Shown one piece after another: positions 1-35,706 of a DNA stretch of 35,706 bases (the first letter of the stretch is position 1; every line of letters starts with the position of its first letter). This stretch comes from a virus. The DNA lies in IMG/VR virus record IMGVR_UViG_3300046756_000213, positions 1 through 35,706 of that record. The stretch is one strand, 5' to 3'. A program made the position numbers and the translations under genes. Below the pieces are notes generated by a model, which searched no databases, was not told the origin of the DNA, and worked only from the letters and a program-made list of their open reading frames with translations.

Positions 1-19
1 GAAGTATTTGGGGAGCATA

Positions 20-196
20 GTGGCTAAGAAAGCACCTAAGATAGGAGACAAAGTCGAACACACTTGCACGTTGAACGGAACGTTTCAAGGTGTTGTAATA
101 GAAGTGTTGTCAACACAATTTATATACAAGACCGCAGATGGTCATGATAGATTTTGTTTGTTTAGAGAGATATGGAAAAAACTAGATGAAAGTTAG
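20..196 (+). CDS. small conserved-looking hypothetical protein, 58 aa
   Basis: I do not recognise this gene. The reading frame is open from position 8 (TTG). I chose GTG at 20 because GGGGAG lies just upstream. The product is a small, basic, soluble protein with the segment KIGDKVEHTCTLNGTFQG followed by strand-like residues, which would suit a small beta-barrel (SH3-like) fold. That reading is an inference from hydrophobic pattern only. The stop overlaps the next gene by 11 bases, so it belongs to the tightly packed run that follows. The true upstream context lies outside the window. Confidence 0.55.
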   Translation: MAKKAPKIGDKVEHTCTLNGTFQGVVIEVLSTQFIYKTADGHDRFCLFREIWKKLDES

Positions 197-608
197 GATA
201 GGACCTTACAGAAAGAATAGAGCGTTCAATATAGAAATTGAACCTTTTGATACATGGAGCATGGACCATACACTTGCTCCTATTATTTTACCTATGTTAA
301 TTCAACTACAAGAAACTAAACACGGTTCACCATTTGTAGATAACGATGATGTGCCAGAAGAACTTCGTATGCCTGATGGCTGGTACGAATCCGAGTACAA
401 CAAGAACGGTGAAACAGATGAAAAGTTTCACGAGCGTTGGGACTGGGTATTAAAAGAAATGATATATGCTTTCGATTGTAAAGCAAACAAGGATGAAATA
501 TATATGCGTTTTGATGTAAAAGATCGAGACGCAATGGACAAAGAACAAGAAAGAATATCTAACGGATTTAGATTATTCGGAAAGTATTATGAAAACCTCT
601 GGGATTGA
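186..608 (+). CDS. conserved marine-phage hypothetical protein, 140 aa
   Basis: This acidic soluble protein begins KVRIGPY and contains DHTLAPIILPML, a TKHGSPFVD segment, DDVPEELR and ERWDWVLKEMI. I recognise this signature as a hypothetical family that recurs in marine T4-like phages; its function is not known to me. The many Trp, Tyr and acidic residues and the lack of any membrane segment suggest a compact cytoplasmic protein. It overlaps its neighbours on both sides (11 and 20 bases), so it is probably translated with them as one operon. The gene model is secure because the frame is long, fully open and has an ATG. Confidence 0.8.
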   Translation: MKVRIGPYRKNRAFNIEIEPFDTWSMDHTLAPIILPMLIQLQETKHGSPFVDNDDVPEELRMPDGWYESEYNKNGETDEKFHERWDWVLKEMIYAFDCKANKDEIYMRFDVKDRDAMDKEQERISNGFRLFGKYYENLWD

Positions 609-999
609 TTTGGAAAATTTAGACAATACTACAACGCAAGACGAATACAATAAAGTCTCTTCTGAAAGTAGAGCTCGTAATCTTGCGATGGAATTATCTA
701 AAGAGAAAAAACGTTTAAAGCGAGAGCTTGCAGAATTACAACAGGAAAACGAGGAACTTACTCCTACTACTCCAACTGGCACACCTGACTGGTATGTTAA
801 ATGGTTTAGCATGGTAGCGGCTGTTATAGGTGTGTTTTCTATTAGTGCAGGCTTTACAATGTTTGGACAAGTAGCATATGTACTCAGTAGTGGTGGTTGG
901 GTATATGTAGGTATGGCCTGGGGTGATAGAGCAATCATGATAGGTAGTGCTATAAGCGGAACAGCAGTAATGATGAATATAGTAACGAGTTTAACATGA
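589..999 (+). CDS. coiled-coil membrane protein, 136 aa
   Basis: I do not recognise a named family. Residues about 25-58 are strongly charged and helical (ELSKEKKRLKRELAELQQEN), a clear coiled-coil candidate, followed by a short Thr/Pro linker. Residues about 68-95 and 105-135 are hydrophobic and form two likely membrane helices. The start ATG at 589 lies inside the previous gene, and GGAAAG sits upstream. Its stop overlaps the next ATG in an ATGA junction. The next gene is also a membrane protein with a charged helical middle, so the two may form a pair. A lysis role (holin or spanin) is possible but not shown by any diagnostic motif. Confidence 0.7.
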   Translation: MKTSGIDLENLDNTTTQDEYNKVSSESRARNLAMELSKEKKRLKRELAELQQENEELTPTTPTGTPDWYVKWFSMVAAVIGVFSISAGFTMFGQVAYVLSSGGWVYVGMAWGDRAIMIGSAISGTAVMMNIVTSLT

Positions 1000-1430
1000 A
1001 AAAGTATTACATACTAGCAGGCATAGTTTACACCAGCATTGTAATATTCCTTACAACCACAATACACTATAGATTTGTACAGGAAGAAATCAAAGCACAC
1101 TACCAAGAGGAATACTGTGAAGTTGTGAATACTTACACAGGCGAAGTGGGCGGAGAAGAATGGGAAGAACTGTTCCTCGTAATGGAAGAAATTGCAGAAG
1201 AACGAGACGAACTACAAGAGCAGATAGACGAGGGATTAGACGAGTTACTAAAAGAAGATGGCGGCAGTGATGCTGATGCATATATTAGTTTATTCTATAA
1301 CTTGTCAGATCCTATTAATTGGTTATTTACATTTTTAATTGCTACATTTATAGCAAGTTTCTATCTAGTATTTTATAGTTGTAAACTTGCAATCGAAAGA
1401 CACTTTAAAGGAAACAATAAAGATGACTGA
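996..1430 (+). CDS. two-helix membrane protein with acidic coiled-coil middle, 144 aa
   Basis: The family is unknown to me. An N-terminal hydrophobic segment (residues about 4-24) is followed by a very acidic helical domain (residues about 28-90, rich in Glu) with heptad-like spacing. A second hydrophobic segment lies at about residues 103-130. This topology would place the acidic domain in the periplasm or cytoplasm between two anchors. It starts four bases inside the preceding gene's stop (ATGA), which indicates translational coupling to the other coiled-coil membrane protein. A shared membrane complex is a reasonable inference but is not demonstrated. Confidence 0.7.
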   Translation: MKKYYILAGIVYTSIVIFLTTTIHYRFVQEEIKAHYQEEYCEVVNTYTGEVGGEEWEELFLVMEEIAEERDELQEQIDEGLDELLKEDGGSDADAYISLFYNLSDPINWLFTFLIATFIASFYLVFYSCKLAIERHFKGNNKDD

Positions 1431-1668
1431 TATGTTTGAAGCAACAAATCCAGACGTTAAAATTATTGCAGAGTTAGCAAAAGAAACCGAAATTGCCGAT
1501 CCGATAGATTGGGGCAACTTAAATATTAGTGAAGAACAAGCATACATTATGATGGCTAGTCATGCCGCTGAAATGGAAGTTGAGCCGTTGGTAATGAAAT
1601 CATTAATAACAAAATTGTTGGTTGAAAACTTTGTTCTTAATGTTAAACTAATGCAAAGTAAAGGTTGA
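1423..1668 (+). CDS. small hypothetical protein, 81 aa
   Basis: I set the start at ATG 1423 because AAAGGA lies nine bases upstream and the ATG sits inside the end of the previous gene. The open frame extends further back only with a TTG. The protein is acidic and mostly helical, with no membrane segment and no motif I recognise. Its stop codon is embedded in the -35 box of the promoter at 1665-1693, so this gene closes the first operon of the window. Confidence 0.65.
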   Translation: MTDMFEATNPDVKIIAELAKETEIADPIDWGNLNISEEQAYIMMASHAAEMEVEPLVMKSLITKLLVENFVLNVKLMQSKG

Positions 1669-1693
1669 CACGTAATACGTTTTACTATATAAT
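1665..1693 (+). promoter_or_regulatory. sigma70-type promoter, consensus quality
   Basis: The -35 box TTGACA (1665-1670) and the -10 box TATAAT (1688-1693) are separated by 17 bases and both match the bacterial consensus exactly. The first in-line gene starts at 1715 behind a strong AGGAGG. Host RNA polymerase would use this promoter, so it probably drives early expression of the run that includes ClpP. Confidence 0.85.
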
Positions 1694-1714
1694 AGTTTTA
1701 AATTAGGAGGATAT

Positions 1715-1948
1715 ATGTCTACTGTCTACGAAGATAGAGTTGAAATTTTATGCACAGACAACGGAAAAACCGTTGAAGCTGAAATAGATAACTTTAGAGA
1801 AAAACAATCGTTAAATGCATTTATTGCAGGTAACAAAATTCACATGGTATACAACGGTAAGGTGTATGTCGGAAATCAAATAGGATTAGAGTTTCAAACT
1901 ACTGGTCCAAAGCAAATTGCAAAACTAAGAGGTAGATATGAAAGATAA
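1715..1948 (+). CDS. small conserved phage protein, 77 aa
   Basis: This is the first gene after a perfect sigma70 promoter, with AGGAGG seven bases before the ATG, so it should be highly expressed. The protein alternates short beta-like stretches (VEILCTDNGKTVEAEI, KIHMVYNGKVYVGNQIGLEF) and is likely a small beta-rich fold. It ends in a basic tail (KLRGRYER). I recall similar short proteins in marine phages but know of no function. It overlaps the next gene by 11 bases. Confidence 0.7.
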   Translation: MSTVYEDRVEILCTDNGKTVEAEIDNFREKQSLNAFIAGNKIHMVYNGKVYVGNQIGLEFQTTGPKQIAKLRGRYER

Positions 1949-2141
1949 TATTGAAGTCATGGAAGGACCATATGCAAAGGCTTTGACAGAAGATGTCGAA
2001 GGTGTTCTTTATCGAGAAATTAAAACTGTACGTGTAAAAGATGGCATGCTAACTGAGTATGTTACAAAACGTAGTTATCATGAAAGTGGCGATTATAATG
2101 ATACGTCATCAATTTCACCAATTATAAAGGTAGGATCATAA
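1938..2141 (+). CDS. small hypothetical protein, 67 aa
   Basis: The ATG at 1938 lies inside the end of the preceding gene, after AGAGG. The last base of its TAA is the first base of the clpP ATG (TAATG), so the two are translationally coupled. It has no recognisable motif, membrane segment or cysteines. Because it directly precedes clpP it could be an accessory factor of the protease, but position is the only support for that idea. Confidence 0.65.
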
Positions 2142-2728
2142 TGCCGTTAGTACCTATGGTAGTAGAGCAAGAGTCACGTGGCGAACGTTCATATGACATT
2201 TATAGCCGATTACTTAAAGACCGTATTGTAATGCTTAATGGTCCTGTTGAAGATAATGTTGCTAACTTAGTTGTTGCTCAAATGTTATTTTTAGAAAGTG
2301 AAAATCCTGATAAGCCTATTAATTTTTATATTAATAGTCCGGGCGGTGTAATTACAAGTGGCATGAGCATTTATGACACTATGCAATATATTAAATCGCC
2401 TGTTCATACTATTGTAATGGGCCAAGCATGTTCAATGGGTTCATTCCTTGCTCAAGCAGGTGAAGCAGGCAAACGTAAGATGTTGCCATATGCTCGTCAT
2501 ATGATTCATCAGCCAAGCGGTGGTTCACGTGGTATGCAAAGTGATATTGAAATTCAATATCAAGAAATAACTAAAATGAAAACTATCCTTACTGAGTTGT
2601 ATGTTAAACATAATTCAAAAGGTAAGACATACGAAGACTTTGAAAGAGACATGGATCGTGATACATTTATGTCTGCTCAAGAAGCACTTGACTATGGATT
2701 AGTTGATCAAATTGTGGAGAAAAAATAA
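2141..2728 (+). CDS. clpP: ATP-dependent Clp protease proteolytic subunit ClpP
   Basis: This is a serine peptidase of the ClpP family that forms a tetradecameric barrel and degrades substrates unfolded by a ClpX or ClpA ATPase. The 195 residues cover the whole mature bacterial enzyme, with LVPMVVEQ and [15 protein letters not shown] at the start, FYINSPGG in the middle and [12 protein letters not shown] at the end. The catalytic triad is intact by eye alignment with E. coli ClpP: Ser98 in GQACSMG, His123 in MIHQP and Asp174 in DRDTF. There is almost no propeptide. No Clp ATPase is present in the window, so the enzyme would have to use a host ATPase or a phage one encoded elsewhere. It is coupled to both neighbours by TAATG overlaps. 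Identification is secure; whether it proteolyses host targets or matures phage proteins is unknown. Confidence 0.97.
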
Positions 2729-2913
2729 TGCCTATTCCGGAAAGAGTAACAGTACCAGAACCTAGAGACCCAAGCAAGAAACATTTTTATATAAGTCTTG
2801 TAAAAAGTGGGGTTAGAATTGTAGCAGGAATTGCTCTTTTTATGGGTGGCTATGCAGCCGCTGGTGTGTTGTTTATCGGAGCAGAACTTTTAGGTATTGC
2901 GGAGGAATTATAA
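2728..2913 (+). CDS. small single-pass membrane protein, 61 aa
   Basis: A charged Pro-rich N-terminus ([18 protein letters not shown]) is followed by a hydrophobic segment from about residue 28 to 58, rich in Gly and Ala. The family is unknown to me. It starts on the last base of the clpP stop (TAATG) and ends the same way with the next gene, so it is co-translated with clpP. It could anchor something at the inner membrane, but nothing in the sequence indicates what. Confidence 0.7.
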   Translation: MPIPERVTVPEPRDPSKKHFYISLVKSGVRIVAGIALFMGGYAAAGVLFIGAELLGIAEEL

Positions 2914-3221
2914 TGAGTGCAGCCGCTATGAGAGTTGACGAACTAAAAGAGTTTGTTGCTGAGAAAAAAGGTATTCCAACTGAGGAAGCACTAACTAAAA
3001 TGTTACAAGAAAATGTTTTAGTAGTAACATTCAATAAACTTGATGGTGCTGAAAGAATAATGACTTGTACTAAGTCGTTCAAAGTTATTCCGGAAGAACA
3101 TCAACCTAAAGACAGTAATTCAAAGCCTAAACTAGGTACTGTCACAGTTTGGGACACAAATGCCAAAGGTTGGCGTAGTTTCAAATACGAGCGTGTAACA
3201 AAAGTAGAAGGAATCATTTAA
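2913..3221 (+). CDS. DUF2693-like (WYL-type small domain) phage protein, 102 aa
   Basis: Residues about 30-98 resemble the DUF2693 family found across T4-like marine phages: VLVVTFNKLDGAERIMTCT, then a VIPEEHQP turn, and VTVWDTNAKGWRSFKYERV at the end. The WRSF motif and the preceding VWD are typical. The molecular role of this family is not established; a nucleic-acid-binding beta-barrel is a common guess. The first 30 residues are helical and not part of the domain. It is the last gene of the clpP run and ends eight bases before tRNA-Ser. Confidence 0.75.
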   Translation: MSAAAMRVDELKEFVAEKKGIPTEEALTKMLQENVLVVTFNKLDGAERIMTCTKSFKVIPEEHQPKDSNSKPKLGTVTVWDTNAKGWRSFKYERVTKVEGII

Positions 3222-3228
3222 CCCATTC

Positions 3229-3318
3229 GGAGAGTTGCCAGAGAGGTCGATCGGGGCTCCCTGCTAAGGAGTTGAACGTGTGAGCGTTCCGAGGGTTCGA
3301 ATCCCTCACTCTCCGCCA
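3229..3318 (+). tRNA. tRNA-Ser (anticodon GCT)
   Basis: The acceptor GGAGAGT (3229-3235) pairs with ACTCTCC (3308-3314), followed by discriminator G and an encoded CCA. The anticodon loop CTGCTAA gives GCT at 3263-3265, reading AGC and AGT serine codons. The long variable arm of about 18 bases is the serine hallmark. AGT is used very often in the virion genes of this window. Confidence 0.95.
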
Positions 3319-3500
3319 AGGACGTGTTGAGGTTGCTCCTCGACTAGTATAGGTTACCAAGTCCTATATGATGAGAAGTGATGTCGCAATCACAACAAAA
3401 GGGTCGATGCAAGTATGCCGGCATGTGTATGCCGTTAGCGTGACGGGGCCGAGCAGGAGGGAATCCTGTGTTGAGAACTCCCCATGCATACACATTAATT
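3319..3500 (+). ncRNA. hairpin-rich segment between tRNAs, candidate structured RNA
   Basis: This 182-base gap has no credible reading frame but many stems. GTTGAGG (3326-3332) pairs with CCTCGAC (3338-3344). TATAGG (3348-3353) pairs with CCTATA (3363-3368), or alternatively AGGAC (3319-3323) with GTCCT (3361-3365). GTGAT (3378-3382) pairs with ATCAC (3389-3393). A ten-pair stem ATGTGTATGC/GCATACACAT (3423-3432 with 3486-3495) encloses CCGT/ACGG, GGGG/CCCC and CAGGA/TCCTG helices. It is clearly more GC-rich than the surrounding AT-rich genes. It is not a tRNA, tmRNA or RNase P RNA that I can recognise. Boundaries are approximate, and it would be transcribed together with the flanking tRNAs. 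Confidence 0.5.
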
Positions 3501-3574
3501 GCGGGTGTTGTGTAATGGTAAGACCTTAGGTTTCCAACCTAAAGATAGGAGTTCGATTCTCCTCACCCGCTCCA
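3501..3574 (+). tRNA. tRNA-Gly (anticodon TCC)
   Basis: The acceptor GCGGGTG pairs with CACCCGC (3564-3570), followed by T and an encoded CCA. Anticodon stem TTAGG/CCTAA carries the loop TTTCCAA, giving TCC, which reads GGA (and GGG). The T-loop GTTCGATTC is standard. Confidence 0.95.
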
Positions 3575-3588
3575 AACTTTAACGGCAT

Positions 3589-3663
3589 TGGGTCGTAGCA
3601 TAATGGTAATGCACCGCTTTTTGGTAGCGTAGAGTATAGGTTCGAGTCCTATCGACCCAGCCA
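3589..3663 (+). tRNA. tRNA-Gln (anticodon TTG)
   Basis: The acceptor TGGGTCG pairs with CGACCCA (3653-3659), followed by G and CCA. The leading T-A pair is typical of glutamine tRNA. The anticodon loop TTTTGGT gives TTG, reading CAA, the favoured glutamine codon here. The outermost anticodon-stem pair is a C/T mismatch. Confidence 0.92.
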
Positions 3664-3701
3664 TTAAAGTACAAACTAATAAGTACTCAGAGGTTACATT
3701 T

Positions 3702-3992
3702 ATGAAGATTCGCCCATTACACGATCGAGTGATCGTACGTCGTGAGGAAGAAGAAAAGAAAACAGCAGGTGGAATTTTCCTACCTGGTACAGCACAAGAA
3801 AAACCTAACCAAGGAGAAGTAATTGCCGTCGGTAGTGGAAGGGTTTTAGAAAACGGAGAAGTTACTCCAGTTGATGTTAATATCGGTGACATTATTGTAT
3901 TTGGTCAATTTGCCGGTAGTGACAAGATTGATGCAGACGGTGAAGAACTAATTATTCTTAGCGAAGGCGATATTAAAGCCGTAATTGAATAG
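3702..3992 (+). CDS. groES: co-chaperonin GroES (Cpn10)
   Basis: This is the small lid subunit that caps GroEL and encloses substrate in the folding chamber. The 96 residues match bacterial GroES in length and order: [11 protein letters not shown] at the start, the mobile loop region [19 protein letters not shown] at about residues 19-38, GEVIAVGSG, and a C-terminal [14 protein letters not shown] segment. This is the bacterial type and not a divergent T4 gp31-like protein. No GroEL is in the window, so it would work with host GroEL, probably to fold phage capsid or other abundant proteins. It lies between tRNA-Gln and a 49-codon gene. AGAGG precedes the ATG. Confidence 0.96.
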
Positions 3993-4007
3993 AAAGGAGT
4001 TGCAAGG

Positions 4008-4157
4008 ATGCAACAAAGCAAAGAAGAGCGTGATGCAATTATTGCCACTGTAGTAGCAGAAGTAAATGCAAACGTTAAAAAGTTAAATTCAGGTCCAATG
4101 GCTCATACATTAAAGCGTAGGGCCGCTTTAGAAAAGAAGGCAAGTAAGCGTCGATAA
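4008..4157 (+). CDS. small basic hypothetical protein, 49 aa
   Basis: An ATG at 4008 opens 49 codons to TAA at 4155-4157, 15 bases after groES, with AGAAAGGAG and a second AAGG just upstream. The predicted peptide is helical and Lys/Arg-rich (VKKLNSGP, LKRRAALEKKASKRR), so it may bind nucleic acid. No family is recognised. Good ribosome binding site and tight spacing make it likely to be real. Confidence 0.6.
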   Translation: MQQSKEERDAIIATVVAEVNANVKKLNSGPMAHTLKRRAALEKKASKRR

Positions 4158-4174
4158 ATAAATGACGCAATTAT

Positions 4175-4250
4175 GCTCCCGTAGCTCAGCAGGCAGAGCA
4201 ACTGATTTGTAATCAGTAGGTCGTTGGTTCGATTCCGACCGGGAGCTCCA
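4175..4250 (+). tRNA. tRNA-Thr (anticodon TGT)
   Basis: The acceptor GCTCCCG pairs with CGGGAGC (4240-4246), followed by T and an encoded CCA. Anticodon stem ACTGA/TCAGT holds the loop TTTGTAA, giving TGT, which reads ACA. A GATAAATA motif at 4153-4160 lies 14 bases upstream and could allow late transcription. Confidence 0.95.
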
Positions 4251-4256
4251 CTTTTT

Positions 4257-4331
4257 TCCGCAGTAGCTCAGTGGTAGAGCAGTTGACTGTTAATCAATTG
4301 GTCGTAGGTTCGACCCCTACCTGCGGAGCCA
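4257..4331 (+). tRNA. tRNA-Asn (anticodon GTT)
   Basis: The acceptor TCCGCAG pairs with CTGCGGA (4321-4327), followed by G and CCA. The anticodon stem GTTGA/TCAAT holds the loop CTGTTAA, giving GTT for AAC and AAT codons. Only six bases separate it from tRNA-Thr, so both come from one transcript. Confidence 0.95.
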
Positions 4332-4340
4332 TCTTTTTAC

Positions 4341-4369
4341 TTGACACATCTATTATTAGGTGTTATGTT
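4341..4369 (+). promoter_or_regulatory. sigma70-type promoter
   Basis: TTGACA (4341-4346) and TATGTT (4364-4369) are 17 bases apart. The -35 box is exact and the -10 box matches the key TAT positions. The next gene starts at 4401 behind AAAGGA. This is one of several host-type promoters spread through the auxiliary genes. Confidence 0.65.
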
Positions 4370-4400
4370 AGTATAGTAGAAACAAAGAAAGGACCCTAAG

Positions 4401-4694
4401 ATGAGAGAATGGGTATACAACTGTTGGAATGTAGTAATGGATCACGAAAAGAATCCACTAAGTAATATTCCGGATTTTAGTACACGACATATGATTATGC
4501 AAGTATTAGCATGGATGTGGTGTATTATCTTTGCTATCATTGTAGGTAGTATGTGGGCAGGTATTTTTAGTATGGTGCTTCATGCATTGTTGCTAGGTGC
4601 GATTGCAGTTACAGTAGCAACATTTGAAACTGCAAAACGTAAGCCACAATACTTTGGCGGCTTTGGTCGTGGACAAGGTGGCGAACACGAATAA
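4401..4694 (+). CDS. two-helix membrane protein, 97 aa
   Basis: A short amphipathic head (MREWVYNCWNVVMDHEKNPLSNIPD) precedes two hydrophobic segments at about residues 32-52 and 55-75, and the tail is polar and Gly-rich (FGGFGRGQGG). The head matches a second gene at 9119-9529, which carries SGWRRVMDVKYNPLKYIPD, so the two look like paralogues. The function is unknown. AAAGGACC precedes the ATG, and the gene lies directly after a sigma70 promoter. Confidence 0.75.
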   Translation: MREWVYNCWNVVMDHEKNPLSNIPDFSTRHMIMQVLAWMWCIIFAIIVGSMWAGIFSMVLHALLLGAIAVTVATFETAKRKPQYFGGFGRGQGGEHE

Positions 4695-4846
4695 TGTTTT
4701 ATGTAGTGAATATAAAGTCCGGAGGCATCATAGATGTCTATGACAGTTTAGGTGAAGCAAGTGAACTTGTTGATAAACACCCAGAATGGACGATCATGAT
4801 AAAATACAATGATCGATCAAGACTTAGAAACAAATACGGAGATTGA
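4694..4846 (+). CDS. small hypothetical protein, 50 aa
   Basis: The ATG uses the last base of the previous stop (TAATG), and 50 codons run to TGA at 4844-4846. The peptide starts MFYVVNIKSGGIIDVYDS and continues with an acidic helix and a basic tail (RSRLRNKYGD), resembling a small mixed alpha/beta domain. No family is recognised. Coupled start and tight packing support it. Confidence 0.6.
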   Translation: MFYVVNIKSGGIIDVYDSLGEASELVDKHPEWTIMIKYNDRSRLRNKYGD

Positions 4847-4848
4847 AC

Positions 4849-4989
4849 ATGAGTAATCCAAACGAAGCAGGCGATACAAAAGGTGCCATTCTAGCATTTT
4901 TAATTATTGCTATAATGATGATTGGCACACCTGTTGCAATCGGAACCGCAATGGGTTGGTTCAATCTATTTGGTATACTAGGATTCTAA
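4849..4989 (+). CDS. small single-pass membrane protein, 46 aa
   Basis: The ATG at 4849 lies two bases after the previous stop; a GGAG at 4838-4841 can serve as ribosome binding site. The peptide has a polar start (MSNPNEAGDTKG) and then one long hydrophobic stretch to its end. Its role is unknown. It is the third small gene in a row after the promoter at 4341 and ends just before tRNA-Trp. Confidence 0.6.
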   Translation: MSNPNEAGDTKGAILAFLIIAIMMIGTPVAIGTAMGWFNLFGILGF

Positions 4990-4998
4990 ATTTAATAT

Positions 4999-5073
4999 AG
5001 GCGAGTGGTGTTAACGGTAGCACATGGGTCTCCAAAACCTAAAGTCGCGGTTCGAATCCGTGCTCGTCTGCCA
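4999..5073 (+). tRNA. tRNA-Trp (anticodon CCA)
   Basis: The acceptor AGGCGAG pairs with CTCGTCT (5063-5069, one G-T pair), followed by G and an encoded CCA. The anticodon loop CTCCAAA gives CCA for tryptophan. The T-arm CGCGG/CCGTG encloses TTCGAAT. Confidence 0.93.
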
Positions 5074-5085
5074 TTTACCACTTTC

Positions 5086-5113
5086 TTGACTTTTAATTAA
5101 AAAGAAGTATAAT
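5086..5113 (+). promoter_or_regulatory. sigma70-type promoter before tRNA-Ala and the BtuB module
   Basis: TTGACT (5086-5091) and TATAAT (5108-5113) are separated by 16 bases. The first product is tRNA-Ala at 5124, and transcription can run on into the DUF6580-like and BtuB-like genes, which have no closer promoter that I can see. Confidence 0.7.
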
Positions 5114-5123
5114 TATATTATAT

Positions 5124-5199
5124 GGGGCTGTAGCTCAGTTGGGAGAGCGACTGGTTTGCAACCAGTAGGTCGTAGGTTCGATCCCTATCAGCTCCACCA
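5124..5199 (+). tRNA. tRNA-Ala (anticodon TGC)
   Basis: The acceptor GGGGCTG pairs with CAGCTCC (5189-5195, one G-T pair), followed by A and CCA. The anticodon stem ACTGG/CCAGT holds TTTGCAA, giving TGC for GCA codons. It ends eight bases before the ATG of the DUF6580-like gene. Confidence 0.95.
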
Positions 5200-5207
5200 T
5201 TTTAATT

Positions 5208-5663
5208 ATGAAAGAATTAGTAGTTTTAGTAGGAGCACTTTTGTTAGCAAGAGTGTTACCTATATTAGATCCAAGTTACGCAAACTTTACCCCATTGTTT
5301 GCTGTAGCAATATTCTTTCCGTTAACACAAAGTAAACTATTATCTTATTCTGTACCGCTAGGAGTAATGTTTTTAACAGACTTATTCTTAGGATTTAGTG
5401 CAATAAATTTAGTAGTGTATTTTGTGTTAGCACTTATCATATCATTATCACGTAGCATTAACAATTATGTTTATACTAGTATTATTGGTATAGGACTGTG
5501 GCATGTTATTGTAAACTTCTTTGTGTGGTTATCAAATCCTAGTATGTCATTATTACAAACTTATGCAATGGCTATACCATTTGACTTTAAACTGTTACTA
5601 AGCACATTAGTATATGGTACAGCATTGTCATTACTATTACAAAGGAAACATGCTTACACTTAA
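5208..5663 (+). CDS. DUF6580-like integral membrane protein, putative vitamin-uptake component
   Basis: The 151 residues are almost entirely hydrophobic, with about five membrane segments. The pattern matches DUF6580, a family that in bacteria often sits beside BtuB-type receptors and resembles substrate-binding S components of ECF transporters. Matching features are the ARVLPILDPSYANFTPLFAV stretch near residue 15, a SVPLGVMFLTDLFLGF segment near residue 47, and IIGIGLWHVIVNFFVWLSN near residue 93. The association with BtuB is remembered from bacterial genomes and not computed here. The gene overlaps the BtuB-like gene by 14 bases, so they are co-expressed. No good Shine-Dalgarno sequence precedes the ATG, which is only eight bases after tRNA-Ala, so tRNA processing may affect its translation. 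An ECF ATPase partner would have to come from the host. Confidence 0.75.
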   Translation: MKELVVLVGALLLARVLPILDPSYANFTPLFAVAIFFPLTQSKLLSYSVPLGVMFLTDLFLGFSAINLVVYFVLALIISLSRSINNYVYTSIIGIGLWHVIVNFFVWLSNPSMSLLQTYAMAIPFDFKLLLSTLVYGTALSLLLQRKHAYT

Positions 5664-7467
5664 AAAAGGAAGAATCAAGAAAGATTTAAAAAGATTACTT
5701 AGAATTGACAATATTATAACCATGGGCTTAATAGCACTACTGTTTTTTGGATTACGGGCCAATGCAGATGACCATTTAACATACCATGGACATACAGTTG
5801 ACCCATTAGAAATTACAATATATGCATACCGTACAGCAAGTGATCACAGAGCAAAAACATATAGTTCAAATGTAATAGAAGCAGACGAACTAGACGATAT
5901 AGAAGTATCTGGAGTTGACTTACAAACAACTGGACCTAAAGGACAACAAACAAGTTTGTTTATTAGAGGTACAAATAGCAATCATTCATTAATTGCTATT
6001 AACGGTATTAGCATTAAAGACCATAGTACAATTTCTGGAAATGACGATCTAGGACAAATAGGAATATTAGGTTTTGATCAAATTGAAATTATAAAAGGAC
6101 CGGCTGGTTCATTATATGGACCTGATGCCATTGGAGGTGTAATTAACTTACAATCAGGTATTAATTATAATAATGAATTAAAGTATACACTAGGATCAAA
6201 CAACTTAAAGAAACAAAATTTAAGTCTTGGTGAAAGTGTAGGTGCTCATCTTTTTAGCCTTGATGTTGAAAAAGAATCTAGTGATAGTATCAGTGTAGCA
6301 GAAGGTCCTGAAACTGATCCATATGTATTTCGTAACTACAACTTTGTATACGAAACATATTTAGATAATGGATACGTATTAACTGGAAATTTAATCGGTA
6401 GAAATAACGATAGCAATCTTGACGGAGGTGGTGTTGACGATCTTGACTATACAGGTAATTGGAAATTTAACAATAGACAAATAGCACTAAAGAATAAAAC
6501 TACTGCGTTTGTTTATAATAATTCAGAACATAAAAGACAATACACAGACGACGGATTGGTTAGTAACTATAACAGTATTAGCGATACATTTTTAACACAT
6601 AAAACATCTACAATAAACGAAATAGACTTTACATATGGACTAGAGTACGTAACTTCTAAAGCAGATTTCGAAGTTAATTTGCCATATTATACTTCATTAG
6701 TAAATGCAACACGTAATAATACAGGACTATTCTTTGGTAGTGATTATGTAATAGACGGTACTGTTGGGTCGTTTGGTGTAAGATACGACAATGCTAGTAA
6801 CTTCAAAAACGAATGGACATATAGAGTTGGTATAGCAAGAGGCAACTATAGATTAAGTCATTCAACTGGATTTAAAACTCCTACCGTTTACGAAATGTAT
6901 GGTATAGACAATTATGGATTTGAAGGCAACCCAAACTTATTTTCTGAAACTAGTAAGTCTTATGAAATTGGATATAATGACGGAGCATTAGATGTTGCGG
7001 TGTTTACTACTTCAGTTAAAGATACATTGACATACGAAGGTTCAACATATAACAATAAAGGTACAAGTAGACACAATGGTGTAGAAATACAATATACAAA
7101 TACATTTGGTCCAGTAACTCTAGTAAACGGTTATACATTATTGTTTACAGAAGATACAAACGGACAGGATCTTTTGCGTCGACCAAAACATAGTTACAAC
7201 GGTAATATATATTATGATGTTGACAGTACTACTAGACTAAAACTTAATGCAAGGTATGACGGAAAGTATGACGATATTCACAGTTCGACTTGGCAAAGAA
7301 CAGAAATGCCGTCAGTATCACTTTTTGATGTGTCATACCAAAAATATGTGGACAACATTTTATTTGAAATAAAGGTTGACAACGTAACTAATAAGCGTTA
7401 CAATAAACCACATGGATACAAGCAGACAGGTAGAACATACCTTGCTAGTATTGCATATAAGTTTTAA
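5650..7467 (+). CDS. btuB: TonB-dependent outer-membrane receptor, BtuB-like (cobalamin)
   Basis: This looks like a full-length TonB-dependent receptor of 605 residues, close to BtuB (614). I start it at ATG 5650 because AAAGGA lies just upstream; the frame opens at 5614. Residues about 21-40 form a signal peptide ending ANAD. A TonB-box-like LEITIYA lies at residues 53-59. The plug contains SLFIRGTNSNHSLIAINGIS (about 102-121), IEIIKGPAGSLYG (145-157) and DAIGGVINL (159-167). These lines closely follow BtuB, in particular the IRGTN..H motif. The C-terminus shows the GY...GR.Y..S..Y.F pattern with terminal Phe, needed for outer-membrane insertion. The remainder alternates as beta-barrel strands. 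Function would be TonB-powered uptake of a corrinoid. Substrate is inferred from similarity. It could also alter host receptor display and so influence superinfection. Confidence 0.9.
   Translation: MLTLKKGRIKKDLKRLLRIDNIITMGLIALLFFGLRANADDHLTYHGHTVDPLEITIYAYRTASDHRAKTYSSNVIEADELDDIEVSGVDLQTTGPKGQQTSLFIRGTNSNHSLIAINGISIKDHSTISGNDDLGQIGILGFDQIEIIKGPAGSLYGPDAIGGVINLQSGINYNNELKYTLGSNNLKKQNLSLGESVGAHLFSLDVEKESSDSISVAEGPETDPYVFRNYNFVYETYLDNGYVLTGNLIGRNNDSNLDGGGVDDLDYTGNWKFNNRQIALKNKTTAFVYNNSEHKRQYTDDGLVSNYNSISDTFLTHKTSTINEIDFTYGLEYVTSKADFEVNLPYYTSLVNATRNNTGLFFGSDYVIDGTVGSFGVRYDNASNFKNEWTYRVGIARGNYRLSHSTGFKTPTVYEMYGIDNYGFEGNPNLFSETSKSYEIGYNDGALDVAVFTTSVKDTLTYEGSTYNNKGTSRHNGVEIQYTNTFGPVTLVNGYTLLFTEDTNGQDLLRRPKHSYNGNIYYDVDSTTRLKLNARYDGKYDDIHSSTWQRTEMPSVSLFDVSYQKYVDNILFEIKVDNVTNKRYNKPHGYKQTGRTYLASIAYKF
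7376..7404 (+). promoter_or_regulatory. sigma70-type promoter inside the end of the BtuB-like gene
   Basis: TTGACA (7376-7381) and TACAAT (7399-7404) are exactly 17 bases apart. It lies within coding sequence, about 65 bases before tRNA-Glu, and would let tRNA-Glu and tRNA-Asp be expressed apart from the receptor. Confidence 0.55.
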
Positions 7468-7471
7468 CAAT

Positions 7472-7546
7472 GGCCCGTTCGTCTAGTGGTTAGGACACAT
7501 GGTTTTCATCCATGCAACAGGAGTTCGATTCTCCTACGGGCTACCA
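7472..7546 (+). tRNA. tRNA-Glu (anticodon TTC)
   Basis: The acceptor GGCCCGT pairs with ACGGGCT (7536-7542, with a first G-T pair), followed by A and CCA. Anticodon stem CATGG/CCATG holds TTTTCAT, giving TTC for GAA codons. It starts five bases after the BtuB-like stop codon. Confidence 0.94.
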
Positions 7547-7552
7547 TTTTAC

Positions 7553-7627
7553 GGTCTGGTAGTTAAACGGTTATAATTCCGCCCTGTCACGGCGGCGTTC
7601 GGGGTTCGATTCCCCGTCAGACCGCCA
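7553..7627 (+). tRNA. tRNA-Asp (anticodon GTC)
   Basis: The acceptor GGTCTGG pairs with TCAGACC (7617-7623), followed by G and CCA. The anticodon stem CCGCC/GGCGG holds CTGTCAC, giving GTC for aspartate codons. It lies six bases after tRNA-Glu. Confidence 0.95.
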
Positions 7628-7634
7628 TTAGTGG

Positions 7635-7663
7635 TTGACATTTAATCTATTAGAGGTTATAAT
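7635..7663 (+). promoter_or_regulatory. sigma70-type promoter, consensus quality, before DNA ligase
   Basis: TTGACA (7635-7640) and TATAAT (7658-7663) both match consensus exactly and are 17 bases apart. The ligase ATG is at 7700, preceded by AGAGG, giving a leader of about 30 bases. Confidence 0.85.
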
Positions 7664-7699
7664 GTATATAACAATTAGGCAAATACAAAGAGGCAACAT

Positions 7700-9007
7700 A
7701 TGCGAACACAACCACAAGATATAATTGCAAGGCTAGAAGCTGACAATAGTAAGCTCGCCAAACAAGCAATCTTAAAAGAAGCACTTGAAGAAGGTGTACC
7801 AGAGTTTTTCGAAGGTATTACAATGGCACTTGATGCTCTTGTTACTTTTGGCGTTAAGCAAGTACCTGAGCGTTCAGATGTACTAACCGGACAAGGTCTT
7901 TCATGGCCAGTGTTCAAAGAGCTTGCTGATAAACTTGCCAATCGTGAACTAACAGGACATGCGGCACGTGATGCTATCGAACTTGCAATGGGTGTTGCTA
8001 CTACAGAACAGTGGAATGGCTTTTACAGACGTATCTTAATCAAAGACTTACGATGCGGAATGAGCGAAAGGACTGTTAACAAAGTAGCACCAGGCACTGT
8101 TCCTGTGTTTACATGTAGTCTAGCACATGACTCAGCCAAGCATGAAAAGAAGATGGTTGGTAAGAAACAAATTGAAATCAAACTAGATGGTGTAAGAGTT
8201 ATTACTATCATCCAAGGCGACAAAGTAGAAATGTTTAGTCGTAATGGTAAACAGTTTCACAACTTTGGCCACATCATTGAAGAAATTCAAACAGTAATTA
8301 AAGACCACCCTGTGCCTTATCCGCTAGTATTAGACGGAGAGGTAATGAGTGCTAACTTCCAAGACCTTATGAAACAAGTGCATCGTAAAGATGGTAAACA
8401 AACTACTGACGCTGTATTGCATTTGTTCGACACTATTCCACTAGGTTGCTTTCAAGCAGGTAGTTGGGACAAGCCACAGAGCTTTAGAAGCCAAATTACT
8501 AAGCATTGGGTAGAAGACCATGCAGACGTCTTAGAGCACGTACAAGCGTTGGATTGGGAAGATGTAGACTTAGACACTCCTGAAGGCCAAGAACGCTTTG
8601 TAGCGTTAAATAAAGCGGCTGTAGACGGTGGTTACGAAGGAGTTATGATTAAGGACGTTGATGCTCCTTATGAATGTAAACGAACTCATGCATGGCTTAA
8701 AGCAAAGCCGTTCATTGAGGTAACATTAGAGGTAAAGGATGTCGAAGAAGGAACAGGACGAAATGAAGGACGACTTGGTGCATTTGTTTGTGAAGGCATT
8801 GATGACGGAAAGAAAATTAATGTTAATGTCGGCAGTGGCTTTAGTGATGCTAATCGTGACGACTTTTGGAATAGTCGCACTGATATCACAGGTCAACTTG
8901 TAGAAGTAAGAGCTGATGCTGTAACACAAAACCAAGACGGAACTTATAGTTTACGTTTTCCAAGATTTAAAACATTCCGTGGCTTTGAGCCAGGAGAAAA
9001 GTTATAA
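7700..9007 (+). CDS. ATP-dependent DNA ligase (T4 gp30 type)
   Basis: The enzyme seals nicks in duplex DNA by an adenylated-lysine intermediate, acting in phage replication and repair. The 435 residues contain the nucleotidyltransferase motifs in order: motif I EIKLDGVRV with Lys161 as AMP acceptor, SRNGK near residue 180, LVLDGEVMS near 211, YEGVMIKD near 317, and AWLKAKP near 335. The C-terminal OB-fold region follows (LEVKDVEEGTGRNEGRLGAF). The N-terminal 150 residues form the helical DNA-binding part. It is somewhat shorter than T4 ligase (487). It is the first gene after a consensus promoter. The last base-sharing stop (TAATG) couples it to the next small gene. All catalytic motifs look intact. 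Confidence 0.95.
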   Translation: MRTQPQDIIARLEADNSKLAKQAILKEALEEGVPEFFEGITMALDALVTFGVKQVPERSDVLTGQGLSWPVFKELADKLANRELTGHAARDAIELAMGVATTEQWNGFYRRILIKDLRCGMSERTVNKVAPGTVPVFTCSLAHDSAKHEKKMVGKKQIEIKLDGVRVITIIQGDKVEMFSRNGKQFHNFGHIIEEIQTVIKDHPVPYPLVLDGEVMSANFQDLMKQVHRKDGKQTTDAVLHLFDTIPLGCFQAGSWDKPQSFRSQITKHWVEDHADVLEHVQALDWEDVDLDTPEGQERFVALNKAAVDGGYEGVMIKDVDAPYECKRTHAWLKAKPFIEVTLEVKDVEEGTGRNEGRLGAFVCEGIDDGKKINVNVGSGFSDANRDDFWNSRTDITGQLVEVRADAVTQNQDGTYSLRFPRFKTFRGFEPGEKL

Positions 9008-9108
9008 TGAATAATTTTGAATTATTATTTGTTAGTTTACTAGTTGTTACATGGATGTCATACGGTATTCATGTAATAAAAGAGTTTATAAGAAACCACG
9101 TTGATTAG
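9007..9108 (+). CDS. tiny single-pass membrane peptide, 33 aa
   Basis: An ATG sharing its first base with the ligase stop (TAATG) opens 33 codons to TAG at 9106-9108. The peptide has one hydrophobic helix (ELLFVSLLVVTWMSYGI) and a basic tail ending RNHVD. It would sit in the inner membrane. No family is recognised. The coupled start and the immediate downstream gene make it plausible, but at this length it is not certain. Confidence 0.45.
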   Translation: MNNFELLFVSLLVVTWMSYGIHVIKEFIRNHVD

Positions 9109-9118
9109 GAGAAAGGAA

Positions 9119-9529
9119 ATGATACAACCGAGTTTAAAAAAGCCAAGTCTATTTAGACGAACTACAATGAGTCTCGTAAGTGGCTGGAGACGAGTAATGG
9201 ATGTTAAATATAATCCACTAAAATATATCCCAGACCCAAGTTTACAAACTTACTTTATGTTGGTATTGTTTACTATATGGAGTGTATGGTTTGGATTCTT
9301 AGCTGCAAACTACCTAGGGTGGTTTGGTTATAATACTGTAGCAAGTATTATTGTTCACTTTGCAATCTTAGTACCACTGGCAATGACTAATGCAATCTTT
9401 GTTGATGCAGAACGTGATGGTCATAAGTGGTTAAAAGAATGGAAAGCAGAACAGTCACGATACAACATTGTTGTAAATAGACTTAAGACTAAAAATTTAA
9501 CTATTTGGAACCCTAATAAAGAGGCATAA
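9119..9529 (+). CDS. two-helix membrane protein, paralogue of the gene at 4401, 136 aa
   Basis: I start it at ATG 9119, which has AAAGGA just upstream. The N-terminal region is basic and then carries SGWRRVMDVKYNPLKYIPD, matching the head of the 4401-4694 product. Two hydrophobic segments follow at about residues 45-65 and 72-95, then a charged tail (DAERDGHKWLKEWKAEQ). The family function is unknown. The shared head motif W..VMD...NPL..IPD, placed just before the first membrane helix, suggests a common partner or membrane-surface site. Confidence 0.72.
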   Translation: MIQPSLKKPSLFRRTTMSLVSGWRRVMDVKYNPLKYIPDPSLQTYFMLVLFTIWSVWFGFLAANYLGWFGYNTVASIIVHFAILVPLAMTNAIFVDAERDGHKWLKEWKAEQSRYNIVVNRLKTKNLTIWNPNKEA

Positions 9530-9530
9530 A

Positions 9531-9788
9531 ATGAAACATATCTTATATTTTGTAAAATGGAACTTTACAGATATGCAACCCCATTCAAAACGAATGATAG
9601 CATATTTTGCGATTGCAATTCTAAGTGCTATATTTGTTCATGAAGATTTATTTTTTCTTGCACCAGTATTAATCTTCATTGATCTTACGCAAGATATTAT
9701 TCGGCATCGATATGCTGATTTTAAAAAAGAACAAAACGAAATTGTTCAAACGCTCAAAGCGCCTTATAAAAAGCATCTAAAAGAGTAA
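9531..9788 (+). CDS. small membrane protein, 85 aa
   Basis: A short head (MKHILYFVKWNFTDMQPHSK) is followed by two closely spaced hydrophobic segments at about residues 22-37 and 40-57, and then a charged helical tail (RHRYADFKKEQNEIVQTLK). The layout of head, two helices and charged tail resembles the preceding gene, though I see no clear shared motif. It starts one base after the preceding stop. Function unknown. Confidence 0.68.
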   Translation: MKHILYFVKWNFTDMQPHSKRMIAYFAIAILSAIFVHEDLFFLAPVLIFIDLTQDIIRHRYADFKKEQNEIVQTLKAPYKKHLKE

Positions 9789-9789
9789 G

Positions 9790-10029
9790 ATGGACAGATA
9801 CGTTCTGTATACGTTCAACATGGCAGACGTAGAGGATCCTGAACTCTACGTTTCTGCACCAATCTACAAGTGGCAACAAACACCAGAAGGAAAACTTTGT
9901 ATGAAGCACGGTTCAGACATTTCATACCAGATTAGCCCCGATGATTATTCGTACGGATATAAAGTAACATTAACAGGATATATAAACGACAAGTACGTAA
10001 CTTACCTTTCATTGAAGAAAAAGAATTAG
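9790..10029 (+). CDS. small hypothetical protein, 79 aa
   Basis: The product is Tyr-rich and soluble, with strand-like segments (DRYVLYTFNMADVEDPELYV, GYKVTLTGYINDKYVTYLSL) and a basic end. I do not recognise it. It follows the previous stop by one base and ends the ligase run, just before the promoter at 10037. Confidence 0.65.
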   Translation: MDRYVLYTFNMADVEDPELYVSAPIYKWQQTPEGKLCMKHGSDISYQISPDDYSYGYKVTLTGYINDKYVTYLSLKKKN

Positions 10030-10036
10030 AAAAGAC

Positions 10037-10065
10037 TTGACTTTTTTTATTTTTGTATATATACT
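10037..10065 (+). promoter_or_regulatory. sigma70-type promoter
   Basis: TTGACT (10037-10042) and TATACT (10060-10065) are 17 bases apart in a very AT-rich gap. The next start codon is at 10095 with GGAG ten bases before it. Confidence 0.65.
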
Positions 10066-10094
10066 TTTTATAAACTTGATTTGGAGATTGAAAA

Positions 10095-11399
10095 ATGGCA
10101 CTGCCAAAGACTAAAAGAAAAAAGCCTAGAGCTGCTCCCCGGCTTCAACGTGGAGCAAAACTTAAGGAACCTTCATGGGAGGGCTGGGAAGAGTGGAATG
10201 GCGAGGAGATACATCGCTTTAGACGTCATACACATGATTGGTATTACGAACACTTTAAGCCTGCAGACTTATACTCGTATGTTCCTAAGTGGATGGAAGA
10301 CAACGGTTATGATAAAGAGAAAATCAAAGCCGTAAAAGCCGCTCCTGGCAGAGCTCTTAGTATTACAGCAAGTATTGTTGCACGTATGGATATGATGGGT
10401 GCGCCAAAAAAGACAGATAAAGAAGCAGCACATTGGGAAAGTCTTCCAGGTACTAGAGGTGATCTTCGATGTTCAACTGAATTTTTAAAACTACGAGTTG
10501 ACGAAGCAATCGTTGAAGGCAAAACAGCACTTAAGAATAAAGTTGAAGAAAAGAAAAAAGAAGATAAGTTAGCAAAACCTGTACTAACTATTCAAGATCG
10601 TATTCTTTTACAAGCCCATGCCGCATGTGAAGCAATTGATGAGTGGTTAGATGGACATGTAGAAGATTCGAAAACATTTAAAATTGACGGTTTAGATATT
10701 AATAAACATTTTATCAGAGAAAAAGTAACACAGGCTCATGCTAGAAAAATTAAAGAAATTTATAGTTCAGAATTACGTGAAGTAGTTGACTGGCACAATA
10801 TTCCTACTTCAGGACAACTTAAAAAGTTAGCCGAAAAGGACTGGAAAGAAGCAGATGACTGGGAACAGTTAAAAGAAGGTTACGATCATAGAAGTAAAAA
10901 AGAAATGGCTACTTGGCTGAAGGCTTTAGAAAAGGTTATGTCAGCATGTGACATGGTTATCGAGAGTGCTAAAGCAACACGTAGACCACGTAAAGCAAAA
11001 GTATATAGTGCAGAAAAACTAGTACAGAAACTAAAGTTTAAAAAGTCAGATGACAAGTACAGTATCGTAAGTGTTAATCCTGCAGACATAATATATGCTA
11101 GTGAACTTTGGGTGTTTAATTGTAAGACACGTAAACTTGGCAAATATGTTGCTAAAGATCCAGATCCGCAAAAGATGCAACGTCCTGGTAGTGGACTACA
11201 AGTTAAGGGCACTACTATTACAGGATTCCACGAGGATGAAAGTATACAGAAGACTTTGCGTAAGCCAGAAGAACAACTTAAAGAGTTTAAAAACTCAGGA
11301 AAGGTTGCGTTGCGTAAGTTTATGGATGACATAAAAACCACTGATACAAAGCTCAACGGGCGTATAAATGCGGAAACCATACTGTTGAAGGTATCTTGA
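10095..11399 (+). CDS. conserved lysine-rich phage protein, 434 aa
   Basis: I do not know a function for this protein, though similar long basic hypothetical proteins occur in marine T4-like phages. The N-terminus is strongly basic (LPKTKRKKPRAAPRLQRG), followed by a Trp-rich stretch (PSWEGWEEWNGEEIHRFRRH) and a WYYEHFKPADLYSYVPKWM segment. The middle, residues about 140-300, is mainly charged helix. The C-terminal region has SIVSVNPADIIYASELWVFN and KTRKLGKYVA, more beta-like. There are no membrane segments. A nucleic-acid-binding or virion-internal role would fit the charge, but that is inference. A promoter and GGAG precede it. An alternative frame at 10081-10335 is a shadow. Confidence 0.8.
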   Translation: MALPKTKRKKPRAAPRLQRGAKLKEPSWEGWEEWNGEEIHRFRRHTHDWYYEHFKPADLYSYVPKWMEDNGYDKEKIKAVKAAPGRALSITASIVARMDMMGAPKKTDKEAAHWESLPGTRGDLRCSTEFLKLRVDEAIVEGKTALKNKVEEKKKEDKLAKPVLTIQDRILLQAHAACEAIDEWLDGHVEDSKTFKIDGLDINKHFIREKVTQAHARKIKEIYSSELREVVDWHNIPTSGQLKKLAEKDWKEADDWEQLKEGYDHRSKKEMATWLKALEKVMSACDMVIESAKATRRPRKAKVYSAEKLVQKLKFKKSDDKYSIVSVNPADIIYASELWVFNCKTRKLGKYVAKDPDPQKMQRPGSGLQVKGTTITGFHEDESIQKTLRKPEEQLKEFKNSGKVALRKFMDDIKTTDTKLNGRINAETILLKVS

Positions 11400-11405
11400 T
11401 AAATA
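11398..11405 (+). promoter_or_regulatory. T4-type late promoter motif (GATAAATA)
   Basis: The octamer matches the late motif seen before other virion genes here, but it lies only five bases from the ATG at 11411, closer than the 16-22 bases seen elsewhere. Transcription from it would give a nearly leaderless message. It may instead be a chance match at the end of the preceding gene. Confidence 0.35.
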
Positions 11406-11410
11406 CTTAC

Positions 11411-12553
11411 ATGAGCGATATCGATAAGAACAATTTAAACACAATAGAACAGGGGTTTGCACAACTTAACGATGTGTTAAGAGTCCTTTCTAATAAACCA
11501 GTCACTGTAGACTCACTACCAGATAGGAGCATAAGTGGCGATAAAATCTATGCAGGTAAAATTGCAAAATTTCAAAGTATTGGCATAAAAGATGATGCTA
11601 CGCAACTAATAGTTCAAGTCGATGATGACGGTATAACTACCGATAATATTGATGTTGAAAACATTGTTGGTGAAACTACTGTCACAGGTAGGCTTCATAT
11701 GCGTCAAGGCGCTCAAGTACATGGCAATATTTTTGTTGATGGTGAAATGACTGTTACTAAACTTCACGTTAATGAATTAATTTCAGACGTAAGACAAGAA
11801 AGAAACAGTCCTTTAACTTTTACACCCGACGACAACGGATCAATTAACGGAAAAGGTTTGTTGTTTATAGGTGATGGACACACTAGACAATTTGTGTATC
11901 AAGGTAGTAAGTTTTTCTCAACTGAAACTATTGATTTACACAAAGACTCGTCTTTTGCTATCGGAGGAACTAGTGTTCTTTCGCAAGACACGTTAGGTAC
12001 TAACGTCCTTAGTAGTAGTTTAAGAAAAGTCGGAACACTAAGAGACCTGAAAACAACAGGTTCATTAGATGTTGATCAGTTTATATTCTGGGACACGAAT
12101 ACAATGCGTTTAGGTATTGGTACAGATACAGGTAATGCACTTGTAAGTATCGTAGACGGTGACTCAGAATTTATTATACAACCAGATACTAACAGTGTTA
12201 CTATAGGGTCGTATACTACAACTGATTTAAATATTGTTACGGACAATACAACCAGATTATCTATTTCCGAATCTGGTAAAATTACTATAGGATCAAATAT
12301 TGAGTCTAAGACTGTTGTACAAGGAAAATTAGGAGTTAATATAACACCTGATTGCGATGTAACTACAGCAGGCCCAGTTCGATTTGAAGGCAAAAAGTTC
12401 GAAGTTGGAAACGATATTCCAACTACAGGATCATACAGAAAAGGTGATATAGTATGGTCTGACAATCCTAAGCCAACTGGTTATGTTGGTTGGATTTGTG
12501 TTCGTGAAGGTACTCCAGGAAGCTGGAAGCCTTTCGGACAGATTGCTTCTTAA
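11411..12553 (+). CDS. tail-fibre-like virion protein, 380 aa
   Basis: The N-terminal 30 residues are helical (MSDIDKNNLNTIEQGFAQLN). They lead into repetitive beta-strand sequence typical of phage fibres: GRLHMRQGAQVHGNIFVDGE, then TKLHVNELI, then LGIGTDTGNALVSI and FEGKKFEVGNDIP. The C-terminus GDIVWSDNPKPTGYVGWICV plus REGTPGSWKPFG is a common fibre tip ending. The role would be host recognition or a baseplate decoration. I chose ATG 11411; a TTG at 11396 with GAAGG upstream is an alternative that adds five residues. It overlaps no neighbour if the ATG is used. Confidence 0.8.
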   Translation: MSDIDKNNLNTIEQGFAQLNDVLRVLSNKPVTVDSLPDRSISGDKIYAGKIAKFQSIGIKDDATQLIVQVDDDGITTDNIDVENIVGETTVTGRLHMRQGAQVHGNIFVDGEMTVTKLHVNELISDVRQERNSPLTFTPDDNGSINGKGLLFIGDGHTRQFVYQGSKFFSTETIDLHKDSSFAIGGTSVLSQDTLGTNVLSSSLRKVGTLRDLKTTGSLDVDQFIFWDTNTMRLGIGTDTGNALVSIVDGDSEFIIQPDTNSVTIGSYTTTDLNIVTDNTTRLSISESGKITIGSNIESKTVVQGKLGVNITPDCDVTTAGPVRFEGKKFEVGNDIPTTGSYRKGDIVWSDNPKPTGYVGWICVREGTPGSWKPFGQIAS

Positions 12554-12573
12554 ACTCGGAACTGGAATAAAAT

Positions 12574-12915
12574 ATGCAAAAAGACTCAAGTCTCTATGAG
12601 AAACTCAGAACTATAACATCACGACAAGCAAACGCATGGAAAATATTTGGTAAATCTGTACCACTGATTGTTCTCGCTGTCTTCTTTCTATTACATGTAT
12701 TTGGTTTTAATACACTGTCAGAACAACTATTAGTAGTTGGGGGTGCATTTTTCTTTGCTGTCGCCTGTATATGGTGGTGGTGGGCAATTAATGTAATGGT
12801 ACAGGTTGCAAACTTAATGACTCGAGCAACTGAAAAGTTTGAGGAAGTTAAAGATGACATAGTTGATGTCAAAAAAGAAATTAGTTCTCGAACAAAAAAA
12901 TCTAACAAAAAATAA
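12574..12915 (+). CDS. two-helix membrane protein, 113 aa
   Basis: A basic amphipathic N-terminus of about 28 residues precedes two hydrophobic segments, roughly residues 28-45 and 50-75, the second including an unusual run of Trp (IWWWWAIN). A long charged coiled-coil tail follows (ATEKFEEVKDDIVDVKKEIS) and ends in Lys. The general design resembles small phage membrane proteins next to fibre genes; a holin is conceivable but not supported by a specific motif. It follows the fibre gene by 20 bases. Confidence 0.7.
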   Translation: MQKDSSLYEKLRTITSRQANAWKIFGKSVPLIVLAVFFLLHVFGFNTLSEQLLVVGGAFFFAVACIWWWWAINVMVQVANLMTRATEKFEEVKDDIVDVKKEISSRTKKSNKK

Positions 12916-12933
12916 TTTTCACTAAATATTTTT

Positions 12934-13518
12934 ATGTATGTATTCGGAAACGGCGAAAGTCGATCAAAAATTAATATAGATTCCTTATCTGGACTAAAGT
13001 TTGGATGTAATGCTATTATGCGTGATTACCAAATGGACCATTTAGTTTGTGTTGATCGAAGAATGGTTGACGAAGCCGTTAAATCTAATGCAAATCAACA
13101 TACAATAATTTATACCAGAGAAGATTGGATTCAAAGATACGAAGGTATTGAAAGAGTTCGAACAGTTCCTAAGTTACCCTACAACGGAATGACAAGACCC
13201 GACCAACCGTTTCAGTGGGGGAGCGGACCTTATGCATTACTACTAGCCGCAATGAAGTCAAAAGGCGACATTGTTAGCCTAATAGGTTTTGATTTGTATA
13301 GTAAAACACAAAATGTTAATAATATATACAAAGGTACACCTAACTATGCTAAAGTAGAAAGCAGAAACATTGATCCAAGATATTGGATACACCAAATTGG
13401 TATGGTTTTTAAATGTTTTCCAAAAGTTAAGTTTAATATCTATCAAGAACGTTATTGGGAATTACCAGATTATTGGAATTTTTCTAATATTTCACTTGAC
13501 AACTTAAATAATTTGTAA
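12934..13518 (+). CDS. GNGES-motif protein, possible DUF115/sialyltransferase-like
   Basis: The protein opens with YVFGNGESR, then FGCNAIMRDYQMDHLVCVDR and later GSGPYALLLAAMKSKGDIVSLIGFDLY in separate blocks. A GNG(P/E)S start followed by G.N......D....D and a late 'GS...A...A...G...I.L.GFD' block is typical of the DUF115/MptE and GT42-like Rossmann proteins that handle sugars or pterins. The match is by eye and family choice is tentative. It directly precedes the QueD-like, glycosyltransferase and phosphomannomutase genes, which fits a role in glycosylation. The stop region contains the promoter for the next gene. No convincing ribosome binding site is visible before ATG 12934. Confidence 0.65.
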   Translation: MYVFGNGESRSKINIDSLSGLKFGCNAIMRDYQMDHLVCVDRRMVDEAVKSNANQHTIIYTREDWIQRYEGIERVRTVPKLPYNGMTRPDQPFQWGSGPYALLLAAMKSKGDIVSLIGFDLYSKTQNVNNIYKGTPNYAKVESRNIDPRYWIHQIGMVFKCFPKVKFNIYQERYWELPDYWNFSNISLDNLNNL

Positions 13519-13524
13519 TATAAT
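13496..13524 (+). promoter_or_regulatory. sigma70-type promoter, consensus quality
   Basis: TTGACA (13496-13501) and TATAAT (13519-13524) are 17 bases apart and both exact. The -35 box lies in the last codons of the preceding gene. The QueD-like ATG is at 13598 behind AGGAGA, leaving a leader of about 65 bases, the longest of the promoters seen here. Confidence 0.85.
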
Positions 13525-13597
13525 AACTATTATACAGAGGACTTTAATACGTCGACCCTCTTTAAATACTCCGCCGTTATTTATATAGGAGAATAAC

Positions 13598-14077
13598 ATG
13601 GCTTATTATAGCACTAAAACATACGGACACAACATCGGACTATCAGCGGTGTTCCGTCAACCTAAGGCAATGCATTCACATTGTCATTTACTTCATGGAT
13701 ATAGTTTACAGTTCAAATTTGTATTTGGATGTTCAGACTTAGATGAGAAAAACTGGGCTGTTGACTTCGGTGGATTGAAGCCGTTAAAGGCTTGGCTCGA
13801 AGATAGTTTTGATCATAAGACAGCAATTGATATTGCAGACCCAGAACTAGAAACTTTTAAAGCATTAGAAGAAAAAGGTCTAGCAGAGATTAGAACTTTT
13901 GATGGTGTTGGTTGTGAGAAGTTTGCATATCACGCATGGAAGTTTGCTGATGAACTTATTAGAGAAATTAGCGATGGACGTTGTTGGTGTGAATCAGCTG
14001 AATGTGCAGAGCATGGTGCTAACAGTGCAATCTATACACCATACTCAGTGCAAAAGATGTCACACGTAGATGGCTAA
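13598..14077 (+). CDS. QueD / 6-pyruvoyl-tetrahydropterin synthase family protein, divergent
   Basis: QueD makes 6-carboxytetrahydropterin, the first committed precursor of queuosine and other 7-deazaguanines. The 159 residues keep the family outline: LHG at 32-34 preceded by Cys29, WAVDFGGLKPLKAWL at 53-67 and FDHKTAI at 71-77. By eye alignment with E. coli QueD, two of three zinc-binding histidines are replaced, namely Phe19 for the AAH histidine and Tyr35 for the second histidine of LHGH. Nearby His26, His28 and His30 could substitute. A Cys-rich insert (GRCWCESAECAEHG) lies near the C-terminus. I recall this variant form in marine phages. It may still act on a pterin, or may have changed function. 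The stop overlaps the glycosyltransferase start. Confidence 0.82.
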   Translation: MAYYSTKTYGHNIGLSAVFRQPKAMHSHCHLLHGYSLQFKFVFGCSDLDEKNWAVDFGGLKPLKAWLEDSFDHKTAIDIADPELETFKALEEKGLAEIRTFDGVGCEKFAYHAWKFADELIREISDGRCWCESAECAEHGANSAIYTPYSVQKMSHVDG

Positions 14078-14882
14078 GACATATATACCAGGAGAAACAA
14101 AGGAGCAACGTAAAGCCCGTAAAGCAATTGAAAAGGGCCTTGCTACTAAAGTTGTTACTCAAGAACGTAACACCAGCGACAGACGCTATATCCTTTGTCT
14201 AAAGCACGGTCAGAAGTACTCTGCAGATTATGTAAACAAGTTATACAATATGACACAGCGTCATTGTACACTTGAACATGAATTTGTTTGTATTACTGAA
14301 GACCCTGCTTACCTCCTTCCTGGCATACAAACTATTCCTTTGCCAAAAGGTCTTGAAGGCTGGTGGAACAAGCCTTATATGTTTTCAAAAGACTTACCTA
14401 TTAACGGCACAATACTTTACTTAGATTTAGATGTTGTAATATCTTCCAATATAGATAAATTGTTCACATATCAACCTGATCACTGGTGTACTGTTAGAGA
14501 CTATACTAGAGCAATGCGACCAAAGTGGCCTAAGTATAACAGTTCTATTGTTAGATTTAAAACAGGACAGTTAGCACATGTATGGGACGAGTTTGAAAAG
14601 AATCCTAAATCAGTTATGAAACAGCATTTTGGTGATCAAGATTGGTTATATGCTTCTACACGAAAACAACAAGCAATGCTGTATCCAGATAGTTGGACTC
14701 AAAGTTGGAAATGGGAAGTAAGAAAAAGTAGAGATTGGGCACCTGGAGGCAAAAGAGGCAGTCGAACATTTAGACTTATTGAAGATGTGGTTCCAAGAGT
14801 TGAATGTTGCGTTGTAGTTTTTCATGGTGATCCAAATCCAGAAATGTGTAAAGATCCGTGGGTGGTAGAAAATTGGAAATAA
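14070..14882 (+). CDS. glycosyltransferase, GT-A fold, GT8-like
   Basis: Residues about 38-230 form a nucleotide-sugar glycosyltransferase: RYILCLKHGQKYSADYVNKL, a CITEDP segment, and the metal-binding DxD motif in ILYLDLDVV (Asp119 and Asp121). Further signatures are a NSSIVRFKTG acceptor-side segment, DQDWLY and a late VVFHGDPNP. The first 35 residues are basic and not conserved. Likely targets are phage DNA, virion protein or host glycans; none is indicated directly. It is sandwiched between QueD-like and phosphomannomutase genes with overlaps on both sides, suggesting that it uses GDP-mannose or a derivative. The family is confident; donor and acceptor are inferred. Confidence 0.85.
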   Translation: MAKTYIPGETKEQRKARKAIEKGLATKVVTQERNTSDRRYILCLKHGQKYSADYVNKLYNMTQRHCTLEHEFVCITEDPAYLLPGIQTIPLPKGLEGWWNKPYMFSKDLPINGTILYLDLDVVISSNIDKLFTYQPDHWCTVRDYTRAMRPKWPKYNSSIVRFKTGQLAHVWDEFEKNPKSVMKQHFGDQDWLYASTRKQQAMLYPDSWTQSWKWEVRKSRDWAPGGKRGSRTFRLIEDVVPRVECCVVVFHGDPNPEMCKDPWVVENWK

Positions 14883-15583
14883 AGAAACATTATATTTTTG
14901 ACGTTGACGGAACACTAACGCCTAGTCGTAGAAAAATAAACGACGACTTTGCAGTGTTCTTTTCAGACTTTTGTGCAAATAATCTTGTATACCTTGTTAC
15001 AGGTAGCGATAAAGAAAAAACAATAGAGCAAATTGGAGAAGAAATATACAGTTTATGTGAACGTGTATATAACTGTTCAGGCTGTGATGTTTGGGAAGGC
15101 GAGTTTAACGTAAGATCAAAAGAATGGAGTTTGCCAGAAGTAGCAAGAAATTGGTTGCGTAAAGAAATACAATTATCAGAGTTTTGTTTACGTACAGGTA
15201 ATCATATTGAAGAACGAGCAGGCATGGTTAACTTCAGTACTGTAGGACGTAATGCTACACTAGGTGAACGTAAGTTATATGTAGACTTTGATACAAAGAC
15301 AAACGAACGTAATAGAATTGCTAGAGAATTCAATTTACAATTTCCAGCAATGGAAGCCAAACCAGGTGGCGAAACAGGTATAGATATATCGCCAATAGGT
15401 TGGGATAAGAGCCAGATACTAGTTGATTTTGATCCTAAAGATGAAATATATTTCTTTGGTGATAGAATGGATAAAGATGGAAATGACTATCCACTTAAAA
15501 GAGAAATCATTGACAAGGACTTAGGAATATGTTATAATATTAACAATTATAACGAAACATGGAATATATTGAAACATCTATGA
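14873..15583 (+). CDS. eukaryotic-type phosphomannomutase (HAD superfamily, PMM1/2-like)
   Basis: This enzyme type interconverts mannose-6-phosphate and mannose-1-phosphate, the entry to GDP-mannose. The HAD nucleophile motif IFDVDGTLTPSR lies at residues 8-19 with Asp10 and Asp12. VTGSDKEKTIEQIG follows, then the family-specific block ERAGMVNFSTVGRNATLGER, then ETGIDISPIGWDKSQIL, and the metal-binding FFGDRMDKDGNDYPL. The order and wording match the alpha-phosphomannomutase 2 family of eukaryotes and not the bacterial ManB type. At about 236 residues it is close to PMM2 (246). I start it at TTG 14873 (with GGTGG upstream); GTG 14858 is an alternative. It overlaps the glycosyltransferase, so both probably act in one sugar pathway. 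Confidence 0.88.
   Translation: MEIKKHYIFDVDGTLTPSRRKINDDFAVFFSDFCANNLVYLVTGSDKEKTIEQIGEEIYSLCERVYNCSGCDVWEGEFNVRSKEWSLPEVARNWLRKEIQLSEFCLRTGNHIEERAGMVNFSTVGRNATLGERKLYVDFDTKTNERNRIAREFNLQFPAMEAKPGGETGIDISPIGWDKSQILVDFDPKDEIYFFGDRMDKDGNDYPLKREIIDKDLGICYNINNYNETWNILKHL
15510..15538 (+). promoter_or_regulatory. sigma70-type promoter inside the phosphomannomutase gene
   Basis: TTGACA (15510-15515) and TATAAT (15533-15538), both exact, are 17 bases apart. The next starts are the small membrane protein at 15580 and UvsE at 15737. It lies wholly within coding sequence, so it serves as an internal promoter for the repair gene. Confidence 0.75.
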
Positions 15584-15747
15584 TACTAAGACGCATAAAA
15601 AACTGGGCTGATGTATGCAAAGTACACTGGAAAGAAATTATATCTCTTGCTATCGCACTTCACTGGATAATGGACTTACTAATTATTATCCCATTATCAT
15701 TACTAATAGGTTATTTTACCGGAGTACACTTTGGACATGGACACTAA
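15580..15747 (+). CDS. small membrane protein, 55 aa
   Basis: The start ATG 15580 forms an ATGA overlap with the phosphomannomutase stop; a longer frame from 15559 is possible. A basic head (MILRRIKNWADVCKVHWK) is followed by one or two hydrophobic segments covering the rest, and the end is GVHFGHGH. The function is unknown. It overlaps UvsE by 11 bases and shares its promoter. Confidence 0.62.
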   Translation: MILRRIKNWADVCKVHWKEIISLAIALHWIMDLLIIIPLSLLIGYFTGVHFGHGH

Positions 15748-16822
15748 ACGTATAGGCTTTGCATGTAAATTCATGCATAACGACCAAACACAAAAGAAAA
15801 AATTACTAGAAGAAATTCAACGACCGCTAAATACTCGTAGCACAACAGTACAGTGGTTGAATAGACAAACACGTGATGTTGCTGAAGAACGCTTGTGGGA
15901 TATTATGGTCCATAATATTGCGTCATACGGAAAGTTGATTGATTATGTGGGAAGCCTTCCTCGAGAGCTTAGAATGGTCAGACTGGGTAGTGATGTACTT
16001 CCTGTTTATACCCAGCATGAGTGGTCTTATTATTGGCGTAAGCCTGATGTGGTTGCATACTGTGAGAAAGAATTTGCAAAAGTCGGACAAAAAGCAAGGG
16101 AACTCGATGTTAGACTCTCCATGCACCCAGGCCAATTTACAGTCCTTGCTTCGGATAATCCGGAAATAGTAGATAGGAGCGTAGAAGAATTTGAATATCA
16201 CACCGATGTCATACGCTGGATGGGATACGGCAAACAATTCCAAGATTTTAAGTGCAATGTACACATCAGCGGCCGCCAAGGTCCAGCCGGTATCAAAGCA
16301 GTCCTCCCAAGATTATCTCAAGAAGCGAGAAACTGCATTACGATCGAGAACGACGAAATGTCGTGGGGTGTCGACGCAAGCCTCGAACTTGCAGACGACC
16401 TTGCACTTGTACTCGACATACACCATCACTGGGTCCGTACAGGAGAATATATTCGTCCAACCGACGCTAGATTTGCTCGCATGATAGATTCATGGCGTGG
16501 TGTACGTCCTGTAATACATTACAGTTACAGTAGAGATGAATGGTTACCCGAAGGCTTCACACATGAAAGTTTACCTAACATGGAGAACTTACTAGAAGCA
16601 GGACACAAGAAACAAAAACTAAGAGCCCACAGTGATTGGTATCCTAACAACGAAGCAAATGACTGGGCATTAGAATTTTTAGATTATGCAGACATTATGT
16701 GTGAGAGCAAGATGAAAAATCTTGCTAGTATTGATTTGTATAAATATTATGACGCAAGGAAAGACTATGAGCTATTTGAACAAAATGTACGGGAACAAGG
16801 GCGCCAGCTCGAAACACTCTGA
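15737..16822 (+). CDS. uvsE: UV damage endonuclease UvsE (UVDE)
   Basis: UvsE nicks DNA 5' to UV photoproducts, starting an alternative excision repair pathway. The 361 residues form a TIM barrel with the expected metal-site motifs by eye: LSMHPGQF (His130), CNVHISG (His176), ENDEM (Glu204), LVLDIHHHW (Asp227, His229, His230), VIHYS (His261) and RAHSDWY (His298). The N-terminus RIGFACKF is also typical. I start at ATG 15737; the frame opens at TTG 15731. Length is typical of the family. It is a familiar auxiliary gene of sunlit-zone phages. Its 3' end contains a TATAAATA late motif serving the next gene. Confidence 0.95.
   Translation: MDTKRIGFACKFMHNDQTQKKKLLEEIQRPLNTRSTTVQWLNRQTRDVAEERLWDIMVHNIASYGKLIDYVGSLPRELRMVRLGSDVLPVYTQHEWSYYWRKPDVVAYCEKEFAKVGQKARELDVRLSMHPGQFTVLASDNPEIVDRSVEEFEYHTDVIRWMGYGKQFQDFKCNVHISGRQGPAGIKAVLPRLSQEARNCITIENDEMSWGVDASLELADDLALVLDIHHHWVRTGEYIRPTDARFARMIDSWRGVRPVIHYSYSRDEWLPEGFTHESLPNMENLLEAGHKKQKLRAHSDWYPNNEANDWALEFLDYADIMCESKMKNLASIDLYKYYDARKDYELFEQNVREQGRQLETL
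16739..16746 (+). promoter_or_regulatory. T4-type late promoter motif (TATAAATA), inside uvsE
   Basis: The exact T4 late consensus octamer lies 20 bases before ATG 16767, the same spacing as at other virion-side genes in this window. AAGGA sits between the motif and the ATG. It is embedded in uvsE coding sequence. Confidence 0.65.
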
Positions 16823-17066
16823 AAAAGAGTCGACAAAAAATCCTAACCGCGTAGCGGGTGGACTTAAAGGTCAAGGTGTCGACCATTTCACTATGTTAGG
16901 TGAAGATGGCTCAGAGTTACAAATTCCAAGTCAGCGTTATGTATCTAGTTTGGAAGAACAAATAAGAAAACAGCGAGCAGCTTTAACCGTCCTAGAACGT
17001 AAACTGTCTCGCTGTGAAAAAACTATTGAGCAGCATACAGCCGCTATTGCTAGATCTACTTCTTAG
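16767..17066 (+). CDS. conserved marine T4-like phage protein, 99 aa
   Basis: The protein begins SYLNKMYGNKGASSK and contains NPNRVAGGLKGQGVDHFTML, a GEDGSELQIPSQRYV segment and a C-terminal coiled coil (LEEQIRKQRAALTVLERKLS). I recognise this as a conserved hypothetical of marine T4-like phages; the role is not known to me. I chose ATG 16767 for its AAGGA and the late motif 20 bases upstream; the frame itself opens at 16722. It overlaps uvsE by 56 bases in another frame, and its end overlaps the convergent minus-strand gene by 11 bases. Confidence 0.78.
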   Translation: MSYLNKMYGNKGASSKHSEKESTKNPNRVAGGLKGQGVDHFTMLGEDGSELQIPSQRYVSSLEEQIRKQRAALTVLERKLSRCEKTIEQHTAAIARSTS

Positions 17067-17331
17067 AAGCGTTAAACACTTCTTTAACTAAATCGTCTTT
17101 CTTTTTCCTCTTGTCAATTTCTACACCAAATTCTCTACCTTTTTCTTCAAGTTGAGCTTTAGTTAGTTTAACAAGATCCGCTTTCTTTACTGTAGCCTTT
17201 TTAGCAGGCGCTTTTTTTGCTGGCGCCGGCTTTTTAGCTGCTGTCTTTTTAGGTGGCGTTGACATTACATTGTCTATTACAACAGGTACTGTCCCGGCAT
17301 CACTAAAAAAACTTTTAAGCCATTTAAACAT
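17056..17331 (-). CDS. Lys/Ala-rich protein with SAP-like C-terminal domain, 91 aa
   Basis: This gene is on the minus strand. ATG at 17331 is preceded by GGAG. A hydrophobic head (MFKWLKSFFSDAG) is followed by a histone-H1-like tract of Lys, Ala and Pro (KKTAAKKPAPAKKAPAKKA). The last 40 residues, KLTKAQLEEKGREFGVEIDK plus RKKKDDLVKEV, resemble a SAP or Rho-N-type helix-extension-helix DNA-binding motif. Together these suggest binding to DNA, perhaps condensing or tethering it. It is isolated between plus-strand genes and has its own late motif on the minus strand at 17365-17372. Confidence 0.75.
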   Translation of the reverse strand: MFKWLKSFFSDAGTVPVVIDNVMSTPPKKTAAKKPAPAKKAPAKKATVKKADLVKLTKAQLEEKGREFGVEIDKRKKKDDLVKEVFNASKK

Positions 17332-17364
17332 AATAATCTCCATAATATATATTTTTGGTACATT

Positions 17365-17376
17365 TATTTATAAATA
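17365..17376. promoter_or_regulatory. bidirectional T4-type late promoter (TATTTATAAATA palindrome)
   Basis: TATAAATA reads on the plus strand at 17369-17376 and on the minus strand at 17372-17365, overlapping in one 12-base palindrome. The plus gene starts 21 bases away (17398) and the minus gene 33 bases away (17331). Both are preceded by ribosome binding sites. Confidence 0.65.
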
Positions 17377-17397
17377 CTAGTACAGGAGATACTAAAA

Positions 17398-17580
17398 ATG
17401 GCTAATAGAATGGTTGGAACAAAAAGTTTAAAACTTGATAGAATTACAGGTTTACGTGCAGATGCACAAAATGGAGTTGGAGTAATGACCAAGGTGCCAG
17501 TTATTAAACCTGAAAAATTAAAAGATGAAAAGAGAGATATGTCTAACGTATCAACTTTTCGAGGAGCAAAAACATCATGA
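17398..17580 (+). CDS. small basic hypothetical protein, 60 aa
   Basis: The peptide is basic and without membrane segments (ANRMVGTKSLKLDRITGLRA, then KVPVIKPEKLKDEKRDMSN). It is first behind the late motif, with AGGAG before the ATG, and its stop overlaps the next start (ATGA). I do not recognise the family, but late expression suggests a virion or assembly role. Confidence 0.65.
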   Translation: MANRMVGTKSLKLDRITGLRADAQNGVGVMTKVPVIKPEKLKDEKRDMSNVSTFRGAKTS

Positions 17581-17744
17581 TTAGAGAATGGATTAAATCA
17601 CGTTTAGAAGAGCGTACATCTTGGGATGGAGCAATGCTTATAGGCGTTGGCGTTATTGTATTAATTGCAGGACCTTTTGCTAAGTTAGCGGCTTATGGCG
17701 CTATTGCATACGGTGCTTGGACTATCTGGAAAAGAGAAGACTAA
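17577..17744 (+). CDS. small membrane protein of marine-phage type, 55 aa
   Basis: The ATG at 17577 overlaps the previous TGA, and 55 codons run to TAA at 17742-17744. The head IREWIKSRLEERTSWDGAML precedes a hydrophobic segment (IGVGVIVLIAGPFAKLAAY) and a second short one, ending WTIWKRED. I recall the REWIK..L.ERTSWDG head from small membrane proteins of marine T4-like phages. Its function is unknown. Confidence 0.72.
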   Translation: MIREWIKSRLEERTSWDGAMLIGVGVIVLIAGPFAKLAAYGAIAYGAWTIWKRED

Positions 17745-17746
17745 TA

Positions 17747-18007
17747 ATGGCAACTACAGACGTTGGTGCATATATCATTGAAATGAACGAATCCGACAAC
17801 GAACGTGCAACTAATGGCGTTTCAAAAAAATTATGGAACGTTGCTATTACTAACAAAGAGACTAACGAAACTATTGAAATAGATGACATCGTTAGTCCTT
17901 ATGCTAGAGAAAAGTGGTGTGCAACTGTGTTTAAAAATGCTAAAGAGGGCTTAGATCACGATGATGGGCCTGATTGCTGTTATGTAACAGCTCGTTACAG
18001 ATCATAA
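17747..18007 (+). CDS. hypothetical protein, 86 aa
   Basis: I start it at ATG 17747, two bases after the previous stop; the longer frame from 17717 has no advantage. The protein is acidic and soluble with three cysteines near the end (DHDDGPDCCYVTARYRS) and one in KWCATVF. No family is recognised. Its stop overlaps the convergent minus-strand gene by six bases. Confidence 0.68.
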   Translation: MATTDVGAYIIEMNESDNERATNGVSKKLWNVAITNKETNETIEIDDIVSPYAREKWCATVFKNAKEGLDHDDGPDCCYVTARYRS

Positions 18008-18289
18008 TTTACTAATATCTAAATTACTTGAAACGCTCATGTCCCAAACATGTTTGCGTTCGACTCCCTTTTTCTGTGCAAAAACCTTACTGTCACAGTT
18101 CTTACATACATGAAAGTAGTTGTTTGTTAACCGCTTAGGGTCCATACTTCCTCTTGGTCGTTCAAACTCTGTATTACAGTTATCACAACGTAATACTACA
18201 TGAGTAGACTCTCTAACGTAAGAATGTTTTTTCCCGCATTTAGAATGCCTTACATGCCGCTTCTTTTGTTTGTATTCTTTTATAAACAT
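18002..18289 (-). CDS. zinc-ribbon-like conserved phage protein, 95 aa
   Basis: This minus-strand gene encodes a basic protein with paired cysteines: LRCDNCNTEF (near residue 33) and HVCKNCDSK (near residue 60), which would form a four-cysteine zinc site. A further HSKCGKKH lies before them. The stretch RGSMDPKRLTNNYFHVCKNC and the following FAQKKGVERK are, as I recall, conserved in marine T4-like phages. Nucleic-acid binding is likely from charge and zinc site, but no target is known. It is a lone minus-strand gene, tail to tail with its upstream neighbour. The ATG lacks an evident ribosome binding site. Confidence 0.78.
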   Translation of the reverse strand: MFIKEYKQKKRHVRHSKCGKKHSYVRESTHVVLRCDNCNTEFERPRGSMDPKRLTNNYFHVCKNCDSKVFAQKKGVERKHVWDMSVSSNLDISKL

Positions 18290-18322
18290 AACTATATTTA
18301 CATTAAGATTATAAAAACTATC

Positions 18323-18330
18323 GATAAATA
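18323..18330 (+). promoter_or_regulatory. T4-type late promoter motif (GATAAATA)
   Basis: The octamer lies 16 bases before the IscA-like ATG at 18347, with AAGGAG between. It is the only promoter visible before both the IscA-like gene and the giant fibre gene, so both appear to be transcribed late from here. Confidence 0.65.
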
Positions 18331-18346
18331 ACAGTAAGGAGACGCA

Positions 18347-18730
18347 ATGATTTTACCTATTACACTCACAAAAAATGCAAAAAACAAAATTAACGAGCTT
18401 TGTGCTACTAATGCAGAGCATTTTGGAGTACATTTAAGCCTTAAAGGTGGCGGATGTGCTGGTTTTGAATATGACTGGGGTATGATAGTAAAAGAAGATG
18501 TTAGTCCAAACGATGAAATTATTAATACAGGTGAAGGCAATTTAGTTATAGATTCTATGGCTCACATGTATTTGTTTGATTGTACAATAGATTATGAAAC
18601 AGATGTATTTCAAACACAATTTGTAATTAATAACCCTAACGCACAGAGTGCATGTGGGTGTGGAATTAGTGTAAACTTCGACATGGATGCTGTCGAAAAA
18701 AATAACGAGAAAATAACGGAGCTCACATAA
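18347..18730 (+). CDS. IscA/HesB-like A-type iron-sulfur carrier
   Basis: A-type carriers hold and deliver Fe-S clusters to target proteins. The 127 residues contain the three cluster cysteines in the family pattern: Cys37 in GGGCAGFEY, and Cys103 and Cys105 in SACGCGISV. ITLTKNAKNKI at the start and VIDSMAHMYLFDCTIDY in the middle also fit. HesB/IscA-like genes are a known auxiliary gene of marine T4-like phages. It starts behind a late motif and ends one base before the giant fibre ATG, an arrangement that suggests co-expression with structural proteins and not with early metabolism. The C-terminal 17 residues are an extra charged tail. Confidence 0.92.
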   Translation: MILPITLTKNAKNKINELCATNAEHFGVHLSLKGGGCAGFEYDWGMIVKEDVSPNDEIINTGEGNLVIDSMAHMYLFDCTIDYETDVFQTQFVINNPNAQSACGCGISVNFDMDAVEKNNEKITELT

Positions 18731-18731
18731 A

Positions 18732-21700
18732 ATGGCACAAGGTAAACAAGACATTAATATCGGCGTTGAAGGTAACGACGGAACCGGCGATAGTATTAGA
18801 GAAGCGTTTAGAAAGGTAAATGATAATTTTACCCAACTATATGCTGTATTTGGACAAGGTGGTTCGATATCATTTACTGAATTTAGTGATACTCCAACAC
18901 TAACACAACTCCAAGAGAATCCTAGTACATTTTCAAGACCTACTTTACCAGTAGTAGACGTTGCTGCTGAAGGTAGTAAGTTAGAATTTAGAAAATTAGT
19001 TAGTAACAGTTTCCTTGATGCATCTGTTGATGATACTGTACAATTTAGTTTGACACAAGGCGGTTACATTGTTGTAACAGCGGCTGGTGGACAATTAGAA
19101 GAAGACGAAAAACCAAAAATTAATTCAACTGGTGGTGGTATTAATGCTTCAGGAAATATTATTGCTGGTATGCCAACCAGTCTTAATGACATTGAAAGTA
19201 AGTTATCCGTTCTTAATGCTGCACATGATGGTGCAGGATATACAACTGACAGTGTTGCAATATCAAAAGGATTTGCAGATACCAATTATCTAAAGTCAAC
19301 TGGTGGTGGTACTGGCGCACAAATTAGAGTTCGTACTGAAGATCAAATCTTTACAGAAGATTACTCATTTACAATTGATAGTTTTACAGCAGGCGTTGCC
19401 AATATTACTGGTAGAACTGTAGACGGAACATTAATTACAGTTCCAGCAGGTCACGGACTTGATAGTGGTGCTAATGGTTTACCATTTAGATACGAAACTA
19501 CAGGCACAAGTGCAACAGCAACACCGGCATCAAGTGCCGTTGCTCAACCACTTACAAATCTAAATCCAGTTTATGTTAGAGTTGCAAGTGCAACATCACT
19601 AGAATTTTATGAAAATGCTGAGGCTGCAAAAAATGCTACAGCAAATAGAAAGATCAGTTTCCAAGCAGGTACTGGTTCAGGAACACAATCACTAGTTGAT
19701 GCAGAATATCAACCAAGTATACTAGACGGTAAGTTCCTTGCTAACGAAGCAATGCCTAGAGAGGCTGCACTTAGACGTCAAGGTGACCAAATGGATGGTA
19801 CACTTTACCTTGACAAGCACCCAGGTGACTTAGCAAACATTACAACAGGCTTAGAAGATTTACAAGCCGCTACTAAATTTTATGTAGACAACACAAGTTA
19901 TGCAAGTAATGTAAACTTGTTTGTTAGTTTACAAGGTGACGATAACCAAGTTAATACACCGGCAGGTAAAGAAGGTAGAGCATTAAGTTATGCTTATCGT
20001 ACACTGAATGCTGCATTACAAAAAGCAGAAGAAATTATTGAAACAAGTAAGTTGGAACCTGGTCCATATATGCAGACCATTACTATTGACGATACTGTTC
20101 CAACTCATGTATTAAGTGGAAACACAAACGATCTAGGATTTAAAGTTCCAGCAACATATAACGGACAACAGACAGCAAACTTTAAAGCATTAATGGACAA
20201 TAACAAAGCATTTGTTCAAGAAGAAGTTATTGCTTGGACTAATGCACAGATTGCGGCAGCCAATGCAGCTGTTAGTTTAGACCCTAATGTTCCAGCAGAA
20301 GCAGAATTAATTAAATGGAAAAACTTTACATACGACGAAGATATTTGTAAACGTGATGTAGGATTAATTTACGAAAGTTTAAAACTTGACGTTATTAGTG
20401 GTACTAACGCAAACAAACTTGCAAGACAAGCAGGTTTAAGATACTATAGTAATGCCAGCGGTGCTATTGCTATTGGTCCACAGAAAGAACAAACACTTGC
20501 ATCAATTGCAAAAGTTGAAGAAATTACTAGACAGTATGTTTTAACTAACTCGCCATGGCAAGGTGGCACAGGTAACCCAGGTGTTTATCAAACTGACGTA
20601 CAACAAAATGTTGTTTCACCAGGCACACCGGCTCCTGCAGATGCTATTGCAAGAGTAGGCGACCTATTTGATATTATTGAAAGCATTATTAATAACGGTA
20701 TAAGTGGTGCACCAGTATTACAAGAAGGTTCTGTATACGTAATTGAAGTTGATAACGGTGGTAACGGTAATGTATGGCAAGGAAAAGCAACTAACACAGA
20801 TTTAATTCCAGGTAAAGTTATTACAGGATCTAAGTCAGGCGCTGTATCAAGAATTGTAAACTATTATAGAGGCGACGAACTAGGTGGAGCAGGCAATGAC
20901 CAAATTGAACTTCAACTTGAAGAACCAATAGAATTTATTGCTAGGTCTGATCCGGGTGTTGCTACAGCAGATGATCCAACTTATGAAGCAGGCGATATAC
21001 TTGAGTTTGGTAATAAAGTAAGTCAACAAAATATTACAGTATTTTTAGAAACTGGTATATTCTACGAGGACTATCCGTTACGTGTTCCAGCAAACGTTTC
21101 CATTAAAGGTGACGAATTTAGACGTACACACATTCGACCAAGAAATCGTGTATCACAGTCAAGATGGGCTAATCAATATTTCCACAGAGACAACTACTTT
21201 GATAATATGACACTACACAATCATAGTGTAGAAATTGAAGGTGAAGTAGAAATAACATTAACGCAAGCGGTAACTGTTAATGTAGGTGATAAGGTTACAC
21301 AAACTGTTGCAACAGGAACAGCAATTGGTTTTGTACAAGAAAAAGCAACTAATTCAACCACTATAGTTGTACAATATTTTGACGGGTATGATCCAGTAAC
21401 TAATAACGGTGTTCCACCAAGCGAAACAGGAAACGGATATGCTGATGTAGTTCAATTTGATACTGTAGTAAACAACAATATTTCAATTAATAATTCTGTA
21501 CAAAGCGGAACATACTTAACAACAGCGCCAACACAGTATTCAAGAGATACAAACTTTGGTTATCATTATGGCCTTGACCCAAGACGCCCAATTAACACTC
21601 AGGCGAACAGTGTAGTTAATGCAGGAGGCTATACTAATGCTGTTTCTATCTTAGAAAAAAATAGAGATGCTATTGTACAAGAAGTTTTACTATTCTTAGA

Positions 21701-24700
21701 TGAATCGTCAACTAATAATTTAAACAATGGTGGCTTTGGTGATTACACTCAAGTTGAACTAACACTAACAGGCAACGTAACATTTAGCAGAGGCGATACA
21801 GTTACACAATCAGGAAGCGGAGTAACTGGTAAAGTAAAAAGTGATAGTACTGGAAATTCAGTAATTATTGTAGGACCAGATGGTATATTTGATACTAGTG
21901 GCGAACTTTCAGTAGGCGGAGTAAGCAAAGGAGCAAATAGTGTTCCAGCTACGGTACCAGCGGCAGTTGCATTTACATATGGTCCAAAATGTGCAAGAGA
22001 CTTAGGACTTATTGTTGATGCATTGGCATTTGACTTAGAAAAAGGTCTTGTTGATCAGTCACTTGAAGCACAAGGAAGATACTATGCAGGTGCTGTAGAA
22101 GTAGGTCAAGAAGTTATAACTTCAGCGGCTATTTTAGAAATTGGTAACATTGCACAGGCACTACTTGGTGCATCAGCAACACCAGTTGGAACTCCAAGTG
22201 TTCCAAGTTCAAGACAGGCGGCGTCAGCATGGGATATTGCAGTAACAACGTCACAACTTGCTGAATCAGGAACAAGTACTATTGTTTCTGGATTATTAAA
22301 TATTATAGTATTTGCGTTTAACAGCGAATACAATCCACCTAAACACAATAAAGATATGGATGTCTTCTTAATGAATGACGCAACTATCTTACGTAATATG
22401 ACTGTACAAGGTCATGGTGGATTTATGTGTGTACTTGATCCAGATGGACAGATACTTACTAAATCACCATACATACAAACAGGATCAAGTTTCTCACAAT
22501 CAATAAACAAACAAGCATTTAGAGGTGGTATGTTTGTTGATGGTTTTGTAAGTAACATGCCATTAGAAATTGTTGACAACATTACAAGTGCAGGTGTTAA
22601 TTCACCATTTGAAATATTTGTAAGAAGTAGAAGAGATTCTAAACAAGTTAATAGTAACGGAGTAGGACTTGGATTATTTGCAAGACGTCCTCAACTACCT
22701 GCACCATTCTATGTAAACGGTGTACGTTACCAAGTTAATGCTATTAGAAACTATGACCCTACTAACGGTACAGCAGAACTTATACTTGATAAAAATTCAA
22801 ACCCAGATGCAAATGATGAAGGACAAGGTTGGATTGGTGGAGAAAATTATCCAATCGTACTTCAAACAGCTGGTAACAGATCTATGCTTGGTAATGACTT
22901 TACGCAAGTTAATGATTTAGGTTACGGACTATTATGTACTAACAATGGTATATCTGAAATGGTTAGTATGTTTACATACTACTGTCACGCAGCTTATTAT
23001 GCGAATAACGGTTCAGAGATTAGATCGTTAAATGGATCAAACGCTTATGGTAACTTTGGACTAGTTGCTGCAGGCGGTGACCCGAATGAGGTTGCACAAA
23101 CTGGTTCATTAGCATTTAATACTTCACAAACAGGTAAAGTATATGTGAATCCAAGTGCTAGTGCAAACGCTAACGCATTACAAACATTTGTATATGCATA
23201 CGATACAGACTTTGCTCCTTTACCAGAAGGTGAAATTGATGTAACATATAACGAAGAAAAAGAGATTGCTAGTATATCAGCATCTAATCCTGTTGTATTA
23301 AATGTTGAAGCTCATGGATTTGTAGAAGGACAACGAGTACTTGTATCTGAAAGTAATATTCCTACTACTGGTGGTGGTGCTAATCCAGGACTAGACGGAA
23401 TTCGATATGTTGGCCCTAGCCCATCAACAGGAACTTTAACACTTTACACTGACGCATCATTGACTACAACATTAAACGGTTCATCGTATAATACAGGTTC
23501 GTTAGGTAACAATGCTGTGATACAAGATGCAGGCGGTACAGCAACATCATCAAGTAGATTTGAAGTTGTATCTGTTACTGATGCACAATCAGCAGACGGT
23601 GTTCCGGGCGTTAACGAAGTTAAACTTACTCTAAACGGAGCATTAACTAATGTTCCTTACAACACAAGAGTAACTATTACAGCAGGAACTGGACAAACAG
23701 CAACGGCTCCTTTAGGTAGAGTAACTAGACCAATTAAAGATGGTGTTAATAACAGTACAATCTATGTAACACTACCAGAAAATAGAGATCAGTTTAGTGT
23801 TGGAGACACAATATACACTGACGGTACTACTACAAGTAGAACTATTGCAAGTATTGAAACTAACTTAGATAAAGCAGGTCGTAAAACTATTATTGGTGTA
23901 ACAAAAACAAACCCTGTTGTACTTGAAACTATTGGACATAACTTTATAGACGAAGATGCAATTACTATTGTTGACGGATCAGGAATAACAGAATTAAATG
24001 GAACGTATTATGCTAAAGTTAGCACAACTACAGGCGGAACTACTAATGATAAACGATATGTAGAACTGTATAGTGATTCAGCATTAACTACACCAGTAAA
24101 CGGAACAGGATGGGGCGGATCATACACAGCAAGATCAGGTAAAGTATTTTTAACTGAAATTGGTGGCAACCCACTAATTGGTGAAAACGGTGCTGTATGG
24201 AAACTGTCATTCTCTAACTCAACTAATGATGAATCAGTAAGTACAGGCGGACTAGCAAAGCCATTGTTTGCTGGTGAATCATTAAGTATTAGAGCAAGAG
24301 CTAAGTTTATCTTAGACAATGTACAGACTGTTCCAATTAGACCTTCAACAGCAGTTGTGTTTGAAGAACAGCCAGAAAACACTTATCGTTCTATTAACTT
24401 TGACGTAACTCCAATTAGTACTTTTGATAATGCAGGTGAAGCAACTTTACCAGATGGTCAAAACATACTTACATTTGATAGTAACTATGATTATATTAGA
24501 CAAAGAGTTGAGTATGATAACTATAAAGCACAGTTTAAACTAGTACTTGCAAGTGCTACAACTGGCACAATAGCAGAAGGATCTGTTGTTAGACAAGGTT
24601 CTGCATCAGGTACAATAACAAAATCAGAAGGCGTAGGTACAGAAGAACTTTATATTAAAGACTGGAACGGTACTGATTTTACTGTAGGTGGTGGAAACAT

Positions 24701-27700
24701 TGAACACGATGCCGCAGGGGACGGAAACTTTAGTAGTGTCGGCGGACTAGCAGGAAGCGGCGCTGTTAAATTAAGTTACTTAACAACAAATGGATTTAAA
24801 GAATCGTTTGGTGGTACACCAGGTGATAGATACATTGCTATTCCAGCATTAGGTACAGAGTCTACAGTAAGAATTCAAAATGCAGATATGATATTTGCAT
24901 GGAAAGATAGAGTACATAAAATTCTTGCATATCACGATGGAGCAGGAACATCTACTGGTTCTATTGGAACAAGAGAAGCAGGAGAACCTAATTCACATGC
25001 AACAGGATTTGCGTATTTAGAAATTGATCGTAATTCAGTAAGTAACAAATATTATGATCCAGACGAAACAGCACCTACTACAGGTATTGCTGATACATTA
25101 AGTCTTGGTAACGAAAGTGATAATGTTAACCTTGCAATTGGTGTTCCGGCAGGTGAAGGTGCAGAGATTACTGTTAACATTTCATTATGTAGAGCAACAG
25201 GACATGACTTTAGTAACATTGGTACAGGTGGATTTAATACATCTAACTATCCAAATATTATCTTTGGACAACCTGCTTCAGATAAGACAGCAATCGTAAC
25301 AAGTGATCCAACAGTAACAAAAGCACAAGTTTGGGAAAGAAACAAAGGGCGTGTGTTCTTTGCATCAACAGACGAAGATGGATTCTTTAGAGTTGGTAAG
25401 TTCTTTACAGTTGACCAGGGTACTGGTACAATATCATTTACAGCACAAATTAATATCTCAGGACTAGACGGACTTGGATTTAAAGATGGTGAAATTATTA
25501 GTAAGTTTACAAGTAGTTTCACACAGTCAACAGCAGAACTTAAAAATGTTCCTACAGAAGTTGCTGTAGTAGATTACATTAATAGACGTTTAGGCTTTGA
25601 TGAATTTAACGTAGCAGATCCTGCACCACTTACAACGGTAATGAGTGCAACTAATCCACAGTTAACACCAGTAACAGTAGGTGGAGAAACTACACATACA
25701 CTGAACATGACAAATGGTAGAATTACTTTACTAAAACGTCCTGTTGCAGATACTGATGCGGCAACCAAAGAATACATTGATAACAGAATATTTGCAAATG
25801 ATGAATTTGAAGATCTTCGTAACGTAAGTTTTTATCAAACAGATTTTAATAACCAAAATGGTCAAAGTGATTTAATTGTACTAACAGGTAAAAAGAAAAT
25901 ATATGTCAAGTACGTTGCAGGAACTATGTTCTCAGTAAACGATGTTATATATGGTGAAGATACTAATAGTGCAGGACGTATTGTTGACATTAGTGATACA
26001 TTCAAATTTGACAATGGTGAAAATAGTACAGACACAGCATCAGGACTTGATGTACAAGTTATAACTTATACAGTTTTACCATTAACAATGGTTAACTTAA
26101 ATGCAACTGGAACTGTTGCTGTAAGAGGACAACTGTTAAGACAACCTTCAACAGGCGCACAAGGTTATGTATTACATCCACAAACAGTAGTTGGATCAGG
26201 TAAAACAAGTGCTACACAGATGATTCTAAGAGAAGTAACAGGATCATTTAATGGTACTGCTATTGAGCTTGTAAACAATCCGGGCGGTAGTGAAACTGTA
26301 GTTGCAACATCAGCATTGGTTACTAGCACAGCAGCTATTGCAGACGGTGTAAGTGGAGATCCTATAGACTTCCAAGCAGAAACTATATCAAACGGAAATG
26401 TATCAAGAAATACTACACAAGGTAGAGATGGTCTTGCTGTATATCCAATGGTTGAAGTTGCAAACGCAAGTGAAAGCAAAACTGGTAGTCCTGGTGATGC
26501 ATCACGTAGTGATATTAATATAACAGTAACTAGATCAGAAGATGCTACAAGTGTTAACTTACAATATCAAGCAGAAAGTTTACTAGATGCAGATGTTAAT
26601 ACAAACGCAGATATACAACAACAAAAACTATTAATGCAAAAGGCTCCTGTATTACAGGACAGTGACGACTTTGAAGACTTTACTACTAATGGTAGAAGAG
26701 TAAGTCAAGCAAACAAAGGTATTGCTGCGTTCTCTGCAGATGCATTTGCTGAAGATCAAGTATTTGTATTCACAGGATCTGTTAGTGCAAACGTAGGCGA
26801 TATTATAACACAAGGTTCTAATATTGGTTACATTGATAAAGTTATTAATAGTACTACTCTTAAAGTTAGAACAAGTGATACATTTGTTACAGGTGGAGCA
26901 ACAACATGCTTTATTACACCAATAACAACATTTAACTTACCTGGAAGTGCTAACGCTGTACAACAGACTTCAAGCATAAAAGGAACACCAGTTGATTCAA
27001 CTAGAACTATTACTACAATAGAAAAAACTGGTTTTGTTAATGTTAAAGATAGAGGTATAACATTTGATAAGATTCAAGATATACCAGAAAAAACTGTAAT
27101 TGGTAGAGGTGACATTGGTGACCCTGCATACAATACAGACGGTATACCATACGCTGTTAGTTTTGATCAAATTATTGATTTAGGCGGAGCAATACAGGAT
27201 AAGGATTTTGCAAATAGCACAATTACAGAAGTTGGTGGTTGGGTAATACAAACCGAAGGACTTGTTAGTGTTGCAAACGGTGCAACTGTAAGTTCAGGTG
27301 GTGTTAGTGCAACTGTACAAGGCGCTGTTACAAGTGAAAATAAAATTATTGTTATAAATGCAACTAGTACTTTCCCAGGAACAGGAACACTTGCAGGAGT
27401 AACAGCAGACAGTCATGCATCTGCAGCAACTATTGTAAGTGCAACTCAATTCTCAAGTTCGGGTGAAGCACTAGTTAAAATGGCTGACGGTGTATATGGT
27501 ACTACACAGATTACTAAAGCAGGTGAAGGTAACCAATTAGTACGTACACTTGATAATAACGATCAAAACGATCTAACATTTGTTTCAGCAAATACTGAAG
27601 GATTTATTAATGTTAAAGGATTGTTAGTTGACAGTCGTAGAGCATTAGATACACGTTCAGCAGGCGGTAGCACATTCTTAGACGTTTATACACCAAACGA

Positions 27701-30404
27701 AAACTTAGCAATGAGCATATCAGGTGTTACTCCTGGTGCTAGTCAAGTTGACGAAAGTATAGTTGAGATTCCAACAGCAAGTGTTGACATTGGTGATATT
27801 GGTATAAGAGTAGAGCAAGTTACTTCACCAGCAACAGGCAAAAACGGTCATGCTAGTGTGTTCCAACAGAACGCATCTGCAAATACACCAGCAAATAGTA
27901 AACCACACTTGGCTGTTGATTGGGTGTTTACAAACTTTATTCAAGATCCAGACGATCTAACAGCAACTGGTTCAGGTATTGCATTAGGTAATATTAGTCC
28001 ATATACAACTGCTGGTCAAACAGCAATTATTGCTAATGGTAAGAATGCGTTACTAGCAGATTCAACAGGAGTTGTACTGAGATCAGGAGATGTTGATGTA
28101 CTAACAGCATTATCAGGAACAACCACAGTTAAAAATGCATTTACTGTTGAAGGTAATACAACACTTGGTAGTGGCGATGATACATTAAGTATTGGCTCAA
28201 CTATCATTACTGATGTTGACTTGCAAAGAACTAATGCAGACTCCGCAGGTTATACTTTAGACATTATTAAGAAAACAAGCAGTGTTGCAAACGCAGACGG
28301 TGTTGGTACTATTAACTTTAGAAGCAACGATGATGCAGGACCAATTGCTACTTTACATACATACGGTGCTATAAAATCAACAATAGCAGATATTGCAACT
28401 GCAAGTAAAGATGGTAAACTTGAATTCCAAGTACAAAGAAATAACACTCTTACTACAGCAATAGCAATTGACGACCAAGTTGATGTTACTGGCATACTAA
28501 ATGTTAGTGGCGCACTAAATGCAGATAGTACATTGAATGCAAACTTAACTACTGATTCAACTAGCACATCTACAGGATCATTGATTGTAGATGGTGGTGC
28601 AGGTATTGCTAAGAAACTATACGTTGGAGGCAACTTTGACATAGGTGGTAAGTTCAATGTAACAGCAACTAGTGGTAACACAGATATTGATGGTACTCTT
28701 GTTGTTAACGATACAACTGATGCATCAAGTTCAACAACAGGGTCAGTAATAATTGACGGTGGTGTTGGCATTGCTAAGAAATTGTATGTTGGAACTGATT
28801 TAGATGTTACAGGAAATACTGTAATTGACGGTAACTTAACTGTTAGCGGAAACTTTGACTTAGGTGATGATGTTGCTGCTGATACATTTACTATTACAAG
28901 TACACTTGACACACCACATATTAAAATTAGAAATACACAAGAAAACAACGGTGTTGGTGATAATATAATTGAATTCTTCCATGACACAACTTCACCAGCT
29001 GATGAAGACTACTTAGGTGCATTACACTTTAAGATGGACAATTCACAAACTGCCGTTGACGGTGGTGTTAATTCTGAACTGGTTGTTAGAGCTGTTGATG
29101 TAACACTTGGTAGTGAAAAATCTACGTTTGACTTCTTAACAGCTAGTGGAACTAATGCATCTGCATTAAAATTCCAAATTGGTACTGATGCAGTTATAAC
29201 TCATGCAAGTATTTTACCTGATTCAAATGAATCAGTGGACCTTGGTGCTAATGGCCAAGCGTTTGGACAAATACATGCAGCAGGATTTGTTGGACCAGTG
29301 ACAGGTGATATTTCAGGTGATATTACAGGTGATGTAACTGGTGACTTAACTGGTAATGCTGATACAGCAACTAGTTTGAAAGACGGTGCAGCTAATGAAG
29401 TACCATACCAAAGTGCTACAGGCACAACTAGTTATGTAGGAGCAAACACTACAACAACACAAAAATTCCTAGCAATGACTGGTGATGCTACCAGTGGAGC
29501 AGCTCCAGTATGGGACACAATTGATGCAGCTACTATTGACAGTGGTACATTAGGTACTGATAGAATACCAAGTTTAGGTGCAAGTAAAATTACATCTGGT
29601 ACATTAGGTACTGATAGAATACCAAATTTAAATGCAAGTAAAATTAATGCTGGTACATTTGATAGTGCTAGATTGCCCAACTTGACAGTTAGTGACTTTG
29701 GTGCAGCAGCTGTTCAAACAGGCACTGAAGTTGCAGCTGATGGTACAAGTTTAGTCGACGACGATACTTCATTCTTAACAGCGGCCGCTATTAAAAACTT
29801 TGTTGAAGGTAAAGGATATGCTACAAGCTCAGGTGGTGTTTCAGATGCAACGAACGCAGCTAATTTTGCTGTTAACGCTGTAGGTTCAGAACCAACTACT
29901 GGTAGTTTTAATCTTGTATTAGTTGGTAGTAACACTGGTAATAATGCGGCAAGAACAGACAGCGGAGGACTTAGTTTTAATGTTGGTACTCAAACGCTTA
30001 ATGCTACAGCATCGTCAGCAAACTACGCTGACTTGGCAGAGAAATACGTAGGTGACGAAGCATACGAACCAGGTACTGTTGTTGTATTTGGCGGCGCTGA
30101 AGAAATTACTGCTTGTACAATAAAAGGTGATCGTAAAGTAGCAGGTGTTGTATCAACTGATCCTGCATACTTAATGAACAATCAGTTAGAAGGCGATACT
30201 GTTGTTCCATTAGCACTAACAGGGCGTGTTCCTTGTAAAGTAATTGGTACTGTTGCTAAAGGTGACATGCTTGTAACTAGTGCTGTTCCTGGATATGCTA
30301 TTGTTGATAACGATCCTAAGATGGGTACTGTAATTGGTAAGGCTGTAGGAACAAAAGAAGATGACGGCAAAGGCACTGTAGAAGTTGTAGTTGGTCGCTT
30401 ATAA
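18732..30404 (+). CDS. giant tail-fibre/adhesin-like virion protein, 3890 aa
   Basis: One unbroken 11.7 kb frame. Residues 1-45 (DINIGVEGNDGTGDSIREAF and FRKVNDNFTQLYAVFG) are the N-terminal module of marine phage fibre proteins. About residue 394 begins LFVSLQGDDN, with GRALSYAYRTLNAALQKAEE, and about 770 FLETGIFYEDYPLRVPANVS starts a beta-helix-like region continuing to ILRNMTVQGHGGF near 1220. A short beta module 'GD.V.Q....G.I' recurs about nine times, and an FCCH-like HG.. module about three times. A phage-fibre PVADTDAATKEYIDN motif is near 2330. Near 3280-3360 are two copies of a DGG.GIAKKLYVG unit, and near 3605 three 18-residue repeats. The end, from YADLAEKYV at about 3763, resembles the G2-type autoproteolytic or chaperone-like fibre C-terminus. 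A role in host adhesion is inferred. GGAG precedes the ATG. Confidence 0.88.
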   Translation: MAQGKQDINIGVEGNDGTGDSIREAFRKVNDNFTQLYAVFGQGGSISFTEFSDTPTLTQLQENPSTFSRPTLPVVDVAAEGSKLEFRKLVSNSFLDASVDDTVQFSLTQGGYIVVTAAGGQLEEDEKPKINSTGGGINASGNIIAGMPTSLNDIESKLSVLNAAHDGAGYTTDSVAISKGFADTNYLKSTGGGTGAQIRVRTEDQIFTEDYSFTIDSFTAGVANITGRTVDGTLITVPAGHGLDSGANGLPFRYETTGTSATATPASSAVAQPLTNLNPVYVRVASATSLEFYENAEAAKNATANRKISFQAGTGSGTQSLVDAEYQPSILDGKFLANEAMPREAALRRQGDQMDGTLYLDKHPGDLANITTGLEDLQAATKFYVDNTSYASNVNLFVSLQGDDNQVNTPAGKEGRALSYAYRTLNAALQKAEEIIETSKLEPGPYMQTITIDDTVPTHVLSGNTNDLGFKVPATYNGQQTANFKALMDNNKAFVQEEVIAWTNAQIAAANAAVSLDPNVPAEAELIKWKNFTYDEDICKRDVGLIYESLKLDVISGTNANKLARQAGLRYYSNASGAIAIGPQKEQTLASIAKVEEITRQYVLTNSPWQGGTGNPGVYQTDVQQNVVSPGTPAPADAIARVGDLFDIIESIINNGISGAPVLQEGSVYVIEVDNGGNGNVWQGKATNTDLIPGKVITGSKSGAVSRIVNYYRGDELGGAGNDQIELQLEEPIEFIARSDPGVATADDPTYEAGDILEFGNKVSQQNITVFLETGIFYEDYPLRVPANVSIKGDEFRRTHIRPRNRVSQSRWANQYFHRDNYFDNMTLHNHSVEIEGEVEITLTQAVTVNVGDKVTQTVATGTAIGFVQEKATNSTTIVVQYFDGYDPVTNNGVPPSETGNGYADVVQFDTVVNNNISINNSVQSGTYLTTAPTQYSRDTNFGYHYGLDPRRPINTQANSVVNAGGYTNAVSILEKNRDAIVQEVLLFLDESSTNNLNNGGFGDYTQVELTLTGNVTFSRGDTVTQSGSGVTGKVKSDSTGNSVIIVGPDGIFDTSGELSVGGVSKGANSVPATVPAAVAFTYGPKCARDLGLIVDALAFDLEKGLVDQSLEAQGRYYAGAVEVGQEVITSAAILEIGNIAQALLGASATPVGTPSVPSSRQAASAWDIAVTTSQLAESGTSTIVSGLLNIIVFAFNSEYNPPKHNKDMDVFLMNDATILRNMTVQGHGGFMCVLDPDGQILTKSPYIQTGSSFSQSINKQAFRGGMFVDGFVSNMPLEIVDNITSAGVNSPFEIFVRSRRDSKQVNSNGVGLGLFARRPQLPAPFYVNGVRYQVNAIRNYDPTNGTAELILDKNSNPDANDEGQGWIGGENYPIVLQTAGNRSMLGNDFTQVNDLGYGLLCTNNGISEMVSMFTYYCHAAYYANNGSEIRSLNGSNAYGNFGLVAAGGDPNEVAQTGSLAFNTSQTGKVYVNPSASANANALQTFVYAYDTDFAPLPEGEIDVTYNEEKEIASISASNPVVLNVEAHGFVEGQRVLVSESNIPTTGGGANPGLDGIRYVGPSPSTGTLTLYTDASLTTTLNGSSYNTGSLGNNAVIQDAGGTATSSSRFEVVSVTDAQSADGVPGVNEVKLTLNGALTNVPYNTRVTITAGTGQTATAPLGRVTRPIKDGVNNSTIYVTLPENRDQFSVGDTIYTDGTTTSRTIASIETNLDKAGRKTIIGVTKTNPVVLETIGHNFIDEDAITIVDGSGITELNGTYYAKVSTTTGGTTNDKRYVELYSDSALTTPVNGTGWGGSYTARSGKVFLTEIGGNPLIGENGAVWKLSFSNSTNDESVSTGGLAKPLFAGESLSIRARAKFILDNVQTVPIRPSTAVVFEEQPENTYRSINFDVTPISTFDNAGEATLPDGQNILTFDSNYDYIRQRVEYDNYKAQFKLVLASATTGTIAEGSVVRQGSASGTITKSEGVGTEELYIKDWNGTDFTVGGGNIEHDAAGDGNFSSVGGLAGSGAVKLSYLTTNGFKESFGGTPGDRYIAIPALGTESTVRIQNADMIFAWKDRVHKILAYHDGAGTSTGSIGTREAGEPNSHATGFAYLEIDRNSVSNKYYDPDETAPTTGIADTLSLGNESDNVNLAIGVPAGEGAEITVNISLCRATGHDFSNIGTGGFNTSNYPNIIFGQPASDKTAIVTSDPTVTKAQVWERNKGRVFFASTDEDGFFRVGKFFTVDQGTGTISFTAQINISGLDGLGFKDGEIISKFTSSFTQSTAELKNVPTEVAVVDYINRRLGFDEFNVADPAPLTTVMSATNPQLTPVTVGGETTHTLNMTNGRITLLKRPVADTDAATKEYIDNRIFANDEFEDLRNVSFYQTDFNNQNGQSDLIVLTGKKKIYVKYVAGTMFSVNDVIYGEDTNSAGRIVDISDTFKFDNGENSTDTASGLDVQVITYTVLPLTMVNLNATGTVAVRGQLLRQPSTGAQGYVLHPQTVVGSGKTSATQMILREVTGSFNGTAIELVNNPGGSETVVATSALVTSTAAIADGVSGDPIDFQAETISNGNVSRNTTQGRDGLAVYPMVEVANASESKTGSPGDASRSDINITVTRSEDATSVNLQYQAESLLDADVNTNADIQQQKLLMQKAPVLQDSDDFEDFTTNGRRVSQANKGIAAFSADAFAEDQVFVFTGSVSANVGDIITQGSNIGYIDKVINSTTLKVRTSDTFVTGGATTCFITPITTFNLPGSANAVQQTSSIKGTPVDSTRTITTIEKTGFVNVKDRGITFDKIQDIPEKTVIGRGDIGDPAYNTDGIPYAVSFDQIIDLGGAIQDKDFANSTITEVGGWVIQTEGLVSVANGATVSSGGVSATVQGAVTSENKIIVINATSTFPGTGTLAGVTADSHASAATIVSATQFSSSGEALVKMADGVYGTTQITKAGEGNQLVRTLDNNDQNDLTFVSANTEGFINVKGLLVDSRRALDTRSAGGSTFLDVYTPNENLAMSISGVTPGASQVDESIVEIPTASVDIGDIGIRVEQVTSPATGKNGHASVFQQNASANTPANSKPHLAVDWVFTNFIQDPDDLTATGSGIALGNISPYTTAGQTAIIANGKNALLADSTGVVLRSGDVDVLTALSGTTTVKNAFTVEGNTTLGSGDDTLSIGSTIITDVDLQRTNADSAGYTLDIIKKTSSVANADGVGTINFRSNDDAGPIATLHTYGAIKSTIADIATASKDGKLEFQVQRNNTLTTAIAIDDQVDVTGILNVSGALNADSTLNANLTTDSTSTSTGSLIVDGGAGIAKKLYVGGNFDIGGKFNVTATSGNTDIDGTLVVNDTTDASSSTTGSVIIDGGVGIAKKLYVGTDLDVTGNTVIDGNLTVSGNFDLGDDVAADTFTITSTLDTPHIKIRNTQENNGVGDNIIEFFHDTTSPADEDYLGALHFKMDNSQTAVDGGVNSELVVRAVDVTLGSEKSTFDFLTASGTNASALKFQIGTDAVITHASILPDSNESVDLGANGQAFGQIHAAGFVGPVTGDISGDITGDVTGDLTGNADTATSLKDGAANEVPYQSATGTTSYVGANTTTTQKFLAMTGDATSGAAPVWDTIDAATIDSGTLGTDRIPSLGASKITSGTLGTDRIPNLNASKINAGTFDSARLPNLTVSDFGAAAVQTGTEVAADGTSLVDDDTSFLTAAAIKNFVEGKGYATSSGGVSDATNAANFAVNAVGSEPTTGSFNLVLVGSNTGNNAARTDSGGLSFNVGTQTLNATASSANYADLAEKYVGDEAYEPGTVVVFGGAEEITACTIKGDRKVAGVVSTDPAYLMNNQLEGDTVVPLALTGRVPCKVIGTVAKGDMLVTSAVPGYAIVDNDPKMGTVIGKAVGTKEDDGKGTVEVVVGRL
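28561..28810 (+). repeat. two-copy repeat in the giant fibre gene (GIAKKLYVG units)
   Basis: Two units about 165 bases apart encode STGS(L/V)I(V/I)DGG(A/V)GIAKKLYVG. The DNA is diverged (for example AAACTATACG against AAATTGTATG), so the copies are old and held by selection on protein. Confidence 0.75.
29544..29700 (+). repeat. 54-bp tandem repeat, three copies, in the giant fibre gene
   Basis: Copies begin at 29544, 29598 and 29652. The first two share the 27-base-plus core starting GGTACATTAGGTACTGATAG with no change; the third is diverged. They encode 18-residue units of the form GTLGTDRIP.L.ASKI. Confidence 0.85.
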
Positions 30405-30410
30405 TAAATA
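30403..30410 (+). promoter_or_regulatory. T4-type late promoter motif (AATAAATA)
   Basis: The octamer lies 22 bases before ATG 30433, with AGGAG in between, and overlaps the end of the giant fibre gene by two bases. Confidence 0.6.
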
Positions 30411-30432
30411 CATGTACACAGGAGTTAAATAG

Positions 30433-31167
30433 ATGGCATTAAAAACAATTAATTTAGGAAATGTTGCTAACGACGGGACAGGTGACGATTTAAGAGAAGC
30501 ATTTGAAAAGGTTGTATTTAACTTTTCTGATTTAGATGCGAGAACTCCTGAAGCAACTACTGTAACAAATTTAGGAACAGGAAGCGGACTTTACTTTGAT
30601 ACAAACGTAAACGATTTAAGATTTAAATCATTAATCGGCGGACAAAATGCAACACTAACATCAACAGATAATGAAATTACAATTGACGTTGATGCAGGTG
30701 TAACACAGTTTATCGTTGCAGGAGACACCGGTAGTTTAACGGTAACTGAAAATACTACAGTTACTATACAGGGCGGAACTTTAGTAACTACTACAAGAGA
30801 CGGTAATAACATTAGAATTGATTCTAGTGCGTTAGGTAGTCTTTCGCAAGACCCAGCACCGCAACTAAGTGCTTCTTTAGATGCAAACGGACAAAGTATT
30901 GGCAACATACAAACACTAACAGCAGTTAGTGTACTAGGTAATCTTACTGGTAATGTTACTGGTAATGTACATAATATTGATATTAGAGAGTTAGACTTTT
31001 ATCGACAACCTAGCAATAGTTGGGACTTTGGATCTATTGGTGATGTAGCAGTTACAAATATTTACGACTTTTTATTTAAAACAGTAAACGTAGACTTCGG
31101 TGGTATTGGTACAGCATCTCCTAACATAACACTAGATGCTGGCTCAATTAATATACCGGCATTCTAA
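30433..31167 (+). CDS. virion fibre-like protein with NDGTGD N-terminal module, 244 aa
   Basis: The start KTINLGNVANDGTGDDLREA, then FEKVVFNFSDLDA, is the same module that opens the 3890-residue protein. The rest is beta-rich (TNLGTGSGLYFDTNVNDLRF, TSTDNEITIDVDAGV, TVTIQGGTLVTTTRDGNNIR) and ends with repeated GNLTGNVTGNVHN and a FYRQPSNSWDFGSIGDV segment. This suits a short fibre or baseplate-attached protein. It is behind its own late motif and AGGAG, so it can be made independently of the giant protein. Confidence 0.82.
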   Translation: MALKTINLGNVANDGTGDDLREAFEKVVFNFSDLDARTPEATTVTNLGTGSGLYFDTNVNDLRFKSLIGGQNATLTSTDNEITIDVDAGVTQFIVAGDTGSLTVTENTTVTIQGGTLVTTTRDGNNIRIDSSALGSLSQDPAPQLSASLDANGQSIGNIQTLTAVSVLGNLTGNVTGNVHNIDIRELDFYRQPSNSWDFGSIGDVAVTNIYDFLFKTVNVDFGGIGTASPNITLDAGSINIPAF

Positions 31168-31185
31168 ATAAAGGAATAACCTTGA

Positions 31186-33942
31186 ATGGCGAACATCTGG
31201 ACAGTACAAAATAACCTAAGTTTAGGAACATATAACGAATCAGTATCATTAAGTGGTGCTAACGCAATTCAGTTAGCAGTTCCTGTTGGTACTACAATAG
31301 CATTGATTAGCGGAAATATTCCCCCGGGGCTAAGAATTGACGGTACAACTCTTAGAGGTACTCCACTAGAAGTTGCAAGAGAAACAGAGTTTAAATTTGT
31401 ACTAAGAGCAACACTTAATGACGAAGTTGAAGATAGAACTTTTAAAATTACGATTGTAGGAGCCGATGCTCCTGTGTGGGTTACACCAGAAGGCGAACTA
31501 GCACTTGGTAATAATGATGCATTATATGTTTTAGACTCAAGTCCAATAAACTATCAATTGCAAGCCACAGATAAAGATTTAGCAGCTGGACAAAAATTAG
31601 AATATTTTATAGCATCAGGTGACGGACAATTACCTCCAGGTATTACATTATCATCTACGGGATTAATTAGTGGAGTTGTTGATCCAGTATTAGCATTAGA
31701 CAAATTAGCAGCTCAAGGTTATTATGATGATAACGCATACGGAGCATATGCATTTGATTTTGGTACAAGACCAGCAAACGGATATGACAGTTATTTTTAT
31801 GATGTAGATACATATGACCTAAGTGTACCGACCAAATCACCTAAAAAACTTAATAGGAATTATCAATTTACTGTAAGTGTATCAGACGGTGATACAGTAG
31901 CCAAACGTAAATTTAGAATCTATGTAGTCGGCGATGACTTTTTAAGATCAGACAACACTATATTACAAATTGGTGATGCAACATTTAGTGCAGACAATAC
32001 ACACGTTAGAACTCCTATATGGCTAACACCAGGAAACCTTGGATACAGACGTGCAAATAATTACGTTACTTTATTTTTAGATATTGTTGATAAAGAAACA
32101 CTGTCAGGATTTGTTGGATTTACATTAGAAGATGTAAACGATGACGGTACTCCTAGTGTTATTCCTCCAGGATTAGAACTTGATAGTGCTACTGGTGAAT
32201 TAGCAGGAGTTGTTCCATATCAACCAGCGGTTACAAAAGAATACAAATTTACTGTAAATGCTGTTCGTTACGCAGCAACAGGAACAACTACATTTGAAAA
32301 TGTAGATATTGTTATACACGATAATGCTGTAAAAGGTGACACAGTAATCAAGATTAAAAAGAACGATAGACTTCTTGATTTATTAGATCAAACTATTACT
32401 ATTAAAGGGCAAACATATTTAATAACAGAAGTTAATAATGCTATATTAGCATTTGACACTATCACTATTAATAGACCTTTAGAAACATATACAAGAGCAG
32501 GTCTTGTGTTTACAGAAGAACTTACTGATAGCACAACTAGTACTCTTGAAGCAAATAAAAAGAAAACATTTACAGTAACATTACTAGGCGAAGTTGATTC
32601 AACTATTACATGGTTATCTGATAGTAAGTTAGGTATCATCGGAGCAAACTATACTAGTGTATTTGCTGTTAAGGCTAAAACATCTGTACCAAATGCTGTT
32701 ATAAGATATACTTTAACTAGTGGTAGATTGCCGCCCGGACTTACACTTGCACTTGATGGTGAAATATTTGGTAAGGTAAGACAGTTTGGTGAAAACTATT
32801 ATAGATCTTTTTGGAAATCAGGAAGGGTATATAACGCCGGAGATGTTGTAAGTTATAATGGAAACTTATATCTTGGAAATAGTACACACACCGCAAGTGG
32901 ATCTTTTAGTACTGATTTAACTACTAAATGGGAACCTTACAAATTTGTTAAATCAGGATTGCCAACTTTTGATTCTGGTGAGTTAGTATTTGATGGAGAC
33001 AGTACAACTGTTGATAAATCTTATACATTTACAGTTAACGCACAAGACCAATTTGGATTTAGTGCAATAACAAAATCATTTACTATTAATGTTGACGATC
33101 CAAATGATTTTGTATACAGTAATTTAATTGTACAACCAATGATGAAAGAATCACAAAAAGCACTCTTTAATAACTTTATTAGTGATCCTACTATCTTTAC
33201 TCCGGGTGATATTTATAGACCAAGTGACATACAGTTTGGTATACAGAACCAAATTAAAATGTTAGTGTATGCAGGAATTGAAACTAAGTTTATACAAGAC
33301 TATGTTGCAGCTGCTTCTAAAAATCATAAACGCAAAAAATTTAAATTTGGTAGTATAAACTCGGCTATTGCAAAAATACCAGGTACAAATGATTCAGTAT
33401 ACGAAGTTGTATATGTAAATGTAATTGACCCAGCGGATACTAACAAAGGTGTTGTTAGAGAAAGTATAAAAATTAAAACTAACAATGCACTTAAAATTAA
33501 TCAATCAAATTTTGAAACACAGGATAACTCATCAGGAACAATAGATGAAAACAGTGATAGATTTAGACCTAAGACTAATCCTATAGATATAAGCAGTGAT
33601 GCTGTCAAAATTAGTGAAAATTTAGATAATAAACGATACATAAGTAACATAACGAATATGAGAAACCAACTTGCTAGAGTCGGTGTTTCAGATGGGAACT
33701 TCTTACCATTATGGATGAGAACCCCACAAGAGAACAGTATTGAAGAACTAGGATATATTACAGCAGTTCCGTTGTGTTATTGTAAGCCTGGTCAAAGTGC
33801 TGACATAATTATAAACATTAAAAACAGTGGATTTGACTTTAGCACATTAGAGTTTGAAGTTGATAGATATGTAATTGATTCAACTAAAGGTAATAGTGAG
33901 GAACAATACATCCTTTTCGCAAACTACGAGTTTAATATTTAA
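31186..33942 (+). CDS. virion protein with putative Ig-like (He_PIG) repeats, 918 aa
   Basis: At least four copies of the pattern (I/L)PPGL.L...G.(I/L).G are spread along the protein: GNIPPGLRIDGTTLRGTP near residue 43, GQLPPGITLSSTGLISGVV near 148, VIPPGLELDSATGELAGVV near 324 and GRLPPGLTLALDGEIFGKV near 508. Each is followed by an F.F.V.A-type strand. This is the signature of cadherin/He_PIG Ig-like domains in phage and bacterial surface proteins. The C-terminal 280 residues are different and more charged, with CYCKPGQSADIIINIKNSG near the end. An outward-facing tail or baseplate adhesin is likely. AAGGA precedes the ATG, and a weaker TCTAAATA lies at 31163-31170. Confidence 0.82.
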   Translation: MANIWTVQNNLSLGTYNESVSLSGANAIQLAVPVGTTIALISGNIPPGLRIDGTTLRGTPLEVARETEFKFVLRATLNDEVEDRTFKITIVGADAPVWVTPEGELALGNNDALYVLDSSPINYQLQATDKDLAAGQKLEYFIASGDGQLPPGITLSSTGLISGVVDPVLALDKLAAQGYYDDNAYGAYAFDFGTRPANGYDSYFYDVDTYDLSVPTKSPKKLNRNYQFTVSVSDGDTVAKRKFRIYVVGDDFLRSDNTILQIGDATFSADNTHVRTPIWLTPGNLGYRRANNYVTLFLDIVDKETLSGFVGFTLEDVNDDGTPSVIPPGLELDSATGELAGVVPYQPAVTKEYKFTVNAVRYAATGTTTFENVDIVIHDNAVKGDTVIKIKKNDRLLDLLDQTITIKGQTYLITEVNNAILAFDTITINRPLETYTRAGLVFTEELTDSTTSTLEANKKKTFTVTLLGEVDSTITWLSDSKLGIIGANYTSVFAVKAKTSVPNAVIRYTLTSGRLPPGLTLALDGEIFGKVRQFGENYYRSFWKSGRVYNAGDVVSYNGNLYLGNSTHTASGSFSTDLTTKWEPYKFVKSGLPTFDSGELVFDGDSTTVDKSYTFTVNAQDQFGFSAITKSFTINVDDPNDFVYSNLIVQPMMKESQKALFNNFISDPTIFTPGDIYRPSDIQFGIQNQIKMLVYAGIETKFIQDYVAAASKNHKRKKFKFGSINSAIAKIPGTNDSVYEVVYVNVIDPADTNKGVVRESIKIKTNNALKINQSNFETQDNSSGTIDENSDRFRPKTNPIDISSDAVKISENLDNKRYISNITNMRNQLARVGVSDGNFLPLWMRTPQENSIEELGYITAVPLCYCKPGQSADIIINIKNSGFDFSTLEFEVDRYVIDSTKGNSEEQYILFANYEFNI

Positions 33943-33946
33943 TAAC

Positions 33947-33954
33947 GATAAATA
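33947..33954 (+). promoter_or_regulatory. T4-type late promoter motif (GATAAATA)
   Basis: The octamer lies 20 bases before ATG 33975, with AGGAG in between, in the short gap after the Ig-repeat gene. Confidence 0.65.
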
Positions 33955-33974
33955 GTTGTAGGAGAACATAAAAC

Positions 33975-34601
33975 ATGGCAAGTAATATAACCAACGCAAA
34001 TATAGACGCTGACTTTCCGATAGCAGGTCAGGATAACGATAGCCAAGGCTTTCGTGATAACTTTAGTGAAATTAAAACAGGCTTAGGTACAGCGGCTACA
34101 GAAATAACATCTTTGCAAACAACTACTGCAAAGTTAAATGCAAACAATACTTTTTACGATAGTGAAAATGCTGTTCCAGTTGAATTAATTAATCCGAGAT
34201 TAAGAGAAATTACTAAAACATATCATCAAACAGGTTCTCAAGGTAGTGCTCAACAAGTATCACCGTTTGATGTTTCTTTTTCAGGTATTGAAGGCGGACA
34301 TTATCATAAAATTACAGTTGGTGCAGTATCGCCAAGTGTTAGTGCAAACATGACAGTAAATGTTAGTGGTTGGCCAGCATCAGGTGAATATGCTGAAATG
34401 CGTTGTGAAATTTTTGCTCAATCAGGACATGCTATAACAGTTACTTGGGCAGCAGGCTTAGGTAGCGTTTTAAAAACTGACGGTAATGCAATATGGGATT
34501 CATTTGTTGTTAACAGTTCAGCTAATCCGCACATTGTTGATTTTTGGACAACAGACGGCGGTAATACTGTATATGGCAGATATCTAGGACAATATTCTTA
34601 A
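33975..34601 (+). CDS. virion structural protein, 208 aa
   Basis: The N-terminus FPIAGQDNDSQGFRDNFSEI is a variant of the module found in the two preceding fibre proteins. A short helix and Thr-rich linker follow (TEITSLQTTTAKLNA). The C-terminal half is a beta-rich domain (GIEGGHYHKITVGAVSPSVS, MTVNVSGWPASGEYAEMRCE, then VDFWTTDGGNTVYGRYL) of a type seen at fibre or collar ends. It is late-expressed by its motif. The exact virion position is unknown. Confidence 0.8.
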   Translation: MASNITNANIDADFPIAGQDNDSQGFRDNFSEIKTGLGTAATEITSLQTTTAKLNANNTFYDSENAVPVELINPRLREITKTYHQTGSQGSAQQVSPFDVSFSGIEGGHYHKITVGAVSPSVSANMTVNVSGWPASGEYAEMRCEIFAQSGHAITVTWAAGLGSVLKTDGNAIWDSFVVNSSANPHIVDFWTTDGGNTVYGRYLGQYS

Positions 34602-34603
34602 GA

Positions 34604-34831
34604 ATGACACACCCTCTAACAAAAGTTGGAACATTAAAAGATAACGAGTTAGAAGATAAAATTATTGATCTAAGTTCTCGTTATTGGAAAACAACTAATC
34701 CAGAAGTACAACAACAAATCATGCTAATTCTTGATGATTATAGACAAGAACTTAGTACTCGTCGTGCAAAACAGCAAATTAAAGAACAAAATGGCGAAAA
34801 TGATCTTGACAATTTAATTAATATCAGTTAA
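34604..34831 (+). CDS. conserved small phage protein, 75 aa
   Basis: The protein starts THPLTKVGTLKDNELEDKII, continues with a YWKTTNPEVQQQIMLILDDY helix and a basic stretch, and ends GENDLDNLINIS. I recognise this outline as a conserved hypothetical near virion genes of marine T4-like phages, with no known activity. It starts two bases after the previous stop, so it belongs to the late run. Confidence 0.72.
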   Translation: MTHPLTKVGTLKDNELEDKIIDLSSRYWKTTNPEVQQQIMLILDDYRQELSTRRAKQQIKEQNGENDLDNLINIS

Positions 34832-34834
34832 ACT
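34806..34834 (+). promoter_or_regulatory. possible sigma70-type promoter
   Basis: TTGACA (34806-34811) and TAAACT (34829-34834) are 17 bases apart. The -10 box is weak (4 of 6). Any transcript would start at about the ATG at 34841, giving a leaderless message, so this is uncertain. Confidence 0.3.
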
Positions 34835-34840
34835 GTATAC

Positions 34841-35371
34841 ATGCTTATGAAAACTGACGAACTCGGTATACCACGATTCTCTAACAAAGATTTAGTCGAT
34901 ATGATCTATACAGGTCATGTGGATAAAGTCCATGTGGTTTTGTGCGATGCAAACGACGATGTAGATAAGTTTAATAAGGCTATGGAAGAACAAGGCCTCA
35001 ACAAACTACAAAAGTATATTCCATTAGAAGTAGATCAACAGACTTTTGACGGTGTATGTCAAAGTGAATGGTTTATGCCTGATGAATACAAAGACATTAA
35101 TGTATATGAATATGTACTAGGCAAAGCAGAAACACCCTGCCCACAACACGTACAAGATCGTATATGGGAAGAAATGGAAGCATATGGCGAACGTGATATG
35201 CACAATTTATTACGCTATATGATCTATCTAGTAGACTTTATGCGTGAAAATGATATTGTATGGGGTGTAGGTAGAGGTAGTTCTGTAGCAAGTTATGTGT
35301 TATACTTAATAGGCGTACACAAGATCAATTCAATTCAGTTTGACCTGGATTGGCGCGAGTTCCTTAGATAA
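34841..35371 (+). CDS. DnaE-like fragment protein (C-family polymerase palm-entry motif), 176 aa
   Basis: The C-terminal 55 residues match the segment of bacterial DNA polymerase III alpha just before its first catalytic aspartates: NDIVWGVGRGSSVASYVLYL at about 138-157, then GVHKIN and FDLDWREFL. In DnaE the next motif is PDIDIDF, but here the protein stops after FLR. So the conserved RGS block is present and the catalytic carboxylates are missing. The first 100 residues (GIPRFSNKDLVDMIY, CDANDDVDKFNKAMEEQGL) are not recognisable as a PHP domain. The fragment looks stable and not decayed, because the stop is followed directly by the next late motif. It may bind DNA or nucleotide. No ribosome binding site is visible before the ATG. 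Confidence 0.7.
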   Translation: MLMKTDELGIPRFSNKDLVDMIYTGHVDKVHVVLCDANDDVDKFNKAMEEQGLNKLQKYIPLEVDQQTFDGVCQSEWFMPDEYKDINVYEYVLGKAETPCPQHVQDRIWEEMEAYGERDMHNLLRYMIYLVDFMRENDIVWGVGRGSSVASYVLYLIGVHKINSIQFDLDWREFLR

Positions 35372-35374
35372 ATA
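35367..35374 (+). promoter_or_regulatory. T4-type late promoter motif (GATAAATA)
   Basis: The octamer overlaps the stop codon of the DnaE-like gene and lies 22 bases before ATG 35397, with AGGAG between. Confidence 0.65.
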
Positions 35375-35396
35375 CGTATATAATAGGAGAATTATT

Positions 35397-35706
35397 ATGG
35401 CAATGAATAAAAACGTAAACAAAGTTTATAAGACTATGAAAGGTAAAACCATAGACTTAGAACTTTTAAGACAAAAAAATGAAATGACTCCGGCAGTTGG
35501 TAATGCTAGAGTTAATGCACGTGGCGACGAATTAGGCCCAGGCGGCAAAATTATACGTAAAAAAGAAGATGTACTTAGAGATTACTATGCAGATAATCCA
35601 GCAACTGTACCTGACGAAAGTGTAGGAAAAATTGTTGCAGATGAACCTGCGGCAGTAGAAGAATCAACATCTAAGCCTAAAACAACTAGAGCTCAAAAGA
35701 AAGCAG
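35397..35706 (+). CDS. conserved phage protein, 5' part only (cut by window end)
   Basis: An ATG at 35397 with AGGAG upstream opens a frame that runs past the last base, giving at least 103 residues. It begins NKNVNKVYKTMKGKTIDLEL and contains VGNARVNARGDELGPGGKI, then an acidic low-complexity stretch with PAAVEE and a Lys-rich end. I recall similar short proteins in marine T4-like phages, possibly virion-associated. The late motif and position at the end of the structural block agree. The true length is unknown. Confidence 0.75.
   Translation, partial: MAMNKNVNKVYKTMKGKTIDLELLRQKNEMTPAVGNARVNARGDELGPGGKIIRKKEDVLRDYYADNPATVPDESVGKIVADEPAAVEESTSKPKTTRAQKKA

Follow-up and report, generated by a model that had tools for sequence, protein, structure and literature searches.

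The 182-base gap at positions 3319-3500 of the window (the whole stretch of 35,706 nucleotides of virus DNA analysed here) harbours a structured RNA that almost certainly constitutes a real and new RNA family. The sequence-only reading of this DNA had put forward a structured RNA candidate of no known class, and this proposal is borne out by the presence of the element on ~52 contigs, by covarying stems and by the lack of an Rfam match. The best reading of its role, to which we give a probability of roughly 0.6, is that of a trans-acting RNA that would be freed from tRNA transcripts.

The gap is flanked by the genes for tRNA-Ser(gct) and tRNA-Gly(tcc), both found on the + strand by ARAGORN. 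As had been noticed, it is richer in GC than its surroundings (G+C of 0.489 vs 0.369 for the window) and devoid of reading frames, with stops in all six frames. The features of the locus are as follows, the interval of the new RNA being the span of the match to the covariance model (~178 nt):

3229..3318, + strand: tRNA-Ser(gct), adjoining the RNA on its 5' side (ARAGORN, Rfam)
3321..3498, + strand: new structured RNA, matching the covariance model over its full length (177 bits and E 8e-48 with cmsearch; the window sequence is a seed member)
3501..3574, + strand: tRNA-Gly(tcc), adjoining the RNA on its 3' side (ARAGORN, Rfam)

The genes for ClpP (2141-2728) and GroES (Cpn10; 3702-3992) stand on either side of the tRNA array, and the window also codes for a QueD-like enzyme (13598-14077). 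A single ORF of 3,890 residues (18732-30404, +) takes up one third of the window. Another ORF of 617 residues (5614-7467, +) harbours the barrel and plug of a TonB-dependent receptor (Pfam E-values of 5e-26 and 1e-15) and adjoins a DUF6580 domain (5208-5663). To our knowledge, TonB-dependent receptors, which serve outer-membrane uptake, are seldom encountered in phages; a phage BLAST with the 617-residue ORF returned six records only, several of them evidently of bacterial or mixed origin.

Using Rfam 15, we detected only tRNAs in the window, and the hits in other members of the family correspond to tRNAs or tmRNAs that all lie outside the element. The segment 3319-3500 itself has no cmscan match at the gathering score and no credible one at E-values up to 10, and the GOLLD and ROOL covariance models gave no hit at either level. 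Neither ARAGORN nor cmscan revealed a cloverleaf or T-loop in this segment. The tmRNA model has no match within the element, and true tmRNAs were found elsewhere in the same records. The near-misses SNORA62 and sX4 were discarded, as they overlap a tRNA and do not recur in other members, and so was a sub-threshold Plastid-psbl-rps4 hit (3264-3315, - strand), which is the antisense of tRNA-Ser.

Covariation and fold of the RNA

The structure of the gap RNA exceeds chance by covariation, not by folding energy. Compared with shuffled sequences, the folding energy of the gap is no better than expected (z of -0.75, and -2.0 for the minus strand; about -0.9 on average over the family), an outcome that had been set beforehand as counting against a structured RNA. 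Folding energy tests a pseudoknotted RNA only weakly, and its result is outweighed because the homologues show compensatory changes, as the sequence-only reading had asked to be checked.

Alignment A2, with 26 sequences and a 40-pair structure, is paired in 92.6% of cells, and both sides have changed in 23 pairs. None of 500 shuffles reached the observed pairing, and sliding the partners by 1-3 columns brought pairing down to 29-48%. Because kinship of the sequences can imitate covariation, we also applied a tree-based null, in which substitutions were re-dealt along a FastTree tree and pairs were scored with a G-test and APC correction. Among 15,753 column pairs, the top three are base pairs of P4, P6 and PK1, all belonging to the structure, and 7 of 43 structure pairs passed an E-value of 0.05. 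The covariation test was also run with subfamily C included. The elements of the fold are the following:

3326-3332 with 3338-3344, + strand: hairpin P1; six of six counted pairs vary on both sides; E_struct of 0.011 for 3326-3344
3347-3353 with 3363-3369, + strand: hairpin P2, with a PK1 strand in its loop; paired in 99.5% of cells; E_struct of 0.024 for 3353-3363
3356..3358, + strand: 5' strand of PK1, in the P2 loop; partner 3402-3404
3378-3382 with 3389-3393, + strand: hairpin P3; paired in 93% of cells
3402..3404, + strand: 3' strand of PK1, just 3' of P3; partner 3356-3358
3409-3411 with 3416-3418, + strand: mini-hairpin P4, with an AGUA loop; 3410-3417 covaries
3419-3423 with 3430-3434, + strand: possible stem S1, pairable in 100% of sequences; its loop would hold the 5' strand of P5
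3425-3428 with 3490-3493, + strand: P5, which closes the 3' domain; E_struct of 0.05-0.1 for three of four pairs
3438-3442 with 3483-3487, + strand: P6; 3441-3484 covaries
3445-3447 with 3479-3481, + strand: P7; E_struct of 0.015-0.04 for two of three pairs; subfamily B loses some pairs
3454-3458 with 3464-3468, + strand: variable apical hairpin P8; CAGGA/TCCTG in the window, elsewhere C-GAAA-G or a longer hairpin

The first-ranked pair of the tree-based analysis is 3410-3417 in P4 (GC/CG/AU), with all null pairs scoring lower, followed by 3441-3484 in P6 (AU/CG/UA/GU; E_all of 0.005-0.015). Third comes the middle pair of PK1, 3357-3403, which is GC, CG, UA or UG across phages (E_struct of 0.0002); PK1 was absent from the model used for the alignment. 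P5 is re-paired among phages as GUGU/ACAC, AUGA/UCAU, GCAA/UUGC and GUAA/UUAC, and pair 3454-3468 is UA or CG in every sequence having P8. We only infer S1, because it is nearly invariant although always pairable. One change suggests a possible contact between the P1 and P3 loops (GC/GC, and AC/GU in L174). Invariant single strands include CUAG, AUGA..GAA, AACAAAAG, CGAU before P4, the GYCGUUAG strand and GGAG...GUUGA.

In subfamily C (L178, L183-L185, L190), PK1 comprises five pairs (GGUGA/UCACC), and P2 (GUAUGCC/GGCAUAU) and P3 (CUGU/ACAG) have different letters yet are still paired. L190 (413-636) has the 5' domain of subfamily C, followed by a 3' domain almost the same as in a subfamily-B member (L150:1572-1797); the two domains have recombined. 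A second pseudoknot suggested by RNAalifold, PK2 (3323-3325/3448-3450), was dropped, as it is not significant and its pairing is disrupted both in subfamily C and in the chimaera L190.

Much of the architecture initially perceived in the window is thus found in the family. The three successive hairpins, P1 to P3, are present and kept in homologues, and the palindrome ATGCCGGCAT at 3415-3424 covers the conserved P4 and S1 strands. A ten-pair stem (3423-3432/3486-3495) can form in the window, of which the family keeps only the P5 core. The GGGG/CCCC stem (3445-3448/3480-3483) is not kept in its exact form, its place being taken by the covarying pairs of P7, and the CAGGA/TCCTG hairpin is real in the window but variable across the family. 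Homologues lend no support to a CCGT/ACGG stem (3432-3435/3443-3446), which they do not conserve, or to a switch through AGGAC/GTCCT, whose 5' AG is not conserved. PK1, P4 and the family-wide tie to tRNA arrays come in addition to that first description.

Pair 3347-3369 is a constant G-U in 31 of 35 sequences, where the opposite strand would give C.A, and all adjacent tRNAs have the same sense as the RNA. Both the constant G-U pairs and the orientation of the tRNAs indicate that + is the functional strand.

Family members, carriers and genomic neighbourhood

Related phages were first collected by protein-anchored scans, and then through pattern scans of IMG/VR, which brought the family to about 52 phage contigs; this size is a lower bound, because all scans used exact core patterns. 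Chance matches were discarded by eye and with covariance model R1, to which true members are full-length matches with 97-186 bits, many of these scores belonging to seed sequences. The alignment holds 35 distinct sequences, which fall into three subfamilies, with RNA lengths of 162-226 nt. In all 26 carriers whose records were searched in full, a single copy was found. A BLAST of the element against INPHARED phages and plasmids yielded short chance matches only. A pattern scan of bacterial genome contigs returned 71 stretches, all attributable to chance and none matching the covariance model, and no core match was found in sampled genomes of 385 Alphaproteobacteria and 369 gammaproteobacteria. 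The jumbo or large phages Phosso, Atu_ph07, PA5oct, OC and phiM19, related through ClpP or other proteins, gave weak matches of ~15 bits or less that lack the invariant letters. In the literature, for the most part outside subscription journals, we found no phage RNA of such description.

The carriers are large, mostly marine phages, with contigs of up to 300 kb. Among 18 RNA-bearing records tested, 11 have the ClpP of the window and 10 an alpha-type tmRNA above the cut-off. The ClpP of the window is closest to those of Sinorhizobium and Agrobacterium jumbo phages; together with the alpha-type tmRNA, this affinity suggests that the hosts of the carrier phages are probably alphaproteobacterial. 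Two-piece permuted alphaproteobacterial tmRNAs exceed the Rfam cut-off in L044, L056 and L174 and in records G001, G015, G017, G021, G026, G031, G036-G038 and G040. The tags of these phage tmRNAs include, for example, ANDNYAPEMALAA, and most of the tmRNA phages tested also have ClpP. It is possible that tmRNA and ClpP form a phage-supplied pair for trans-translation and degradation.

A same-strand tRNA gene lies within 150 nt of the RNA in 24 of 31 distinct loci, often at 0-5 nt, where random placement within the same contigs would give 2.9. The adjacent tRNA varies (Ser, Gly, Met, Leu, Trp, Asn, Pro, Arg, Gln, Glu, Ala), and the ORFs located 3' of the RNA are unrelated among phages. L013, a more distant relative of the window phage, has the element with 86% identity; L012, near-identical to L013 around the locus, is devoid of it, as is L003, whose neighbour protein is 95% identical and in which 4 nt separate the tRNA genes for Ser and Gly. 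The unrelated downstream genes and the close relatives lacking the RNA argue for a discrete, exchangeable RNA gene. Since cassettes of the RNA with tRNA-Gly (L051, L134, L140) or with tRNA-Gln recur, gain and loss are explicable by recombination between tRNA genes.

In L159-L162, the RNA and its short flanks form a conserved island between unrelated genes, with a promoter-like TTGACC...TAGATT separating the RNA from the next gene. In these four contigs and L145, the RNA comes with the 5' hairpin AGGCG-loop-CGCCU and, downstream, with a promoter-like site, and the flanking genes differ per contig; this island appears to be a gene-replacement hot spot. Elsewhere, an ORF for a probable membrane protein of 97 residues without Pfam or PHROG match, situated 0.9 kb from the RNA in the window (4401-4694, +), adjoins the RNA upstream in L047, L135 and L147 and downstream in L138, L169 and L170. 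This link is suggestive only, because the ORF is present in L003, which lacks the RNA.

Proposed role and comparison with known RNAs

We propose that the RNA would be co-transcribed with the tRNA array and released by the same nucleases that process the tRNAs on either side. It would act in trans during infection as a single stable, folded molecule, with a putative partner (protein, ribosome or RNA) holding its invariant single strands. Its lineage and neighbourhood place it in the phage translation kit, alongside tRNAs and often a two-piece tmRNA. Release by tRNA processing cannot be the sole route, since 7 of the 31 loci have no tRNA within the contig sequence examined. More tentatively, the family might be a compact RNA machine of a new class, be it an RNP scaffold, a ribosome-binding RNA or a ribozyme, which large marine phages would add to their own tRNA/tmRNA/ClpP kit so as to alter host translation or quality control.

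The conserved, compact pseudoknotted fold would also suit an element that controls a downstream gene or tRNAs in cis, whether as a riboswitch, as a leader, or through transcript stability or spacing. The RNA is directly upstream of a start codon in L055, L060 and L174, and in these and in L138, L144 and L166 an ORF is found within ~50 nt on the 3' side, mostly behind an RBS-like stretch. We nevertheless consider this explanation unlikely: no expression platform is conserved, L159-L162 have a promoter-like site ahead of the next gene, and what lies downstream is either unrelated ORFs or varied tRNAs (Gly, Gln, Leu, Arg, Glu, Ala). This diversity argues against the leader of one gene family, and no conserved class of downstream genes, as would mark a riboswitch or leader, emerged from the comparison. 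It is quite improbable that the RNA is a small catalytic RNA, self-cleaving or other, that would process its own or the tRNA transcript. Its location inside tRNA arrays and its compact pseudoknotted core, whose long unpaired strands are invariant in the manner of ribozymes, are in keeping with such an activity; however, it has no match to the hammerhead or any other Rfam ribozyme family, and relatives without the RNA retain the flanking tRNA genes, indicating that tRNA maturation there must proceed without it.

Presence in some phages and absence from others, together with varied neighbours, show movement between phages, as might be seen if a mobile element had left its guide or template RNA behind (an IscB/TnpB omega RNA, or the RNA of a retron or of a defence reverse transcriptase). 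Such an origin is very unlikely, as the RNA occurs in single copy, shares no neighbouring gene and has no Rfam match to RNAs of these types, and recombination of tRNA cassettes explains the exchange. The idea of a decayed tRNA, tmRNA piece or gene remnant draws on the position in tRNA arrays and on the permuted tmRNA of this lineage. It is scarcely credible given the strong compensatory evolution, which refutes it, the lack of tRNA or tmRNA matches with ARAGORN and Rfam, and the presence of the RNA alongside a tmRNA in L044 and L174.

Several known RNAs can be compared with the new one. Stable RNAs C and D of phage T4 are non-tRNA stable RNAs within a phage tRNA cluster. We know of no wide covarying family to which they belong; compared by description only, they resemble the new RNA by their place in a tRNA cluster and differ by host group. 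The permuted alphaproteobacterial tmRNA (RF01849 / RF04321) is likewise pseudoknot-bearing and is found in many phages that have the new RNA, but it occupies a separate locus in these genomes, and the new RNA does not match it.

GOLLD and ROOL are phage or prophage RNAs of unknown function, often found near tRNA islands (PMC12286853). GOLLD has an elaborate fold, and ROOL harbours multiple pseudoknots and has no known protein partner (PMC12286853). GOLLD is often longer than 800 nt and assembles into a 14-mer cage; ROOL is also larger than the new RNA and cage-forming. Like GOLLD, the new RNA is phage-encoded (all carriers are virus contigs), often lies beside tRNAs and has an elaborate fold; with ROOL, it shares the proximity of tRNA islands and a pseudoknot. 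In contrast with GOLLD, it measures 162-226 nt and is unrelated in sequence and fold, with no Rfam match; it is smaller than ROOL and shows no match to it in sequence or structure. The new RNA thus shares its setting with GOLLD and ROOL and is not a member of either. Few phage noncoding RNAs have folds supported by covariation, and those of tRNA islands, GOLLD and ROOL, are without known function. Because it is small, single-copy and found in many large marine phages, the new RNA should lend itself far better than these to probing, purification and structure solution, and would offer a tractable route to the question of what tRNA-island RNAs do for phages. What is new here is the family; the kind, a structured phage RNA in tRNA arrays, was already known.
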